Assembly: GCA_001769275.1 (NCBI GenBank)
Contig: MEOQ01000018.1
Location: 1-64,000, forward strand
Direction: 5' to 3'
Length of the DNA: 64,000 nucleotides
DNA from: Bacteroidetes bacterium GWF2_43_63
GTDB taxonomy: Bacteria > Bacteroidota > Bacteroidia > Bacteroidales > DTU049
Of the stretch, positions 1 to 64,000 are shown piece after piece. Below the pieces are notes generated by a model, which saw only the letters and a program-made list of their open reading frames with translations, was not told where the DNA came from and ran no database searches. Position numbers and translations under genes: made by a program. Every line of letters starts with the position of its first letter. Position 1 is the stretch's first letter.

Positions 1-1
1 T

Positions 2-292
2 CCCTATTATGCTCTGGATGATTATGAGGAAAGCGTTTACGAAAACAAAATAAAAATCACCAATGTCCCATCGAAATGCACTGTGACAATTTTCAATCTG
101 AACGGAACTATTGTCCGGAAGTTTGAAAACGATGATCCGCATAAAACATGCATTGACTGGGATTTGCGCAACACCGCAGGGAAACTTGTTTCTGGCGGCG
201 TTTACATCATTCATGTTTATGCACCGGACATCGGAGAACGCAGCATTCGTTGGTTCGGATCGATGAAAACCGTTGTGGAGAGTGAGTTTTGA
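2..292 (+). CDS. C-terminal end of a T9SS secreted protein (5' end outside window)
   Basis: The frame is open from base 2 to the TGA ending at 292, so only about 96 C-terminal residues are seen. They form a FlgD-like/T9SS sorting domain: a proline-rich PNPYYALDDYE-type start is cut by the window edge, followed by KITNVPSKCTVTIFNLNG, VRKFEND, WDLRNTAGK, VSGGVYIIHVYA and a final GSMKTV. It matches the last 97 residues of the next gene without any gap, so the two are tandem paralogues. The first 96 bases are identical to 4243-4338 and divergence starts abruptly after that. Such domains direct secreted cargo through the type IX system of Bacteroidota; the cargo part is not visible. Confidence 0.85.
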   Translation, partial: PYYALDDYEESVYENKIKITNVPSKCTVTIFNLNGTIVRKFENDDPHKTCIDWDLRNTAGKLVSGGVYIIHVYAPDIGERSIRWFGSMKTVVESEF

Positions 293-490
293 AAATACGA
301 AATGCGAAATCAGAAATTTTATTTTTAAAGTTTTGATTTTCTGTTTTTCGCCAATCACTGGTATAATCGCACTTCCGGCGAATTAACAACGCATTTTTGT
401 TTCTCGTGAAAATAAATTAGCGTGATTTTTTGACGAAAGATTTTGTATTTTGCCGGGGTTTTTCAACAATGTCGTTTATAAATTATAACC
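293..490. other. Short intergenic spacer with degenerate AAATACGAAAT-type repeat
   Basis: This 198-base spacer carries no convincing gene. Near 293-320 it contains an AAATACGAAATGCGAAATC tract, a motif also seen in spacers at about 18183-18222 and 40868-40890. A TATTTTGC sequence around 446-453 lies close to the Bacteroidota -7 consensus and may start transcription of the following gene, but it is one base off the usual spacing. Confidence 0.4.
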
Positions 491-3400
491 ATGAATACAC
501 GTTTAACCGCTCTGCTAATAGCTCTTTCATCACTGCTTTTCTGTCCTGCTGCAAATTGCGGTGAGAAATCCATAAATAACCCCGGGCCTGATGCCGGCAA
601 AACGCAGTATCTGAGGTCAGTCGCAGCTGACTGTCTGCCCGCATCGGCTTCGGCGGAGCTGAATATCGGTGGTGTGCGTGCCCGCATTAATAATGGCGGA
701 GACATGTGGTGGGACCTGATTGGTGTGGCTCAATACGAAGTGCCCAAAGGCAGCGGAAGAAATGCGTTGTTTGCCGGAGCATTGTGGGTTAGCGGGACAG
801 ACCAAAACGGAAATATAAAAGTGGCTGCACAACGCTACCGGTCATTCGGAAATGACTTCTGGCCCGGGCCACTTACAATCGACGGAATGGCCACTACAGA
901 TGCCGGCGTATGTCAGGATTACAATTTTATCAGCACGATTTACCGGCAGGACGTGATTGATTTTGTAAACTATTTTGAGAATCCCTCTTTATTTCCCGGA
1001 TATTCCATTCCGGCATATTTCTTCGAATATCCCGCGCATGGTAATTCATCCTTGGGACAATCACATTATCTGGCGCCGTTTTTCGACTATAACGAAGATG
1101 GAGAGTATGATCCCAATTCAGGCGATTATCCATACTACGACCTCAACAACAATCTTTGTCATCAACCCGATCCCACTGCAGAAGACGTTAATGGAACTAC
1201 AACCGGTGGCGTTCTTTTCGACCAGGCACTAAAAGGTGATCAGACCTTGTGGTGGGTGTTCAACGACATGGGAAACACCCATACTGAAACCGGCGGAAGC
1301 GCTATTGGAATCGAAGTCAGGGCACAGGCCTTTGCTTTTGCTACCGGTGATGAAATAAACAACATGACTTTTTATTCATATGAAGTCATCAACCGTTCCA
1401 ATCAAACCTTATATGATGCTCATATCGGCATGTATATAGACATCAGTAATGGAGGCAATTACGATGATTTAATCGGATGCGATGTGCCCCGGGGTCTTGG
1501 CTATGCTTATGGCGGAGATGATTTTGATGAAAGCTTCAATGGCGAATGGGGTTATGGCAACCAACCTGCTGCCGTGGGTATTGATTTTCTGAAAGGGCCC
1601 TATTTGGATCCGGATGGCATTGATAACGGCGCTTTTGTTCAGCATACAGACTCATCGGGAATGCTGTGGTTTGAAAACTGCAACGCCGCTGTAAACGGTA
1701 GTAATTTTGGCAACGGAATTATTGATGATGAATGTTACGGCATGAATTATTTTGTCAAAACCATTGAAGGTCAAAACATTCCAATTTTATTTCCTGAAGA
1801 CGCACATGACTATTACAATAATATGCGCGCCTTATGGAATAACAACACCCACATGATTTACGGCGGGAATGGTCATCCAGCATTGGAAGGCTATGGCCCG
1901 GAATGCAATTATATGTTTCCGGGAGAAAGTGATATCTGCGATTACGGCACCGGAGGAATTCCCCCATATGGCCCGAAAAAATGGACAGAAGAAACAGCTG
2001 GGAACTTTCCCGGGGACAGACGTGTGATTCAATCGGCGGGACCTTTTACCATGCAGCCAGGAGAGGTAAATTATCTCACCGTAGGTGTTCCTTGGGCCAG
2101 AGCTGGCGCTGGTGGCGCTGCCGCTTCACTTGAACTACTGAAATATGCCGATGATAAATGTCAGGTGCTTTTCGACAATTGCTTCCGGCTATTATATGGT
2201 CCGGATGCCCCGGACATATCCGCGCAGGAGCTCGACCGGGAAGTAATACTGTATTTATCCAATCATGTGACCAGTAATAATTACCAGGATAAGTTCGAAG
2301 AAGTTGATCCCTCCATCGTTTCACCATCGGGATACAGCTATGACTCACTCTATCGTTTCGAAGGATATCAGGTTTTTCAGGTAACGGATCCTAACGTAAC
2401 TTCGGCCGATGTGTATGATCCGGACAAGGCCAGATTGGTTGCTCAATGCGACATTGACAACGATGCCTCAACACTGGTTAATTATATTTTTTCGCAGGAA
2501 ATGGGTTTGGTTGTTCCGCAAACTGAGGTGGAAGGCGCCAATGAAGGCATCGTTCATTCTTTCCGCATTCTGGATGACATGTTCGCAAGCGGCGAAAACC
2601 AACGGCTGGTCAATCATAAAAAATATTACTACATGGTGCTGGCATATGCACACAACGAATATGAGAAATACAGCGCTGACCCTGCAACGCAGTTTCCCGG
2701 CATTATGTCTTCAAACGGGCAAAAAAACCCTTATTTATCCGGTCGAAAAAATATCGATGTTTACACAGCAATTCCTCATGCACCGGCTCCTGAGTCGGGC
2801 GGAACAATTATTAACGGCACATACGGCGCGCAACCTGTCATTACACGCATTGAAGGCCAGGGCAACGGCGGAAACATACTTGAACTAAATAGCGCATCCA
2901 GACAAAAAATTATGGAGGATGGTTTTTCCGAAGAGCTCACCTATGAAGCCGGATTTGGCCCGGTGACCGTGAAAGTGATCGATCCACTGAATGTGAAAGA
3001 AGCCAATTATATTCTGAAACTGGACTCGACAAATGCATCATGGCTCGGAGAGGTCGATTCCTACTCGTGGATATTGGAAGAATATGACATGAATGACAAT
3101 TTTGTTGCGGCCTGGTACTCTGATCATGACATCAGCAGCCCGTTTGAGCAGATCTTCACCGACCTTGGAATTGCTGTATGTTTTACAAACGGAAAAAATC
3201 CGGGAGACCTTTCTCATGAGAGCAACGGCTTTCTGTATGCCGATATCATTTACTCAGACCCTTCGAATAATTGGCTGGGAGGTGTTTCCGATGCCGATGG
3301 GCCAACAGCGTATAACTGGATTCGCAGTGGTACTCAGGATTCCGAAAACAGCATGTACGATGATCATGTTTATTATGGACAATATATTGATCCGCTACAA

Positions 3401-4534
3401 TACTACGAAAAAGTCATTGCCGGTACATGGGCGCCATATCGTTTGTGTTCTTATGAGGATAACAATCCGGCATTGATGTCCATCGCGCCGTTTTTATCTA
3501 CTGCAAATAAAATGTCGAATCTCGCAAGCATTGATGTTGTTCTAACACCTGATAAAAGCATGTGGACGCGTTGTCCCGTACTCGAAACCTGCGATGACGA
3601 ACTGCTGGCACAAGGAAATGCCAGAAAACTCACACTACGCCATCATGCATCGGTCGATAAAAACGGAAACACACTCACTGCTGAAGCAATCTATGACGGA
3701 CATGAACAAGGCATGGGCTGGTTCCCGGGATATGCCATCAACGTGGAAACCGGCGAACGACTGAATATTGCTTTTGGCGAAGACAGCTGGCTGGGCTCCG
3801 AAAACGGAAACGATATGATGTTCAATCCAACCTCAAATCTCGAAACAACGCTCGGAGAGCCACTTCTGGGAGGCAAACATTTTGTTTATGTTTTCGGACA
3901 TTTAAATGATGACGTTACTTCCTGTTCTGCCTATGACGAAGGAACCTGGCTTTATTACATGATCGGACAGGAGAGCGGCACAGCATTACGCAATGCATTC
4001 GCCAGTGCCTTGTGGTGCTCCATTCCACTATCAGTCGATGGTGAACAATGGCTTGGCAACGAATGTCGTGTTCGGATCCGGGTTTCGAAAGAATATGCAA
4101 AAAACTATTCTACATTCGGTTCTGCCTCGCCGCAAAACGGGAACTATCCGATGTACAGCTTCAATACTTCATCACTGATGACTGTTACTAACGATCCAAC
4201 CACGGCAACAAATGCACTCGACATGATCAATGTAGTGCCCAATCCCTATTATGCTCTGGATGATTATGAGGAAAGCGTTTACGAAAACAAAATAAAAATC
4301 ACCAATGTCCCATCGAAATGCACTGTGACAATTTTCAACCTGAACGGAACAATTGTCAGGAAATTTGAAAACGATGATCCGGATAAAACAAGCATTGAAT
4401 GGGATCTGCGGAATACAGCCGGGAAGATCGTTTCAGGCGGTGTTTACATCATTCATGTATATGCACCGGGTATCGGAGAACGCAGTATTCGCTGGTTCGG
4501 ATCGATGAAAACCGTTGTGACGAATGAGTTTTGA
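491..4534 (+). CDS. Large T9SS-secreted protein, 1347 aa
   Basis: The protein begins with a signal peptide (MNTRLTALLIALSSLLFCPA) and ends with a FlgD-like sorting domain of about 95 residues (MINVVPNPYYALDDYE onward), the usual end of cargo exported by the type IX secretion system. The body is rich in Asn, Asp, Gly, Tyr and Trp, with motifs such as FFDYNEDGEYDPNSGDYPYY that look like EF-hand-style acidic loops and may bind calcium. No enzymatic domain was recognised. The C-terminus is a near copy of the gene ending at 292, so this is the second of two tandem paralogues. Proteins with this layout are common in Bacteroidota and are generally called T9SS C-terminal target domain proteins. An extracellular or surface role is inferred. 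Confidence 0.85.
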   Translation: MNTRLTALLIALSSLLFCPAANCGEKSINNPGPDAGKTQYLRSVAADCLPASASAELNIGGVRARINNGGDMWWDLIGVAQYEVPKGSGRNALFAGALWVSGTDQNGNIKVAAQRYRSFGNDFWPGPLTIDGMATTDAGVCQDYNFISTIYRQDVIDFVNYFENPSLFPGYSIPAYFFEYPAHGNSSLGQSHYLAPFFDYNEDGEYDPNSGDYPYYDLNNNLCHQPDPTAEDVNGTTTGGVLFDQALKGDQTLWWVFNDMGNTHTETGGSAIGIEVRAQAFAFATGDEINNMTFYSYEVINRSNQTLYDAHIGMYIDISNGGNYDDLIGCDVPRGLGYAYGGDDFDESFNGEWGYGNQPAAVGIDFLKGPYLDPDGIDNGAFVQHTDSSGMLWFENCNAAVNGSNFGNGIIDDECYGMNYFVKTIEGQNIPILFPEDAHDYYNNMRALWNNNTHMIYGGNGHPALEGYGPECNYMFPGESDICDYGTGGIPPYGPKKWTEETAGNFPGDRRVIQSAGPFTMQPGEVNYLTVGVPWARAGAGGAAASLELLKYADDKCQVLFDNCFRLLYGPDAPDISAQELDREVILYLSNHVTSNNYQDKFEEVDPSIVSPSGYSYDSLYRFEGYQVFQVTDPNVTSADVYDPDKARLVAQCDIDNDASTLVNYIFSQEMGLVVPQTEVEGANEGIVHSFRILDDMFASGENQRLVNHKKYYYMVLAYAHNEYEKYSADPATQFPGIMSSNGQKNPYLSGRKNIDVYTAIPHAPAPESGGTIINGTYGAQPVITRIEGQGNGGNILELNSASRQKIMEDGFSEELTYEAGFGPVTVKVIDPLNVKEANYILKLDSTNASWLGEVDSYSWILEEYDMNDNFVAAWYSDHDISSPFEQIFTDLGIAVCFTNGKNPGDLSHESNGFLYADIIYSDPSNNWLGGVSDADGPTAYNWIRSGTQDSENSMYDDHVYYGQYIDPLQYYEKVIAGTWAPYRLCSYEDNNPALMSIAPFLSTANKMSNLASIDVVLTPDKSMWTRCPVLETCDDELLAQGNARKLTLRHHASVDKNGNTLTAEAIYDGHEQGMGWFPGYAINVETGERLNIAFGEDSWLGSENGNDMMFNPTSNLETTLGEPLLGGKHFVYVFGHLNDDVTSCSAYDEGTWLYYMIGQESGTALRNAFASALWCSIPLSVDGEQWLGNECRVRIRVSKEYAKNYSTFGSASPQNGNYPMYSFNTSSLMTVTNDPTTATNALDMINVVPNPYYALDDYEESVYENKIKITNVPSKCTVTIFNLNGTIVRKFENDDPDKTSIEWDLRNTAGKIVSGGVYIIHVYAPGIGERSIRWFGSMKTVVTNEF

Positions 4535-4871
4535 AAACAAAAAAGATGTGAAAATTTGCGCCTACGGCGATGTGGCGCTTCGCGCATGTGGGAATATGAG
4601 ATTCTGGTGAAGATTGGAAAAGCATAATTCTTGCGTCTAAATGCACAAAGCATAAGTGCCGAAGGCGTAAAATAAAGCTGCGAAGCACCACCAGATACGC
4701 CGAAGGAGTTAAATATCAATAGCCTTGGGCGAAGCCCCAGGGACAAGGTGTGCGAAGCACCTTTAAAAGCACAAAATACGTCGCGAAGCGACCTGTCACG
4801 ATTGCTATCGTGAGCGTTGAAGAAGCCCAATCTCTGCAGCTACGTCTCAGTGCGAAATACTGATTGAAAAG
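4535..4871. repeat. Non-coding spacer made of GCGAAGC mini-hairpins
   Basis: The 337-base gap between converging genes holds five copies of GCGAAGC or its complement, at 4577-4583, 4680-4686, 4729-4735, 4752-4758 and 4783-4789. Most are flanked by complementary bases, for example GCGC-TTC-GCGC at 4575-4585 and TTGGGC-GAA-GCCCCA around 4725-4739. A further perfect 7-bp hairpin lies at 4796-4813 (TCACGAT-TGCT-ATCGTGA). The open frames across it on the minus strand read only repeat sequence and were not called. Related sequence occurs at 18238-18290, 31360-31450 and near 40900, so this is a dispersed intergenic element. It could also end transcription for the convergent genes on both sides. Confidence 0.6.
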
Positions 4872-5228
4872 CTATGCACGATTGCTAATCTGATCCTTAA
4901 CTTTTTTTGTAAGCCCTTTATAAACCAAATCATAACTCCCATCAATCAATTGCTTCAATAATTTTTCATCAAAAGAAGTTGCTTCGTTCACATCAATCCA
5001 ATGAATCTTGCTCATATGATAAGCAGGTGTAATGGAGGAATGGCGCTCCTGAAGCTCGATTGAATACTCCGGATCGCATTTGAGTGCAATCGTAAATTCG
5101 CCTTCAATATCTGTAAGTGCAAACATTTTTCCGCCGACTTTAAAAACAAGCGTAGTTTCATCAAATGGAAATTCCTCGGTGACACCCGGCTTCAGCAGGC
5201 AGTATTCGCGGAAAGTTTCAATATTCAT
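4872..5228 (-). CDS. MmcQ/YjbR family protein
   Basis: This 118-residue protein has the full length and pattern of the MmcQ/YjbR family: an N-terminal YCLLKPGVTEEFPF segment, then KVGGKMFAL, ALKCDPE and a C-terminal SYDLVYKGLTKK. Members have a CyaY-like fold and are often labelled DNA-binding, but their cellular role is poorly defined. The ATG directly abuts the stop codon of the EnvC-like gene upstream, so it is probably the last gene of the dut-to-EnvC operon. The family call is firm; a function is not. Confidence 0.9.
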   Translation of the reverse strand: MNIETFREYCLLKPGVTEEFPFDETTLVFKVGGKMFALTDIEGEFTIALKCDPEYSIELQERHSSITPAYHMSKIHWIDVNEATSFDEKLLKQLIDGSYDLVYKGLTKKVKDQISNRA

Positions 5229-6482
5229 TTATCGTGAAATCCAGGATTCGGGATTCTGCGGAACTTTTTCTTTCCATATTTCGAAATGCAGAACAGTAGC
5301 GCCTTCCTCATCGGTGTCGATGGCCCCAAGATTCTGCTTCGAACTGACGGTGCTGCCTTTTTTCACAGCGGCAGCCTTAATGTTTGAATAAACGGAAAGG
5401 TACTCGCCATGGCGGATCATGATCATGGTTGTTCCATTTGGCGCTGTGATAACTGCACTGACAGTGCCTTCGTAAACGGCGCGCGCACTGCTGCCTTTGG
5501 GCGATGAGATATCAATACCGTTATTTTTAACTTTAATATCGGGCAGCACCGGATGCGGATGTTCGCCAAATCTGCCTGTAATTGATCCCTGAGGAACCGG
5601 CCATGGAATTTTTCCTTTGTTGCCGGCAAACGTATTTGAAATACGCGTTTCTTCGGGTGTCATCTGATACGCGTTGGGCTTTGGAGTTCCGGACGAATTG
5701 GTAGCTTTTACAGTATTCTTTTTCTTTTTGCTGGCCTCAATTTCAGCTTCAATCATTTTCTGAATCTGTCGCTGTATTTCATTTGCTTCTTTCTGCTTTT
5801 TCTTTAGGTCAGCACGCAGTTTCGATTCCTGCTTCTTCAGATCTTTTACAACTTTATCTTTTTCTTTCTTTTGAGCAGCCAGTTCGTTTTTCTGATTTTC
5901 CTGATCCGATTTGAGACTGAGTTTATCGTTACGCATTTGTTCCAGATCGGACAATGCCAATTCAACAGCAGAGCGGGTTTCCGTAATCCGTCTCACCTGA
6001 TTTTTTCGGATGGCCGAATACTCTTTGAAATAATTCATTCTTCGCCAGGCCATCATCACACTTCGTGAACTAAACAGGTAAACCAGTCTGTTGGCCGGCT
6101 TTCGGGTCAGATATGCAAAATAAACCATCCGCCCATATTGATCTTTTAAGGTCGACAATTCCCTTTTCAGCTGAGTTACGGATTCTTTTTTGCTATCGAT
6201 TTCCCGCTCCAGCAGCGCCATTTCAGCCCCTGTTTTTGAAAGAAGATTCTCGTAATTACGAACCTGACTTTCGATAAGCTTAATCTGCTGCGTTGTTTTC
6301 TTGCTGTTTTTCTGTGTTTCTTTGATCAGCTTCGAAGTATTTGAAATATCTTTTTCAATGCTGGCTTTCTGATTCTGCAGTTGTTTCTTTTTGTTGGTCT
6401 GCGCATAGCCAATATTCATACTCAGCACAGTATAAACAATGCAGAACATCAACACCCGAAAGAACACTGAACCTGATTTCAT
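5229..6482 (-). CDS. EnvC-like murein hydrolase activator (degenerate M23/LytM)
   Basis: The protein has a signal peptide ending near NIGYAQ, a long coiled coil (about residues 25-260, rich in Lys, Glu and Gln) and a C-terminal LytM/M23 domain (about 290-415). The metal-binding motifs are degenerate: NNGIDI stands where active enzymes have HxGxD, and YSNI where they have a second His; LHFEIW keeps one His. This is the pattern of EnvC, which activates cell-division amidases rather than cutting peptidoglycan itself. The ATG at 6482 is chosen over a GTG three bases upstream because it overlaps the previous stop as TGATG, a typical translational coupling. It sits in the conserved order TPR lipoprotein, DUF4292, EnvC. 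Confidence 0.88.
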   Translation of the reverse strand: MKSGSVFFRVLMFCIVYTVLSMNIGYAQTNKKKQLQNQKASIEKDISNTSKLIKETQKNSKKTTQQIKLIESQVRNYENLLSKTGAEMALLEREIDSKKESVTQLKRELSTLKDQYGRMVYFAYLTRKPANRLVYLFSSRSVMMAWRRMNYFKEYSAIRKNQVRRITETRSAVELALSDLEQMRNDKLSLKSDQENQKNELAAQKKEKDKVVKDLKKQESKLRADLKKKQKEANEIQRQIQKMIEAEIEASKKKKNTVKATNSSGTPKPNAYQMTPEETRISNTFAGNKGKIPWPVPQGSITGRFGEHPHPVLPDIKVKNNGIDISSPKGSSARAVYEGTVSAVITAPNGTTMIMIRHGEYLSVYSNIKAAAVKKGSTVSSKQNLGAIDTDEEGATVLHFEIWKEKVPQNPESWISR

Positions 6483-7324
6483 CACTTGTTATTTTGTTGC
6501 TGATCCATCGACGAAAAACTTTCAGGAATCATAAATGGCACTGTGATTTCCTCGTCCACACTCACTTTTTCGAAATCGATAATCACCTTCATTTTTTGAT
6601 CAGCTTCAACATTCACATCGATCTGGTGAGCCAGAAATTGATCATCGAAAGCAACAAATGCGGAATAATCTACAACCAACTTACTATTCTCTTTTGAAAT
6701 TTCTTTAATCTGCTGTCGAACAATTTTGAAATTATCCGGAGCTATCCACAAATCCTGCACCAGCACACGATCCATGTCGCTCTGATTTGCAACATAGTTC
6801 TTCAGTTTTTTTCTGCCCGGTGTTGCAATTTTATAAGTTTTGGCATCTTCACCAACCTTGAAAATATTGTTTTCGTAATACGAGAAATCATTGCCCGTAA
6901 CCAAAGCCTGCAGCATATCGAAATCAAAGGGCGTTTTGAGCAAATCGTTGATGAGTTGATAATCTCCTTTAAAATAGGTTTTGTTCAGCCGGTTAATCAT
7001 TTTCACACTGTCGGGAGTAATACTGACGCGAAACGCTTCAATCCCAATTACAGCCGACAAGGAGAGCCAAATCGTACGATCTTTGATAATCCGCATGCTG
7101 CCACCAAAACTCAGATTGGTTTTCTCCGATTCAACCTTAGCCTGAAATTTAATATTCATGGTTCGGAAGTCGAATTGAGCATCCTTCATTTTCGAAAAAA
7201 TAAATTCAACTCCGGTGTCGCGCTTCACGGTTTCCTTAATTTCCTTCTTCGCTTCCCGCCCTGTTTTACAAGCTGAGAAGAAGGCAATCGTAATCAAGAG
7301 TACCGGCAAAAGAAATTTACTCAT
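6482..7324 (-). CDS. DUF4292 lipoprotein
   Basis: From the ATG at 7324 the protein is 280 residues and starts with a lipoprotein signal (MSKFLLPVLLITIAFFSAC), Cys19 being the lipidated residue. A longer frame reaches 7411 but adds 29 residues of unlikely leader and would deepen the overlap with the upstream gene, so the inner start is preferred. The rest is a beta-rich domain with IWLSLSAVIGIEAFRV and PDNFKIVRQQ motifs typical of DUF4292. That family resembles LolB/LolA-like lipid carriers of the outer membrane; the role here is inferred from fold similarity known for the family. It overlaps both neighbours by a few bases, pointing to tight co-translation with the TPR and EnvC-like genes. Confidence 0.88.
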   Translation of the reverse strand: MSKFLLPVLLITIAFFSACKTGREAKKEIKETVKRDTGVEFIFSKMKDAQFDFRTMNIKFQAKVESEKTNLSFGGSMRIIKDRTIWLSLSAVIGIEAFRVSITPDSVKMINRLNKTYFKGDYQLINDLLKTPFDFDMLQALVTGNDFSYYENNIFKVGEDAKTYKIATPGRKKLKNYVANQSDMDRVLVQDLWIAPDNFKIVRQQIKEISKENSKLVVDYSAFVAFDDQFLAHQIDVNVEADQKMKVIIDFEKVSVDEEITVPFMIPESFSSMDQQQNNK

Positions 7325-9038
7325 AATACTTTTTGTCAGTAATTTTTTTATCAATCCATTTTCCAGCACCGCCCAATTCGCGCGCCATGAGCCAATAACG
7401 CAGTGCTTCATCTGTGTTCTTCAAAAAATACAATACATCGGCATAATGTTCCAGCAATGCTCCATCATCGTCACCTCCCAAACTCATTGCTTTGCGATAA
7501 GCTTCGGCCGATTCGGAATACTGTTCAAGCCGAAATAAAACCAATCCGAAAGTATGCTGAAACTCTGATTTGTCCTCATTTCCGCTGAGTGCTTCTGTTA
7601 TCAGCTGCTGAGCTTTAGCAGTGCTTTCTCCACGCAGTGCAAGTGAATAGGCATATGCATTTTTTGCAACAGCATTGTTCTGGTCGGCCTCGATGAGTTG
7701 TTCAAACATTGCATCAGACTCACTGTTGCTGTTGGTTTTCAGATACGCCTCAGCCAACAGATACATCGCTTCGTTTTTCATTTCCTTATTGCTCAGTTGC
7801 ATATCGGAAGCAAACTCCAGCGATGATACAGCCTCAATAAATTTTCCAGTATGATATTGTGCCGATCCTAGAAAAAACCAGACTTTACTCTGCTCAGGAA
7901 ATAATTCTGAAGCGTTCGTAGAATAGGCAAACAACGAGTCATATTGCTGATCGTCGTAATATTCATTCATCACAAGATCCCAGATTGCGAAAACGCTTTT
8001 GTCCAACACCAGCGATTTTTTCCACATCATCAACGCTTCATCCTTGCGGTCATCTTTGTTTAAAAAATCAGCATACATCGCCCAGGCCTTCGCTTCAGTT
8101 GGATGCACACTCACGAGTGTATCGAGCATTGGATAAACAACGGTTGAATCACCATACACATTGCCGGCTCGATAAATATTCAGAAATAAACTAATTTTTT
8201 CATCTATGCCTGTTGCAGACGATCCAATGATGGAAAATATTTCATTCACGGCCAGCGAATCGTTGCCTGACAGATGATAATAATCGGCCAGGTAAGCGTG
8301 TGCCAGCGGGTTTTCCGGATCAACGGCAAGAACAGAATTTATACTATTCAGCGCAAGTCCTGCTTTGCCGGTTCGCATGTAAAACTCAACCAAAGCCATT
8401 GAATACTGAGGGTTTTCAGGAAATTTATCAGCCAGCTTCTGAATTTCATTCATGGCTTTGTCGGGCTTTGCCCAGTTCTGATAAATATAATACTTCTGAA
8501 TTCCTGTCTGCTCAGAAATGCCAATCAGCAATTCCAGCTGGTTGTAAACATCTATCGCTTTCTGAAATTCATTTTCCTGAACATAACACTGAGCCTCATA
8601 CTCATACAACTCATATCGCTCAGGATATTTATTTCGCAGGTTTTTGTATTGATCAGCCGCATCCAAAAACTTTCCCGATTTCTCGAAGGCCATGGCGTAG
8701 GTGAGTCGGTACCAAATATTATCAGGTTCAACGCGCATGGCCGTTTTCAATAATTCAACTGCAACATCTGCTTCACCCGTATTCATCTTAAGCCGTGCCA
8801 ATTCGTATAATGATGCATCATGCAGCGGATCCTGCTGAATAATTGATTCATAAAGTCCGATTGCATTGGCAGCGTTCCCTAGAATCTTATAACGCGTGGC
8901 TTCGATGAATACACTGGAAATCATGAGGCGCTCACGATCGGTAAGTTTGTTGTGTTTGCGTTGCGCTTTATGAAACGAATTGCAGGCCGATAACATCAGC
9001 ACTAAAACAAGCAAATATGGTGTCAGTCGTTTTGTCAT
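7317..9038 (-). CDS. TPR-repeat lipoprotein, 573 aa
   Basis: The N-terminus is a lipoprotein signal (MTKRLTPYLLVLVLMLSAC). The remaining 550 residues are a continuous array of tetratricopeptide helices, for example ASLYELARLKMNTGEADVA, PLAHAYLADYYHLSGNDSLA and AFSYSL-type units ending in a final EALRYWLMARELGG. TPR arrays are protein-protein interaction scaffolds; an outer-membrane-anchored periplasmic scaffold is the most likely role. The start overlaps the stop of the nucleotidyltransferase gene by 4 bases (ATGA), and its end overlaps the DUF4292 gene by 8, so it lies inside a tightly coupled operon. Confidence 0.9.
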   Translation of the reverse strand: MTKRLTPYLLVLVLMLSACNSFHKAQRKHNKLTDRERLMISSVFIEATRYKILGNAANAIGLYESIIQQDPLHDASLYELARLKMNTGEADVAVELLKTAMRVEPDNIWYRLTYAMAFEKSGKFLDAADQYKNLRNKYPERYELYEYEAQCYVQENEFQKAIDVYNQLELLIGISEQTGIQKYYIYQNWAKPDKAMNEIQKLADKFPENPQYSMALVEFYMRTGKAGLALNSINSVLAVDPENPLAHAYLADYYHLSGNDSLAVNEIFSIIGSSATGIDEKISLFLNIYRAGNVYGDSTVVYPMLDTLVSVHPTEAKAWAMYADFLNKDDRKDEALMMWKKSLVLDKSVFAIWDLVMNEYYDDQQYDSLFAYSTNASELFPEQSKVWFFLGSAQYHTGKFIEAVSSLEFASDMQLSNKEMKNEAMYLLAEAYLKTNSNSESDAMFEQLIEADQNNAVAKNAYAYSLALRGESTAKAQQLITEALSGNEDKSEFQHTFGLVLFRLEQYSESAEAYRKAMSLGGDDDGALLEHYADVLYFLKNTDEALRYWLMARELGGAGKWIDKKITDKKYYE

Positions 9039-10039
9039 TGAACAATTACGGTGAAATCTCCAATGTTTAATTCTTTGTACTTCTCACTATATTCAACGAA
9101 ATTGCCAACCATACTATTGTCGATGTTCGCATTTGATATCTTGCAATGTGATTGAATGATAGAATTGGAAATAATGCAGTTCGATATCACAGAGCCCTCA
9201 CCAATAGACACGTGCGGGCCAACAATGCTTCCCGTAATGGTCACGTTTTTTCCTATAAAACAAGGCTGAATAATGATCGAATTTTTCTGATTCAGGTCGT
9301 GAGAAATTAAGGTTCCGTTTTTAGCGAAATCTAAAATACGCTGGTTTGTATGAATGGTTGAATTTTTATTACCGCAATCAAGCCACTCTTCAACGTTGTA
9401 AACCGAGAACTGGCATCCGCGCTGCATCATGTTTTCAAGCACATCGGTGAGTTGATATTCGCCATTGACCAGCACTTTATCGGCCAGAAGTTTCTCAATT
9501 TCCGTTCTTAGAACTTCGCCTTCGCGGAAATAATATACTCCAACAATAGCCTGATTTGAAACAGGAGAGGTTGGCTTCTCGATGAATTTCGTAACAACAT
9601 CCTTGTTGTCCGTTTTCACAACACCAAATGCTGATGGATCTTCAACCTTGTGAACCCAAATAATTGCTTCGCGCGAAATGTCCATCTTCTGTGTTGTACT
9701 GAAAAGAGTGTCGGCAAAAGCAACAATGACTTTCCCTGAAATGGATTCAGCTGCACATGAGATGGCATGCGCTGTTCCTAGCGCCTGATTCTGATAATAT
9801 ATTTTACCTTTCGAACCAACACTGGTTGCAATATCCAGCAAATGCTCTTCAACTTCATCTCCAAAATCACCAATGATATAAGCAATCTCATCTACTTTTT
9901 CATCCACAAGCTCCATCAGATCTTCAACAAGACGCTGTACAATTGGCTTTCCAGCTATATTGATGAGCGGCTTCGGAATAGTCAGTGTATGCGGTCTCAT
10001 GCGCTTACCCATACCTGCCATTGGAATTATTATCTTCAT
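9035..10039 (-). CDS. Sugar-phosphate nucleotidyltransferase with left-handed beta-helix tail
   Basis: Residues 1-230 form an NTP-transferase domain: the nucleotide loop PMAGMGKRMRPHT, the QALGTAHAI motif and FADTLF metal-binding Asp. Residues 240-334 contain hexapeptide-type repeats (FIGKNVTITGSIVGPHVSIG, VISNCIISNSIIQSH) that build a left-handed beta-helix. This matches glucose-1-phosphate thymidylyltransferase or GlmU-like enzymes that make nucleotide sugars for envelope glycans; the exact sugar is not readable from sequence. It starts 12 bases after dut and ends overlapping the TPR gene, so it is part of the dut operon. Confidence 0.88.
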   Translation of the reverse strand: MKIIIPMAGMGKRMRPHTLTIPKPLINIAGKPIVQRLVEDLMELVDEKVDEIAYIIGDFGDEVEEHLLDIATSVGSKGKIYYQNQALGTAHAISCAAESISGKVIVAFADTLFSTTQKMDISREAIIWVHKVEDPSAFGVVKTDNKDVVTKFIEKPTSPVSNQAIVGVYYFREGEVLRTEIEKLLADKVLVNGEYQLTDVLENMMQRGCQFSVYNVEEWLDCGNKNSTIHTNQRILDFAKNGTLISHDLNQKNSIIIQPCFIGKNVTITGSIVGPHVSIGEGSVISNCIISNSIIQSHCKISNANIDNSMVGNFVEYSEKYKELNIGDFTVIVQ

Positions 10040-10051
10040 AAATATTTTGAA

Positions 10052-10486
10052 TTATTGTTTCCCTGTATGTCCAAATCCGCCAGCACCGCGCTCGGTGGAA
10101 TCGAGTTCCGGAACAAGTTGCCATTCGGCCCGTTCATGCTTCGCTATGACCATTTGAGCAATGCGGTCACCATTTTTTATAACAAAATCTGTGTCCGAAA
10201 AATTGATAAGAATCACTTTGATTTCACCCCGATAATCGCTGTCGATGGTACCTGGTGTATTTAGAACTGTCACACCGCTTTTAATGGCTAAACCACTTCG
10301 GGGTCGCACCTGAGCTTCGAATCCGATTGGCAACGAAATAAACAATCCCGTTGGAATCAACTTTCGCTCCATCGGGCGGAGAACAATATTCTCTTCGGTG
10401 AAAGCACGCAAGTCGACGCCGGCAGAGTATTCTGTTTCGTATGCAGGCAACGGGTTGTTGCTAAGATTTACAATATTGATTTTCAT
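10052..10486 (-). CDS. dut: dUTP diphosphatase (dUTPase)
   Basis: This enzyme hydrolyses dUTP to dUMP and pyrophosphate, which keeps uracil out of DNA and feeds dTMP synthesis. All five trimeric dUTPase motifs are present in the 144-residue product: [35 protein letters not shown] and the C-terminal [13 protein letters not shown] longer frame runs to 10609, but the ATG at 10486 gives the standard family length and lies about 20 bases downstream of a good -7 box (TAAATTTG, minus strand, 10507-10514). It is the first gene of the envelope operon that runs down to YjbR. Confidence 0.97.
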
Positions 10487-10506
10487 CCTGACTTTATATA
10501 AAGGTG

Positions 10507-10514
10507 CAAATTTA
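10507..10514 (-). promoter_or_regulatory. -7 box of the dut operon
   Basis: On the minus strand this reads TAAATTTG, a perfect match to the Bacteroidota primary-sigma -7 consensus TAnnTTTG. It lies 20 bases upstream of the dut ATG. No clear -33 TTTG was found. Confidence 0.5.
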
Positions 10515-11026
10515 ATCATTTTTGCGATTCCGGAAAAGATTGCCTTGGTTACACAAAGTACCTCGAAGTTGGAGCACGAAGTCCCACAAAGTAGATCACT
10601 CAAAAACAAAAGCTTATATCTGTTGCAGCATTACATCTTTGCAAACAAGTTTGCTCAATGCATTACCGCAACAGATATTCACGACTAGGTCGTGAATTTG
10701 TCATCAGCTTTTGTTACGAATTTTGAATTTGAACAAAAATTCTTCTTTCAGAGCACAAGTCTTTTAATTCCGTCTTTTAGTGATTTCACATGAAAATGCA
10801 AAATCATACACAAGTATTGAGTATGATCGGTTGTGCTATGCTGGATTTCAAGCTTGCTTGAAAAATGCTGCACAACACAACCGATAACGACTTTTTCTTA
10901 GTTCATTCTACTTTGTGAACCAAAGCGCATGACATGAGCTGAGCTCATGAGCACCTATAAAGGTAATTCAATGAGCGAATAAACTTCGTGTGCACGTTGT
11001 GCTACTTTGTGCACCAAAAGCAAGTT
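10515..11026. repeat. Gene-free 0.5-kb spacer with nested perfect inverted repeats
   Basis: No gene was found here. The spacer holds an 11-bp perfect inverted repeat (ATATCTGTTGC at 10616-10626 with GCAACAGATAT at 10668-10678) whose loop contains a GCAAAC-AA-GTTTGC hairpin; right after it a 9-bp hairpin at 10677-10697 (ATTCACGAC-TAG-GTCGTGAAT); a 10-bp inverted repeat ATCGGTTGTG/CACAACCGAT at 10826-10835 and 10876-10885 enclosing TTCAAGC-TT-GCTTGAA; and an 8-bp palindrome CATGAGCT-G-AGCTCATG at 10933-10949. A direct repeat CTACTTTGTG(A/C)ACCAAA occurs near 10908 and 11000. None has a terminator-like T run. It may be a structured RNA or a cluster of repeat elements. Confidence 0.55.
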
Positions 11027-14000
11027 CTATTTAAATGCACTTTCGCTCAGGCCGGGGCCGCTCAGGGCAAGCTTTTCGAAGTATTCAGGAACTGGCTTTG
11101 CAGCAAGTTTATCCACATACATCTTGGCCAGATACTGACTCATCATGAATCCATGTCCACGCAGCCCAACAAACAATCCAAGCGACGGATCGATGATGTA
11201 GCGCGGCTCAACATAATATCCGCTCCACACCGCCTGGAATCCGACTGAAGCCAATTGCGGAATCCAGTCACTGAAAATTTCGCTGGCGATTTCAAGGAAT
11301 TCCTTGCTGTTTATTTTCAGGTTTTTATCGGTTTCTTTCGGGTCAGTGAGCGGCGAAGCGCAACCAATGATCTGGCCGGTTTCTTTTAATTGCTGGCCAT
11401 ACACCGAGCTGAATGCTTTGTATTTTCTGCGATCAATCAGCATGTCAAGTGCATCGCCATCTTTGCCGAGCAGAGGAAGTCTGCGTGTGATGAAAGCCTG
11501 ATGACGTACAGGATACAGACCAGTTTCAATGTTCAGCTTACGTGCAAATTTATCTGCGGTTGGTCCAAGTGCATTGATGAAAACTTCGGTTTCAAATTCT
11601 ACATACTGCTTGTTGTGATCGCGCACCAATACAATATATTTGGAACCTTCTTTTCGCAGATCAATCAGTTCGCAGTCTTCCATTATGCTTCCGCCCTTCT
11701 GAATACCAATGCTGCGAATCAGGTCGATTACGCGGCCAGGCGTAGCCTGCCAGCAGTCGTGTGTAATAAGAGCTGACTGATATGTGCTCAGATTTTTGTT
11801 GAAATACGGGCTGATTTCTTTCTGGAAATCTTTCTTATCAACCATGTATGCATCTGACCAGGCGCGTGATGCGTCGAGGGCTTTGTATGTTGCATCATCG
11901 TGGGCAAAGCTCACATATCGAATGGGTTTGTAATCAACGTTTTTTATTTTCTGCAGCTCGACAAAAATATCGCGGTTGTGAATGGCAATATCCGAAAGTT
12001 CTGGGACGCTGAATGCAGGCCGCCCACCGGCGATATTACGCCACGATGCACCACGGTCATGATTCACGAGAACAGGGCTGAATCCGGCTTCGGCCAGATA
12101 ACGAAACAGCGCACTGCCACCGATACCACCACCGGCAACCAATGATTTCACTTTTCTACGCTCTGTTTTTACACCAGGCGTGAATGGAACAATAACTTCG
12201 TTTTCTTTTCCCGGATACAATTCGCCGATCAGCACCTGATTCGACAAAGGCCCGCGAGGTGTTGCATCGCCTACAATGGTAATACCTTTTGAAGCAATGG
12301 TTGTTTTCAATCGGCGGATGCAGCGTTTACCGCGGCAGGCACCCATACCAAGACGTGTGGTATGTTTGATTTCATCAACAGAAATAAACTTGCGGTCGCC
12401 AATGCGCTCGAGAATTTCATCAAGTGTGACATCATCGCAATGACATACATAAGTTGCACCCTCCTCCTTGTAGCTTGTAGTCTGAAGTGAGGGCTTTTCA
12501 GGATAATTGCTTTTTACAATAAAACCGCGCACTTTTGTGAGATCATCGCCATGAACCGTTGATGATTTCACGCGGGCAACATTGGTTTTATTGGGTTTTG
12601 TCAGAATTTTTTCAATCACTCCTTCGCCAAGGACCTTTCCGTTGTTGTCAACAAGGTACACTTCTTCTTTCTCATTTGCTTCGTATTCAATCGGCAAAAA
12701 CAGCTGATCCTTTTCAATGTTGTAACCAAAAATGGCCAGACCGGGACACTGATAAACACATTGCATGCAGCCGATACATTTATCGAAATCTACCACAGGG
12801 ACCGTGCTGGTTGATGTTTTGGTGATGGCTCCGTAGGGACAGGCAAATGCGCAGGGATTGCAGGCAAAACCATACAGGCAGTCGATTTGCACAAACGGTT
12901 TCTTTTTTCTGTCGCCAACCGGTAGCACTGGCTCTTCTATAACCCGCACCGGGTGCTGCTGAGAATCGATATACTCTTTTGAAACCGCAAGGTAGTCGTC
13001 GTATTTATATTTAACCGACATCATATCCAGTACTTCGTATGCCGATTGTTTACCACGCAAAACCGCGGAGGTGCCTTCACCAATCCGGATTGCATCGCCC
13101 ACACCATGGCAGTTGCGACCGAAAATTTCATTACCCAGCGAGAGCAGCTGATCATCGGGAACAAGGCCAGTACATATATTGATGGCATCGATGCCTTCAA
13201 TTACTTTTTCAGTTCCCGGAATGGGTTTGAAATTATGTGCTTCGGCAATCACAGCGCCAACAACGCCTGTGTGATCTTCGTTTGGAATAGCGCTCACCAG
13301 AATATGATTGAGCATAACAGGAATACCGAGACGACGTACGCGATTGGCCTGAACAGGGAATCCGCCTTCTTTGCCCTGAGCTTCAATAATAGCAACAACT
13401 TGAGCTCCAGCTTGCATTAATTGATATGATGTGAGATAGCCAATATTTCCGGCACCGACTGTTAGAATTTTTTTACCCAGCAATGTGAGTTCGGTATTCA
13501 TCATTTTCTGAACCACTGCGGCGGTATAAACACCCGGAACATCATCGTTCTCGAACGTAGGCATGAAAGGGACAGCACCCGTAGCAACAATCAGATGATT
13601 GCAATCGATATAAAATATTTCTTCCGTTTTAATATTTTTAATCGCAATACGTTTCCCTTCGAGCAGATCCCACACGGTACAATTCAGAAAAATTCCTTCA
13701 TGATTGTCGCCGGCCAGAGCCGAAGCAATTTCGAAACCGCGCATACCGCCATATTTCTTTTCTTTTTCAAAAAAGAAAAACTGGTGGGTTTGCATATTGA
13801 ACTGACCGCCGATTTTCGCGTTATTGTCGACCACAATATTCGAAACATCGTGCTGATTCAATATTTCTCGCGCTGCAAGTCCGGCCGGGCCTGCACCCAC
13901 GATAACCACATCGGTGCGGTAAACTTTTATCTGAGGTTGCCTCGAATGTTTCGCTTCCGGCATATAATCCTTGGGCACTTCCATCACTTCTTTCACGCCG

Positions 14001-14254
14001 TCTATCTGTGTAATACAGATGCGGCGGATCACGCCATCAACAAGCATTTCGCAGGCACCGCATTTCCCGATGCCACATTCGAGTGAGCGGTTACGATCCT
14101 GAAGACTGTGGCTGTGAACCGGAAAACCGGCATTGTGCAGCGCTGCGGCAATGGTGAACCCCTTGTCGCCTTCTACGCTGGATCCGTTGAATTTGAATGA
14201 ATGTTTCTCGCATTCGGGAACAGGCAGGATGGGGTGTTTATCAATTTTTGACAT
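11027..14254 (-). CDS. Multi-domain FAD/Fe-S dehydrogenase fusion (HcnABC/opine-dehydrogenase-like), 1075 aa
   Basis: Domains in order: a [2Fe-2S] ferredoxin (Cys60, 65, 68, 80), an FAD/NAD pyridine-nucleotide oxidoreductase (GAGPAG at 120-125, second Rossmann motif VGAGNIGY near 270), a two-cluster [4Fe-4S] ferredoxin (CNPCAFACPYGAI and CIGCMQCVYQCPG, about 465-515), a BFD-like [2Fe-2S] domain (CHCDDVTLDEIL and CRGKRC, about 630-680) and a C-terminal DAO-type FAD oxidoreductase (AGGGIGG near 715 to the end). In hydrogen-cyanide synthase and in opine or proline dehydrogenase complexes these parts are separate subunits; here they are one chain with an extra bacterial ferredoxin. The substrate is probably an amino acid or imino acid, oxidised with transfer to NAD or ferredoxin. 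The exact substrate cannot be read. Confidence 0.85.
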   Translation of the reverse strand: MSKIDKHPILPVPECEKHSFKFNGSSVEGDKGFTIAAALHNAGFPVHSHSLQDRNRSLECGIGKCGACEMLVDGVIRRICITQIDGVKEVMEVPKDYMPEAKHSRQPQIKVYRTDVVIVGAGPAGLAAREILNQHDVSNIVVDNNAKIGGQFNMQTHQFFFFEKEKKYGGMRGFEIASALAGDNHEGIFLNCTVWDLLEGKRIAIKNIKTEEIFYIDCNHLIVATGAVPFMPTFENDDVPGVYTAAVVQKMMNTELTLLGKKILTVGAGNIGYLTSYQLMQAGAQVVAIIEAQGKEGGFPVQANRVRRLGIPVMLNHILVSAIPNEDHTGVVGAVIAEAHNFKPIPGTEKVIEGIDAINICTGLVPDDQLLSLGNEIFGRNCHGVGDAIRIGEGTSAVLRGKQSAYEVLDMMSVKYKYDDYLAVSKEYIDSQQHPVRVIEEPVLPVGDRKKKPFVQIDCLYGFACNPCAFACPYGAITKTSTSTVPVVDFDKCIGCMQCVYQCPGLAIFGYNIEKDQLFLPIEYEANEKEEVYLVDNNGKVLGEGVIEKILTKPNKTNVARVKSSTVHGDDLTKVRGFIVKSNYPEKPSLQTTSYKEEGATYVCHCDDVTLDEILERIGDRKFISVDEIKHTTRLGMGACRGKRCIRRLKTTIASKGITIVGDATPRGPLSNQVLIGELYPGKENEVIVPFTPGVKTERRKVKSLVAGGGIGGSALFRYLAEAGFSPVLVNHDRGASWRNIAGGRPAFSVPELSDIAIHNRDIFVELQKIKNVDYKPIRYVSFAHDDATYKALDASRAWSDAYMVDKKDFQKEISPYFNKNLSTYQSALITHDCWQATPGRVIDLIRSIGIQKGGSIMEDCELIDLRKEGSKYIVLVRDHNKQYVEFETEVFINALGPTADKFARKLNIETGLYPVRHQAFITRRLPLLGKDGDALDMLIDRRKYKAFSSVYGQQLKETGQIIGCASPLTDPKETDKNLKINSKEFLEIASEIFSDWIPQLASVGFQAVWSGYYVEPRYIIDPSLGLFVGLRGHGFMMSQYLAKMYVDKLAAKPVPEYFEKLALSGPGLSESAFK

Positions 14255-14277
14255 AGTGCAAAGTAAATTTACGATTG

Positions 14278-14285
14278 CAAAATTA
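14278..14285 (-). promoter_or_regulatory. -7 box of the fused dehydrogenase gene
   Basis: The minus strand reads TAATTTTG, a perfect TAnnTTTG box, 23 bases upstream of the ATG at 14254. Confidence 0.45.
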
Positions 14286-14392
14286 GCGGTAAATTCCTAA
14301 CAAGGGCTTTTGGATACTTGATTTTTAATACATGCTTTTATGAGATTATGCAATGTACGGATGCAAAATTTTTCAATTTCATACGAAAAATG

Positions 14393-14400
14393 TAACTTTG
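14393..14400 (+). promoter_or_regulatory. -7 box of the PstS-like gene
   Basis: TAACTTTG matches the TAnnTTTG consensus and lies 17 bases before the ATG at 14418. Its position means the longer frame starting at 14340 would begin upstream of the promoter, which decides for the inner start. Confidence 0.55.
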
Positions 14401-14417
14401 CGCAAAAGATTGACTAC

Positions 14418-15362
14418 ATGGGCAGAATAACCTCCATTCTCATCGCGTGCATTGCGCTCACAATGATTGCGTGCGGCGGCGGAAAGAAAGACGATGCGAA
14501 GACCGATCAGAACAACTCGACGGTAAACAATGACCTGGAAGCAGGTAAAATCACTGTCGGTGCTACCGAAGAGAGCTACGATCTGGCACAGCGCCTGGCT
14601 TCGAACTATGTCGCACAGAACACCAACATGATTGTTGAAGTGATTCCATGCAAAACCACTGAATCGAAGCAATTGCTATCCTCAGGAAAAGTGCAACTGA
14701 TTGTTACCGGCGGCAGCACAAACCCGTTTCCCGATTTTGAATCAAATGCGATTGCAACAGATCTTCTTGTGCTGACGGTGAACTTCAATAACCCCGTTCT
14801 GCAGTACCTTGTAATGCGCGGTCTTGACCTGAAAGATTTAAAAGGCATTTTTTCCACAGGCAGTATTACCAACTGGAATCAAGTGGATAAAAAAGCAGCG
14901 TCCTCTCCTTTAAAACCGCTGGCTGGGCCAGATAGCACCAGCTCAAACTTAATGATAAGAGCATTTCTCAACTCCGGTTTTGGACAAACAGTGACATCGA
15001 CATTGAGCGAGAATGAGCTTATCAGCAGTATTTCAGCCGGTCCCGGATCGATCGTATTCATGAGCCACAGGTTGGCCTATAACCAGAATTCAGGATTCAG
15101 AGCCAATGGCGTTTATGTAATACCGGTTGATTTCGACGGGAACAATGTTGCGAATGATTCAGAACTGATTTACGATAATCTGAACAGTTTGAAAAAATCC
15201 TACTCCAAAGGAGGATTTCCGAAAGGGCTGGTCCGCAATCATTATTTCATCACAACCGGAAAGACCGAGCGGTCAGACATTGTGAAGCATTTCACGAATT
15301 ACGCACAAAAAGAAGCATCCAATGTGATTTCGGGTGCCGGATATTTTCAACCACTTAAATAA
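14418..15362 (+). CDS. PstS-like substrate-binding lipoprotein
   Basis: The 314-residue protein starts with a lipoprotein signal (MGRITSILIACIALTMIAC) and continues with a type II periplasmic-binding fold of the PstS family: ITVGATEESYDLAQRLA, an LLSSGKVQLIVTGGS segment, GSITNWNQV and the anion-loop-like GPDSTSSNLMIRAF. Members bind phosphate or related oxyanions for ABC uptake. No permease or ATPase gene (pstCAB) is nearby, so it may serve a distant transporter or act as a sensor. It is followed after 8 bases by an FKBP lipoprotein gene and probably shares its transcript. The inner ATG is chosen because of the signal peptide and the promoter box at 14393-14400. Confidence 0.82.
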   Translation: MGRITSILIACIALTMIACGGGKKDDAKTDQNNSTVNNDLEAGKITVGATEESYDLAQRLASNYVAQNTNMIVEVIPCKTTESKQLLSSGKVQLIVTGGSTNPFPDFESNAIATDLLVLTVNFNNPVLQYLVMRGLDLKDLKGIFSTGSITNWNQVDKKAASSPLKPLAGPDSTSSNLMIRAFLNSGFGQTVTSTLSENELISSISAGPGSIVFMSHRLAYNQNSGFRANGVYVIPVDFDGNNVANDSELIYDNLNSLKKSYSKGGFPKGLVRNHYFITTGKTERSDIVKHFTNYAQKEASNVISGAGYFQPLK

Positions 15363-15370
15363 CAAATAGT

Positions 15371-16090
15371 ATGAAAAAAATTCTCGTCGTTTTCATCATC
15401 GCTGCAGGACTGGCATCGTGTCACTCTTCAAAAAAAGCTTGCTGTGATCAATCTGCCAATACACCACAGGCAACAATCATGACCAGCTTCAAAGATACAG
15501 TTAGCTATATGATCGGAACTGATATTGCAAAGAGTTTTTCGCAAAATAAAATTGAACTGAATCTTGATCTTCTGTTTGCTGGAATCCGTGACGGATACAA
15601 CGGAAAAGACACATTGTTTACACAGCAGCAATTCCAGGAAATCATGGGAAAATTCCAGATGGAAATGCAGCAAAAACAGCAAATGGAAGCAACAAAAGAT
15701 GCTGCAATCAACAAAGAAAAAGGCCGTCTGTACATGGAGGCCAACGCAAAGAAAGAAGGTGTTATGCAGACCGCATCAGGGCTTCAGTACAAAATACTGC
15801 GCGATGCAACAGGTCCGAAACCGCTGGCCACAAACACTGTGAAAGTGAACTACGAAGGACGCCTGATTGACGGAACTATTTTCGACAGCAGTTACGAAAG
15901 AAAAGAACCGATTGAATTTGGACTTGGACAAGTGATCAAAGGCTGGACAGAAGGCCTTCAGCTCATGAGCGTCGGATCAATGTATGAACTCACCATCCCG
16001 AGCGATTTGGGCTACGGTGACAGGGCTATGCAATCGATACCTGCAGGGTCGACACTGGTCTTTAAAGTTGAATTACTCGAATTCAAATAA
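15371..16090 (+). CDS. FKBP-type peptidyl-prolyl isomerase lipoprotein (FkpA-like)
   Basis: A lipoprotein signal (MKKILVVFIIAAGLASC) is followed by an N-terminal dimerisation region of FkpA/Mip type (about 35-125: DTVSYMIGTDIAKSF, then a Gln- and Lys-rich helix) and a C-terminal FKBP domain (about 130-239) with the conserved VNYEGRLIDGTIFDSSY, FGLGQVIKGWTEGLQLM and IPAGSTLVFKVELLE. The enzyme speeds cis-trans isomerisation of prolyl bonds and acts as a chaperone for exported proteins. It lies between the PstS-like gene and a second, shorter FKBP gene, with a 23-base gap to the latter, and the three likely form one operon. Confidence 0.95.
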   Translation: MKKILVVFIIAAGLASCHSSKKACCDQSANTPQATIMTSFKDTVSYMIGTDIAKSFSQNKIELNLDLLFAGIRDGYNGKDTLFTQQQFQEIMGKFQMEMQQKQQMEATKDAAINKEKGRLYMEANAKKEGVMQTASGLQYKILRDATGPKPLATNTVKVNYEGRLIDGTIFDSSYERKEPIEFGLGQVIKGWTEGLQLMSVGSMYELTIPSDLGYGDRAMQSIPAGSTLVFKVELLEFK

Positions 16091-16113
16091 CAGAAAATTC
16101 AAAACTGTATCTC

Positions 16114-16575
16114 ATGAAAAATATAATGATTCTGCTTTTTGTTGCTGCTGTTGTTACAGCATGCAGTACCAGAAAAAACGATACTGAAGGTGACGATAAA
16201 ACTGAAAACACTTCTGTTGTTACCAAAGAAAATTCAACTCCGGAATATATCACCACGGCCAGCGGCTTGCAATATAAAATCCTGCGTGCTGCTGAGGGTC
16301 GTAAACCTGGCCCCACCAGCCGGGTAACAGTAAATTACGAAGGGAAACTGCTTGACGGAACTATTTTTGACAGCAGCTACGACCGTGGCAAACCCAACAC
16401 CTTTGGCCTGAACGAAGTGATTCCCGGATGGACAGAAGGCGTTCAGCTGATGAGTGTTGGTTCGATGTACGAATTTATTATTCCACCTGCATTGGCATAC
16501 GGAAACCGCGAATTGCCGGGTATTCCAGCAAACTCAACCTTGAAATTCAAAGTTGAATTGCTTGAAATTAAATAA
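16114..16575 (+). CDS. Short FKBP-type peptidyl-prolyl isomerase lipoprotein
   Basis: This 153-residue protein has a lipoprotein signal (MKNIMILLFVAAVVTAC), a short charged linker and a single FKBP domain (ASGLQYKILRAAEGRKPG, VNYEGKLLDGTIFDSSY, VIPGWTEGVQLMSVGSMYEF, IPANSTLKFKVELLEIK). It is clearly a paralogue of the gene just upstream, lacking that gene's N-terminal dimerisation region. A strong terminator follows. Role: folding of periplasmic or outer-membrane proteins. Confidence 0.94.
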   Translation: MKNIMILLFVAAVVTACSTRKNDTEGDDKTENTSVVTKENSTPEYITTASGLQYKILRAAEGRKPGPTSRVTVNYEGKLLDGTIFDSSYDRGKPNTFGLNEVIPGWTEGVQLMSVGSMYEFIIPPALAYGNRELPGIPANSTLKFKVELLEIK

Positions 16576-16592
16576 AGATGTTTGCTTTCTGA

Positions 16593-16617
16593 AGCCCGCT
16601 TTGTGCGGGCTTTTTTA
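16593..16617 (+). terminator. Rho-independent terminator after the FKBP operon
   Basis: GCCCGC (16594-16599), loop TTTGT, GCGGGC (16605-16610) and then six T. A textbook intrinsic terminator 18 bases after the FKBP stop codon. Confidence 0.9.
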
Positions 16618-16835
16618 TTGATTAATGTACTGCATAAGTTTGTAAAGTTGAAAGTTATCAAGTTCATAAAGGTGCTTCTCGAGTGGTCAGTAGTGAGTTG
16701 CCAATAGCCAGTTTAATTTTTACTTTACAATGTTGTTTTGGATTTATTATTACAAACATCTACCATCAAATCTAAAATCAAAAATCGATATTCTTAAATC
16801 ACAGAGCCTTCGTGTCCTTGTGGCAAACACGCATT

Positions 16836-16880
16836 GGGCGCGCGTCTCCAGCTTGCAGCATTTTACGTTGACGCGTGACC
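16836..16880. repeat. Split copy of the 26-nt GC-rich repeat
   Basis: The left half GGGCGCGCGTCTCC (16836-16849) and right half TGACGCGTGACC (16869-16880) match the intact repeat at 16959-16984 but are separated by 19 extra bases. Confidence 0.6.
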
Positions 16881-16958
16881 TTTAATACTTTTTGTGACTT
16901 TGTGTCCTCGTGGCGAATTATTGAATTTCACTGCGAACTTGGTGAACTTCTCTTACTT

Positions 16959-16984
16959 GGGCGCGCGTCTCCTGACGCGTGACC
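16959..16984. repeat. 26-nt GC-rich repeat, intact copy 1
   Basis: Begins GGGCGCGCGTCTCC and ends TGACGCGTGACC; the core CGCGTC-TCCT-GACGCG is a perfect 6-bp hairpin. It is identical over all 26 bases to 50770-50795. Confidence 0.75.
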
Positions 16985-17143
16985 AGTAATACTATTAGTG
17001 GCTTTAGTTCCTCGTGGCAAAATTTCTCTGCGTCTTTGCGCCCTCTGCGAGAAACTCCCTGCCATTTTTCTCTGCGCCCCTGCGATCTTTGCGAGAAACG
17101 CTCTGCGGCTCTGCGAGCTACTCCTGTGAAAACTCTCTGCGCG

Positions 17144-18178
17144 CTACTTAAACACTCTGCGTATCCATACAGGCATGACCAGACTCCCCGCAAGCAAATA
17201 ATAATAGAAAGTCAGCAAGCGCCAGATGAGTGCCAAAACCGGCGCCAGGCCTGCAATTACAAACACGCCCAGATAATCCGAAAAAATCCATTCCGCAATA
17301 CCACTGGCTCCGGGCGTAGGACTGGCCAGCATAATGACCCACATGTACAACTGACGTGAGAAAAGCTCGAAGTGATCGACCCCGGGCATAAAAGCCATAA
17401 TGAGGCAATTTATAATAAACAAACGTGAGGTCCATGCGACAAACGTAACCAAAAACAATTTCAACCAGAAGCCAAATGACTTGCCCCGCATTTCCCGGCT
17501 GCATAATTTAAGGTCGCGCCCCATGCGGTTTGCACGCCCCTTCCATTTTCGGATAAACTTAAGACTGAATATTCGGCGAAGTAATTTTGCAAAAAATCGC
17601 GGTAGAAAAAATATTGAAGCTGAGAGAAACAATGCAAGACAAGAGAGATAGATATAACCGCCCCAGAAAATCCAACCCGGCGTAAAAGCGTCTGGCAGTG
17701 CCAAATTACCATATGTTGTCTCTAAATACGCTATCAACAAAATTGCAGGAATCAAAATAATAAAATACAGTTCATCGAGCAAAGAGGAAATCATAACAAC
17801 AGCTGTACTGCGGCCGAGACCAACACCCTCTTTATGAATGGTAACCAGCGCAACACCAGCACCCCCAATAAAAGCAGGCATAACTGCGTTGCCGAATTCC
17901 CAAAGCATGATGTTGTGAAAAGACTGTTTCCAGCTAAGGTTTTGTTGTGTAAGAATCCGCAGCCGGAGCATATTCATAAAATCGCGCAACAGCAAACACA
18001 GCACTGCTATAAAAATCCAGAAAATAGTTTTGACACCCCAGTCGAGCTGTGAAAGCATCTCTGCATCAAAGCTACGTCCGATCATATAAGCCGAAATACT
18101 GAGTCCCAGCGCGATCGGAATGATTATGCGCCAGGTAGAAAAATATTTTAGAAATGAAATTTTATTTTGAGTCACCAT
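17144..18178 (-). CDS. Flippase-like (LPG synthase TM family) membrane protein
   Basis: The 344-residue protein has about eight hydrophobic segments, for example IIIPIALGLSISAYMIG, TIFWIFIAVLCLLL, LYFIILIPAILLIAYL and GVFVIAGLAPVLALIW. The motifs FGNAVMPAFIGGAGVALV and PTPGASGIAEWIF are typical of the lysylphosphatidylglycerol-synthase transmembrane / UPF0104 family, thought to flip lipids across the inner membrane. The lipid moved is unknown. A longer frame reaches 18277, but that part reads spacer repeats, so the ATG at 18178 is chosen. The gene stands alone, with repeat-filled spacers on both sides. Confidence 0.87.
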   Translation of the reverse strand: MVTQNKISFLKYFSTWRIIIPIALGLSISAYMIGRSFDAEMLSQLDWGVKTIFWIFIAVLCLLLRDFMNMLRLRILTQQNLSWKQSFHNIMLWEFGNAVMPAFIGGAGVALVTIHKEGVGLGRSTAVVMISSLLDELYFIILIPAILLIAYLETTYGNLALPDAFTPGWIFWGGYIYLSCLALFLSASIFFLPRFFAKLLRRIFSLKFIRKWKGRANRMGRDLKLCSREMRGKSFGFWLKLFLVTFVAWTSRLFIINCLIMAFMPGVDHFELFSRQLYMWVIMLASPTPGASGIAEWIFSDYLGVFVIAGLAPVLALIWRLLTFYYYLLAGSLVMPVWIRRVFK

Positions 18179-18484
18179 TGAAATACGAAGGTAGTAAAAT
18201 ACGAAATACGAAATCAGAAATACGAGAGAAAATGTGACGCTTCGCGCATGTGTGGCTTCGCCGATGTGGCGCTTCACGTGAGACGTGACACGGTCGCGAA
18301 TGTGGGAAGATTAGATTCTGGAAAGATTTGTAACGACTCACGCTTGCAGCGTGATAAATTCCACGTGTGACGAAAAAGGATTTGAAGAAAAATTACAAAA
18401 TAAAAAAAAGTTCATAGCAATTTGCAATTTAATATTCGGCTGCATACATTTGCATTGCATTCTCCGATAACAAAAGAATCAACA
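18179..18484. repeat. Spacer with AAATACG and CGCTTCGCG repeats
   Basis: Divergent spacer of about 306 bases. It contains AAATACGAAATACGAAATC (about 18199-18217), GACGCTTCGCGCATGTG and GTGGCGCTTCACGTG (18236-18280), relatives of the spacer at 4560-4790, and a CACGCT-TGC-AGCGTG hairpin near 18341. No gene apart from the promoter for the SGNH hydrolase. Confidence 0.5.
18421..18452 (+). promoter_or_regulatory. Promoter of the SGNH hydrolase gene
   Basis: TTTG at 18421-18424 and TACATTTG at 18445-18452 are separated by 20 bases, an exact Bacteroidota TTTG-N19-21-TAnnTTTG promoter. It lies about 32 bases before the ATG at 18485 and excludes the longer frame that begins at 18422. Confidence 0.7.
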
Positions 18485-19177
18485 ATGAAAATGAATCTGT
18501 TGAAAGTAATTTTCGGTTTCCTTTTATTAACCGGATTTACCGGGCTAAAGGCGCAAACTGTTCCTGTAACCGAAGGCAATGAAGGCAAGTACAAACCAAG
18601 CATCTATGGAACTTATTATGATGCAAAAAGAAGCTTTTTTGAGAGCATGCCCAATGATTCGAACGAGATCATTTTTCTCGGCAACAGCATCACTGATATG
18701 TGCGCATGGAATGAGCTTTTCGGAATGGAGAATGTGAAAAATCGTGGAATTAGTGGTGATGTGATTAATGGCGTTATAGACCGACTTGAGGAAGTTGTAA
18801 GCTCCTTTCCGAAAAAAATATTTTTGATGATCGGCACCAATGACCTGGCCAGGAAAAGAAGTGTTGATCAGATTCTCACTGATTATGAAAAACTCATCAC
18901 ACTGATTATTCAGAAAACACCGAAAACACAACTGTATCTTCAAAGTGTCTTGCCTACAAAGAATCAGACAACCCGAAACAACAACGACATTATTGAAATC
19001 AATAAAGGAATAAATGCACTTGCAAATAAATATTCACTGACCTATATAAACCTTTTTGATCTTTTCAAAACACCAGAAAATGAATTGAATATGGATTATT
19101 CATACGACGGGCTGCATTTGAACGGGCAGGGATATTTGTTGTGGAAAGATGCGGTGATTGAATATGTCGTTAAGTAA
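18485..19177 (+). CDS. Secreted SGNH/GDSL-type esterase
   Basis: The 230-residue protein has a signal peptide ending GLKAQ and the four SGNH blocks: GNSIT with the nucleophile Ser68, NRGISG, GTND and the C-terminal DGLHL carrying the Asp-x-x-His pair. Family members are lipases, acyl-CoA thioesterases or carbohydrate acetylesterases; the closest sequence feel is that of secreted sialate/glycan O-acetylesterase-like GDSL proteins of Bacteroidota, but the substrate is not readable. The gene is monocistronic, with its own promoter and a large palindromic structure after it. Confidence 0.9.
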   Translation: MKMNLLKVIFGFLLLTGFTGLKAQTVPVTEGNEGKYKPSIYGTYYDAKRSFFESMPNDSNEIIFLGNSITDMCAWNELFGMENVKNRGISGDVINGVIDRLEEVVSSFPKKIFLMIGTNDLARKRSVDQILTDYEKLITLIIQKTPKTQLYLQSVLPTKNQTTRNNNDIIEINKGINALANKYSLTYINLFDLFKTPENELNMDYSYDGLHLNGQGYLLWKDAVIEYVVK

Positions 19178-19202
19178 CTTTGCCTACGAAAACGAGCCTG
19201 TC

Positions 19203-19406
19203 TCAAAACCGGGTGTTGTTTCGACATTCCACCGTTCCGGCCAAAATTAACCCTCGAAGAGTTCCGAACTCTTCGAGGGTTTTCTAAAACAGGCCGGAAC
19301 ATGGAACCGTCGGAACAACAGCAAAAACAACGGTTCCATGTCCTTTCGCTCCTTCGTCGCTTTCGGACGGTGGAATGTTGTTTTTGCTCTGGGGGTTTCG
19401 TTTTGA
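19203..19406. repeat. Nested palindromic element, about 200 nt
   Basis: Perfect pairings seen: TCAAAAC (19203-19209) with GTTTTGA (19400-19406); ACATTCCACCGT (19224-19235) with ACGGTGGAATGT (19367-19378); GTTCCGGCC (19234-19242) with GGCCGGAAC (19292-19300); a 14-bp hairpin 19250-19263/19267-19280 with loop CCG; and CATGGAACCGT (19300-19310) with ACGGTTCCATG (19330-19340). Together they fold into a long stem closing two arms, like a three-way junction. It is not coding. The 14-bp hairpin followed by TTTT can end transcription of the SGNH gene. The whole may be a structured RNA or a non-autonomous palindromic mobile element. Confidence 0.65.
19250..19284 (+). terminator. Strong hairpin, likely terminator of the SGNH gene
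   Basis: ACCCTCGAAGAGTT, loop CCG, AACTCTTCGAGGGT followed by TTT. A perfect 14-bp stem 72 bases after the stop codon; being symmetric it could work in both directions. Confidence 0.65.
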
Positions 19407-19486
19407 AAAATCCTCTTACTATTCATCAACAATTCCCCGTTAATACTATTTTCTTCGCATACGAATTCAGGAGCTATTTTCGTTGT

Positions 19487-19494
19487 ATTTTTGA
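19487..19494 (+). promoter_or_regulatory. -7 box of the NlpC/P60 gene
   Basis: TATTTTTG matches TAnnTTTG and ends 15 bases before the ATG at 19510. A start at 19498 would leave almost no leader, so the inner ATG is favoured. Confidence 0.55.
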
Positions 19495-19509
19495 CCTATG
19501 TGCCGTACT

Positions 19510-20148
19510 ATGTCAATCCGAAAAGCCCTGATACTGCTGCTGATTCCGGTGGTTTTCTCCTCCTGCGCCGGACTGCGCGAGCATATCCGTGAACGACAGC
19601 TCGAGACCCACGGGCCACCGAAAAACATCAGAGACAATCGCAATGATCTCACAGAGCGGAAAGACAAAACACGACGCGACACCCTTTCAAACATCAGCGA
19701 AAGAAATGCCCCCACTGGTGTTTATGCCAAATACGGAGAAAAGTGGAAGGTTGAATTAAGCGGAACCGAAGACGCGAAATTTCTTGAAGAAATTGACTCC
19801 TGGCTCGGGACACCTTACGTGTACGGAGGTGAGTGTAAAAAAGGCACCGACTGCAGCGGCATGATCCTGGCCATGTACGAAACAATATACAATCTTGCGC
19901 TTAACCGCAGCGCCAACGACATGCAGAAAGATGTCCGCTTTATTGATATCGATAAAGCACAACTCGGTGATGTTTTGTTTTTTAAAATCAATGGCGACCG
20001 CGTCAGCCATGTAGGGCTGTATCTGGGCAGCCGCCGCTTTATACATGCCACCACCAGCAAAGGCGTAATGATCAGCAGCCTCGATGAAGATTATTATTCG
20101 AAGCGATATTATAAATGCGGGCGGATTGTGGCGATGGAGAGACAATAG
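19510..20148 (+). CDS. NlpC/P60 (C40) cell-wall peptidase lipoprotein
   Basis: Starting at 19510 the 212-residue protein has a lipoprotein signal (MSIRKALILLLIPVVFSSC) and a charged linker, then an NlpC/P60 domain (about 93-210). The catalytic residues are visible: Cys115 in GTDCSGM, His167 in VSHVGLYL and His179 in FIHATT. C40 enzymes cut D-Glu-diaminopimelate bonds in peptidoglycan stem peptides, so this is a cell-wall remodelling enzyme anchored to a membrane. It stands alone between the palindromic element and a repeat spacer. Confidence 0.93.
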   Translation: MSIRKALILLLIPVVFSSCAGLREHIRERQLETHGPPKNIRDNRNDLTERKDKTRRDTLSNISERNAPTGVYAKYGEKWKVELSGTEDAKFLEEIDSWLGTPYVYGGECKKGTDCSGMILAMYETIYNLALNRSANDMQKDVRFIDIDKAQLGDVLFFKINGDRVSHVGLYLGSRRFIHATTSKGVMISSLDEDYYSKRYYKCGRIVAMERQ

Positions 20149-20298
20149 CACGGAATCCGCGCTATTGTCAGTGGGAAGTTCCTAAAGTTGAACGTTCATA
20201 AAGGCACTTTGAAGTGGCCAGTGTTCAGTGGCCAGTTGTGAATGATTAGTTCGCCGCGGCGGATCACCACTGACTACATTACTTCTCACAATAGACAA
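20149..20298. repeat. Short spacer with CAGTGGCCAGT repeat
   Basis: Between converging genes. It reads AAAGTTGAACGTTCATAAAGG followed by GTGGCCAGTGTTCAGTGGCC, a member of the family seen at 16635, 31226 and 50626. No gene. Confidence 0.5.
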
Positions 20299-23200
20299 CT
20301 AAAATGATTTTACTGCGCGGACATTGCACGTTACATTCTTTGAGTTGTTGTTAACGTCGCCGAAATAGAATTGAAAATAAAAACCATTAGAAGAAGTGTA
20401 CTCAGTGCTGCTCCAATAATTCAAATCCTTCGCAAGAACTGCTGAGCCTATTGCTCTGGCAGTTTTATTAACGTGATAACGATTATGCCAAAGCAAAATC
20501 AATTCGTCAATTGATGGCAAGTACCATTCTGGCCCAAGGGTTTCCACCCAAAGGCGGGCAGTACCAGCACCAGTTGACATTAAAGATGTGTTATAAGCTC
20601 CATCTTCAGTTGTATTTGCTCCAATAAATGTCGAGCCACCGTAAATTGCAGTTGTTTCCGTTTTTGAAACAATCAAACCATGCTGCTCACCATCACTTCC
20701 TGAATAAATATAATATACAATGCCCCCTAAAGTATCCTGTCCCAGATAGAATTTTGGTTGTGCCACTCCAAATACATAGGGATCAGTAGCCGTTCCGGTT
20801 CCGGTAACAGTAATATTATTGCCGGCTGTTATATGTGTTTCCGATCCGTCAGTAACTGGTTTGTCACTCAGATCATTATAACTGCCACTTGTAGCAACTG
20901 TTGCCAGACTGTTCCAGCCCAAAACTCCTGCGCCGTTTGTGGTCAAAACCTGCCCACTTGTACCATCTGAATTTGGAAAACCATATGCGTTATTGATATT
21001 CAGATTGCTGTAAACTGTCAGCGTTGCTGTGCTGAAATCGCCGTACAGGAGCGGTGTTGAGGTATTGCTGTTTGATATGTACAGTTTGTTGGAGCCGGTT
21101 TCGTTTAAACCTGCTTCGTTACCAATAAAAACATTGTAAGAGCCCGTCGCATAAAACCCGGCCGCAAATCCGATAGAAACATTATAGCTACCTGACGCAT
21201 TATTATACAAACTGCTTGTTCCGATACTCGTGTTTTTATTTCCGGAAGTATTAAAACGCAGACTTCCTCCCCCAATTGCAGTATTCTCAATTCCATCCGC
21301 ATTATAATTCATAGAGCTCCTACCAATAGCGGTATTTTGCGTTCCGGTTGAATTAGTCAATAATGCTTCCTGCCCAAAAGCAACGTTACTATAGCCAGTA
21401 GTATTGCTATTTAATGCCTGTTCGCCAAACGCGACATTCCAGTATCCGGTTGTATTGCTACTTAAAGCGCCATTCCCCATTGCTGTATTTGTCAAAATAC
21501 TCCCCCCACCTCTACCTACTCTCACCCCATTGATCTGCGCATCAGCAGAGACATCCAGCTTGTAAGCCGGTGTTGTTGTACCAATACCCACATTTGTCCC
21601 ATCATCGTAAACACCTGATGAAACCAGTGCTGTTCCATTCCATGTGGCAAGATAGTTTGTACTGTTTGTACCAACTTCAGGATCAACTTCAGTAAATGAT
21701 GTCAGATATCCTGCGTCGTTTGTAAATGAACTCACATTCGTTGGCGCTCCTGTCAGACTGCTGTACTGGCCATCAAACAAAAGTGGTTTATCACTTAAAT
21801 CATTATAGCTGCCGCTTGTTGCAACCGTTGCAAGACTGTTCCATCCTAAAAGTCCGGCACCATTTGTTGACAAAATCTGTCCATTTGTTCCGTCTGCATT
21901 TGGAAATGCATATGCGTTATTGATGTTCAGATTGCTGTAAACAGTAAGTGTTGCTGTGCTGAAATCGCCGTATATAAGCGGTGTTGAGGTGCTGCTGTTG
22001 GCAATATAGAGCTTGTTTGAACCGTATTCATTATAACCAGTCTGGTAGCCAAGAAAAACATTGTTTGATCCGGAAATGCCATTGAACCCAGCCTCCTGGC
22101 CCAGAGCCACGTTATTGTTTCCTGTTGTGTTCCGCAATAGCGCATCACGTCCAACAGCAGTGTTATTATCACCAGTTGTATTGGCACCTAATGACTGCAA
22201 TCCTAACGAAGTATTTGAATTACCGTCAATGTTGTTTGTCAATGCCTGACATCCGAGGGCTGTATTCCATTTCCCAATTGTGTTGGCATATAGTGTGTGC
22301 TGCCCAATAGCCGTGTTCGTACTACCAGTCGTATTACTGAATAAGGAATAAAAACCCACAGCCGTATTAGCAAAGCCAGAAGAGTTAGTCATTAATGCAT
22401 AACTTCCAATCATAACATTGCTCGCCTGATTACCACCACCTCTTCCAACGCGTACGCCATTTATTTGCGCATCAGCAGCGACATCCAGCTTGTAGGACGG
22501 TGTTGCAGTTCCAATACCTACATTCGTTCCGTCATCGTAAACAACCGATGAAACCAGTGCTGTTCCATTCCATTTGGAAACATAATTGGTTGTATTGATA
22601 CCAACTTCCGGATCAATTTCTGTAAACGAGGTGAGATATCCCGCATCGTTTGTAAATGAACTCACATTTGTTGGTGCGCCTGTCAGGCTGCTGTACTGGC
22701 CATCGAAGCCCGCTGGGAGTTTTACAAAGCCTCCGTTTGTCAGGCGGATAGTGTCGTTGCTGATGCTCAGAATTTGTATTTCATTTGTTACTGATCCATC
22801 AACTTCGGTGAATGAGGTGAGATATCCGGCATCATTTGTAAATGCACTAACAGTCGTTGGTACAACAGGGATTGTGGGTGTGTTTATAAGACTGTTGTAA
22901 TCGCCATCGAAGCCGGCAGGGAGTTTTACAAAACCTCCGTTTGTCAGGCGTATGGTATCATTACTGATGCTCAGAATTTGTATTTCATTTGTTATTGATC
23001 CATCAACTTCAGTGAATGAAGTGAGATATCCGGCGTCGTTCGTAAATGCACTAACAGTCGTTGGCACAACAGGGATTGTGGGTGTGTTTATAAGACTGTT
23101 GTAATCACCATCGAAGCCGGCGGGCAATTTTACAAAACCTCCGTTTGTGAGACGGATGGTGTCGTTGCTGATACTCAGAATTTGTATTTCATTGGAAATA

Positions 23201-23709
23201 TCACCATCAACTTCAGTGCTGAGCTTGTTATTCCAGTTGATGATATCTGTTGCCGTAATCGTTGCTGCTGCTGATAAATCAAACACCGGATCGGTTTCGG
23301 TAATTCCGCCGACAACACTTTCGGCTGTTTTTGCATGCAATGCATAAGGCACGCTCAAAAGCTCACTGGTTCCCGATATCGTGTAAGTCGTGCCACCTGT
23401 TATATCAGTTTCAGTTTTTATAAAATACGGACCATTGCTCCAATCAATCGCATCGAAGCCAACACCGTTCCCGATTTCAATACTCACAAGACCATTCGCA
23501 TTCGTTGTCGGGGTCTGCGTTTCATAATACACAACCGTTCCCGTTGACGAGCCCTGCAAAATGCTGATCTGCATTCCGACAGCTGTATTGGTTACAAGCA
23601 GATCGCTGGTATTGCGAATAACTGCCTGATAACTGAGTTTCTGAGGAGCCTGAGCAAATGCAGCTGCAACAAGCATTGTAAACAAAACAACAGTAAATAT
23701 TCTTTTCAT
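20299..23709 (-). CDS. Surface repeat protein with YadA-head-like repeats and DUF1566 domain, 1136 aa
   Basis: A signal peptide ends at AAAFAQ. Residues 20-170 resemble the N-terminal part of many Bacteroidota surface proteins (LSYQAVIRN). Residues 174-330 are near-perfect 68-residue tandem repeats (ISNDTIRLTNGGFVKLPAG), followed by two blocks of about seven and eight 17-residue units of the form NTAxGxxxLxxNTTGxx, like the beta-roll head of YadA adhesins and phage tail-fibre tips. The blocks are separated by a second large duplication (VGIGTATPSYKLDV). A DUF1566 domain (ARLWVETLGPEWYLPSIDEL, NYWSSTEY) ends the protein. A trimeric adhesin-like surface structure is inferred. It lies 2 bases after a small T9SS gene. 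Confidence 0.85.
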   Translation of the reverse strand: MKRIFTVVLFTMLVAAAFAQAPQKLSYQAVIRNTSDLLVTNTAVGMQISILQGSSTGTVVYYETQTPTTNANGLVSIEIGNGVGFDAIDWSNGPYFIKTETDITGGTTYTISGTSELLSVPYALHAKTAESVVGGITETDPVFDLSAAATITATDIINWNNKLSTEVDGDISNEIQILSISNDTIRLTNGGFVKLPAGFDGDYNSLINTPTIPVVPTTVSAFTNDAGYLTSFTEVDGSITNEIQILSISNDTIRLTNGGFVKLPAGFDGDYNSLINTPTIPVVPTTVSAFTNDAGYLTSFTEVDGSVTNEIQILSISNDTIRLTNGGFVKLPAGFDGQYSSLTGAPTNVSSFTNDAGYLTSFTEIDPEVGINTTNYVSKWNGTALVSSVVYDDGTNVGIGTATPSYKLDVAADAQINGVRVGRGGGNQASNVMIGSYALMTNSSGFANTAVGFYSLFSNTTGSTNTAIGQHTLYANTIGKWNTALGCQALTNNIDGNSNTSLGLQSLGANTTGDNNTAVGRDALLRNTTGNNNVALGQEAGFNGISGSNNVFLGYQTGYNEYGSNKLYIANSSTSTPLIYGDFSTATLTVYSNLNINNAYAFPNADGTNGQILSTNGAGLLGWNSLATVATSGSYNDLSDKPLLFDGQYSSLTGAPTNVSSFTNDAGYLTSFTEVDPEVGTNSTNYLATWNGTALVSSGVYDDGTNVGIGTTTPAYKLDVSADAQINGVRVGRGGGSILTNTAMGNGALSSNTTGYWNVAFGEQALNSNTTGYSNVAFGQEALLTNSTGTQNTAIGRSSMNYNADGIENTAIGGGSLRFNTSGNKNTSIGTSSLYNNASGSYNVSIGFAAGFYATGSYNVFIGNEAGLNETGSNKLYISNSNTSTPLLYGDFSTATLTVYSNLNINNAYGFPNSDGTSGQVLTTNGAGVLGWNSLATVATSGSYNDLSDKPVTDGSETHITAGNNITVTGTGTATDPYVFGVAQPKFYLGQDTLGGIVYYIYSGSDGEQHGLIVSKTETTAIYGGSTFIGANTTEDGAYNTSLMSTGAGTARLWVETLGPEWYLPSIDELILLWHNRYHVNKTARAIGSAVLAKDLNYWSSTEYTSSNGFYFQFYFGDVNNNSKNVTCNVRAVKSF
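22615..23190 (-). repeat. 204-bp tandem repeats inside the surface protein gene
   Basis: Three units (23190-22987, 22986-22783 and a third that diverges near its end at about 22615) each encode a 68-residue module. Protein identity is almost complete, while the DNA differs mainly at third positions, so the copies have been kept by selection rather than by very recent duplication. Confidence 0.8.
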
Positions 23710-23711
23710 AA

Positions 23712-24185
23712 TTATTGATTTTTGACAATTTTGAATTCCTTTTCCAATTCACCTGCGGCATTTGAAATGCGCAGAAAATACATGGCAGGAGCCAGGTCCC
23801 GCATGGGAACATTTGTTTCACCCACATTCAGCTTTCCTTGCCGGACCAACTGTCCGTTGTAGTCAAACAGTTGAAAAATGCAGTCGTCAACATGTGTCTG
23901 ACTGATGATCAAAAAATCATTGGCGGGATTCGGAAAAACCGAACACTCCCATTCAAGCGCATAATCACTGATGGCGACAACTTCGCTGATTTCGTAGGGC
24001 TGCTGAACTCCCTGCGCAACTGATCCATCAGTTCCCGGGTTTGTGGTATAAACTACCTGACCTATGGAATAGCTCACGGATCCTCCTGATCCGGAGGCGT
24101 TGCCGCCTGATGTTACAACGCCTGTTTGAGCTGAGACAGCGAAAATTGACATGAAAAACGTACAAACAATAAATATTCTATTCAT
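23712..24185 (-). CDS. Small T9SS type A sorting-domain protein
   Basis: The 157-residue product has a signal peptide (MNRIFIVCTFFMSIFAVSAQ), a Gly/Ser-rich segment (SGGNASGSGGSVSYSIGQVVY) and a complete type A sorting domain from CSVFPNPANDFLII to the end. The middle segment SYSIGQVVYTTN is a recurrent module of small Bacteroidota proteins encoded beside large YadA-like surface proteins, and here it directly precedes one. It may be secreted and attached to the surface together with that protein. The ATG at 24185 is preferred over 24206 because it gives a normal signal peptide. Confidence 0.88.
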   Translation of the reverse strand: MNRIFIVCTFFMSIFAVSAQTGVVTSGGNASGSGGSVSYSIGQVVYTTNPGTDGSVAQGVQQPYEISEVVAISDYALEWECSVFPNPANDFLIISQTHVDDCIFQLFDYNGQLVRQGKLNVGETNVPMRDLAPAMYFLRISNAAGELEKEFKIVKNQ

Positions 24186-24388
24186 AACAGTACTATTAAT
24201 TGACAAATGCGAAAATAATGCAGACGTAAATGTAATACATAAGCAGGAAAGCCTAATAATTTCAAAGCAATTTAACTTTCTTTCCTTTACGATAAAAAGT
24301 CCTTCAATAAAAAATTAAGGCCTCAGATGTAAAGCCGATAAAAACCGCACAATATCTGCAATTATGCATAATGTCTGCTGTCGCAGTT

Positions 24389-24565
24389 TCATTTCTCTCT
24401 TTTATAAAGATATACTGCAATGCTGGGTACAAAAAAGATTGAGAATAACACGATGCCTACCAGCAGCAAAATGCCTGTACCAGGCCAATGCATCAATTTA
24501 AACAGAATTCCTAAGGATGTTAGGGAAATGGATACTGCCCCGGTAATAAATGCGAATACTTTCAT
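24389..24565 (-). CDS. Small two-helix membrane protein, 58 aa (GldL-like motif)
   Basis: Read by hand on the minus strand: it begins MKVFAFITGAVSISLTSLG, contains FKLMHWPGTGILLLVG and ends YLYKREK before a TGA. It has two hydrophobic stretches with the MHWPG turn between them. A FK(I/L)MHWPGA-type motif is found in GldL, an inner-membrane part of the T9SS/gliding motor, and in many small membrane proteins of Bacteroidota. This copy is far too short for GldL. It could be the last gene of the operon upstream. The motif makes it a credible gene; its role is unknown. Confidence 0.65.
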   Translation of the reverse strand: MKVFAFITGAVSISLTSLGILFKLMHWPGTGILLLVGIVLFSIFFVPSIAVYLYKREK

Positions 24566-24676
24566 ACGAATTCAATTTAAATTTTCCTACTCATTTGGCT
24601 TTTCGGATCCGCCCCGTTTTTTCCCGCCTTGGCGGAGTGGAATCTGGGCTCCACTTGTTTTTGAACTATCAATCGT

Positions 24677-24823
24677 TTAATCAGATTTAACTTTGTTGGC
24701 ATCCTTGTTCTCAAGTTTATTTACAGCATCTTTGAATGAAAAGCAGCACGGATTTTCACCCGCGCTGCCTAAATCAGAATCGTCAATAATATAATAAACT
24801 AATAAATGATTGCCGGTATTCAT
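24677..24823 (-). CDS. Possible 48-aa small protein
   Basis: An ATG four bases after the stop of the upstream T9SS protein opens a 48-residue frame (starts MNTGNHLLVYYIIDDSD, contains ENPCCFSFKDAVNKLENK) ending with TAA. It has no signal peptide and no recognised motif. The position directly after a gene in an operon is the only support. Confidence 0.25.
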   Translation of the reverse strand: MNTGNHLLVYYIIDDSDLGSAGENPCCFSFKDAVNKLENKDANKVKSD

Positions 24824-24827
24824 GTAT

Positions 24828-26000
24828 TTACTTTTGAATAATGAGTTTTTGGGGTTCAATGTGATTAGCTGAAAATATTTCCACGAAATACAATCCATTC
24901 GCAAAGTCCGAAACATTGATATGATGCTGATTTTTAGTAATGTCTCCAGCACTCACTAAAAAGCCTGTTGAATTAAAGATGCGATAACTGCTGCCATCAG
25001 CAACATCTCCGTTAATACTGAGCACGACATTGTCTGAGGCAGGATTCGGAAATATGGACACTAAATCAGCATTGACATTTTCAGAAATATCCAGATGGAA
25101 AGATGGGTTTATATTAATTGGTTTATAATATGTTTCTGATGATTTCCCGGAGCAGTTTAACGTAATACTGATAACATTATTCCCCTCAATCTGAAAACCA
25201 TAAGTTTCGACAAATTGATTTGTAATAACGCTGTCCTGAAAATTCCAGGTAACCGTAAGCAAACTGTTTACCGTGTCGACAATAATACTATTGACATAAT
25301 AATCAAAGTAGTCACCCAGACAGGCATCCTCTTCGTTTGCGGGAATTGTATCAACAATGGGATCACAGGATGTGACGTATGCTGACACAAGTGTAGATGT
25401 TCCAATCTCATCCGTTGGAAAAATTCTTTGCTCCCCAACCCTTCCCACACCAAATGCATAATATGAATCACCGATATTGGTTATGGTATCATTTACAATA
25501 TCTGTTTCTCTGATCTGAATACAATTTGTAAAACCTCCGTATACCGCATCAGTGCTAATTACGGAATCAATTACAATGTGGCCTGGTTCCACGGTTTGAG
25601 ATACTGAATAACCTGTTGTAAAATAATTGTTTGAAAAGTACAGAATAGGGGTTGATAGTATTATTGCAGAATCAAGATCGGGATACTCTTCGGAATATGC
25701 CTTCAGATAAACATCCCCATTAAGATCCTTAAACAACCAAATCAGATGGAAAACCTCTGTCTCACAGCATCCGCTGTGGGAATAAAGTTTCCCTTCCTGA
25801 AGAAAACACAAGTCGGTATTAATGAAGTCTGATTGTAAATACGTAAAAGTAGCTGTGTGTCCCCAATTGTCAATATCACCATAATCAACCAAGACAGTTT
25901 GATTGCCTACGCAAAATGGCATGTAATAATCGGATGCAACCTGAGCAAAAGAAATTCCAATTGCAAAAACATAAAACACAGATATGATAAGTCGTTTCAT
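24828..26000 (-). CDS. T9SS type A sorting-domain secreted protein, 390 aa
   Basis: A signal peptide ends GISFAQ. The C-terminal 80 residues are a type A sorting domain: LVSIFPNPASDNVVLSI, then SSYRIFNSTGFLVSAG and YFVEIFSANHIEPQKLIIQK. The middle has paired cysteines (HSGCCETEVF, SCDP, DACLGDYF) and beta-strand character but no domain I recognise. A conserved 33-nt leader element lies 5 bases before its ATG, the same as before the lipoprotein gene at 27514. Confidence 0.85.
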   Translation of the reverse strand: MKRLIISVFYVFAIGISFAQVASDYYMPFCVGNQTVLVDYGDIDNWGHTATFTYLQSDFINTDLCFLQEGKLYSHSGCCETEVFHLIWLFKDLNGDVYLKAYSEEYPDLDSAIILSTPILYFSNNYFTTGYSVSQTVEPGHIVIDSVISTDAVYGGFTNCIQIRETDIVNDTITNIGDSYYAFGVGRVGEQRIFPTDEIGTSTLVSAYVTSCDPIVDTIPANEEDACLGDYFDYYVNSIIVDTVNSLLTVTWNFQDSVITNQFVETYGFQIEGNNVISITLNCSGKSSETYYKPININPSFHLDISENVNADLVSIFPNPASDNVVLSINGDVADGSSYRIFNSTGFLVSAGDITKNQHHINVSDFANGLYFVEIFSANHIEPQKLIIQK

Positions 26001-26005
26001 AATGT

Positions 26006-26038
26006 TTTGTCAGAGTTTACTGTGCTGACGCTGCACTT
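26006..26038 (-). promoter_or_regulatory. Conserved leader element, copy 1
   Basis: A 33-nt sequence (minus strand begins AAGTGCAGCGTCAGCAC) located 5 bases before the ATG at 26000. It matches 27521-27553 at 30 of 33 positions, the three differences being transitions. It contains GTGC and GCAC arms that could pair. Placement next to a start codon suggests translational control. Confidence 0.5.
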
Positions 26039-26050
26039 TTATTTCTGCAT

Positions 26051-27124
26051 CTAGCAAACAATAGTGATAAAAAGGAAACACAACATACTCCATGTTCCAG
26101 CTCCGATAACACTGGTGATTGCCGTCACCTTTGCATTTTCTCTCTTGTGCTGTTTCTTATATCCTTTCACATAGGCCTGACTCACAGGGCCTGTAGCAAC
26201 TGTTGTTGCTGCCGTCGTATTTGATTCTGAGCCGGAAACATTTACATTGCTGCAATTTTCAAGATTATTGGCCTGCTCAAATACATAAGGCGGAACTTTT
26301 GGCTTAACCATCATTGAAATGAGTGTCCCGTAGAATGCGCCGGGATAACCAAATAAAAATCCGGAGAAAAATTTGAAGTTAACTCCCAGCGCGGTAGGAT
26401 TGTAAGTGTTTTTGGCCAGACAGCGGGCATAGGCCATGGCTTCCTCTGCTGTCATTTTTCTGATGGGTTTATTATTCATTCCGCCAACAGACTTCAATCC
26501 GGAAAAATCAAAAGTTTTCGCACTGGTCGAATAATTACCCAATAAGTCTGCTTTGGCCAAACCACCAAAATTTAAAATGGTATATCCATCCTTGAAGAAA
26601 TCAAATACTGTTTTGGAAAGCTCCGATACTGTGCGGACTCTGATTCTGTCACAAGTAATGACATAACAAATCGAAAAAAGAAGTACTCGTTCTTTCTGTT
26701 TCTCAAATTCCGAATTAGGATATATGCCAACGATTCTAATACTGCCACCGTTTGCCTCAGAATTTGCAAGCTTTAACCCAAGCACATCTTCGATGTATTT
26801 CAGGGAGTCGATTGTTGGAGTTAATGCGGTATTAACAGTAACTGGTTCGTCTGAAGTTTTGAAAAATTCGATCTCGCCGTTTTCATAACGGATTTTAAAT
26901 ACTTCGTTAGTGCTTATCGAATACAGAGGTCCGTTTAAATTTGAAAATTTTCTGTATTTGATTTCCCCCTCAGTAATCTCAGAAACTTTGGCAGCAATTG
27001 TTGTTGTGCCCTTCGTAAAGATAGTATCCTGAGCAAACAGATGCAAAGGGGGAAAAAAAGAGAAGAACAATGCACATGAAAGAAAAACAATGCATCTGAA
27101 AATATTGATGTTTTTATTGTTCAT
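26051..27124 (-). CDS. Exported protein of unknown function, 357 aa
   Basis: An N-terminal signal peptide ends LHLFAQ. Residues 35-85 (IAAKVSEITEGEIKYRKF, then YSISTNEVFKIRYENGEIEFF) are a module often seen in Bacteroidota proteins of unknown function. The centre includes an IRIVGIYPNSEFEKQ segment and a hydrophobic GFLFGYPGAFYGTLISMM stretch, and a C-terminal membrane helix (TWSMLCFLFITIVC) ends the protein. It lies 15 bases after the small lipoprotein gene and is probably in the same operon. No enzymatic role can be named. Confidence 0.75.
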   Translation of the reverse strand: MNNKNINIFRCIVFLSCALFFSFFPPLHLFAQDTIFTKGTTTIAAKVSEITEGEIKYRKFSNLNGPLYSISTNEVFKIRYENGEIEFFKTSDEPVTVNTALTPTIDSLKYIEDVLGLKLANSEANGGSIRIVGIYPNSEFEKQKERVLLFSICYVITCDRIRVRTVSELSKTVFDFFKDGYTILNFGGLAKADLLGNYSTSAKTFDFSGLKSVGGMNNKPIRKMTAEEAMAYARCLAKNTYNPTALGVNFKFFSGFLFGYPGAFYGTLISMMVKPKVPPYVFEQANNLENCSNVNVSGSESNTTAATTVATGPVSQAYVKGYKKQHKRENAKVTAITSVIGAGTWSMLCFLFITIVC

Positions 27125-27139
27125 AACAGAAGTTTTATA

Positions 27140-27514
27140 TTAGTCCATTCTAATGTAATCTTTTCCACCAATAGTCATAACATCATCTTCAATATATCCG
27201 GTCGCTGAACTCGAGCCACTAGATACAGTAACAGTAGAACCCTCGCATTCCCAGGAGCCACTTGCATCATGGTCTTGATAGTAATTGCCCGGGGTTCCCC
27301 AATAACTGTCAAAAGAATTTTCTGTGAATTCTAAAGTCCACGCCTGTTGAATTCCCGTAAAAACAACCTCATATCTCCATACGGTACCTTCTAAATCGCA
27401 ACTGTTTTCTGAGCAACCACAGCCGCCTGCGAGAGTACCCACAAGACCAAAAACACAATCAGTGCAGGAATTTAAACCAATCGATAGTGCAATGAAGATA
27501 AAAATTATTCTCAT
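27140..27514 (-). CDS. Small cysteine-rich lipoprotein, 124 aa
   Basis: A lipoprotein signal (MRIIFIFIALSIGLNSC) is followed by a Cys/Gly-rich stretch (DCVFGLVGTLAGGCGCSENSC) and a beta-rich domain beginning LEGTVWRYEVVF, in the style of lipocalin-like or META-type small domains: WTLEFTENSF, GSWECEGSTVTVSSG and a final DVMTIGGKDYIRM. Function unknown. It is the first gene of the 27514-24389 operon and carries the second copy of the conserved leader element. Confidence 0.75.
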   Translation of the reverse strand: MRIIFIFIALSIGLNSCTDCVFGLVGTLAGGCGCSENSCDLEGTVWRYEVVFTGIQQAWTLEFTENSFDSYWGTPGNYYQDHDASGSWECEGSTVTVSSGSSSATGYIEDDVMTIGGKDYIRMD

Positions 27515-27520
27515 GTTATA

Positions 27521-27583
27521 TTTGCCAGAGTTTACCGTGCTGACGCCGCACTTAATAGTGAAATATAAACGCTAACAAATATA
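27521..27583 (-). promoter_or_regulatory. Promoter and leader element copy 2
   Basis: The minus strand has TATATTTG (27576-27583), a perfect -7 box, followed by a leader of about 55 bases that includes the 33-nt element 27521-27553, ending 6 bases before the ATG. The element is therefore transcribed. Confidence 0.55.
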
Positions 27584-27665
27584 CACGACAACAATACTAT
27601 TGCCGGGAAATAAAACAGGCATTTTTCCGGAAAATTCCGGCAATTATGGGGGGCGTGAAGATTTA

Positions 27666-28379
27666 CTAAATGGCTATCACTTTGTTTTTAATGGCCCATA
27701 CAACCATTTCAACCATATTCTTGATATCGATATCGTAGGTTTCTTTCAGTTTACGCTTAATGTTGTCTTTGAACGATGTCACCACATCTTCGGTAATGCA
27801 CATTTTCGAGGCAATTTCTTTCGCACTAAGGCCTTGCGATAATAATTGAATCATCTGAATTTCGCGCTGCGTAAGGCCGAAGTTGTGCTCTTTCTTTAAA
27901 ATGGAAATCAGCTTTTTCTGATTATTGATGATAACACGTGTGGCTTCTTTGATATTAAAAGTTTCGCCAAGACAAAATCCACCACCTTGCATCACTTCTT
28001 CAACTGCCCGACCTATTTGTTCAATTCCGCAATCTTTCAGCAGATACCCATCGGCACCGGCTTCAATGGCATCCAATACATATTCGTAATCGGACCGGCC
28101 AATGGAAGATGAGATAAGGCCTGACAGTATGATCACTTTAATGTTTTTGAAATCACCCTGTTTCAGCGACGCAGTAATGGCAATACCGCTTTTCCCTTGC
28201 AGGATATTGTCCATTATTAGAATGTCGGGCTGTGTGCCGTTTTTAAGCAGCTGCATCAGATCATCTTCACCGGCAGCTTCCCCGCAAACCTGATAATAGG
28301 GATGGTATCTTTCCAGATTCTGTCGTAAACCATCCCTGAAAATCTTATGATCATCTACCAGAATTAAATTTGCTTTCAT
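27666..28379 (-). CDS. NarL/LuxR-family response regulator
   Basis: Residues 1-125 are a receiver domain with the acidic pair Asp9-Asp10, the phospho-acceptor Asp57 in LIMDNILQGKSG, Ser in VIILSG and Lys in GYLLKD. Residues 165-230 are a LuxR-type helix-turn-helix (LTQREIQMIQLLSQGLSAKEIA, then KDNIKRKLKETY). It is a DNA-binding output of the two-component system. It overlaps the end of the histidine kinase gene upstream by 4 bases, so the two are cognate partners. Target genes are unknown; the T9SS-rich operon 27514-24389 lies just downstream in the same direction. Confidence 0.94.
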   Translation of the reverse strand: MKANLILVDDHKIFRDGLRQNLERYHPYYQVCGEAAGEDDLMQLLKNGTQPDILIMDNILQGKSGIAITASLKQGDFKNIKVIILSGLISSSIGRSDYEYVLDAIEAGADGYLLKDCGIEQIGRAVEEVMQGGGFCLGETFNIKEATRVIINNQKKLISILKKEHNFGLTQREIQMIQLLSQGLSAKEIASKMCITEDVVTSFKDNIKRKLKETYDIDIKNMVEMVVWAIKNKVIAI

Positions 28380-30391
28380 ACTTCATTGGTTTTATCGTTG
28401 ATTAATAAAGGGATGGTAAAACTAAGGCTGCAACCTGCAGTTGTTGATTGAACGAAAATTTTTCCATTCTGCTGCTCAATAAAATATCTGATTAGTGATA
28501 AGCCAAGCTTGCTGTTGCCAGTATTATCAGGTGTTGTACCGGAAATAAATTTTTCCACGGCTTCTTCACTCATTCCTTTTCCATTATCATCAAAAGTAAA
28601 CCTGAGATTCGGGCCTTCTACCGCGCCGCTGATTTTTATTTCAACTTCGTGCCCTCCATGTTTCAGCGAATTGTCAATCAGATTCCGCATGATCAGCTCC
28701 ATCATATCAGGGTCGGCCAAGAGTGTTACATCAGGCAATTGGTCAATGATTACGGAAGCACCGGTTTGTTTTGCCGCAAACTGGCAAAAGGAAATTACCT
28801 TTTCAATGAGTGGTTTTATTGCTACCGGTTGAAGATTGCATTTCATTGATCCCCGCTGCATGGCAGCCCAGCTCAGCAAATTATCAAGCAACAATTTGCG
28901 GCGGCTGTTTTGCATTTCAATTTCTTTGAGAGATGAAACCAACACCTGGTCATTCTTCTCTTCTGCATGACTTATTGCGGGTTTCAGCATGTAGTCCGTG
29001 GCAATCAGAGGGCCTCGCAAATCGTGGGCTATAATTGAAAAAAATAGATTTCTTGTCTTATCAAGCTGGTTCAAATATATGTTTGCCTGTTTCTTGTTTT
29101 TATTTGAACGATACAAAACAATCCCAAACACAGCAAGAATAATGGCAAGAAAAATAACACCCCATACAACCAATCTGCTTTTCCGCCATTCCACAAAATA
29201 TTTGTTTCGCTCATGGTCAATAAAAGCCTGATAAGTGCCCTGACGACCCAACTTGTTTATCCAGTGGAGTTCCCGTTCATCGAAAAAAGAATTCACTTCT
29301 GCTGTAAAAAGAGAATCGCGTAAGTATATAAAATCAAGCAAAAAATCGACAGCAACATCCTTTTGTCCTGCGTCGACCAACACCAGAGACAGAAAATACA
29401 ACGCATCGGTTTCTGCAATTTTGTCTTTTTTAATTCTTGCATTTTCCAGAACCAATTTTGCAATCTGAATGCTCCTGGAATATTGATTAAGGGCATAATA
29501 TACACGCGCAAACTTTAACTGCCCTGACTCGCTGGCAATGGTGTTTCCTGACAAAGTATCCAAACTGTAAGCTTGTTGAAAATCGTCAAGTGCGTTTTGA
29601 TATTCACAGATGGCCAGATAACCTTCGCCACGGTTGTAGAGCGTTTTAATTAATGATGAAGTGTCCTTTATAATCAAACATTCATTTTCGGAAAGATTGA
29701 ATTCATTTATGGCAGCCGGGTAATTTCCGGAATAATAATGAGAGCAACCATAGAACAATGCGACCCGACTCAGATAATAATGGTCAGATGCAGTTAAAAA
29801 ACATGTTCTGGCCTCCGAAAACATGATGCCTGCACCGGCAAAATTCTCTGTATCATAATACGAAATCGCGTTCCAGAACCTGACAATTCCAGCTTCGCGA
29901 AACATCTTACGTGACATATAAAAATCATAGGCCTGAGAGTAATAATCAACAGTGCCCCCATGCAACTCTTTTCTGAATTGATGTAATAACCGAAAAGTTT
30001 TTCGGTTTACAGCATCAGGATATGTATGAACTACAATCAAAGGCAATTCCTCACTCTGTTTGAAAGATTGCTTCAGCACGGAAACAAAATCCTGCAATCC
30101 TTTCTGATAGCCAATCCGCTGACTCATTCTAAACCCTTCATAGCAAACTTCAGGTTGTTTCAGCGAATTCCATGCACCTTCATTCTCTGCGCAAAGAATA
30201 GCATACTCATACATCTTTTTAACTGTGTTTGAGTCTTCAGGCAATTCATCAAAATGAACAATCAGTTCATTATACAAAGAATCAACGCGCGATGCTGGCT
30301 GTCCGTATAAAACCCCGGGCATTAAAGCAGCCAAAATGCAAGTTGCCAATAAAAAAACAAACTGATTTGTTTTCAAAATAAAGCTCTTCAC
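28376..30391 (-). CDS. Sensor histidine kinase with periplasmic TPR sensor
   Basis: An N-terminal signal or first membrane helix (2-30, ending VLYGQ) precedes a TPR-like helical region (about 170-360), a membrane helix at 407-427 (WGVIFLAIILAVFGIVLY), a dimerisation/phospho-acceptor helix with His456 in SIIAHDLRGP, and an HATPase_c domain with Asn573 (LIDNSLKHGG), the G1 box FDDNGKGMS and the G2 box LGLSLIRYF. The start codon is GTG; the next Met is residue 24, inside the helix. It senses an unknown signal through the TPR domain and phosphorylates the overlapping response regulator. Confidence 0.92.
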   Translation of the reverse strand: MKSFILKTNQFVFLLATCILAALMPGVLYGQPASRVDSLYNELIVHFDELPEDSNTVKKMYEYAILCAENEGAWNSLKQPEVCYEGFRMSQRIGYQKGLQDFVSVLKQSFKQSEELPLIVVHTYPDAVNRKTFRLLHQFRKELHGGTVDYYSQAYDFYMSRKMFREAGIVRFWNAISYYDTENFAGAGIMFSEARTCFLTASDHYYLSRVALFYGCSHYYSGNYPAAINEFNLSENECLIIKDTSSLIKTLYNRGEGYLAICEYQNALDDFQQAYSLDTLSGNTIASESGQLKFARVYYALNQYSRSIQIAKLVLENARIKKDKIAETDALYFLSLVLVDAGQKDVAVDFLLDFIYLRDSLFTAEVNSFFDERELHWINKLGRQGTYQAFIDHERNKYFVEWRKSRLVVWGVIFLAIILAVFGIVLYRSNKNKKQANIYLNQLDKTRNLFFSIIAHDLRGPLIATDYMLKPAISHAEEKNDQVLVSSLKEIEMQNSRRKLLLDNLLSWAAMQRGSMKCNLQPVAIKPLIEKVISFCQFAAKQTGASVIIDQLPDVTLLADPDMMELIMRNLIDNSLKHGGHEVEIKISGAVEGPNLRFTFDDNGKGMSEEAVEKFISGTTPDNTGNSKLGLSLIRYFIEQQNGKIFVQSTTAGCSLSFTIPLLINDKTNEV

Positions 30392-30403
30392 TATATTGAT
30401 TTA

Positions 30404-30411
30404 CAAACGTA
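30404..30411 (-). promoter_or_regulatory. -7 box of the kinase/regulator operon
   Basis: TACGTTTG on the minus strand, a perfect TAnnTTTG match, 12 bases before the GTG start at 30391, which implies a very short leader. Confidence 0.45.
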
Positions 30412-30482
30412 CATAAAAATGCAACTGGTCATGAAAATACAGCTGTTTTTTTTCAGGTATCCAATGGCGTTTTGAATTATCG

Positions 30483-30490
30483 TATTTTTG
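30483..30490 (+). promoter_or_regulatory. -7 box of the discoidin-like protein gene
   Basis: TATTTTTG, a TAnnTTTG match. It sits inside the longer open frame from 30472 and therefore supports the ATG at 30544. Confidence 0.5.
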
Positions 30491-30543
30491 CACACAGTCA
30501 GGTTCAAAATCAACAGATTGAAATTATAACGGTCCGTCCAACA

Positions 30544-31224
30544 ATGAATAAACGAAAGATAATATTAATTGTTCTGTTAATGCTGATTTGCCTGTTCATC
30601 GGAATTTTCATCGGTTATTCGTACACTGTTTTCACAAATAATGACAGTGTCAATTCCATTGACTTGAATTACTATAGCCCTGACAACGATTTAGCAAGAA
30701 ATGACGGCACCTTCAAATATCCATCACCGATGGAATCTGACAAGGGTTGGGGCGAGGCCGTTTTTCCATGGCATATTGTTGATGGAATCCGCGAGCGTGG
30801 AAACTACTGGGGATACGGACTGGCTTTTACCGGCGGGAAAGAAAACTATGAAGACTCCTGTGGCTGGCGGCAGGCCACCATCAATTTTGGAGAACCGCAA
30901 ACCTTTAACCGTGTAGTTATCTGGCATGCTACAGACAATCTGATTATACCGGAATACTATCTCAGATCGTGGAATATAAAACTCGAACGCTGGGACACAC
31001 TGGTGTGCAAACATGATATTGTTCAACGCACATCTTCCATAAAAGATAAAAACAAGAAAAGTAACAGCATTCCTGTTGAAGATGTTTTTACAACAGTTTC
31101 CTCAAACAAAATTCAGTTACTTTTCAACAATTGCAATGCAAGTCACGGCTGGATCAATGAATTCGAAGTGTACAATGACAAGCCCGGGGACCGACCGGAA
31201 TGTCTGGTCGTTCAGCCGGAATAG
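30544..31224 (+). CDS. Membrane-anchored protein with discoidin-like domain
   Basis: From 30544 the product has 226 residues. It begins with a single uncleaved membrane helix (MNKRKIILIVLLMLICLFIG) and continues with a beta-sandwich resembling F5/8 type C (discoidin) domains: WHIVDGIRERGNYWGYGLAF, WRQATINFGEPQTFNRVVIW, YYLRSWNIKLERWDTL and a final NKIQLLFNNC...WINEFEVY. Such domains bind carbohydrates or proteins at the cell surface. It is a single gene with its own promoter, divergent from the two-component system. Confidence 0.75.
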   Translation: MNKRKIILIVLLMLICLFIGIFIGYSYTVFTNNDSVNSIDLNYYSPDNDLARNDGTFKYPSPMESDKGWGEAVFPWHIVDGIRERGNYWGYGLAFTGGKENYEDSCGWRQATINFGEPQTFNRVVIWHATDNLIIPEYYLRSWNIKLERWDTLVCKHDIVQRTSSIKDKNKKSNSIPVEDVFTTVSSNKIQLLFNNCNASHGWINEFEVYNDKPGDRPECLVVQPE

Positions 31225-31574
31225 AAGTTTATAAAGTTCCTAAAGTTGAAAGTTTATTCACCCATTAAATTATTTTCAAAAGTGTTCATGAGCTCGCCAC
31301 TTCGTGTCTCGGTTATAAAGGCGACGTTAGGGCTGAGATCGAGTTCGAGATCAAGGTTAAGGTGGCGAAGCCGTAAAAGAAGCTGCGACTTGTCACGTTT
31401 TACGTGAAGCACCTAAATTATTCGCCAGGAGGCGATAAATATTAATAGCCCGCATGCCCGCCAGGGCTCCGGGGGCGAGCAAGCAACGATCCCGTAGCCA
31501 GTATTCAGTAGCCAGTAGAATTTTTCTCACAACTGACTACTCACAACTGGCTACTAAGAAGTTGCCAAGTATTC
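31225..31574. repeat. Repeat-filled spacer between convergent genes
   Basis: No gene. It starts with AAAGTTCCTAAAGTTGAAAG, has a middle segment with GGTGGCGAAGCCG and AATATTAATAGCCCG (related to the 4680-4760 element), and ends with GTAGCCAGTATTCAGTAGCC followed by a copy in the opposite orientation (CAACTGGCTACT), at 31494-31560. These belong to the dispersed families described for 4535-4871 and 16618-17143. Confidence 0.55.
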
Positions 31575-32030
31575 TTAATTGTCTCTCAGAACGAATTCAT
31601 CATATTCCAGCTCGAAGCGCAGTTTGTGCTTCGATTCTTCCTGAGCCAGATATTGAAAAATGCTGCGGATAGCTTGAGTCGGCGCTTCTGAGGCCAGTTT
31701 CGTGTAAAGCTTGAATGCTGCTTTTTCGCGCGCCATGGCCACTTTCAGGGCGTCTTCGTATGTGATATTTTCATCCACATCGGGATAAGCAATATAATCG
31801 GCAATTTTCAGGGCAGCGACTTTTTCTTTCGGCAGATTAAAATTTTGCTCTTCTTTTATCTGCGAAATTTTCGCCTTATGGCCAATTTCTTCGCGTGCAA
31901 ATTCTTCGAAAATCTGCTTCATTTCTTCGTTGCGGCTTTTGGCAGCAAGCTTTGTATAGAAGTCAACAGCACTCTGCTCCTGATTCATGGCAAAGTCGAG
32001 AATGTGATCCATCGATTTAAAATTTTCCAT
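31575..32030 (-). CDS. Rubrerythrin-type ferritin-like protein
   Basis: The 151-residue protein is a four-helix ferritin-like domain with the expected di-iron ligands: NQEQSAVDFY in helix 1, EEFAREEIGHKAKI (ExxH), AMAREKAAFKLY and LAQEESKHKLRF (ExxH). No rubredoxin domain is attached. Family members reduce hydrogen peroxide in anaerobes and store iron transiently. The gene starts 28 bases after the stop of the 1228-residue redox subunit and is probably the last gene of that operon, consistent with oxidative-stress protection of the Fe-S complex. Confidence 0.92.
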   Translation of the reverse strand: MENFKSMDHILDFAMNQEQSAVDFYTKLAAKSRNEEMKQIFEEFAREEIGHKAKISQIKEEQNFNLPKEKVAALKIADYIAYPDVDENITYEDALKVAMAREKAAFKLYTKLASEAPTQAIRSIFQYLAQEESKHKLRFELEYDEFVLRDN

Positions 32031-32058
32031 AGCCTTAAGTTTTAATTGTTAGTGCTGA

Positions 32059-35000
32059 TTACTTTTTCATTAATTCTGCAACCTGCTTCTGATGCCTTAG
32101 AACAAGATTGTCGGCGCCAAAAACAAACATGTTGCGTGGGTTATCGCTGTCGGTAGCATTGAACGAAAATAATTCCTCTTTCTGCGCTGGAAGCAATGAT
32201 GCGAATTCCAGAAATATTTCGTCCGTTGATCGAAAAGAAATTAAACCAAGTTTTTCTGCCAATCCATTTAATAAATCAATATTGCATTTGCCCGTCTTTG
32301 GCTTCATATGAGCTTCGTAGCGTTGAATAACGCGCTGCGTATTTGTATAAGTTCCGCCGGTTTCGAATGGAAATGCCAACGGTAATACCAGCGAAGCCGC
32401 TTCGGCTGTTGGTGTCATAAAATAATCCGCAACAACAATAAATGGTGTTTTTGAAAGCAACTCATTCACTTCGTTAGCATTCACCGCAGTCCCTAATGGA
32501 TCTTCGCCAAAAATGAGCAGATTTTTGATAGCACCATCCTTCAATCTTTGCTTAATACTGAAATCTGTTTCATCAGACAAGCCAGTAACATTCCACAACT
32601 TCTCCAAATCTGGGTTTGCTTCCACCAGTTTACGGCCGCCTGGAGCGGTATTAGGACAAATACCATTGTCGCGCAAACCCTGCGAATTATTTTTTGATTT
32701 CAGCGAAACCACACCCGATGCGGTTTTCCCGAGCTTGCCGGTAATCATCATCAGGTTCGTAATTTCCATTGCACAATTCGATGAGGTGCCGGCTTCAGCA
32801 TAAACCATAACAGATTCAGCTACATTATTGAACTCATCAGCAAGTTGTTCAACCATATCCTGAGCAAGGCCGGATGCGGCAATCAACGATGTGTAGTTTT
32901 CTTTCAGTAATGCAGATTTATATTCTTCAAATCCTTCAGTACGACCATTTATGAACAACGCATTTTGTTTTCCTGAGGTCAGATAATAATGATTCATCGC
33001 TTTAATGAAAGCGTATTTCGATTTCACAGCAATGATTCTGTCGGCCTTATGGTCCATCAGATGGTTGTCGCCTTCAACGATTAAGGTTACCGGAATTTCA
33101 GATTTATTTCTGGCAACTTGTATTGCAAACCCGGCAACTCCATTCGATTTTATCATTTCGGGACTTAACACCCAGATAGCTCTTGCACGCTGAAAATCGC
33201 TGAAAGAGACATTCTCCATGCTATTTTCAGAATACCCTTTTCCACGCTCCATGTAATGGAATGAAGAAATATTATTTGTCTTGACACCTGCTCTTGCTAT
33301 CTTCTGAATGTAGTACTGCTCTTCGTTCGAAAGCCGCGCTCCGACCGTGAATGCATTTTCTGAAGGTTGAACCGACGCAATGTTTTTTGAAATGATTTCA
33401 AACGCTTCGTTCCATGAAATGTCTTTCCACGATCCGTTTTCTTTTACACGAGGACTGAGCAAACGGCTGCCATCATTCATATACTGATATCCGAAACGGC
33501 CGCTGTTGCACAGGTTGCCGCCCTGATTCACCATACCCTTTGCTCCCTGAATCCCAAACACAAATCCACCGCGATGATGCACTTCGAGTTCACATCCAAC
33601 CGAGCAATAATTGCAGATGGTTTTAAACAATTCGGTCTTCACCGGACCCGGCTTAAACAGCTTGTTTTCGGACATTGCTCCGGTAGGGCAGGTTGAAATA
33701 CACTGTCCGCAACTTTCGCATTTAGTGTCTTTCAAACTCATTCCCATACTTGGTGCAACATAAGTTTCAAATCCGCGGTTCACAAAACCCAGTGCTGATG
33801 CGCCAACCACTTCCTTACAGATGCGAATGCAGCGACCACACAAAATACATTTGTTTTTATCGATCTCAATGTAGGGATGCGAAAAATCAATCAAATGATC
33901 ATTAAAGCAACCTGAATAGTGAATCTGATTCGCATTATATTCGGTTGCATGTTTTTTCAGATCGCAGGTGTAAAGGGCGCCGCAGCCACATTCAAGGCAA
34001 CGGGCAGTTTCATGTTTTGCAACTTTTTCAGATGCATAACCGAGTTCAACTTCTGTAAAATTATTTCGATCTTTCGGATCGAGTACCGGCATTTCTTCAC
34101 GCAGCTGATGCATGAATTTGCCCGCGTACTCTTGCTTTTCCTGCATACGGAAATTTTCTTTACGGCTGTAAAATTCTTTTTCCGGAGGAACGATAGGCAA
34201 TCCATTCAGATATTGTTCGCAACTATGAACCGCAAGTTTTGCCTGCGCGATGGCTGCAATAGCGGTTGCAGGACCTGTTACCCCATCGCCTGCAGCAAAC
34301 ACCGACGGAATGCCGGTTACAAGCGTGTCTTTATCAGCTTCGATATCGCCCCACTTTGTAATTTTCAGCTGTCCGTTTTCAGAAAATTCATTAATGTCGT
34401 TTATGAAATTGACATCCGTTTTTTGTCCGATGGCAGCCAAAATATAATCGCATTCAATTTCAAATTCCGATCCTTCTACTGGAACAGGGCGTCTGCGGCC
34501 AGATGCATCGGGTTCGCCCAGCTCCATTTTCTGGCAGACCATGGATTTCAGTTTACCATTTTCATCTTTCAGAATCTTTACAGGCGCCGTCAAAAACATG
34601 TAATTCACACCTTCGAGTTTCGACTCGTGAATTTCAATCGGGTTGGCCGGCATCTCAGCTTCGGTGCGGCGATAGACGACATATACTTCTTCCGATCCAC
34701 AACGGCGCGACGTACGACAACAGTCCATAGCTGTGTTTCCACCACCAACGACAACAATTTTCTTTCCTTTAAAATTGTAACGTTGTCCAGTTGCTTCCAT
34801 GTTTTTCAGGAAATCAATTCCACTGAAAACACCATCGGCATCTTCGCCTTCAACGCCTACCAGTGCGCCTTTCTGAGATCCTATGGTGAGAATGGTCGCC
34901 AGATATTTTTCTTTGATTTCCTTATAAGAAACATTTTCTCCGAGTTTTTTTCCGGTAAAAATATTCACTCCCAATTCGGTGATGGTTGAAATTTCTTTGT

Positions 35001-35745
35001 CGATCAGATCGTTTGGTAAACGATATTCAGGAATTCCATATCGCAGCCAGCCACCTGCATGCGGCATTGCTTCATAAATATCGACCTGATGACCTTTTTG
35101 TGCAAGCCAGTAAGCCGCAGATAATCCTCCGGGGCCAGCACCAATCACCGCTACACTTTTTCCCGTTGCAGGAGCGACATCCGGACGATAATGTTTTTCT
35201 GATTTCAAATCCTGATCGGCTGCAAAGCGCTTCAGGTAATCGATTCCGACACCATTGTTTTCTTCGAGCAAATTGCGTCGGCAAGCCAGTTCGCAGGGGC
35301 GCACACAAACACGGCCGCAAATGGCGGGCAGCGGATTGCGATCTTTAATCAATCCGATTGCTTCGCTGTACAGTCCTTTTTCGATAAGTGAAATATAACC
35401 CTGCACATCGACATTGGCCGGACAAGTTTCTTTGCACGGACCAACGCAATCTGCATAATGATTACTCAAAAGCAGTTCCAGCGCCATTTTACGACTCTTC
35501 TTCACATCTTCGCGTTCTGTATCGATAATCATACCTTCGGTCACTTTCGTGGAACACGACGGTTGTAATCCTCTCATTTTTTCAACATGAACTACACACA
35601 CAAAGCACGACGAAAACGGCTCCAGGCGAGGGTCATGACAAAGTGTCGGAATAGAATAACCATTTCGCGTGGCCAGATCCAAAATGCTTTCGCCAGGTTT
35701 TGCCTGAACATTTTTTCCGTTTAAAATAACATTGATCGTATCCAT
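32059..35745 (-). CDS. NuoG/GltD-fused redox subunit lacking the Mo ligand, 1228 aa
   Basis: Order of domains: a [2Fe-2S] ferredoxin (Cys36, 47, 50, 64), a Cys-rich linker (DCVGPCKETC), a GltD/NfnB-like FAD and NAD(P)H-binding part (CGRVCVRPCELAC, GAGPGG near 200, VVGGGNTAMD near 335), further Fe-S motifs (CLECGCG, CILCGRCIRIC, CESCGQCISTC) and a NuoG/formate-dehydrogenase-like Fe4S4-Mo domain (CNYCSVGC onwards). Where formate dehydrogenases carry the catalytic Cys or Sec (NNVDHCARLCH-type), this protein reads NNISSFHYMERG, so Mo catalysis is unlikely. With the NuoE- and NuoF-like neighbours it probably forms an NADH/NADPH/ferredoxin transhydrogenase, like the Stn-type complexes. Confidence 0.85.
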   Translation of the reverse strand: MDTINVILNGKNVQAKPGESILDLATRNGYSIPTLCHDPRLEPFSSCFVCVVHVEKMRGLQPSCSTKVTEGMIIDTEREDVKKSRKMALELLLSNHYADCVGPCKETCPANVDVQGYISLIEKGLYSEAIGLIKDRNPLPAICGRVCVRPCELACRRNLLEENNGVGIDYLKRFAADQDLKSEKHYRPDVAPATGKSVAVIGAGPGGLSAAYWLAQKGHQVDIYEAMPHAGGWLRYGIPEYRLPNDLIDKEISTITELGVNIFTGKKLGENVSYKEIKEKYLATILTIGSQKGALVGVEGEDADGVFSGIDFLKNMEATGQRYNFKGKKIVVVGGGNTAMDCCRTSRRCGSEEVYVVYRRTEAEMPANPIEIHESKLEGVNYMFLTAPVKILKDENGKLKSMVCQKMELGEPDASGRRRPVPVEGSEFEIECDYILAAIGQKTDVNFINDINEFSENGQLKITKWGDIEADKDTLVTGIPSVFAAGDGVTGPATAIAAIAQAKLAVHSCEQYLNGLPIVPPEKEFYSRKENFRMQEKQEYAGKFMHQLREEMPVLDPKDRNNFTEVELGYASEKVAKHETARCLECGCGALYTCDLKKHATEYNANQIHYSGCFNDHLIDFSHPYIEIDKNKCILCGRCIRICKEVVGASALGFVNRGFETYVAPSMGMSLKDTKCESCGQCISTCPTGAMSENKLFKPGPVKTELFKTICNYCSVGCELEVHHRGGFVFGIQGAKGMVNQGGNLCNSGRFGYQYMNDGSRLLSPRVKENGSWKDISWNEAFEIISKNIASVQPSENAFTVGARLSNEEQYYIQKIARAGVKTNNISSFHYMERGKGYSENSMENVSFSDFQRARAIWVLSPEMIKSNGVAGFAIQVARNKSEIPVTLIVEGDNHLMDHKADRIIAVKSKYAFIKAMNHYYLTSGKQNALFINGRTEGFEEYKSALLKENYTSLIAASGLAQDMVEQLADEFNNVAESVMVYAEAGTSSNCAMEITNLMMITGKLGKTASGVVSLKSKNNSQGLRDNGICPNTAPGGRKLVEANPDLEKLWNVTGLSDETDFSIKQRLKDGAIKNLLIFGEDPLGTAVNANEVNELLSKTPFIVVADYFMTPTAEAASLVLPLAFPFETGGTYTNTQRVIQRYEAHMKPKTGKCNIDLLNGLAEKLGLISFRSTDEIFLEFASLLPAQKEELFSFNATDSDNPRNMFVFGADNLVLRHQKQVAELMKK

Positions 35746-35763
35746 GATTTTCTTTTTACCTGG

Positions 35764-37548
35764 TTATGACAAAGTGATTGCGTCGAATTTACACTTACTG
35801 AAACACACACCGCATTTGATACACAGCGATTGATCGATGAGATGCGGCAGCTTTCTTTCACCCGAAATGGCATTGGTCGGGCAGTTCTTTGCACAAACAG
35901 TACAGCCCGTGCATTTATCAGTTTCAACCGTATAAGTAAGCAATTTCTTACAATTATGGGCCGGACATTTTTTGTTGAAAATGTGGGCTTCGTACTCGTT
36001 CCTGAAATATTTCAAAGTCGTAAGAACGGGATTGGGGGCCGTTTGTCCGAGTCCGCAAAGACTGCTTGTTTTAATTTGCTCGCACAATTCTTCGAGCAAT
36101 TCAATATCACCTTCACGTCCCTCACCCTCGGTAATGCGTCTAAGAATTTCAAGTAAGCGTTTTGTTCCAACACGGCAGAATGTACATTTTCCGCAGCTTT
36201 CCTTTTGTGTAAAGTCGAGGAAAAAGCGCGCCATATCAACCATGCAGGTATTCTCATCCATAACAACTAATCCACCGGAACCCATAATGGCGCCTGTTGC
36301 AGTTACCGAATCGTAATCGACAATGGTGTCGAGTAAATGTTCCGGAATACAACCGCCAGAGGGGCCGCCCATCTGTACTGCTTTGAACTTTTTATTGTTC
36401 TGAATTCCACCGCCAAGTTTAAAAATCACATCGCGCAAGGGAATGCCCATGGGCACTTCGACAAGACCACCGTGATTGATTTTCCCGGCCAGGGCAAACA
36501 CTTTGGTCCCTTTACTTTTCTCAGTTCCAAAGGCAGCATATTTTTCGGGTCCGTTGAGAATAATCCATGAAACGTTGGCCCAGGTTTCAACATTGTTGAT
36601 GTTGGTTGGTTTTTTATACAATCCGGAAACAGCCGGGAAAGGCGGCCTGCGGCGAGGCATTCCGCGCTCACCTTCGATAGAGGCCATGAGTGCAGTTTCT
36701 TCACCACATACAAAAGCGCCGGCACCTTCTTTTACATACAAATCGAAATTAAATCCCTGTTTCCCAAAAATATTTTTTCCAAGAAATCCTTTTTCGTGTG
36801 CCTGACCAATAGCAATGTTGAGACGTTTGATGGCAAGCGGATACTCAGCCCGGCAATAAATCACACCATCACTGGCACCAATGGCATATGCGCCAATGAT
36901 CATACCTTCTATGATGGCATGCGGATCTCCTTCAATGAGACTCCGGTCCATGAATGCACCAGGGTCACCTTCATCGGCATTGCAGATAATATATTTTGTT
37001 TCGTTTTGACTGTTGAATGCAAACTTCCATTTCATTCCGGTGCTGAAACCGCCACCACCGCGGCCCCGGAGGCCTGAATCGATAATCGTCTGAATAATAT
37101 TTTCGCGCGAAATATTATCCGTCATGATTTTCTTCACTGCATCGTATCCACCATGCCGCATGTAATCGTCGAGATTTTCGGGGTCAATTACGCCACAGTT
37201 GCGCAAAGCAATTTTCACCTGACCTTTCCAGAAAGGATCATCCTGCGAAGCAAACAAATCAGTACGCACAATGTAATCGCGCACTGGTTCTCCGTTTCGC
37301 ACGTGCTTATTGAGAATTTCAAGAACTTTTTCAGCATCTACTTCTCCATAGAGATAACTTCCATTTTCGTCAATCACCTCTACGAGTGGCTCACGAAAAC
37401 ACATTCCGATGCATCCGGTTTGCTGTAGCTCAAATCGTAAATGATCTGTATTCTGTAAACCTTTGATTGTATCAAATACTTTACGTGCACCTGCTGCGAT
37501 TCCGCAACTGGCCATACCAACGCGAACAATTGTTTCAGCCATACCCAT
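35764..37548 (-). CDS. NuoF/HydB-like NADH-binding flavoprotein subunit
   Basis: This 594-residue subunit has an N-terminal thioredoxin-like [2Fe-2S] domain (about 1-90, with Cys15 and a GCIGMCFREP segment), a NuoF core with the FMN/NADH loop GRGGGGFSTGMKW and NADEGDPGAFMDR, the four-Cys cluster motif CGKCTFCRVGT, and a C-terminal two-cluster ferredoxin (CTGCTVCAKNCP, CIKCGVCFSKC). It oxidises NADH and passes electrons to the Fe-S clusters of the complex. The N- and C-terminal additions are those of soluble HydB-type subunits of hydrogenase and transhydrogenase complexes, not of respiratory complex I. It lies 2 bases after the NuoE-like gene and 18 before the large subunit. Confidence 0.93.
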   Translation of the reverse strand: MGMAETIVRVGMASCGIAAGARKVFDTIKGLQNTDHLRFELQQTGCIGMCFREPLVEVIDENGSYLYGEVDAEKVLEILNKHVRNGEPVRDYIVRTDLFASQDDPFWKGQVKIALRNCGVIDPENLDDYMRHGGYDAVKKIMTDNISRENIIQTIIDSGLRGRGGGGFSTGMKWKFAFNSQNETKYIICNADEGDPGAFMDRSLIEGDPHAIIEGMIIGAYAIGASDGVIYCRAEYPLAIKRLNIAIGQAHEKGFLGKNIFGKQGFNFDLYVKEGAGAFVCGEETALMASIEGERGMPRRRPPFPAVSGLYKKPTNINNVETWANVSWIILNGPEKYAAFGTEKSKGTKVFALAGKINHGGLVEVPMGIPLRDVIFKLGGGIQNNKKFKAVQMGGPSGGCIPEHLLDTIVDYDSVTATGAIMGSGGLVVMDENTCMVDMARFFLDFTQKESCGKCTFCRVGTKRLLEILRRITEGEGREGDIELLEELCEQIKTSSLCGLGQTAPNPVLTTLKYFRNEYEAHIFNKKCPAHNCKKLLTYTVETDKCTGCTVCAKNCPTNAISGERKLPHLIDQSLCIKCGVCFSKCKFDAITLS

Positions 37549-37550
37549 GT

Positions 37551-38072
37551 CTATTTTTGTTTTTCCTGCATTCTAACGTCATTAATAATCTTTACAGCCG
37601 ACTTGCCTGAAAGTTTTCCATAAGTTTCGCCACTGATCATCATAACAGGCGCCAGAGAACAACAGCCAAGACAAGCAACGCTTTCAATCGTAAACAAGCC
37701 GTCTTCGGTAGTTTGGCCATCTTTAATTTCAAGGGCTTCTTCGATCGATTCGCTCACGGCAGTTGCATTCTGCACATGACAAGCTGTCCCATGACAAACT
37801 TTAATAATGTATTTCCCAACCGGTTTCAACCGAAACTGCGAGTAGAATGTAGCCACTCCGTAAATGTCACTGGCACTGATACGCAGCACTTCTGCCGCTT
37901 TGCGGATAGATTCTGCAGGAAGATAACCATAGGTTTCCTGAATTTTCTGAAGAACCGGAATAACAGCACCTTTATGGCCTGCATAGTGTTCGAGTATTGG
38001 ATCTATTTGAGTCAGATCGACGCCACCTGCAATAATGCTCTCACTCTCAACCGCCACACGTACAATTCTCAT
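37551..38072 (-). CDS. NuoE/HydC-like [2Fe-2S] subunit
   Basis: The 173-residue protein (ATG at 38072, which matches family length better than the frame from 38093) has the NuoE pattern: a helical N-terminus (AVIPVLQKIQETYGYLP), GVATFYSQF, and the [2Fe-2S] ligands in CHGTAC and CLGCCSLAP. It carries electrons within the NADH-oxidising module. First gene of the operon NuoE-like, NuoF-like, large subunit, rubrerythrin; a -7 box precedes it. Confidence 0.93.
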   Translation of the reverse strand: MRIVRVAVESESIIAGGVDLTQIDPILEHYAGHKGAVIPVLQKIQETYGYLPAESIRKAAEVLRISASDIYGVATFYSQFRLKPVGKYIIKVCHGTACHVQNATAVSESIEEALEIKDGQTTEDGLFTIESVACLGCCSLAPVMMISGETYGKLSGKSAVKIINDVRMQEKQK

Positions 38073-38090
38073 GATTATTTGATTTGAATA

Positions 38091-38098
38091 CAAAATTA
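38091..38098 (-). promoter_or_regulatory. -7 box of the NuoEF-like operon
   Basis: TAATTTTG on the minus strand, a TAnnTTTG match, 18 bases before the ATG at 38072. Confidence 0.5.
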
Positions 38099-38138
38099 CT
38101 CAATATCTGAAAGGATAAAGCGAGTTTGAAATATATCA

Positions 38139-38166
38139 CAAAAAAAAGCCCCGGTAAACCGGGGCC
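38139..38166 (-). terminator. Rho-independent terminator of gdhA
   Basis: GCCCCGGT (38148-38155), AA, ACCGGGGC (38158-38165); on the minus strand the 8-bp stem is followed by a run of eight or more T. It lies 25 bases after the gdhA stop. Confidence 0.88.
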
Positions 38167-38190
38167 TTAAGTGAGATAGATGCTGAGGAA

Positions 38191-39528
38191 TTAAACAATT
38201 CCCTGATCAAGCATAGCATTGGCAACTTTAAGGAAACCAGCTACGTTAGCACCTTTTACATAATTGATATATCCGTTAGCTTCTTTTCCGTTTTTCACAC
38301 AAGCTTCGTGGATATTATTCATAATTGAATGCAGACGCTGATCGACTTCTTTGGCATCCCATGAAAGTTTCATGGAATTCTGAGTCATTTCGAGACCTGA
38401 GGTAGCAACACCACCGGCGTTAACAGCTTTACCAGGGCCAAAAGCGATCTTGGCAGCGTGGAGAGCTTCAACTGCTTCAGGAGTACATCCCATGTTGGAA
38501 ATTTCAGCAACCACTTTAACGCCATTGGCGATAAGTACTTTTGCTTCTTCTCCGCTGAGTTCGTTTTGGGTTGCACATGGCAGAGCAATGTCAACTTTAA
38601 CTTCCCAAGGACGTTTTCCGGCAAAGAATTTCGAGCCGGGGAATTTGTCAGCATATGGTTTTACGATATCCTGGTTGCTGGCACGAAGGTCAAGCAGATA
38701 ATCGATTTTTTCACCACTGATACCAGCTTCGTCATAAATGTATCCATCAGGACCACTAACGGTAACAACTTTTGCTCCGAGTTCAACTGCTTTAATTGCA
38801 GCGCCCCAAGCCACGTTGCCAAAACCTGAGAGAGAAACGGTTTTGCCTTTAAAGTCGGTGCCCATTGTTTTCAGCATCTGTTCAACGAAATAAATTCCGC
38901 CGAAACCAGTTGCTTCAGGACGAATGAGTGAGCCACCCCAGTTGATGCCTTTACCAGTGAGGACTCCGGTGTTTTCGCGGGCAAGTTTTCTGTACATACC
39001 GTACATGAAACCAATTTCGCGTCCACCAACGCCGATGTCACCAGCAGGAACATCTGTTTCCGGTCCGATAAGTTTCCATAATTCGAGCATGAAGCCCTGG
39101 CAGAAACGCATTACTTCGCCGTCTGATTTTCCTTTAGGATTGAAGTCTGAGCCACCTTTTCCACCGCCCATAGGCAATGTGGTGAGGCTGTTTTTGAAAA
39201 TCTGCTCAAAACCTAAGAATTTCAGGATTGAGAGGTTCACACTTGGGTGAAAACGCAGACCACCTTTGTAAGGTCCGATAGCGTTGTTGAACTGAACGCG
39301 GTATCCGCGGTTCACGTTTACTTTACCATCATCGCCTACCCAGGGAATTTTGAACATGAGAGTTCTGTCTGGCTCAACAAGGCGCTCAATGATGCCTGCT
39401 TTGTCGAATTGCGGATTTTCATTTACTACTTCTTCGATTGACTCGAGTACTTCGCGTACTGCCTGCAGATACTCAACCTGGCCCGGATTTCTCTGTTCCA
39501 GATCCTGCATGATTTGTTTAACGTTCAT
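38191..39528 (-). CDS. gdhA: NADP-type glutamate dehydrogenase
   Basis: The enzyme interconverts 2-oxoglutarate plus ammonia and glutamate. The 445-residue product is of typical hexameric-GDH length. Visible motifs are the substrate-binding PMGGGKGGSDF with the catalytic Lys, PAGDIGVGGREIGFMYG, the dinucleotide-binding SGFGNVAWG and the ending VNAGGVATSGLEMTQN. The ATG at 39528 is chosen over the longer frame at 39555. A -7 box lies just upstream and a strong terminator follows, so it is monocistronic. The divergent Crp-like gene may control it. Glutamate is both an ammonia sink and a hub for redox exchange with the neighbouring NADPH complex. Confidence 0.97.
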   Translation of the reverse strand: MNVKQIMQDLEQRNPGQVEYLQAVREVLESIEEVVNENPQFDKAGIIERLVEPDRTLMFKIPWVGDDGKVNVNRGYRVQFNNAIGPYKGGLRFHPSVNLSILKFLGFEQIFKNSLTTLPMGGGKGGSDFNPKGKSDGEVMRFCQGFMLELWKLIGPETDVPAGDIGVGGREIGFMYGMYRKLARENTGVLTGKGINWGGSLIRPEATGFGGIYFVEQMLKTMGTDFKGKTVSLSGFGNVAWGAAIKAVELGAKVVTVSGPDGYIYDEAGISGEKIDYLLDLRASNQDIVKPYADKFPGSKFFAGKRPWEVKVDIALPCATQNELSGEEAKVLIANGVKVVAEISNMGCTPEAVEALHAAKIAFGPGKAVNAGGVATSGLEMTQNSMKLSWDAKEVDQRLHSIMNNIHEACVKNGKEANGYINYVKGANVAGFLKVANAMLDQGIV

Positions 39529-39552
39529 ATTGTAGGAATTTAGTTTCTGATG

Positions 39553-39560
39553 CAAATGTA
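39553..39560 (-). promoter_or_regulatory. -7 box of gdhA
   Basis: TACATTTG on the minus strand, a TAnnTTTG match, 24 bases before the gdhA ATG. Confidence 0.55.
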
Positions 39561-39675
39561 AACTCTATTACGTCAACCCAGCAGAAACTTAACACTCAAA
39601 ATACACCAACAAAAAATGCAATTAATCACCAACTCCATTGACGCAAATCAGATTTTGCCATGATTTATTTTGTAC

Positions 39676-39683
39676 TAACTTTG
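39676..39683 (+). promoter_or_regulatory. -7 box of the Crp-like regulator gene
   Basis: TAACTTTG matches TAnnTTTG; a TTTG at 39655-39658 lies 17 bases upstream and may be the -33 box. The gene starts at 39734. The 205-base gap is shared with gdhA. Confidence 0.55.
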
Positions 39684-39733
39684 CAAACTATTAATAAGGT
39701 ATTGAACTTGCTATTTCACGTAGTCCATTGATA

Positions 39734-40840
39734 ATGAACACACTCGGCTTACACGACCGCGCAAAGGAACTGAACTGTCTCTACAAGGTTGATGAAGTTC
39801 TTCAAATTATTGACAAAGAGGTGCCACAGGCCATTTCCGAATTATTGGATATAATTCCTTCCGGATGGCGTTATTCTGATTTATGCGAAGGCGAAATAAT
39901 CCTCGGAGAACAAATATTTTCCCGTCCCGGGCTGCAACGCACCGAGCTTAAGCAGAGTGCTCTTATTAAAGCCTATGGCGAAATCATTGGCGAGATCAGA
40001 GTGTATTACATCCGTCCGGTGAAATCGGAGAAAGGGATTTTTAAGGCCGAGGAAATGCAAATGCTGCTTTCCATTGCAGAGAAAATAGCCATGTTTGTCA
40101 CCTTGCGAAAACTCAAGCCAAGTCATATCGAAGAAGAAACCAGCGAAGACGAGGCCGAGGTGTTGAAGAATGTGCAGCACGATTTTCCTGAAATGATGGA
40201 TTGGCTGAAAAACATGGGCCTCAAAAAACGCGAAGCAATTCAAATATTGCGCAATCCGCTCAATTTCCGCAAAGGCGAGACCATTGGCAAACAAGGCGCG
40301 TTTACTTCTTATTTCATTCTGCTTGCCAAAGGTGCTACCAAATCTTACATCGAAGGCCCGGGAAGTAAAAGCTATTCGTTTATGCTCACGCTTCCGTTCG
40401 AATTCATCGGCATGTCGTCGCTGTTCGGAAATCATTATTATTTTTCAACGGTGGCATTGATTCCTTCCACTGTTTTCCTGATTGAAAAAGAAAGAGTAAT
40501 CAAACTCATCAACGAAAACCCGAAATTCAATAAAAGCATTGTTGCATGGCTTTGCGACAGCTATAAGATTCTGTTCCACAAAATGAGCTGCCTGAGTCTG
40601 AAACAAACCATAGGGCGCATGGCCGAAGTGATTCTTTATCTGTCGAACGATGTTTTCAAAAACGAAACAATTCCGCATTATATTTCAAGAAAAGATCTCG
40701 CGGAACTCAGTGGTATGAGTAACGAAAACGCGGTGCGCATTCTCAGCGATTTCAAAAGCGAAAACATTTTACGCGATACACCGGAAGGCCTGCAAATACT
40801 CAATAAACATTTGCTGCAAACCATCAGCATTACGGGATAA
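39734..40840 (+). CDS. Crp/Fnr-family transcription regulator with extra N-terminal sensor domain
   Basis: The 368-residue protein is longer than usual Crp/Fnr proteins because of an N-terminal domain (about 1-130, LGLHDRAKELNCLYKVDEVL through LLSIAEKIAMFVTLR) that looks like the GAF-type ligand domain found in some Bacteroidota sensor kinases. A cyclic-nucleotide-binding-like barrel follows (about 180-290: FRKGETIGKQGAFTSYFILL, FEFIGMSSLF) and a winged HTH (about 300-360: ISRKDLAELSGMSNENAVRIL). No [4Fe-4S] Cys cluster is seen. It is divergent from gdhA across a 205-base region. The start ATG at 39734 is chosen over a TTG six bases upstream. Confidence 0.88.
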   Translation: MNTLGLHDRAKELNCLYKVDEVLQIIDKEVPQAISELLDIIPSGWRYSDLCEGEIILGEQIFSRPGLQRTELKQSALIKAYGEIIGEIRVYYIRPVKSEKGIFKAEEMQMLLSIAEKIAMFVTLRKLKPSHIEEETSEDEAEVLKNVQHDFPEMMDWLKNMGLKKREAIQILRNPLNFRKGETIGKQGAFTSYFILLAKGATKSYIEGPGSKSYSFMLTLPFEFIGMSSLFGNHYYFSTVALIPSTVFLIEKERVIKLINENPKFNKSIVAWLCDSYKILFHKMSCLSLKQTIGRMAEVILYLSNDVFKNETIPHYISRKDLAELSGMSNENAVRILSDFKSENILRDTPEGLQILNKHLLQTISITG

Positions 40841-41004
40841 CGCGCGCGGCATGCGGCAAAGGGAATACAAAATACGAGATACGAAAAATGTGAAAATGTG
40901 GGGCTTCGCCCATGATCCGCCTTCCGCAGATTAAATTCCAAATATGGGAATATTAGATGGTCACTTTTGTCCCTTCGACAGGCTCAGGACAGAGCTTTAT
41001 ACTT
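40841..41004. repeat. Short spacer with AAATACGAG and CTTCGACAGG repeats
   Basis: Between converging genes. It contains AATACAAAATACGAGATACG, GGGGCTTCGCCCATG and CCTTCGACAGGCTCAGGACAG (about 40973-40993). The last is a widespread intergenic word in Bacteroidota and is related to the array at 48541. Confidence 0.5.
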
Positions 41005-43677
41005 TTATCTTTTGTCTTCCACTGTAATAATCCCCCGCAACCTAATATCATTTGCCGAGGCACCAATCATAATTCGAAAGGTGCCGGGCTCAACCACGCG
41101 CTGCATATGCTCATTCAGCATACTGAGCATTTCGGGAGAAATCTCAAATGCGATGTTTTTGCTTTCACCTGCTTTCAGTTGCACGCGTTGAAATCCTTTC
41201 AGCTCCATCATCGGGCGGGCAACTGACGCCAGTTCGTCGCGGATGTAAAGTTGCACAACCTCGTCTCCATCAGACTTTCCGGAGTTTTTCAATTTAAACG
41301 AAACAATTGTGTTTTCACTACTACTGAAATTTTCTTTACTGAATTTTAAATCAGAATATTCAAATGTTGTATAACTCAATCCAAACCCAAATGGGAACAT
41401 GGGCTTTCCGGTCAGGTCCAGATAATCGTCGCCTCGACCGGTGGGCTTGTGATAATACACATAGGGCAACTGAGCTTCATCAACCGGAAAGCTTATTGGA
41501 AGTCGGCCCGCAGGATTGTAATCGCCGAATAAAACATCAGCGACAGCTGTTCCACCCTGATCGCCCGGATACCAGACATCAATAAGTCCATCAATGTTAT
41601 TGATGAAATCGGTTACCACCACCGGGCCGCCACCAACAAGAACAACAATCACTGGCTTTCCGGTAGAAGCAATTTTCTGTATCATCTCTTCCTGCCGGCC
41701 TGGTAAACGCAATGAAGCGCGATCGCGGAATTCTCCTTCTTCGATGCCAGCAACAACAATGGCAACATCGCATGACTGCGCAGTTTGAACTGCAAAATCT
41801 ATTTCCTCTTCTTCTGATGTATTCAAACCAGCATCCCACATCAGACTAATATGAGCGCTACCAACACTTTCGCTAAACTCCATGCGTAAAGCATAGTTTT
41901 TACCATCTTCAAACCTGCATGGAACTGTTGTTGTTCTGACTGTCTGTTTCTGCCTATTATCAATAATCAAAGAATCATTTATAAAGAGCCGATAACCGTC
42001 ATCGCCACGCACTCCAAAATTATACATTCGGTTTCCCGGCGATTTCAATACGCCTTCCCAACGCACCGAATAAAAATCATAATTTACGACCCCATGTTCA
42101 GGCGAGAACAAAGTCCAGGCGAAATCAATATTGTTATCAATGCGCGACAGGACAGGCTTTCCTCCTAATGAGATATTGTTGAAATATTCTGCTTTAAGCC
42201 CCGGTACCTGCTTGCCAGCGTCGGAATGAAACAAAAAATGCGGAGCAACTGCAACCAGTGAATCATCATACGCCCCGCATCCTTCCGCGTATTTCACATT
42301 GTCTTTTCCAATTAAATTCTGAATTCCCTCGAGGATTGTCACTTCTGCTTTGCCTTCGCGGGAATAGCCACCAAGGCGCCCTTCGATGGCGTCGGTTCCG
42401 ATCACAGCGACTGAAATATTTTTTTTCAAGGGCAGAATATCGTGGTCATTTTTCAGCAACACAACCGATTCGCGCGCAGCTTTCAAAGGTAAATCTGGCA
42501 CCGAAACATCGCGAAGAATTCTCTCATCGACATAAGGATGTTCGAACAAGCCCAATTCAAACTTAGCACGCAATACTCGTGCAACCGCACTATCAATGGC
42601 TTTAATATCGATCAGATTCTTTTCAAATGCATCGTAAAAAAGCAGATAATGATCGAACGATGTCTGAAAAATCACATCCAGTCCGGCTTCCAGCGATTGT
42701 TTTGTTGCATCGGTGTAATCCTTTGCGGTGAAATGGAGTACATTGGCACCACCTGTTGCGCCTGCATCACTGATGACGAAACCTCGAAATCCCCATTCAT
42801 TTTTCAACTTTTCTGTAAGCAGATAATGGCTCTGAGAGCAGGGTTTACCGTTAAAGGAATTGTATGCAGTCATGAGCGAAGTTGCTTTACCTTTTTGAAT
42901 AACCGCTTTAAACGGCGGATAAAAAACTTCTTCCATCATGCGTTCACTGAACTGCACCGGATAGCTGTCGCGGCCGCCATCGCCTGAATTGGCAATGAAA
43001 TGTTTGGGTGTTGTGATGACTCCCATCTTTTCAAATGCAGTGATGTAGGCCAACGCCATCTGAGTCACCAGAAAAGGATCTTCGCCGTAAGTTTCCTCTA
43101 CCCTGCCCCAACGCCCATCAACAGCCACGTTGAGCACAGGCGACAAAATCATCCTGATGCCACGTTCTTTAACTTCAAATGCAATTTGCTCCGCGACATC
43201 CGCCATCAGTGCGGTATCGAATGTAGCCGCCAAAGCAATGGATTGCGGAAAGGCAGTGGCTCCTTTACGAACAAGCCCATGCAACGCTTCATCGAATGCA
43301 ATGATTGGAATACCCAGACGTGTATCTTCAATAAAATATCTTTGTGCAGCGTTGATGGCCTTTGCTGTTTCATAAGCTGTGCCGCCACCAGAATAATTCA
43401 GCATCTGCTCCGCACTGTTGTTATCGCGCCCCGCAGTGGCAAACTGAAATCCGAAAATGCCATTCGGATATTTTTTCAGATCGACATTTTGATCAGCCGG
43501 AATCATATACAATTGCCAGAATTTTTCTTCTAAAGTCATGCGACTCAAAAGATCCGCAACACGGACATCAATACTCTGTTGTGGATTTTTGTATGGCAAT
43601 GTATCCTGCGCACGGAGCGCGAATCCGAAAATAATTGTCATAGCCAATAGCAACAGAGACTTTCTGTGCATGATCAT
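41005..43677 (-). CDS. Secreted GH3 beta-glycosidase with PA14 insert
   Basis: A signal peptide ends LRAQ. The GH3 N-terminal barrel (about 30-370) carries the KHF motif (Lys225-His226) and the catalytic nucleophile Asp304 in GFVISDAGA. The C-terminal GH3 domain (about 390-740) is interrupted by a PA14-like sugar-binding domain (about 495-625, GLKAEYFNNISLGG, FGVRGDDGYRLFI), and a fibronectin III-like domain ends the protein. Such enzymes cut beta-linked glucose or xylose from non-reducing ends. It starts directly after the stop of the GH29 fucosidase gene, so both act together on a fucosylated glycan outside the cytoplasm. An inner ATG at 43671 is also possible. Confidence 0.93.
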   Translation of the reverse strand: MIMHRKSLLLLAMTIIFGFALRAQDTLPYKNPQQSIDVRVADLLSRMTLEEKFWQLYMIPADQNVDLKKYPNGIFGFQFATAGRDNNSAEQMLNYSGGGTAYETAKAINAAQRYFIEDTRLGIPIIAFDEALHGLVRKGATAFPQSIALAATFDTALMADVAEQIAFEVKERGIRMILSPVLNVAVDGRWGRVEETYGEDPFLVTQMALAYITAFEKMGVITTPKHFIANSGDGGRDSYPVQFSERMMEEVFYPPFKAVIQKGKATSLMTAYNSFNGKPCSQSHYLLTEKLKNEWGFRGFVISDAGATGGANVLHFTAKDYTDATKQSLEAGLDVIFQTSFDHYLLFYDAFEKNLIDIKAIDSAVARVLRAKFELGLFEHPYVDERILRDVSVPDLPLKAARESVVLLKNDHDILPLKKNISVAVIGTDAIEGRLGGYSREGKAEVTILEGIQNLIGKDNVKYAEGCGAYDDSLVAVAPHFLFHSDAGKQVPGLKAEYFNNISLGGKPVLSRIDNNIDFAWTLFSPEHGVVNYDFYSVRWEGVLKSPGNRMYNFGVRGDDGYRLFINDSLIIDNRQKQTVRTTTVPCRFEDGKNYALRMEFSESVGSAHISLMWDAGLNTSEEEEIDFAVQTAQSCDVAIVVAGIEEGEFRDRASLRLPGRQEEMIQKIASTGKPVIVVLVGGGPVVVTDFINNIDGLIDVWYPGDQGGTAVADVLFGDYNPAGRLPISFPVDEAQLPYVYYHKPTGRGDDYLDLTGKPMFPFGFGLSYTTFEYSDLKFSKENFSSSENTIVSFKLKNSGKSDGDEVVQLYIRDELASVARPMMELKGFQRVQLKAGESKNIAFEISPEMLSMLNEHMQRVVEPGTFRIMIGASANDIRLRGIITVEDKR

Positions 43678-45108
43678 TTATTTAAGTGTGATACGAAAAA
43701 CAGAAATGTAAGCGGTTGGCCGCGAAGCAGCATTCTGCAATACTTCCGGGATGATCAAAGTCAATCCATCTTGAGAAAATGACGTTTTGATTTTCTCTTT
43801 CGAACCGAGCATTGTCACTTTATATTTTTTCTTTTCGGTGATGCACGGCAACGACAGAGATTTTCCCGGCCAATACAAAGCAAAAACGTACAAATATTTT
43901 CCGTCTTTTGATTGTGTAAAACGCACATGATTGCCCTCTTTAAACTGTTTCCAGGGGCGGCTTCCGTAAATAGCACTTTCATTCACCGACATCCACTTTC
44001 CGATTTCATACAATGTAAGAATCGCTTTATTTTCGAAAGTTCCCTGCGCTGTAGGGGCAACATTCAATAAAAAGTTTCCGCCTTTTGAAACAACATCAAT
44101 CATCATTGCAATTAATAATTCCGCTGACTTATATTCTGCATTTGGAACATAGCCCCAGTTCGAAGTCATAGTCATGCAGGTCTCGAAAGGATACGACAAA
44201 ATGGAATTGGGAACACTTTGTTCAGGCGTTCGATAATCTTCAAAAGGGCCATGAACAGTGCGGTCCACTATAAGAATGCCCGGCTGATTTTCGCGAGCCA
44301 TGGCAGCAATGCGAGGCATATCAATGTCCTGTTCGTACTTCGGAATGTTGTAGCCCCATGAGCGCACTTCTTCGTTGATTGTGGAATCAGGACGCACCCA
44401 GCCACCGTCGAGCCAGAGTATATCAAGCTTTCCGTATTCCGTTGTCAGCTCTTCAATCTGATTGAACGTGTAATTCTGAAATTCTTTCCAGCGACCGGGA
44501 TATTTGCGTGTGTCGTAATTGCAGTTTCTGTCGGGCGTTGCCAGAAGCGGCGTCCAGTAAGATGGACAATGCCAGTCGGGTTTCGAGAAATAAGCACCTA
44601 CCATGAAACCTTTGTTGCGGAATGCTTCGAAAACATACTTAGCCACATTGGCTTTGGGATTGCTGTTGAAAGGACTTTCGCCAGATGTGATTTTAAAATC
44701 GGTTTGTTTTGTATCGAACATACAAAAGCCATCATGATGTTTTGTCGTAAACACAACATACTTCATCCCGGCTTTCTGAGCTACTTCAGCCCATGCATCC
44801 GGATTAAACTGCTGAGGATTGAATTTCTTAATCTGATTAAAATAATGATTTTTGTAATCGATGTAATCCATGCCGTTGCGACTCTGAAAGTCCTGATCTT
44901 CCGAACACAATCCCCATGACTCTACCACGCCAAGTTGAGAATACAAGCCCCAATGCATAAGCAAGCCGAATTTCATATCCAGCCAATTCTCCAGCTTTTG
45001 TTTCACCAGAGTGTCAGTGGGTGGTACGTAGGTTCCAACCTGTCCCATGACGAAATAAAAATTACAAAAAAGAGAAACAAATATTAAAATTTTCAAGAGG
45101 AAATGCAT
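43678..45108 (-). CDS. Secreted alpha-L-fucosidase (GH29)
   Basis: A signal peptide ends FVMGQ. The 476-residue protein carries GH29 motifs: KFGLLMHWGLYS, TTKHHDGFCMFDT, the catalytic nucleophile Asp234 in LDILWLDGGW, and LLNVAPTAQGTF, followed by a C-terminal beta domain. GH29 enzymes release L-fucose from glycans. The gene is the first of a two-gene unit with GH3. A TATTTTTG box on the minus strand at 45126-45133 lies just upstream. Confidence 0.95.
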   Translation of the reverse strand: MHFLLKILIFVSLFCNFYFVMGQVGTYVPPTDTLVKQKLENWLDMKFGLLMHWGLYSQLGVVESWGLCSEDQDFQSRNGMDYIDYKNHYFNQIKKFNPQQFNPDAWAEVAQKAGMKYVVFTTKHHDGFCMFDTKQTDFKITSGESPFNSNPKANVAKYVFEAFRNKGFMVGAYFSKPDWHCPSYWTPLLATPDRNCNYDTRKYPGRWKEFQNYTFNQIEELTTEYGKLDILWLDGGWVRPDSTINEEVRSWGYNIPKYEQDIDMPRIAAMARENQPGILIVDRTVHGPFEDYRTPEQSVPNSILSYPFETCMTMTSNWGYVPNAEYKSAELLIAMMIDVVSKGGNFLLNVAPTAQGTFENKAILTLYEIGKWMSVNESAIYGSRPWKQFKEGNHVRFTQSKDGKYLYVFALYWPGKSLSLPCITEKKKYKVTMLGSKEKIKTSFSQDGLTLIIPEVLQNAASRPTAYISVFRITLK

Positions 45109-45125
45109 AACTTATAATGTTTCAG

Positions 45126-45133
45126 CAAAAATA
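45126..45133 (-). promoter_or_regulatory. -7 box of the GH29/GH3 unit
   Basis: TATTTTTG on the minus strand, TAnnTTTG match, 17 bases before the ATG at 45108. It overlaps the start of the upstream terminator A run. Confidence 0.4.
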
Positions 45134-45162
45134 TAAAAAAAATGCAGCCCGTAATGGACTGC
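45133..45162 (-). terminator. Terminator of the 156-aa lipoprotein gene
   Basis: On the minus strand GCAGTCC, loop ATTAC, GGGCTGC (one G-T pair) followed by a long T run. It lies 28 bases after the stop at 45190. Confidence 0.7.
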
Positions 45163-45189
45163 ACTAATTAATAAACATTTTGTCTGTTA

Positions 45190-45660
45190 TTAATGCTCAA
45201 TATAAGAAATTTTAAAAACACCGTTTGAAACACTGATAACTTCACTGGAGGAAAATTCTTCAAGGCTTGCAGTAAATGTACCTTCAATAATATTGTTGGT
45301 TTGATCATGCTTGGAGACAACAATTGATCCAGTTCCTGGCCAATAAGATTCCGCTCCTGAATCCCAATACACAGCTTCTTCACTTCCAGATGTAACTGTA
45401 ACGGTTCCTGTTGGTACATCATACGATAAAATCACCTGTATTGATCCGGCTGCGTTTGACCCACCAATCTGCAGAAACCCCATTGTCATCTGAGCAAGTG
45501 GCATAGACGCGGTAAATTGTATGCCGTCAATTTTTGCAGATAATACATTGGTGTAGGTCGTTGTCGGAGTAACAACTTCGTCGTCGTCCTTTTTGCAGCC
45601 GCTCAGCATCAAAGACGATGACACAATCATCAAAACAAAAAACTTCATAACTGATTTCAT
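45190..45660 (-). CDS. Surface-type lipoprotein of unknown function, 156 aa
   Basis: The lipobox LSGC is followed by KKDDDE, a Lys-Asp-Asp type sequence that fits the lipoprotein export signal described for Bacteroidota, so the protein is probably on the cell surface. The body is a beta-rich domain: NVLSAKIDGIQFTASMPLAQ, GSIQVILSYDVPTGTVTVT and NNIIEGTFTASLEEFSSSE, the pattern of DUF6252-like lipoproteins. The latter assignment is tentative. It is monocistronic with its own -7 box (TATATTTG, minus strand, 45689-45696) and terminator. Confidence 0.8.
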   Translation of the reverse strand: MKSVMKFFVLMIVSSSLMLSGCKKDDDEVVTPTTTYTNVLSAKIDGIQFTASMPLAQMTMGFLQIGGSNAAGSIQVILSYDVPTGTVTVTSGSEEAVYWDSGAESYWPGTGSIVVSKHDQTNNIIEGTFTASLEEFSSSEVISVSNGVFKISYIEH

Positions 45661-45688
45661 AATGCAGGATTTATTGGTTAATTATCAG

Positions 45689-45696
45689 CAAATATA
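45689..45696 (-). promoter_or_regulatory. -7 box of the 156-aa lipoprotein gene
   Basis: TATATTTG on the minus strand, TAnnTTTG match, 28 bases before the ATG. Confidence 0.5.
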
Positions 45697-45820
45697 GTAT
45701 ATTTTAATTTTTACTATTAACTTTTTTATATAATATTTTATATACAATAAATTGCATGTGTATGTCAAAAACCTGTTGTTTTTTTACAAACAAGAACAAA
45801 ACCCAACAAAAAAAACAATC

Positions 45821-46816
45821 CTACTTCTCGTAAAAAACTGTACGCAGCAAGGTCTGACCGACAACTTTCAGCGTATTGCGATCGATCTGACTCATATCAT
45901 CTTTCAGAGTGTGCCAGTAAGGATAAAATCCAGTCTTCGAATTATTGACCTGATGAATGATGTCAATCGTAGGAATGTTCGCATATTTATTCACGTAATA
46001 ATGATCATCCATAATCGGATTGGACTCCGCATTCAGAAAGAAATTTGAATAGCCAAGATCATGCGCATGATTCCAGACTTTAGTAACCACACCAGGCGCA
46101 TATCGCTGTGAAAATCCTTCTCGATAGAAAGATGCAAATGGAGCTCCTACCATGTCGAGCAGAATTCCATATCGTGCATTGTAGCCCGGTTTATGCGGAT
46201 TCTTGCTCCAATACTGTGATCCAAGTCCCCAGGTGTCTTCCTTTTCCTGACCTTGCGCGTCTTTGGGCTCGCCGAAATCTTCAACATCCCAGAAAAATAT
46301 ATCGACACCAATCGGCGGATTATTGGTTTTCAAAAGACGCGCAATTTCAAGCAACACTCCAACGCCCGATGCTCCGTCATTGGCGCCGGGAATGGGTTTG
46401 CTGTGATTGGCCGGATCCGGATCATAATCTGCAAACGGACGTGAATCCCAATGTGAAGAGAGCATTATACGCACAGATGCGCCGGGGTTAATACTTCCGA
46501 TAATGTTGTATCCGGAAATAACCGTATTGTTATAAGTCCGCACTGTAATATTCTGCACTGTAGTTTCAGCACCATGACGTTTCAATTCAGACACAAGCCA
46601 GTCGCGGCAAGCCAGATGTGCTTTGCTGCCGGGAACGCGCGGACCAAACGACACTTGTTTGTCAACAAATGCATAGGCGCTGTCTGCATTGAACTCAGGC
46701 ACTTTTATGGTTTCCGCTACTGTTGAATCTTTCGCGTCACCATCTTTCTTTTTACCGTTCCCGCATGCACTAAGCATTGCAACTATTACAGTCAGTATCA
46801 GGATTTTTGTTTTCAT
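45821..46816 (-). CDS. M28-family lipoprotein, probable glutaminyl-peptide cyclase
   Basis: A lipoprotein signal (MKTKILILTVIVAMLSAC) precedes an M28-fold domain. Metal and active-site positions: Asp124 in SHWDSRPFAD, Asp147 in GANDGASG, Glu179-Asp180 in FWDVEDFGE, Asp221 in LLDMVG and His302 in YPYWHTLKDD. The HxDS, LLDxxG and WHTxxDD combination is that of type II glutaminyl cyclases, which turn N-terminal Gln into pyroglutamate, more than of aminopeptidases. Bacteroidota use such enzymes on exported proteins that start with Gln after signal cleavage, and many neighbours in this window are of that kind. An aminopeptidase activity cannot be excluded. Confidence 0.82.
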   Translation of the reverse strand: MKTKILILTVIVAMLSACGNGKKKDGDAKDSTVAETIKVPEFNADSAYAFVDKQVSFGPRVPGSKAHLACRDWLVSELKRHGAETTVQNITVRTYNNTVISGYNIIGSINPGASVRIMLSSHWDSRPFADYDPDPANHSKPIPGANDGASGVGVLLEIARLLKTNNPPIGVDIFFWDVEDFGEPKDAQGQEKEDTWGLGSQYWSKNPHKPGYNARYGILLDMVGAPFASFYREGFSQRYAPGVVTKVWNHAHDLGYSNFFLNAESNPIMDDHYYVNKYANIPTIDIIHQVNNSKTGFYPYWHTLKDDMSQIDRNTLKVVGQTLLRTVFYEK

Positions 46817-46862
46817 TTCAATTTATTTGTTCAGACAAATTAATAACGAATCTGAAAGAGTT

Positions 46863-48335
46863 TTAGTTTTTAATCCACTCCGTTCCTTCCTTCGTGTCTT
46901 TAAGTTCCACGCCGGTTTTCTTAAGTTCATCGCGAATGAAATCAGACATGGCAAAGTTTTTATCCTGACGATATTTCAGTCGCAATTCAATGATCAGTTT
47001 CATCAAATCATCTTCAATTCCTTTTCCAGCAGCGGCTTCTGATCCCTCCTGCGTAAGTCCCAGAATATCTTCGATAAAATCTTTTCTGATTTTCAGTAAA
47101 GCCATTTTTTGTTCTTCCGACATTGAAGTTTGCTTTTCGGCTGCAGCATTGATGAATTTCACTGCATCGAAAAGGCTGGCAATAACCATTGGTGTATTCA
47201 AATCGTCGTTCATGGCATCGTAGCAATCTTTCGAAAGCTTGTTTTCATCGAATTCTCCGGCTACGGCAGGAACGATTGCGTCTAGCCGGTAAAATGCTTT
47301 CATCAATCGGTCGAATGCTTTGCCCGACGCTTGCAGCGCGGCGTTCGAGAAATCGACCGTGCCACGATAATGTGCCTGCAAAATGAAAAACCGAATCGTC
47401 ATCGGCGTATAGGCCTGTTCCAGCATAGGATGATTGCCAGTCAAAAATTCCTCGAGGGTTATGAAATTACCAAGCGACTTGCCCATTTTCTGACCGTTGA
47501 TGGTAATCATGTTGTTGTGTAACCAGTATTTCACCGGCTGAACACCGCTGGCAGCCATCGATTGTGCAATTTCGGATTCATGATGTGGAAACAATAAATC
47601 CATTCCACCGCCATGAATATCGAAAGGCGTTCCGAGATATTTCGCACCCATGGCTGAGCATTCCATATGCCAGCCCGGCACACCATCGCTCCAGGGCGAC
47701 TTCCAGCGCATGATATGCGTGGGCGAAGCTTTTTTCCAGATGGCAAAATCGGCCGAATTGCGTTTTTCCGATTGACCGTCAAGCTCGCGGGTGTTGCTTA
47801 AAAGCTCATCGACATTGCGACCGGAAAGAATACCATAGGGATATTTTTTGCTATAATTTTCAACATCAAAATATACAGAGCCTTCCGCTTCATAGGCCAT
47901 TCCGTTGTCGAGAATTTTCTGCACCATGTCAATCTGCTCAGGTATATGTCCCGATGCGTGTGGCTCAATAGAAGGATTCAGTACATTGAGCTTATCCATG
48001 TAGTAATGATAGCGGTTGGTATAATACTGCACCACTTCCATGGGCTCGAGCTGATCGAGTTTTGCTTTTTTTTCAATTTTGTCTTCACCTTCATCAGCAT
48101 CATTTTCGAGATGGCCCACATCGGTGATGTTGCGCACATAGCGCACTTTGTAGCCAAGGTGCTGTAAATAGCGAAAAACCACATCAAAGGTAATGGCCGG
48201 ACGCGCGTGACCCAAATGCGGATCTCCATACACAGTAGGCCCGCACACATACATACCTGCGAAAGGCGGGTTGATGGGAATAAAATCTTCTTTCTTTCGC
48301 GTGAGCGAGTTGTAAACTTTCAGCGGATGTTCCAT
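46863..48335 (-). CDS. cysS: Cysteinyl-tRNA synthetase
   Basis: The enzyme charges tRNA-Cys. The 490-residue product shows the Cys31 zinc ligand in YVCGPTVYG, the HIGH-type motif HLGH at 40-43, WHMECSAM with further zinc ligands, HHESEIAQS and the KMSKS-type motif KMGKS. The ATG at 48335 matches family length; a longer frame to 48410 only reads spacer repeats and starts upstream of the promoter box. A DALR-like helical end follows ([12 protein letters not shown]). Confidence 0.97.
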
Positions 48336-48352
48336 GATGAAATGAGTTGCTG

Positions 48353-48360
48353 CAAAATTA
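48353..48360 (-). promoter_or_regulatory. -7 box of cysS
   Basis: TAATTTTG on the minus strand, TAnnTTTG match, 17 bases before the ATG at 48335. Confidence 0.5.
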
Positions 48361-48540
48361 ATGAAATTTCGGAAGTCTGGCTGTTTTGCCACAAAGGCAC
48401 AAAGACACAAAAAAATGCTGATTTGATTTAATGAAAAAGGTCTATTCAGGTTTTCTACGACACCCAGTCCCGGAATTTATCGACCATAGAATTTAATTAT
48501 TAGTGCTGAAGAAATTTCACTTACTGGAATTTCATTTTCA

Positions 48541-48641
48541 CTTCGACAAAGCTTACCCCACCATTGACACTTCGACGAAGTTTATCCCGCTGTTCGTGCT
48601 TCGACGGAGTTTACCCTGCTGTCGACTCTTCGACTCCGCTC
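48541..48641. repeat. 29-nt tandem array, CTTCGAC family
   Basis: CTTCGAC begins at 48541, 48570, 48599 and 48628, an exact 29-base period; each unit then reads (A/G)AAG(C/T)TTA(C/T)CCC-like sequence. The fourth unit merges into a CTCCGCTC segment that leads to the 21-nt array. Confidence 0.75.
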
Positions 48642-48725
48642 AGAGTGACAGTAGCAGGGCTCAGTATGACAGCGGCGGTGCTCAAAGTGACAGAAGCAGA
48701 GCTCAGGATGACAGCGGCAGGGCTC
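48642..48725. repeat. 21-nt tandem array, GTGACAG family
   Basis: Four units at 48642, 48663, 48684 and 48705, each of the form A(G/A)(A/T/G)(G/A)TGACAG followed by AGCAGGGCTC-like sequence. Period 21 is exact. Confidence 0.78.
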
Positions 48726-48796
48726 AGTGAGTTAACTACATTAACAGGATACAAAGTCTGCAAATAAAAAAATCCAATTTTTTGACTGTAAAAACA

Positions 48797-48842
48797 AAAA
48801 CACTTCGTAATAATTGATTCAATTAATTACAAAGTGTTTTTT
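48797..48842 (-). terminator. Terminator downstream of tRNA-Arg
   Basis: AAAACACTT (48797-48805) pairs with AAGTGTTTT (48832-48840), with further A/T pairing inside; on the minus strand a T-rich tract follows. It lies 85 bases after the tRNA 3' end. Confidence 0.55.
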
Positions 48843-48859
48843 GTGACTCCGAAGGGATT
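48843..48859. repeat. 17-nt copy of the tRNA-Arg 3' end
   Basis: GTGACTCCGAAGGGATT is identical to 48925-48941, which covers the 3' acceptor strand of the tRNA and the two bases after it. Such partial copies next to a tRNA are typical of an integrase attachment-site scar, though no mobile gene lies between them. Confidence 0.5.
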
Positions 48860-48876
48860 TCTGCCAGCTGGCGGAT

Positions 48877-48903
48877 AAACTTCTCATCCATTCGGAGAAG
48901 TTT
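48877..48903. repeat. 8-bp hairpin next to tRNA-Arg
   Basis: AAACTTCT (48877-48884) and AGAAGTTT (48896-48903) are perfect complements; a GCCAGCTGGC palindrome lies just before at 48863-48872. Role unknown. Confidence 0.45.
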
Positions 48904-48926
48904 TGTTGTAAAAGTAGCTTAAGAGT

Positions 48927-48999
48927 GACTCCGAAGGGATTCGAACCCCCAACCAACAGAACCGGAATCTGCCATTCTATCCAATTGAACTACGGAGCC
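48927..48999 (-). tRNA. tRNA-Arg (anticodon CCG)
   Basis: On the minus strand: acceptor GGCTCCG pairing with CGGAGTC (one G-T), a D arm with GTTCAATTGGATA, anticodon stem GCAGA/TCTGT with loop TTCCGGT (anticodon CCG, reading CGG), and a T arm with GGGGGTTCGAATCCC. 73 bases without encoded CCA. It is flanked by a partial copy of its own 3' end. Confidence 0.95.
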
Positions 49000-49091
49000 G
49001 TAATGCAGTGCAAAGATACGATTATTTATTTGCCGTAGAAACCGAGGCCTGAACCTCTAGCTGAATTTTCGCTCACAACCAAAGTCCTGTC

Positions 49092-49601
49092 TTATTTTGG
49101 CAAAGGTGAATCATAGGGCTTCCACTTCTCCACCTTCGGCGAGATCTTTTCGTTTTCGGAAAAAGTTTCTGCTTTATAATCAACGCAGATCCCAGCATAC
49201 ATGGCATCTTCGGAAAAATCATATACGACAATGTAGTTGTTCGGTCCACAGTCATGCGGCTTGCAGCCCTCCGCTGTGAAAATATTCTTTGCGTATTCCA
49301 TGGGCATGAGGGTTGTCCAGTCGTCTTTGATCAATTTAAAATTTTCAGTTCCAATCAGCTTTTCGAGCCGCTCCGAAAATATTTTCTTTTCGAAAAGGTG
49401 AACTTCATCTGCATATTTCCCATCGTATTTTTTGAGGAAATCAAGATTTGTTTCTTCGTTCTGTTGCGCCGATGAATTTTCACTTGTCTGGTTTTTCTGA
49501 TCAGAATCAGTGTTGTCGGATTTGCCTAACTGACTGCAGGAAGCAATCAAAATAAAAAGCACAATGCCACACGTTGTAAGAATTCGTTTTTTCAGTTTCA
49601 T
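49092..49601 (-). CDS. Lipoprotein of unknown function, 169 aa
   Basis: From the ATG at 49601 the product starts with a lipoprotein signal (CGIVLFILIASC), a Ser/Asp/Gln-rich linker (SDNTDSDQKNQTSENSSAQQ) and a domain with a pair of Cys in EGCKPHDCGPNNYIVVYDF. The pattern FTAEGCKPHDC resembles small inhibitor-like or YsiG/Ivy-style lysozyme-inhibitor folds, but this is only an impression. A longer frame to 49679 adds a leader that would precede the signal. No operon partner. Confidence 0.7.
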   Translation of the reverse strand: MKLKKRILTTCGIVLFILIASCSQLGKSDNTDSDQKNQTSENSSAQQNEETNLDFLKKYDGKYADEVHLFEKKIFSERLEKLIGTENFKLIKDDWTTLMPMEYAKNIFTAEGCKPHDCGPNNYIVVYDFSEDAMYAGICVDYKAETFSENEKISPKVEKWKPYDSPLPK

Positions 49602-49768
49602 GTTCCGTATTATTGAATTAGACCTGATGAAAATTATTAAAACAGAAAAATCTGAATCAGTAAAAATACAAAAATCCAATCAACTACTTTTCTGATGGAT
49701 TTGCATTTTAACATTTACCGGAACAATTATTGTTGCAAAGCGGCTTCGTTTTTTAAAACCTCTGCGTT

Positions 49769-50575
49769 ATGTTTACAAGACTTTTTGCCAAAGCATTGTC
49801 CCTTCTGGGCTTCATGATTGGATTCACCTCTGAAGTACTGGCCCAATACGGAGCTCCGGTATATTTCTTTACGGTGAAAGGCAGTGTGAAGGACATTGAA
49901 TGCCAGAATCCGGTGAAAAATGCCAAAGTAAAACTGGTCGATCGCAATGGCAATACCGAATATGATGCAGTAACCGATAGCCTTGGCAATTTTACAATTT
50001 TTCAGGAATCAGAAGGATACTATCCGGAATATCAGATCAGAATTGAAGATCCCGACGGCAAAGCCAATGGTCTATTTAAAGATATTGAAGGCCCTCTGGA
50101 TGCGAAAAAATTCCGTAAGACCTGGAACCATAATTCAGACACCATGCCTGGCGATATTTATTTTGTCAAATACATTTCGGGCAATCCATGTAAAAATGAG
50201 CCCGTCGTTGATGAACCCGATACTGCCAAAGAACCGGATCCCGAACCAGAAGTCATTGCGCAGGACAGCGCGGTGCTGCCTCAGGAAGAGCCAGTAGTGC
50301 CACCTTCTGCAACTGAAGAATATTTTACCAATGTGAATCTGTATCCAAATCCGAATTCAGGCCGTTTTGCCATTGAGTTTACCGCAATGAATCAGGCAGC
50401 AACTGATGTTTATATTTTCTCTTCCGACGGAGCATTAATCTACAATATGAGTCAATATGCACAGAAAGGCGCTAATCATTTCGATCTGGAAATAGAAGGT
50501 TTGGCACCGGGCACGTATTATATTCAATTGCATTGCTTCGGAAACGACTTTACGAAAACGTTTGTGGTGCAGTGA
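49769..50575 (+). CDS. T9SS protein with CarboxypepD-like domain
   Basis: The 268-residue protein has a signal peptide (SLLGFMIGFTSEVLAQ), a beta-sandwich domain of the carboxypeptidase-regulatory type (FFTVKGSVKDIECQNPVKNA, VTDSLGNFTIFQES, about 25-125), a Pro/Glu/Asp-rich linker (about 150-185) and a type A sorting domain (NVNLYPNPNSGRFAIEF to the end). Its N-terminal half with YGAPVYFFTVKG resembles small lipoproteins found beside certain radical SAM maturases, but no such maturase lies near and no lipobox is present. It is probably secreted to the surface. Confidence 0.85.
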   Translation: MFTRLFAKALSLLGFMIGFTSEVLAQYGAPVYFFTVKGSVKDIECQNPVKNAKVKLVDRNGNTEYDAVTDSLGNFTIFQESEGYYPEYQIRIEDPDGKANGLFKDIEGPLDAKKFRKTWNHNSDTMPGDIYFVKYISGNPCKNEPVVDEPDTAKEPDPEPEVIAQDSAVLPQEEPVVPPSATEEYFTNVNLYPNPNSGRFAIEFTAMNQAATDVYIFSSDGALIYNMSQYAQKGANHFDLEIEGLAPGTYYIQLHCFGNDFTKTFVVQ

Positions 50576-50801
50576 TGCAGACGTCACAACGCACAGAGCA
50601 TAGGGCATGCGGCTGCGGCGCTTTGCAAGTAGAAAGTCATCAAGTTATCAGGTTCATAAAGGAGACATTTGTGCAATGCAAAAGGCACAACGTTCATGGT
50701 CTCCTCTTATCTGATGGATATAGCAAGATAAATCTTAATCGTCATTTTTTTAACTTTACAACTTTTATAGGGCGCGCGTCTCCTGACGCGTGACCAACAT
50801 T
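50576..50801. repeat. Repeat spacer between convergent genes
   Basis: It contains AAGTAGAAAGTCATCAAGTT with a CATAAAGG word (50628-50665, family of 16635) and the second perfect copy of the 26-nt repeat at 50770-50795. No gene. Confidence 0.55.
50770..50795. repeat. 26-nt GC-rich repeat, intact copy 2
   Basis: Identical at all 26 positions to 16959-16984, 34 kb away; the core forms a 6-bp hairpin with a TCCT loop. It ends 6 bases before the stop codon of the giant T9SS gene. Confidence 0.75.
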
Positions 50802-53800
50802 CTATTCCGTCACAGTAAACTTGGCTGACCGAACAGCGCCATCACTGCAAATCACCTGAATGCTGTAAACGCCTGCTGCGAGCGACAATCCACGCACTTC
50901 AAAAACACTTGCGCTGCTGAAATCACTTTTTGATTCTATGATTTGGCCCAGTGAATTGATGATTCGCCACGACTTTGCATTATCGCTTTCAGACAGCATT
51001 ACAGTAAATTCGCCAATGGAAGGATTGGGATACAACAGCATCTGCGAAACACCATATTCATCCATGCCGACACCGTATTGAAATTCATCAGAGAATCCCG
51101 AACAGCCGTTTGCGAAAGTTACAACGATATAATAGGTGCCCAAAGCAGCAATGGTTACTGTAGTACCGGTTGCGCCCGGGATCGCGCTGCCATTGTAATA
51201 CCACTGATAGGACACACCTGCTGTTGTGGTTGACAAAACAAGTCCGTTCACAACAAGATCAATTTCAGGGACAGTATCCATTGTAATGGTGATGCCCGAA
51301 GGCGTGCATGACTGCTCATAAACTGGTATGACTGCCAAATGCTTTTCTCCCGCATCGAATGAACCAATTTCGAAAACCTGTTCAATAATCTGCGGAACGA
51401 AAACATTTGTTGTTCCGCTGTGACCAAGCTGTCCGAGCTGGTTTTGGCCCCAGCTGACCAGATTGCTGTCAACACGCAAGGCATAAGATGTAAAATTACC
51501 AGCCTTAACAGAAGTCACACCGCCACTTACGTCAGACACGAGTGGAAAATATGATCCGGTAACTGAAGTAAGCCCAAGTTGTCCGAAAGTATTATCGCCC
51601 CAGGCATATACAATCCCCATGGTATCGCAGGCCAGCGAATGTGCAGATCCGCCATCGAAACTTACAACGCTGTTGTAGAGGTTTACTTTTTCAGGAGTCC
51701 ATGCAGCAGTAATATTGCCTAAACCAAGCTGGCCATTGGCATTGCTTCCCCACACCCACAAGGTTCCGTCGGATTTCAGCGCCATGCTGTGATTGGCTCC
51801 TGCAGCCACAGCTACAACATTATCGAGATGTTTCACCTGCACAGGAATATTTCTGTTTGTCTGCGTACTGTCTCCAAGTTGTCCTGCCTGATTGCGTCCC
51901 CAGGCCCAGACATGACCATCGGAAGTGATGGCCAGTACATGATTTTCACCGGTTGCAACACCTGTAACACTATCAATATTCAGAACTGCAAACGGGAAAT
52001 TGCTGGTTGAGTAATTGCCATAGCCAAGTTGCCCGAACGTGTTGTCGCCCCATGAAACCAGTGTGCCGTCGGATTTCAATGCAAGCCCAAAACGATTACC
52101 TGCTGCAATTTTCTGAATAGCCGTAAGACTTCCGACGTTCACCGGAATATTTGAATCGGAGAAATTGCCAGTGCCCAGTGCTCCGAATTCGTTGCGTCCC
52201 CAGGCTTTCACAGTTCCATCATCATTTAGCACCATTGTGAATTCAGCACCACAGGCCACTTCCATTGCATGTGTGGTTAATACCGAAGGCTGAAAATACA
52301 GATTATTAATCGTTGTTCCGTTTCCAAATTGTCCCAGACTGTTTTCGCCGCATGACCACACATTTCCTATGCTTCCTGCAGATACGACTGAATAATAATT
52401 GCCTCCTTCGTATGCCCAGATGCTGGAATCGGTAACGCCGGCAACAGGAATTCCTTCGAAATACCAATGATTGTTTTCTCCAACACTACTGGAAAGCAGC
52501 ACCGAATCGCCTTCGCAGAAGACATCATCGGGTGAGGCTACAATAACCGGGACTGTGATTGTGTGAACATAAATATCATTATATGCTGTTTGAGTACAAC
52601 CCGATGAATTCGAGGTTCCATTCACGGAAACAAGCTGTCCATTACTCAGTGAAGATCCAATAAACACATTGGTTGCGGAAGGGCTTCCCTGAGAAACACC
52701 GTCAATAAAGAATTCATACAAATCGGCTCCAATTGCAGTAAACTGAACAGGCGAGCCCTCACAAACAGCTGTCGAAGGAAGGTCAGAAGTGAGCGACACG
52801 TTGACGTAATTCACTCCTATGGTCATGATGGTATCGGCCCAAAGACCGCACACACCATTGTATCCGAAGAGTGTCACTTCTTGTCCGTTTTGCAAATCGG
52901 CAGTCACAAAAAGTGAATCAGCTGAAACAGGATTGCCCTCCAGATAGAAATTGTAATTCTGCGCGCCATTTCCTTCAAAAGTTACTGTATCGCCATAACA
53001 GATGTTGCCAGTTGGAATATCATTGATGAATGAGAGAATCGGAAATTCATTTACTGTAACAGCATAGGTGCTGCCTGAATTGCCGGTGCATCCGACCAGT
53101 GTTCCTTCTACATACACTACATTACCCGAGACCAATGTATCGCACGAAAACAATGAGTTTCCGGATGCAACACCCCATGGCAAACCATCGACAAAGAATT
53201 GATAAGATGTAGCGCCTCCGGCAAGCAACTGAATGGTATCGCCCGTACACACTGAAATTCCGGAAACCGGGTTCAATGTAACATTCGGGATTGCATTTAC
53301 AATATATTGATAAACATTGGACGAAACAGTCGTGCAATAACCGGTGGTTCCCTGCACGGTGACAACTGCTCCGTTAACAAGGTTGTTTAACGATAGCGAA
53401 GAAACCGCTGAAGGAGCGCCCTGCGAGGCACCTGTTACAAAAAACTCATAGGATGAAGCCCCTGAAGCGCTGAATGAAACTGTATCTCCGGCACAAATGG
53501 TCAGATCCGGATCAGACTGCAAAACACTGACAACCGGATTGGGAGCCACTTCGACAATGAATGTATCTGCAGCAAATGAATGGCAACCATCGCCAGAAAC
53601 AGCCTGAACGCTAATGGTGTCGCCATTATTCAGGGCAGTAGTTGAGAACACACTAACAGTTGAATACGGTCCGGGTGCTGTACCGTTCACATAAAACCCA
53701 TAGGTATCAGAACCTGAAGCTGTGAACAAAATATTCTGCCCCTGACATATTGCGGTATCCAATTCAGAACAAGTCACCTCAACAACAGGAACAGAATAAA

Positions 53801-56800
53801 CTGTTACTTCAAGTGGCAGTGGAGTACACGCATATTGGGTTCCGCTGACTGAAATAAACTGTCCGTCGATAAGGCCTGAAGCGTGATAAATGGAATCATA
53901 CTGGAGCGGAGTTACTGCAATACCATTAATAAAATACTGATAGACTGAATCCCCATCCGCTTCGAGATCGATGGTTTCGTATGCACAGATCACGCTGTCA
54001 GAAAATGTCCATGTGATCTTCGGGCGCACGTCGATAGTGAAAACAGAATCGGCATACGCATAACAATTTCCCAATTTACCCTGCACTTCAACAGTCTGTC
54101 CGTTAGAAAAGACCGAGTTCATGGAATTATTTGTATTAAACACTCCGGTCGGAACTCCATTAATATAGAACTGATATTCGGTAGCGCCACCAGCCTGGAA
54201 AGTGATCACATCACCTGCGCAGATGCGACTGTCGGCATCGTCGCTAATGAAAGAGAGCAATGGTGTAACTTCGACATGAAACAACAGTGTTCCGGAAGCG
54301 AAATTGCGGCAAGCGGATAAAGAAATTCCTTCGACGCTGACAATATCATTATCGGCCAATGTTGAAATAACCACACTGTCAACCGTTGACTGCGGGCCAA
54401 GCGGCGACCCGTTGAGATAGAAGATATATTCTGCCGCGCCTGAAGCATGAATGGTTACCTCATCGCCGGCGCAAATCGTCGTATCGGCTTCTGAAGACGT
54501 AAGACCAACCATCGGAAGAGGAAATACTGTAAAATCCAAGGCTGTACTGCTGAATGCTTCGCAACCGGTGGTGATATTTCTGCCGAAAACCGTGAATTCA
54601 TCAGCATCTGCAATGTTCGAAAAAGTCCACGAATTTGTTGTTCCAAGATTATTATACGGAGCACCGTTCAAATAAAGTCTGTATTGATCGGCTCCGGCAG
54701 ACGTCAACGTTACAGAATCGCCCAGACAAATTAAATTATCCAAATCACTACTCGCAAGAGTAACAACGGGCAATGAATGTACTTCAAACGTAAACACCGT
54801 GCTGGTATCAAGACATCCCATATAATCTACCACAGCAAAAATAGTTTCGCCATCTGCAATAGAATCTGTCCTGTATTTTACAGAATCAGCTGATTGAATT
54901 ATCGGAATACCATTGGAGAAGAAATAAAAATCGGGTGTCGGATTGGGCGAGTTTGCAGTGAATGTGACCAAATCGCCGGAACAAATTGTTGTATCTGCAT
55001 CGCTCGAATTCAAATTGACTACTGGTTTGTAAATTGTTACCGAGTCAGTATAAGAATCCGAACATCCGTTGGTGAAGGTTGATACAAGTGTGACATCATA
55101 CTTCTGATTGTTATCGAAAAGATAAGCCGGAGACACCTGTGTTGTTGTGAGGCTTGTATCGACCATATACCATTCAAAAGTCAGGTCGCCCTGATTTCCA
55201 CTGTATGCACTTGAAGTATTTACGAAATGAACACTATCGCCGAAACAGGTGACTCCCGAAACAATGAATGATGCTGTTGTAGCAGGCACCGCGTCGAAAT
55301 GCCAGTTAGTATTGTTTGACACATTTCTGCTGAAAACAGCCACTGCCCCATTAGTAGCAGTGATATCTCTCACAACGGAACATTGTATTCTGATGCTGTC
55401 ACTGGCAAGACTTGTGAGCGTTGCAGCCAAATATTTTTCGGTTGAGGCAATATAAATTGAATCCTGACAAGTACCGTTAGCAACAAAAGCACTATCGAAA
55501 GTTTGTTCATGGTTTGCTTCGAAATACAAATGTATTCCGGGATGTACCTTGAAAATGCGAAATGTGTCAGCACCATAGACTTCGCCTGAGTAAACAGCTG
55601 TTGACGAATCAGAAAAAAGCGTAAGCATTTCAAGATCGAAAAACCGCTGATTTCCACCATCAAAATAATTTCTGAATGATTTGTTTCCCGGCATTAAAAT
55701 CGAAGTGGAATCGGCATCAAGCGTAAGTATTGACGGATCCTGAAAAACTGCAGAATATTTAATTGAAATATCAGAATTTTTCAGCAACATCTGTTTCGCT
55801 GACGAAGTTTCTGTTTTTAAAAGACCTACGCGCATCGACCATTCATTGGATACAAACGTCCCTGAATTCACAGTGAATGAAACGGTAGAATCGGTCACAA
55901 GTGAATCGATCAAAAACAAAGTGTCCGCTGTTGAAAAACCAGCAAGCAAAGTATTAACGCCATAACGACTACACAGTGGATCAAACTCCGCATGTCCGTA
56001 TAAAGGAGCAAGAATCAAAGCTGGTGTATTCGCATCGCTGGCTGAAAAAAGATCTCCATAGCCAAAATTCAGATTTTCATTCAACAAAACATCGTCGCTT
56101 ATTTGCAGATTGGCCTCAATTAGCAGCGAAGGAGAAGTAAGCAAAATGCTGCTCCAGTCCATCACTTTGCAATAGGCGTTTTTATAAATGTCGACAGTAT
56201 CGGATGTAGCTGTTGAAAAATGCAGATCGGTGAATACGACTGTATCAGCGGGACCCGGAACGCAAGTGGCTGCAGAAAATGGCAAAATCAAATCCGGTGT
56301 CCAGTTATTGGCGTTATGCCAGTTTTTATCAGCTAAACCAGTCCAGTAATAGGTTTTTCCTGCAACGGCTCCGCTGAAAATCCAACCCGTGGTTATTCCA
56401 ATCCCAGTCGATGCAATAGCATTGTACTCACGACCACCAGCTGAATCAGCAACCAGATTTTGAATCACCACATCAGAAATATTCAAAGTATCGTAACCGG
56501 TTTTGCTGATAGATGCGGTTCCACTTTCGCCAATAAATGCTGACAACGAAACCGGCTGCGTGCACGAGCCACTAGCCAAAAGGCTGTCGAGCGACCATGT
56601 TGTAGCTGGTTCAAATTCAAGCGCTGTACCTCCCGAAACATAAAGAAGATCGGAAGAACCTCCGCCGAGAATTCGCGTTCGCGGTGAGTTTACTTTGAGT
56701 GTGTCGAATGTGATTCCCGCTGCTTTCATTACAACCATTTCGGTGTTGCTGTTTGAAAGGATTACCGCACCTGAATCGTGCGCAAGGGTAAGCCCTGAGC

Positions 56801-58799
56801 CAGATGAATTCCATACAGTATCAGCAGCGGTAAGATTAATAATCGATTTGGAATAATCAAGACTGCGTGACAAATTTCCTGACAAATCGAGGCTTCGGCA
56901 AATCAAACCTTTCTTGTTCAGATTAAGATTTCCTTTCTGCAAAATCACATTACTGAAAGAATGAAGTGTGTCAGTAAAATTATATGTTCGTGAAGTATTA
57001 AATGTGATTTCGCTGTAAATTTCAGCATTTCGCGATGTAATATCTTTGGCAGGAGCAAGCGAAGATGTAAATTCAATGCCGCTTTCGACATCTATTGTAA
57101 GACTGTCATGCAACAACATAGAAGAAGAAATAAACAGCGTTCCTTTTCCGGATAAATGAGCCAGTTCATCAATATTGGTCCACAGCATCTGGTTACAGTA
57201 AGCTTGTTCATTAATGGTCACTGTATCTTCGGAACTAAATGAATTTAAATCAAACACAACATCATTTCCCCTGACAGGAATACAACCACCGGAGCTGCCT
57301 CCCGAAGTGGTGGCCCAATGCGTAGCATCGTTCCAGTTACCTGTTCCGCCAATCCAATACAGAGTCTCTGTATTCGCCGGCTCAACCACGTCCCATCCGC
57401 TTACACCATCAAATTCAAAAGAATTAAGTGCATGAATAATATCACCGGAAAGATTATTGTAAGAAATTTTCAAATATGAAACAGTGATGTCGCCACTCAC
57501 AGCATTTATTTTCGGAATAGCAGCATTGCAGGCATTCATCTCCGTTATAAATGGATTATCGGCGCAAAAAGAAGAAAGATAAATATACTGACCACAAGAA
57601 CCAGCGGCATTCATTGTATCGACTGTCAGCTCTATTCCATGAGCAAGCTGCACTTTTGACGCCGGCTTGATAATAATATTACCGGTAACAAAAGAAGAAA
57701 AAATTCTGGAAAATGCTGTCGGAAGCTCAACTTCACCAATAGCAAATAAGGAATCTTTCCCCAAACTAATATTCACAGTGTCTGAACCTGCATACGTGAA
57801 TTTAATAAAAGCCTGCGCTGCATCAAGGTTCAGCCGGACATCATTCAGGTAAAGAGCGTTTCCGGAACCGGAGATCTGAACAGCGGAATTGCCCAGGCTG
57901 ATGGTCTTAGTCAGTGCGGTTGTATTTCTCATTGCCCCAACAAAAATTGGCCATCCTTGTGAATAAAACTGACCTCCTCCTCTGAATTCGAGAATCCCTC
58001 CGGTTTTGAACTGGCTCAGCAAATACATTTTCTTGCTGCCGTTCATATAAACATCGCACGCCATCTCATTGGCATAAGTATTAATGTAGTTTGTATCGAT
58101 GGTCGAATTCTGAAAAAACAAAGGACCAGTATGAGCAAAAATCGTAGGATCAGGCAGTGCAAAGGACCCGCTGACAGTAAGTGAATCAGCGCTAAACCAT
58201 TTGGGATTAACAACAGGAACCGAAGCCATGAAAGTGTGATCGGTATTGAAATGTCGGCAGGCAATTCTGTGTCCGTTTGAATAAAACACCCCATCGGTAT
58301 GTAGTAAACGATTGTATGGCAGTTGCAATTTCCCTTGAAGATATAAAGTGTCTGCAGCCATTTGTAGATCGCATTTCAAAGTTTTATCCTGCGTTTCAAA
58401 ATATGTTGCAGCTCCGGATAATCCGTAAATGCGAATCAATCCGTTATAATTAAACGTAACTTTATCCGATAAATAAATATGTCCATAAACATTTAAAGTA
58501 TCGGTTGTTGTGGAATTAAATTCCACATTGTATACAATACCAGACCAATCCATCATAGCACAAAAAGCCATAGATGTATCAACCGTAATAATTTTGCCAT
58601 TTGCGTTAAAGGACGACGCATCGAAATAAACAGTATCGTCAGATCCAGGTATGGTGCTGTGATAAACACTGCCTCCGGAAGAAACAGCCCAGTGGCTGGT
58701 GTCGGACCAATAGCCGCTTCCACCTACCCAATAATACTCATCGGCAAAAGCAAAATGTGCTGTAACCAGCATCATTACGGAAATTAACAGTTTCTTCAT
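50802..58799 (-). CDS. Giant T9SS adhesin-like protein with RCC1 propeller, 2665 aa
   Basis: A signal peptide ends near HFAFA. The N-terminal half holds three copies of a module (YYWVGGSGYWSDTSHWA, YWIGGTGNWNDATHWA, YYWTGLADKNWHNANNW, each followed by a beta-rich region). Then come about 11-12 Ig-like modules with the pattern ICAGDxVTFxAxGAxxYxFFxxG, and a block of seven RCC1 repeats (WSCGENSLGQFG, KAWGRNEFGALG, SWGDNTFGQLG, AWGRNQAGQLG, VWGSNANGQLG, AWGDNTFGQLG, SWGQNQLGQLG), i.e. one complete seven-bladed propeller. A type A sorting domain (LLYPNPSIGEFTVML) ends it. It is a secreted, surface-attached protein; adhesion is inferred. The ATG at 58799 is preferred over a GTG 6 bases upstream. 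Confidence 0.92.
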   Translation of the reverse strand: MKKLLISVMMLVTAHFAFADEYYWVGGSGYWSDTSHWAVSSGGSVYHSTIPGSDDTVYFDASSFNANGKIITVDTSMAFCAMMDWSGIVYNVEFNSTTTDTLNVYGHIYLSDKVTFNYNGLIRIYGLSGAATYFETQDKTLKCDLQMAADTLYLQGKLQLPYNRLLHTDGVFYSNGHRIACRHFNTDHTFMASVPVVNPKWFSADSLTVSGSFALPDPTIFAHTGPLFFQNSTIDTNYINTYANEMACDVYMNGSKKMYLLSQFKTGGILEFRGGGQFYSQGWPIFVGAMRNTTALTKTISLGNSAVQISGSGNALYLNDVRLNLDAAQAFIKFTYAGSDTVNISLGKDSLFAIGEVELPTAFSRIFSSFVTGNIIIKPASKVQLAHGIELTVDTMNAAGSCGQYIYLSSFCADNPFITEMNACNAAIPKINAVSGDITVSYLKISYNNLSGDIIHALNSFEFDGVSGWDVVEPANTETLYWIGGTGNWNDATHWATTSGGSSGGCIPVRGNDVVFDLNSFSSEDTVTINEQAYCNQMLWTNIDELAHLSGKGTLFISSSMLLHDSLTIDVESGIEFTSSLAPAKDITSRNAEIYSEITFNTSRTYNFTDTLHSFSNVILQKGNLNLNKKGLICRSLDLSGNLSRSLDYSKSIINLTAADTVWNSSGSGLTLAHDSGAVILSNSNTEMVVMKAAGITFDTLKVNSPRTRILGGGSSDLLYVSGGTALEFEPATTWSLDSLLASGSCTQPVSLSAFIGESGTASISKTGYDTLNISDVVIQNLVADSAGGREYNAIASTGIGITTGWIFSGAVAGKTYYWTGLADKNWHNANNWTPDLILPFSAATCVPGPADTVVFTDLHFSTATSDTVDIYKNAYCKVMDWSSILLTSPSLLIEANLQISDDVLLNENLNFGYGDLFSASDANTPALILAPLYGHAEFDPLCSRYGVNTLLAGFSTADTLFLIDSLVTDSTVSFTVNSGTFVSNEWSMRVGLLKTETSSAKQMLLKNSDISIKYSAVFQDPSILTLDADSTSILMPGNKSFRNYFDGGNQRFFDLEMLTLFSDSSTAVYSGEVYGADTFRIFKVHPGIHLYFEANHEQTFDSAFVANGTCQDSIYIASTEKYLAATLTSLASDSIRIQCSVVRDITATNGAVAVFSRNVSNNTNWHFDAVPATTASFIVSGVTCFGDSVHFVNTSSAYSGNQGDLTFEWYMVDTSLTTTQVSPAYLFDNNQKYDVTLVSTFTNGCSDSYTDSVTIYKPVVNLNSSDADTTICSGDLVTFTANSPNPTPDFYFFSNGIPIIQSADSVKYRTDSIADGETIFAVVDYMGCLDTSTVFTFEVHSLPVVTLASSDLDNLICLGDSVTLTSAGADQYRLYLNGAPYNNLGTTNSWTFSNIADADEFTVFGRNITTGCEAFSSTALDFTVFPLPMVGLTSSEADTTICAGDEVTIHASGAAEYIFYLNGSPLGPQSTVDSVVISTLADNDIVSVEGISLSACRNFASGTLLFHVEVTPLLSFISDDADSRICAGDVITFQAGGATEYQFYINGVPTGVFNTNNSMNSVFSNGQTVEVQGKLGNCYAYADSVFTIDVRPKITWTFSDSVICAYETIDLEADGDSVYQYFINGIAVTPLQYDSIYHASGLIDGQFISVSGTQYACTPLPLEVTVYSVPVVEVTCSELDTAICQGQNILFTASGSDTYGFYVNGTAPGPYSTVSVFSTTALNNGDTISVQAVSGDGCHSFAADTFIVEVAPNPVVSVLQSDPDLTICAGDTVSFSASGASSYEFFVTGASQGAPSAVSSLSLNNLVNGAVVTVQGTTGYCTTVSSNVYQYIVNAIPNVTLNPVSGISVCTGDTIQLLAGGATSYQFFVDGLPWGVASGNSLFSCDTLVSGNVVYVEGTLVGCTGNSGSTYAVTVNEFPILSFINDIPTGNICYGDTVTFEGNGAQNYNFYLEGNPVSADSLFVTADLQNGQEVTLFGYNGVCGLWADTIMTIGVNYVNVSLTSDLPSTAVCEGSPVQFTAIGADLYEFFIDGVSQGSPSATNVFIGSSLSNGQLVSVNGTSNSSGCTQTAYNDIYVHTITVPVIVASPDDVFCEGDSVLLSSSVGENNHWYFEGIPVAGVTDSSIWAYEGGNYYSVVSAGSIGNVWSCGENSLGQFGNGTTINNLYFQPSVLTTHAMEVACGAEFTMVLNDDGTVKAWGRNEFGALGTGNFSDSNIPVNVGSLTAIQKIAAGNRFGLALKSDGTLVSWGDNTFGQLGYGNYSTSNFPFAVLNIDSVTGVATGENHVLAITSDGHVWAWGRNQAGQLGDSTQTNRNIPVQVKHLDNVVAVAAGANHSMALKSDGTLWVWGSNANGQLGLGNITAAWTPEKVNLYNSVVSFDGGSAHSLACDTMGIVYAWGDNTFGQLGLTSVTGSYFPLVSDVSGGVTSVKAGNFTSYALRVDSNLVSWGQNQLGQLGHSGTTNVFVPQIIEQVFEIGSFDAGEKHLAVIPVYEQSCTPSGITITMDTVPEIDLVVNGLVLSTTTAGVSYQWYYNGSAIPGATGTTVTIAALGTYYIVVTFANGCSGFSDEFQYGVGMDEYGVSQMLLYPNPSIGEFTVMLSESDNAKSWRIINSLGQIIESKSDFSSASVFEVRGLSLAAGVYSIQVICSDGAVRSAKFTVTE

Positions 58800-58949
58800 A
58801 GTCACCCAAATTGTTAACGAAAGAATAATTCAAGCGACTAAAATACATAATATATTTGTTTGTGTGACTAATAATGTCAATAAATTTATCTATTCACCAT
58901 CCATATGTAAAATTATTGTATATTGCACTCCAAATTGAAAAAATATCCG

Positions 58950-59477
58950 ATGAAACATATCTATCTGTTTCTAAGCCTGTTACTCGCGAATTGTTTATCA
59001 GTATTTTCACAGAACTACAATGATTCGTTGACGTCAAAGCTTTATATTGAGAAAGATCTTGATACGGTTTATTCTGAAATAATAAACACGGGAGCCCGCC
59101 TGAGGCTTCCGCTCTATTTTACACCATTTTCTCAAGGAGAATACCATGGCTACATGCATACTGGAACTGCCACAACCATCATCGGACAAAAAATGGATTC
59201 AACAGCGTTTATCAGTGTTACAGCCAATCTCAACAAAGACGTTTTTCTCAAACAGGGTGCAGAACTTATTGAAGAACTTGATTTGGAGACACTGGAGGGA
59301 AGGCCTGCAAAAATGTATCTGATAAAATTCATGGCCGACAAGACACCGGTACACCGATTAATGCTGTTTACGGGCGACCTGAACAGCTCTTTAATGCTCA
59401 CTGCCAATTACCCGGAAATATTTTCAACTTTATTGAAAGATGTTATACTGACCAGCTTTTTAACTGTCCAGTATTAA
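58950..59477 (+). CDS. Exported protein of unknown function, 175 aa
   Basis: A signal peptide (MKHIYLFLSLLLANCLSVFS) is followed by Gln at +1 and a compact alpha/beta domain: RLPLYFTPFSQGEYHGYMH, TATTIIGQKMDSTAFISVTA and RLMLFTGDLNSSLMLTANYP. No family was recognised. The ATG at 58950 is used because the longer frame starts with TTG. It ends 12 bases before the start of the SprB-repeat gene and probably shares its transcript, so it may be an accessory of that protein. Confidence 0.78.
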   Translation: MKHIYLFLSLLLANCLSVFSQNYNDSLTSKLYIEKDLDTVYSEIINTGARLRLPLYFTPFSQGEYHGYMHTGTATTIIGQKMDSTAFISVTANLNKDVFLKQGAELIEELDLETLEGRPAKMYLIKFMADKTPVHRLMLFTGDLNSSLMLTANYPEIFSTLLKDVILTSFLTVQY

Positions 59478-59489
59478 AGTGTGAAGCCT

Positions 59490-62400
59490 ATGAAAAGAAA
59501 AATACTTTTGCTTTTGTTTTCGGTTATTCTGAGTGCTTCGGGCTTTGCTCAAACAAATACCGTGGTTCATTATGTGCCTTTTAAAACGGACACTCAAAGT
59601 TTATGGATGCCGGGAGATGCCGGCCTGGTCGATTTAGACATTCCATTCTTTGATATTGGATGGAACAACAACCGCACTTTTGGCGGCATCACTAACGTGG
59701 CCGGGTACCCTTTCGGCGCACAGTTTACAGCTGGCACATGGGGCAAAATTGGCTCCGGTCTGCGAATTGAATTCGGAAATGAGCGTGTTGATATCGATTA
59801 TATAGCCAATGTCGATTTGGAAATGCCGGCAGACGGCAGCTTCGAAAAAGGCGATGAAATAACAATCAACACTTCGCTGAATCCGTTTCCCGACTCTTGT
59901 GTAATTACACCGGAAAAATACAACGTGTTATTTCAAATATGGATGGCTGTAGGTTTTGGCTTTGAAATCAGCGGCAGGTTTTGTTTTTTCAGCTGTACAA
60001 ATGCTACTATCCTTGATATTGATATGCCTGTTGACACATTCGACATTGTTCGAATTGACCCCGTTGGCATCTCATTGCTGGATGGTCAGTATTTTTGGGC
60101 CGCTGACGATTATTTTCCTTTTACATGGACCGATAGTCGCGAGATTATCGATCTGATGATCACAATGCCGAGCAACGACAATGCGTCCAGCTCTATGGCC
60201 ACGGACACACTGATTTCTCGCATCCCACCTTTCTTATATGCCGATGTGTACTTCGATATACCCAATTTCATTGCTGCTCTGAACATTCCTTATGTCAGTG
60301 CTTTTTTTGCTAATGTCGAAAATGAATGGGAGTTGGGGCCGATAACGGTTGGTTATTCTCTCATGCATACTGGTTTCGAAATTGGCTTATATCATAACCA
60401 AACGCTCACTTTTGTTCCACGGGTTCAAACCACCATGGATTTTCCCGGACTGATTGACTATAAGATTTTAAGTCCCGCCAACACGGTACTCACCTCGGGG
60501 ACAGATTCATCCATCACATTTACTGTCGGCGACAAAATCCGATTCAGGTACCCATGCAATTATGATTTTATGGAAATTGATCCATACTACAAAATGCGCA
60601 ACGATTTTAATAATCACACCTACGATTCCATTGCCTTCGATTTTATTTTCCAGATGCTTGAATTTCACATTTCAATGGATGACATTGAAGTAATTCCGCG
60701 TATCTGTATTCCCATTTATTATCCCTGCGGGCCATGGTATTGCGTGGTATGCGATTGGTGTTATGATGGCGATATCTGCACCCCTGCTGTTGTTTTTCAT
60801 GGATTCAATTACTCACTCGGACCTTTGGTTGACCTTCGCCCTAATTTATACAATGTGAAATACGATTGGGTTAACAGTCACTGGGAAATGCAAGGATTCA
60901 ACGACGTTGATCACCCTAAATTCAGAATCGAACCTGCAAAGTTTGTTGTAACTGTTGCCCCTGTTGATGTAAAATGTTTCGGTGCAAGCACCGGGTCTGC
61001 TGCAGCAACAGTTTCTCACGGTAAACCACCTTATCGCTATGAATGGTCAAACGGATCCGTAGTAAATTCTTCCGCAACATCATCAACGGCCAGTAATTTG
61101 CCGGCCGGCACACACTATGTGATTGTTACCGATGCCAACGGATGCGTTACTTTCTGCTCGTTTGTTATTGATCAACCCGACAGCCTGCTGGCAGTTTCAG
61201 GTATAACTACAAATATTTCGTGTAATGCTACTGCTACGGGAGCAATCGATATCACAACAACGGGCGGTACTTCGCCATACACCTACAACTGGACTGGAGG
61301 TATCGCAACCGAGGACCGGACTAATCTAACTGCCGGAACCTATACCCTGACCGTAACAGACAATAATTTATGCACGAATGTATCTTCGTACACGCTTACC
61401 CAGCCATATGTACTCGTTTCAACGCCATCATCGGTTAATGTGAACTGTCGTGGTGGGTCAGACGGATCAGCTGCTGTTGATGTAACAGGTGGAACCCCAC
61501 CGTACAATTATGCATGGTCAAGCGGTGACACCACTCCTGTAATTCAGAATATTTCAGCGGGCGCATACAGTGTTACAGTCACTGATTTCAATGGTTGTCA
61601 GAATGTTTTGAACTACAATATTACACAACCCGCAGCAGCACTTAATCTTGCAATCACAACCCAAAATGCTTTCTGCAACGGCGAGGCAACAGGTTCTATT
61701 ACCATTGCTACCTCAGGTGGTACTGCGCCATACGAATATGCGTGGTTCCGCAACGGACAAACGCTCAATCATTACAGCGCTGATATCAGCAACATTTCAG
61801 CCGATGATTATTCTGTAGTAGTGACTGATTCAAAGGGCTGTTCCGTTGACACCAACCTCCATATTTCTGAGCCGCCATCCATTACTTATTCGCTATCAAC
61901 TGTTGACAATTTGTGCTTCGGCGAAACCAACGGCAGTGTGTCTCTCAGCGTCAATGGCGGGACAGGGACTTACACCTATAACTGGTCAAACGGAGCGTCA
62001 ACTCAAAACATCGGCGCACTTCCGGCTGGCAACTACAATGTGACAATTACTGATAACAATGGTTGTACACAGTTCGCCCAGACCGTGATTACTCAACCGG
62101 GGGCTCCGCTTACAGCGTCCATTACTCCAACTCCGGTGCTCTGCAAAGGAAACGCAACCGGGTCTGTAATTCTCGATACACAGGGTGGAACTGCACCTTA
62201 CTTCTTCCAGTGGTCTTCCGGATCAACAAACCAAAATCCCGATGGTCTAATTGCCGGAACATACACGGTGACAATCACCGACAATAATGGCTGTGTGGCC
62301 TACAGCGGAACAGTAATCGAAGAGCCGGTAAACGCTCTTGCCGTTACCACCACCATTTCGGATCCGCTCTGCTACAACTCTGCAAACGGCAGCATTACAA

Positions 62401-63293
62401 TAAATGCTGAAGGTGGCACAACGCCTTACTATTTCAGATGGGACGACACGGATTATTTGATGCAGAACAACGGACATCGTGTTGAAAATGTAAGCAGTGG
62501 TCCTTATCAGATAATTGTGACCGACGCCCATGGATGTCAGTCAACTCAACCCATTTTTGTCAACCAGCCCGACAGCATCACCGCATCAGCGATCGAAGGC
62601 ATGACCAGCTGTTTCGAAGGAAGTGACGGAACCATCGACCTGAGTGTTTCAGGTGGAACTGCTCCTTATTTGTATAACTGGTCTTCGGGTGAAACCAGCG
62701 AAGATATCAGCGGTGCCGGATCAGGATACTACACTGTCACAGTTACTGATGATCATGCCTGCAGCAGGTCGATTACCTATCACATCGCTACGATGACAGA
62801 GATCATAGTTGGAGCTTCGGTTGTTCAGGTAAGCTGTTCGGACAACTCCGATGGCGAAATTTATTTGTCAGCAACGGGTGGAACAGGCGACTACACTTAT
62901 GTTTGGTCAACCGATGAAACCACGCAGCAAATTCTGGATCTTGAGCCAGGCAGCTACAGTGTTACCGTCACCGACAACAACGGGTGTCCGAAAATAATGG
63001 AATACACCCTGCCTGAAAGCGAGAATGCCTGCATTGACATACCTTCGAGCTTTACACCCAACAGTGATGGTAAAAATGACAACTGGGTGATCAATAACAT
63101 TGAGTTATATTCGGGACACCGTGTCCAGATTTTCAACCGCTGGGGCAATCTGCTTTATGAGCAGTCGCCATATACAACGCCCTGGGATGGAAAATTCAAC
63201 GAAAATCCGGTTCCGGCCGAAACCTACTACTACATCATTGACCTCAATAATGGTCAGGAAGCATTTACCGGAACAGTAACAATAATCCGCTAA
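59490..63293 (+). CDS. SprB-repeat protein with gliding-motility-associated C-terminus, 1267 aa
   Basis: A signal peptide ends SGFAQ. Residues 25-480 form a unique N-terminal region with a Cys-rich segment (YYPCGPWYCVVCDWCYDGDIC). Residues about 490-1180 are nine SprB repeats with the hallmark GGTxPYxYxWSxG (for example GGTSPYTYNWTGG, GGTPPYNYAWSSG, GGTAPYFFQWSSG) and GxYxVTVTDxNGC. The C-terminus (IPSSFTPNSDGKNDNWVINN, FNRWGNLLYEQ) is the type B gliding-associated domain used for T9SS export. SprB-type filaments move along the cell surface in gliding species, but the domain also occurs in non-gliders. The next gene has the same repeat. Confidence 0.93.
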   Translation: MKRKILLLLFSVILSASGFAQTNTVVHYVPFKTDTQSLWMPGDAGLVDLDIPFFDIGWNNNRTFGGITNVAGYPFGAQFTAGTWGKIGSGLRIEFGNERVDIDYIANVDLEMPADGSFEKGDEITINTSLNPFPDSCVITPEKYNVLFQIWMAVGFGFEISGRFCFFSCTNATILDIDMPVDTFDIVRIDPVGISLLDGQYFWAADDYFPFTWTDSREIIDLMITMPSNDNASSSMATDTLISRIPPFLYADVYFDIPNFIAALNIPYVSAFFANVENEWELGPITVGYSLMHTGFEIGLYHNQTLTFVPRVQTTMDFPGLIDYKILSPANTVLTSGTDSSITFTVGDKIRFRYPCNYDFMEIDPYYKMRNDFNNHTYDSIAFDFIFQMLEFHISMDDIEVIPRICIPIYYPCGPWYCVVCDWCYDGDICTPAVVFHGFNYSLGPLVDLRPNLYNVKYDWVNSHWEMQGFNDVDHPKFRIEPAKFVVTVAPVDVKCFGASTGSAAATVSHGKPPYRYEWSNGSVVNSSATSSTASNLPAGTHYVIVTDANGCVTFCSFVIDQPDSLLAVSGITTNISCNATATGAIDITTTGGTSPYTYNWTGGIATEDRTNLTAGTYTLTVTDNNLCTNVSSYTLTQPYVLVSTPSSVNVNCRGGSDGSAAVDVTGGTPPYNYAWSSGDTTPVIQNISAGAYSVTVTDFNGCQNVLNYNITQPAAALNLAITTQNAFCNGEATGSITIATSGGTAPYEYAWFRNGQTLNHYSADISNISADDYSVVVTDSKGCSVDTNLHISEPPSITYSLSTVDNLCFGETNGSVSLSVNGGTGTYTYNWSNGASTQNIGALPAGNYNVTITDNNGCTQFAQTVITQPGAPLTASITPTPVLCKGNATGSVILDTQGGTAPYFFQWSSGSTNQNPDGLIAGTYTVTITDNNGCVAYSGTVIEEPVNALAVTTTISDPLCYNSANGSITINAEGGTTPYYFRWDDTDYLMQNNGHRVENVSSGPYQIIVTDAHGCQSTQPIFVNQPDSITASAIEGMTSCFEGSDGTIDLSVSGGTAPYLYNWSSGETSEDISGAGSGYYTVTVTDDHACSRSITYHIATMTEIIVGASVVQVSCSDNSDGEIYLSATGGTGDYTYVWSTDETTQQILDLEPGSYSVTVTDNNGCPKIMEYTLPESENACIDIPSSFTPNSDGKNDNWVINNIELYSGHRVQIFNRWGNLLYEQSPYTTPWDGKFNENPVPAETYYYIIDLNNGQEAFTGTVTIIR

Positions 63294-63303
63294 CCTTTTT
63301 TTA

Positions 63304-64000
63304 ATGAAAATAATTGCAAGTGTTTTAGTTTTTTTGTGGATATCGGCGGTTTTCGCCGATAATGGGGATACACCAACAGGGGATGTGCCCGCACCTTGTT
63401 TTTCAGTTTCACTGACCGGGACACACAACAACTGTTATGGACAAAGCATGGGAACCGTTCACCTCACAATAATTGGCGGCACCGGACCCTATACTATTTC
63501 ATGGTCATCCGGCGAAACCGGGGTTTCTGACATTTCCGGAAAGCCCGCAGGATATTATGATGTGCAGGTGATTGATCAGGGAACAGGTTGTGTGGCTTTT
63601 GATATTTTTAATGTTACAGAACCGCCACAACTCAGCTCCAGCCTGACACAAGTCGATGTTAAATGCTACGGACAAAGCACCGGCAGTATCGACTTAAATG
63701 TTTCAGGCGGAACGCCTGGCTACATATATAACTGGGGGGGTGCAACCACACAGGACCGCAATAATATTGCAGCAGGTTTTTATTTGGTTACCATAACAGA
63801 CTCGAAAGGGTGTTCTAAAAAAGATAGCACCATTATCACGCAGCCCGCACAAGCACTTGATCGATCAACAACATTTGTCAATCCATTGTGTTTTGCTAAT
63901 GCAAACGGCTCCATCGATCTCACTGTTTGGGGCGGAACGACGCCATACGTTTATAACTGGAATAGCGGAACATGGGCATCGCAGGATCTTTCCGGAATTG
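63304..64000 (+). CDS. SprB-repeat protein, second copy (3' end outside window)
   Basis: An ATG 11 bases after the previous stop opens a frame that stays open to the window end (232 codons seen). It encodes a signal peptide (MKIIASVLVFLWISAVFA), then SprB repeats without the long N-terminal region of its neighbour: GGTGPYTISWSSG, GGTPGYIYNWGG and GGTTPYVYNWNSG. It is the tandem partner of the preceding gene and probably co-transcribed. The C-terminus is not visible. Confidence 0.9.
   Translation, partial: MKIIASVLVFLWISAVFADNGDTPTGDVPAPCFSVSLTGTHNNCYGQSMGTVHLTIIGGTGPYTISWSSGETGVSDISGKPAGYYDVQVIDQGTGCVAFDIFNVTEPPQLSSSLTQVDVKCYGQSTGSIDLNVSGGTPGYIYNWGGATTQDRNNIAAGFYLVTITDSKGCSKKDSTIITQPAQALDRSTTFVNPLCFANANGSIDLTVWGGTTPYVYNWNSGTWASQDLSGI

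Follow-up and report, generated by a model that had tools for sequence, protein, structure and literature searches.

A dispersed palindrome of a Bacteroidales genome resembles a REP doublet enclosed by IS1182-type terminal repeats

The window, that is, the whole stretch of 64,000 nucleotides that was analysed, contains a palindromic element of 222 bp (19194–19415, + strand) in the spacer between the ORFs 18422–19177 and 19498–20148 of the window's ORF list, which an earlier sequence-only reading had labelled SGNH-like and NlpC-like, respectively. The element starts about 19 bp past the stop of the former ORF and ends about 82 bp before the latter, and the spacer is gene-free, as that reading had stated. 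The extent proposed earlier, 19203–19406, was in the right place and slightly too small, for the terminal repeats lie at 19194–19208 and 19401–19415. Elsewhere in the window, a 1136-codon ORF with internal repeats (20299–23709, - strand) lies downstream of the NlpC-like gene, a match to the Rfam family RF03081 (DUF805 RNA) was found at 24580–24659 (- strand, 58.7 bits, gathering score 51.1), and a tRNA match at 48926–48999 (- strand, 59.4 bits).

The spacer folds far more strongly than chance, with z scores of -8.59 (+ strand) and -8.41 (- strand), and none of 200 shuffles folded as well on either strand. Perfect 12-bp arms pair 19224–19235 with 19367–19378, 19299–19310 with 19330–19341, and 19320–19331 with 19377–19388, perfect 16-bp arms pair 19249–19264 with 19266–19281, and imperfect arms join 19214–19242 to 19292–19320. 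The 7-mer TCAAAAC at 19203 is part of an arm pairing with 19400–19415. The sequence-only reading had described five nested perfect pairs of 7, 12, 9, 14 and 11 bp; strong arms indeed lie where it placed them, but not every length could be matched to a listed arm, and the pairs cannot all nest, because the arms 19320–19331/19377–19388 cross the arms 19224–19235/19367–19378. The minimum-energy fold of the + strand consists instead of two tandem hairpins, H1 (19215–19319) and H2 (19320–19388).

Further copies were found in this genome (G000; G, L and C codes denote genomes, loci and contigs) and in one congener, the second genome of the genus Acetofilamentum (G002). BLAST with the element gave at least 40 distinct places in G000 among the best 40 of 109 candidates scored, and a second-subfamily query gave further copies among the best 40 of 86, the copy numbers for G000 being lower bounds. 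Among the 59 relatives searched, G002 contained about a dozen divergent copies, and the others gave only matches of E 0.005 or weaker. We compiled 67 full doublets, at least 59 in G000 and 8 in G002, out of 72 parsed; four of the dropped rows misparsed or misoriented copies that had already been included, and the fifth, near 2837 of L137, appears to be a genuine additional copy whose orientation was misassigned. A box-hairpin pattern matched 107 times in G000 and never in the reversed control. Across Bacteroidales, any match was seen in 33 of 393 genomes, mostly single and chance-like, with controls also yielding single matches, and a few of these genomes contained true box hairpins with varying but paired tips. 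Viral contigs had no match to a 20-base core, and a search of genome contigs returned eight stretches, seven from one Acetofilamentum MAG and one from Pseudomonas luteola, the latter without a box hairpin.

Copies were located mostly in spacers: 60 of the 67 lay between ORFs, three overlapped an ORF of at least 110 codons and four were at locus edges, and the median distances were 59 bp to gene 3' ends and 90 bp to 5' ends. At the window's orthologous position in three relatives (G001, G002 and G005), the flippase-like and NlpC-like genes are adjacent and the spacer contains no element. The SGNH gene is also absent from these empty sites, so that its gain and that of the element are inseparable. 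The earlier suggestion of a non-autonomous mobile palindrome is supported by the copies in the genome and the congener, their terminal inverted repeats, their intergenic placement and, with this reservation, the empty sites; both copies elsewhere and covariation, whose joint absence would have spoken against the suggestion, are present. Three copies of G002 (L095, L096 and L104) lie within another repeat with CACGAATT motifs, and L104 also shows H1 alone between both terminal repeats.

Each copy consists of the two hairpins in inverted orientation and contains four 12-base boxes, namely a (ACATTCCACCGT), b (ACATGGAACCGT), b' (ACGGTTCCATGT) and a' (ACGGTGGAATGT), which carry C-to-T and G-to-A variants in a second subfamily. 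Box a pairs with b in H1, and b' pairs with a' in H2. In the window, H1 (+ strand) runs from its outer stem through box a (19224–19235), the tip and box b (19299–19310) back to the outer stem, and H2 (- strand) has an outer stem (19320–19331/19377–19388) enclosing b' (19330–19341) and a' (19367–19378). Both hairpins have a 5-bp core, TTCCA/TGGAA, between two unequal internal loops (1 versus 2 nt). Since H2 is the box arrangement of H1 inverted, each of the pairs a/a' and b/b' is complementary as well, which produces the junction described earlier. The H1 tip is a variable module that differs between copies and contains a 16-bp perfect palindrome in the window (19249–19281). Some tips consist of a long palindrome, others of a stem CCGCC...GGCGG or of different sequence, and one type can recur in different subfamilies. 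Tip modules are common to subfamilies with differing outer parts, as if exchanged.

Compensatory changes, which the sequence-only reading had proposed to look for, were found mostly in the two hairpins. Seventeen of their 42 pairs were changed on both sides, compared with 5.9 ± 1.5 in shuffles (0/500 reached this number), and 94.0% of cells were paired; sliding-partner controls gave 7–10 doubly changed pairs with 27–47% of cells paired. For the three-way junction, only 4 of 24 pairs were doubly changed, a number equal to the shuffle mean and reached by 494 of 500 shuffles, and all four came from a single C-to-T/G-to-A subfamily switch. The junction was rejected as the main fold on this ground. 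Its pairing is nevertheless kept in 98.0% of cells, and two measures exceeded all shuffles: doubly changed cells (87 versus 33.5) and the covariation score (0.148 versus 0.081). In the G002 copies, the H1 and H2 cores each pair in 40 of 40 cells, the junction arms are Watson-Crick paired in 88 and 84 of 96, and the H2 core TTCCA/TGGAA has been swapped as a pair for TGCCA/TGGCA (L094 and L097) or TTTCA/TGAAA (L101). In L137, both outer stems were replaced with pairing kept. In our reading, selection has acted on the hairpins, and the junction pairing follows from their inverted arrangement; a long-range alternative fold is less supported than the two hairpins.

G.T pairs were gained on the + strand in H1 and on the - strand in H2, which fits inverted DNA units better than a single transcript. 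This bears on whether the copies are structured RNAs, or bidirectional terminators or mRNA-stability elements selected for function in 3' regions, an explanation that we regard as quite improbable. Strong folding on both strands, covariation, and the intergenic placement with its shorter median distance to 3' ends are what such elements would show, but the opposite-strand G.T gains are not. No family of Rfam 15 reached its gathering score at the element, the best sub-threshold match being rdlD with 29.9 bits against 50, and a terminator scan found two sites compared with 0.8 ± 0.9 in shuffles. The gene pairs around the 60 intergenic copies (35 tandem, 16 convergent and 9 divergent) were near the 2:1:1 null. 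Nothing found supported a trans-acting structured RNA. An integron attC-like reading was discarded on inspection by eye.

The hairpin framework was also found beside genes of RAYTs (REP-associated Y1 tyrosine transposases). We worded this framed scaffold as AC-N-(5-bp core)-NC-GT...AC-N-(core')-NC-GT after matches had been seen in many of the RAYT loci. It gave 52 matches in 17 of 40 RAYT-like loci, several of the matches pairing boxes of neighbouring hairpins and so representing fewer independent hairpins, compared with none in 66 control loci, some of which overlap one another, and 0.0 per dinucleotide shuffle. The controls leave out L032 of G005, a locus picked by its BLAST likeness to the element; by eye it fits the frame, and with it the control becomes 1/67. 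Distances to the RAYT gene were 47–576 bp for the 36 measurable matches. The remaining 23 of the 40 RAYT loci had no framed scaffold, and among previously unshown RAYT loci (L301–L304, L306 and L307) it was present in three of six. Within the 64-kb window, the only two matches were H1 (19224–19310, + strand) and H2 (19330–19378, - strand). A sequence-free scaffold test gave 24 matches in 14 of 33 RAYT loci versus 2 in 56 controls, and box units were matched 20 times in 6 of 24 RAYT loci (79.6 kb) versus once in 67 control loci (176 kb), the single control match being L032, of the same family.

The core of the dispersed copies, TTCCA/TGGAA, was found in RAYT loci of G002, G353 and G207; in G002, such hairpins lie on both sides of the RAYT gene of C243 and around that of C144. 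The RAYT genes of G000 itself have the same scaffold with other cores, TTTTA/TGGAA and TTTTG/CGGAA, and those at further RAYT loci were TTCGA/TCGAA, TCCAA/TTGGA, TTCAA/TTGAA, TGACA/TGTCA and TCAAT/ATTGA. Across RAYT loci, the frame is thus constant and the core changes as a base-paired unit. A hairpin scan demanding exact TTCCA...TGGAA misses the hairpins at G002 C144 and at the RAYT genes of G000. Among the RAYT-side hairpins listed for G000 and G002, none showed an IS1182-type terminal repeat.

The RAYT-like protein of G353 (L244) matched NF047646 (REP-associated tyrosine transposase) with an E value of 3.2e-13, below the model cut-off, and PF01797 just under its cut-off. A search with this protein found RAYT homologues in 9 of 13 genomes, with seven match rows in G000. 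In G353 and G207, box hairpins lie on both sides of the RAYT-like gene in a shared neighbourhood of a receptor-like gene and one that, judged from its translation, is presumably ispG-like. The RAYTs carry NHFH or NHYH motifs and YI(N/H)-type (YIxxNP-like) motifs. A search with PF01797 had found three Y1 genes in G000 and, within the mismatch limits applied, no boxes in their vicinity; the reading of 'no RAYT link' taken from it was wrong for the relevant group, which the protein query found later, because these RAYTs do not score above the Pfam cut-off. When RAYTs were searched for across the class at E 1e-35, G000 alone was returned among 395 genomes, which yielded no fresh test loci outside the order.

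Three further observations concern single RAYT loci. G107 (L242) has the gene pair and the hairpin without the RAYT, forming a natural presence/absence pair with L243 and L244 of G207 and G353. Two TTCCA...TGGAA hairpins lie within a RAYT reading frame around 1722 and 1772 of L250 (G035:C14). The RAYT gene of L254 (G000:C17) is flanked by tandem copies of a different, frameless repeat.

The dispersed copies are bounded by a 15-bp terminal inverted repeat with the consensus GAGGCTGTCTCAAAA. In the window, the left repeat (19194–19208, + strand) is GAGCCTGTCTCAAAA, with one mismatch to GAGRCTGTCTMAAAA, and the right repeat (19401–19415, - strand), which reads TTTTGAAAAATCCTC on the + strand, is degraded in this copy, with three mismatches. 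Both ends were found with at most four mismatches in 54 of the 67 copies, and GAGRCTGTCTMAAAA with at most one mismatch occurred 61 times in G000 and not at all in the reversed control. The exact GAGGCTGTCTCAAAA was present in 82 of 295 Bacteroidales genomes, with a single reversed-control match seen. In G167, it forms the left end of an IS1182 element of 1773 bp. The right end of that element shows two mismatches, and its ORF pieces match NF033551, the model of the IS1182 transposase (2.6e-60 and 2.2e-49); the same model had no match in G000, G001, G002 and G003, all of which are drafts. In other Bacteroidales, the repeat brackets unrelated inserts of 3–400 bp; those of L188, L189, L191, L192, L193 and L195 are short, and several are palindromic repeats themselves. 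Hairpins of terminal repeats only, 33–64 bp long, were seen at L187 (482–514, 33 bp), L073 (617–661, 45 bp), L081 and L077, those of G000 (L073, L077 and L081) spanning 41–64 bp; some are terminator-like, and that of L187 has a T-rich tail.

The two ends within a copy match each other better than ends between copies (671 versus 638.7 ± 5.4; the maximum of 2000 permutations was 658). Palindromic flanks (score of at least 8) were observed in 8 of 54 copies, on which the whole signal rests, compared with a permutation mean of 1.3 and maximum of 5. No target duplication was clear, the best being one of 3 bp in 6 of 54 copies versus 2.25 expected, with many lengths and offsets tried. Subfamilies keep their own repeat variant, such as GAGACTGTCTAAAAA...TTTTTAGACAGACTC in one group, and their own stretch between terminal repeat and core.

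These ends could be read as target sites: a terminator-like hairpin that is widespread, GAGGCTGTCTCAAAA...TTTTGAGACAGCCTC, would have received in its loop a REP doublet moved by a RAYT. The short repeat-only hairpins, such as L187 with its T-rich tail and L073, speak for this reading, as do the matched ends of each copy. We nevertheless consider it improbable: the subfamily-specific repeats and adjoining stretches imply that the repeats travel with the core, and an IS1182 element ends in this very repeat.

Another reading, which we consider rather unlikely, takes the copies as plain IS1182-derived MITEs, with all movement due to an IS1182-type transposase and the hairpin interior as a palindrome that is carried along or arose by chance; its resemblance to the hairpins at RAYT genes would then reveal no more than the origin of the passenger. 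It would account for the exact 15-mer in so many Bacteroidales genomes around unrelated inserts, for the pairs of terminal repeats without an interior in G000, and for the retention of both ends in most copies. Three observations argue against it. The core is conserved better than the stretch between ends and core, a RAYT-adjacent box hairpin occurs without these ends in G002 (L100/L257), and L137 of G000 is a doublet with other outer stems and no IS1182-type ends.

The element shares several features with REP, BIME and REPIN sequences: its short hairpins have conserved stem interruptions in the form of two internal loops, its copies are many, dispersed and mainly intergenic, its hairpins form inverted pairs, and its scaffold lies beside RAYT genes, although the cores flanking the RAYT genes of G000 differ. 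In contrast to canonical REPs, it lacks a GTAG/GT[AG]G 5' foot, which no more than 3 of 67 copies show for any motif on either side, and unlike REP, BIME and REPIN sequences it has two AC/GT-framed internal loops of the 1x2 type and lies within IS1182-type repeats. The closest RAYT group is probably subclass 2.4 of Quentin et al. 2018 (PMC6006769); that paper reports the subclass from Bacteroidetes, with REPs located even within the gene, as are the two TTCCA hairpins in the RAYT frame of G035. The motifs are NHFH or NHYH here, with NHYH in G000, whereas the subclass 2.4 table of that paper gives NH[IFV]H.

As in IS1182-family MITEs, the terminal repeat matches exactly the left terminus of an IS1182 element, and no gene lies inside. 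Unlike in these, no partner transposase was found in the genus drafts G000–G003, and the interior is a RAYT-type hairpin pair rather than an IS deletion derivative. IS1272 of the IS1182 family is described in PMC5678879 as replacing inverted repeats without target duplication; the present element, with no clear duplication and palindromic flanks in 8 of 54 copies, may resemble it in kind. The CGTC-tagged REPs are described in PMC3733652 with 8–9-bp stems, 4–5-nt loops and no associated transposase. The element is similarly made of short palindromes with dimers common, but it differs from that description in its internal loops and RAYT link, and it has no uninterrupted 8–9-bp stem.

ERIC-type repeats are, like the present element, long imperfect palindromes in spacers with dozens of copies. 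The element is not known to be related to ERIC in sequence and differs in showing a transposase link.

In build and kin, the element of the window is a REP doublet; with no GT[AG]G foot, it is not classed as a canonical GTAG REP. On its copies, terminal repeats, anatomy, two-hairpin covariation, the scaffold at RAYT genes and the identity of the repeat with an IS1182 end, we consider a BIME- or REPIN-like REP doublet inside IS1182-type ends to be its probable description. Inside, H1 (+ strand) and H2 (- strand) form an inverted pair of REP-type hairpins like those found beside RAYT genes in Bacteroidales; outside, they are enclosed by a terminal inverted repeat of 15 bp that belongs to the IS1182-family type. 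From this build, we infer how the enzymes may have acted. A RAYT would recognize the hairpin in its folded, single-stranded form by the two AC/GT-framed internal loops of 1x2 nt. An IS1182-type transposase acting in trans would have cut and pasted the doublet by its ends, presumably with a preference for palindromic targets by analogy with IS1272. The doublet may thus have acquired IS1182-type ends and then spread into spacers. The element is probably transcribed with the upstream gene, and it may have a side effect on 3'-end formation.

The full two-enzyme history, in which the doublet originated as a substrate of a RAYT before IS1182-type ends came to carry it, is tentative, and we give it somewhat less than an even chance. 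We hold with similar caution, leaning slightly towards doubt, the joint proposal of a hybrid element of two unrelated transposase systems together with a REP code that this group of Bacteroidales RAYTs would share. In the hybrid, the REP doublet, a single-strand substrate of an HUH/Y1 RAYT, would lie between the ends of an IS1182-family transposon of the double-strand DDE kind, and these ends could have freed doublets from the RAYT gene, leading to their spread and to the swapping of hairpin tips. The code would consist of the fixed AC-N-[5 bp]-NC-GT frame and a 5-bp core, freely covarying and different from one RAYT locus to another, which could determine RAYT-REP specificity. No paper listed in searches of the freely accessible literature described REP doublets inside IS1182 ends.

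These results address two open questions, namely the spread of REPs and the way in which a RAYT distinguishes its own REPs from others. In the portions of the literature consulted on this phylum, RAYT-linked structures are otherwise described only as long, double-foot or 'atypical', and a fixed frame with a pairwise-changing core is a direct, testable candidate for a RAYT-REP specificity code. If IS1182-type ends carry doublets, a second, unrelated enzyme can amplify REP populations, and such carriage would, if true, explain REP families without an active cognate RAYT.
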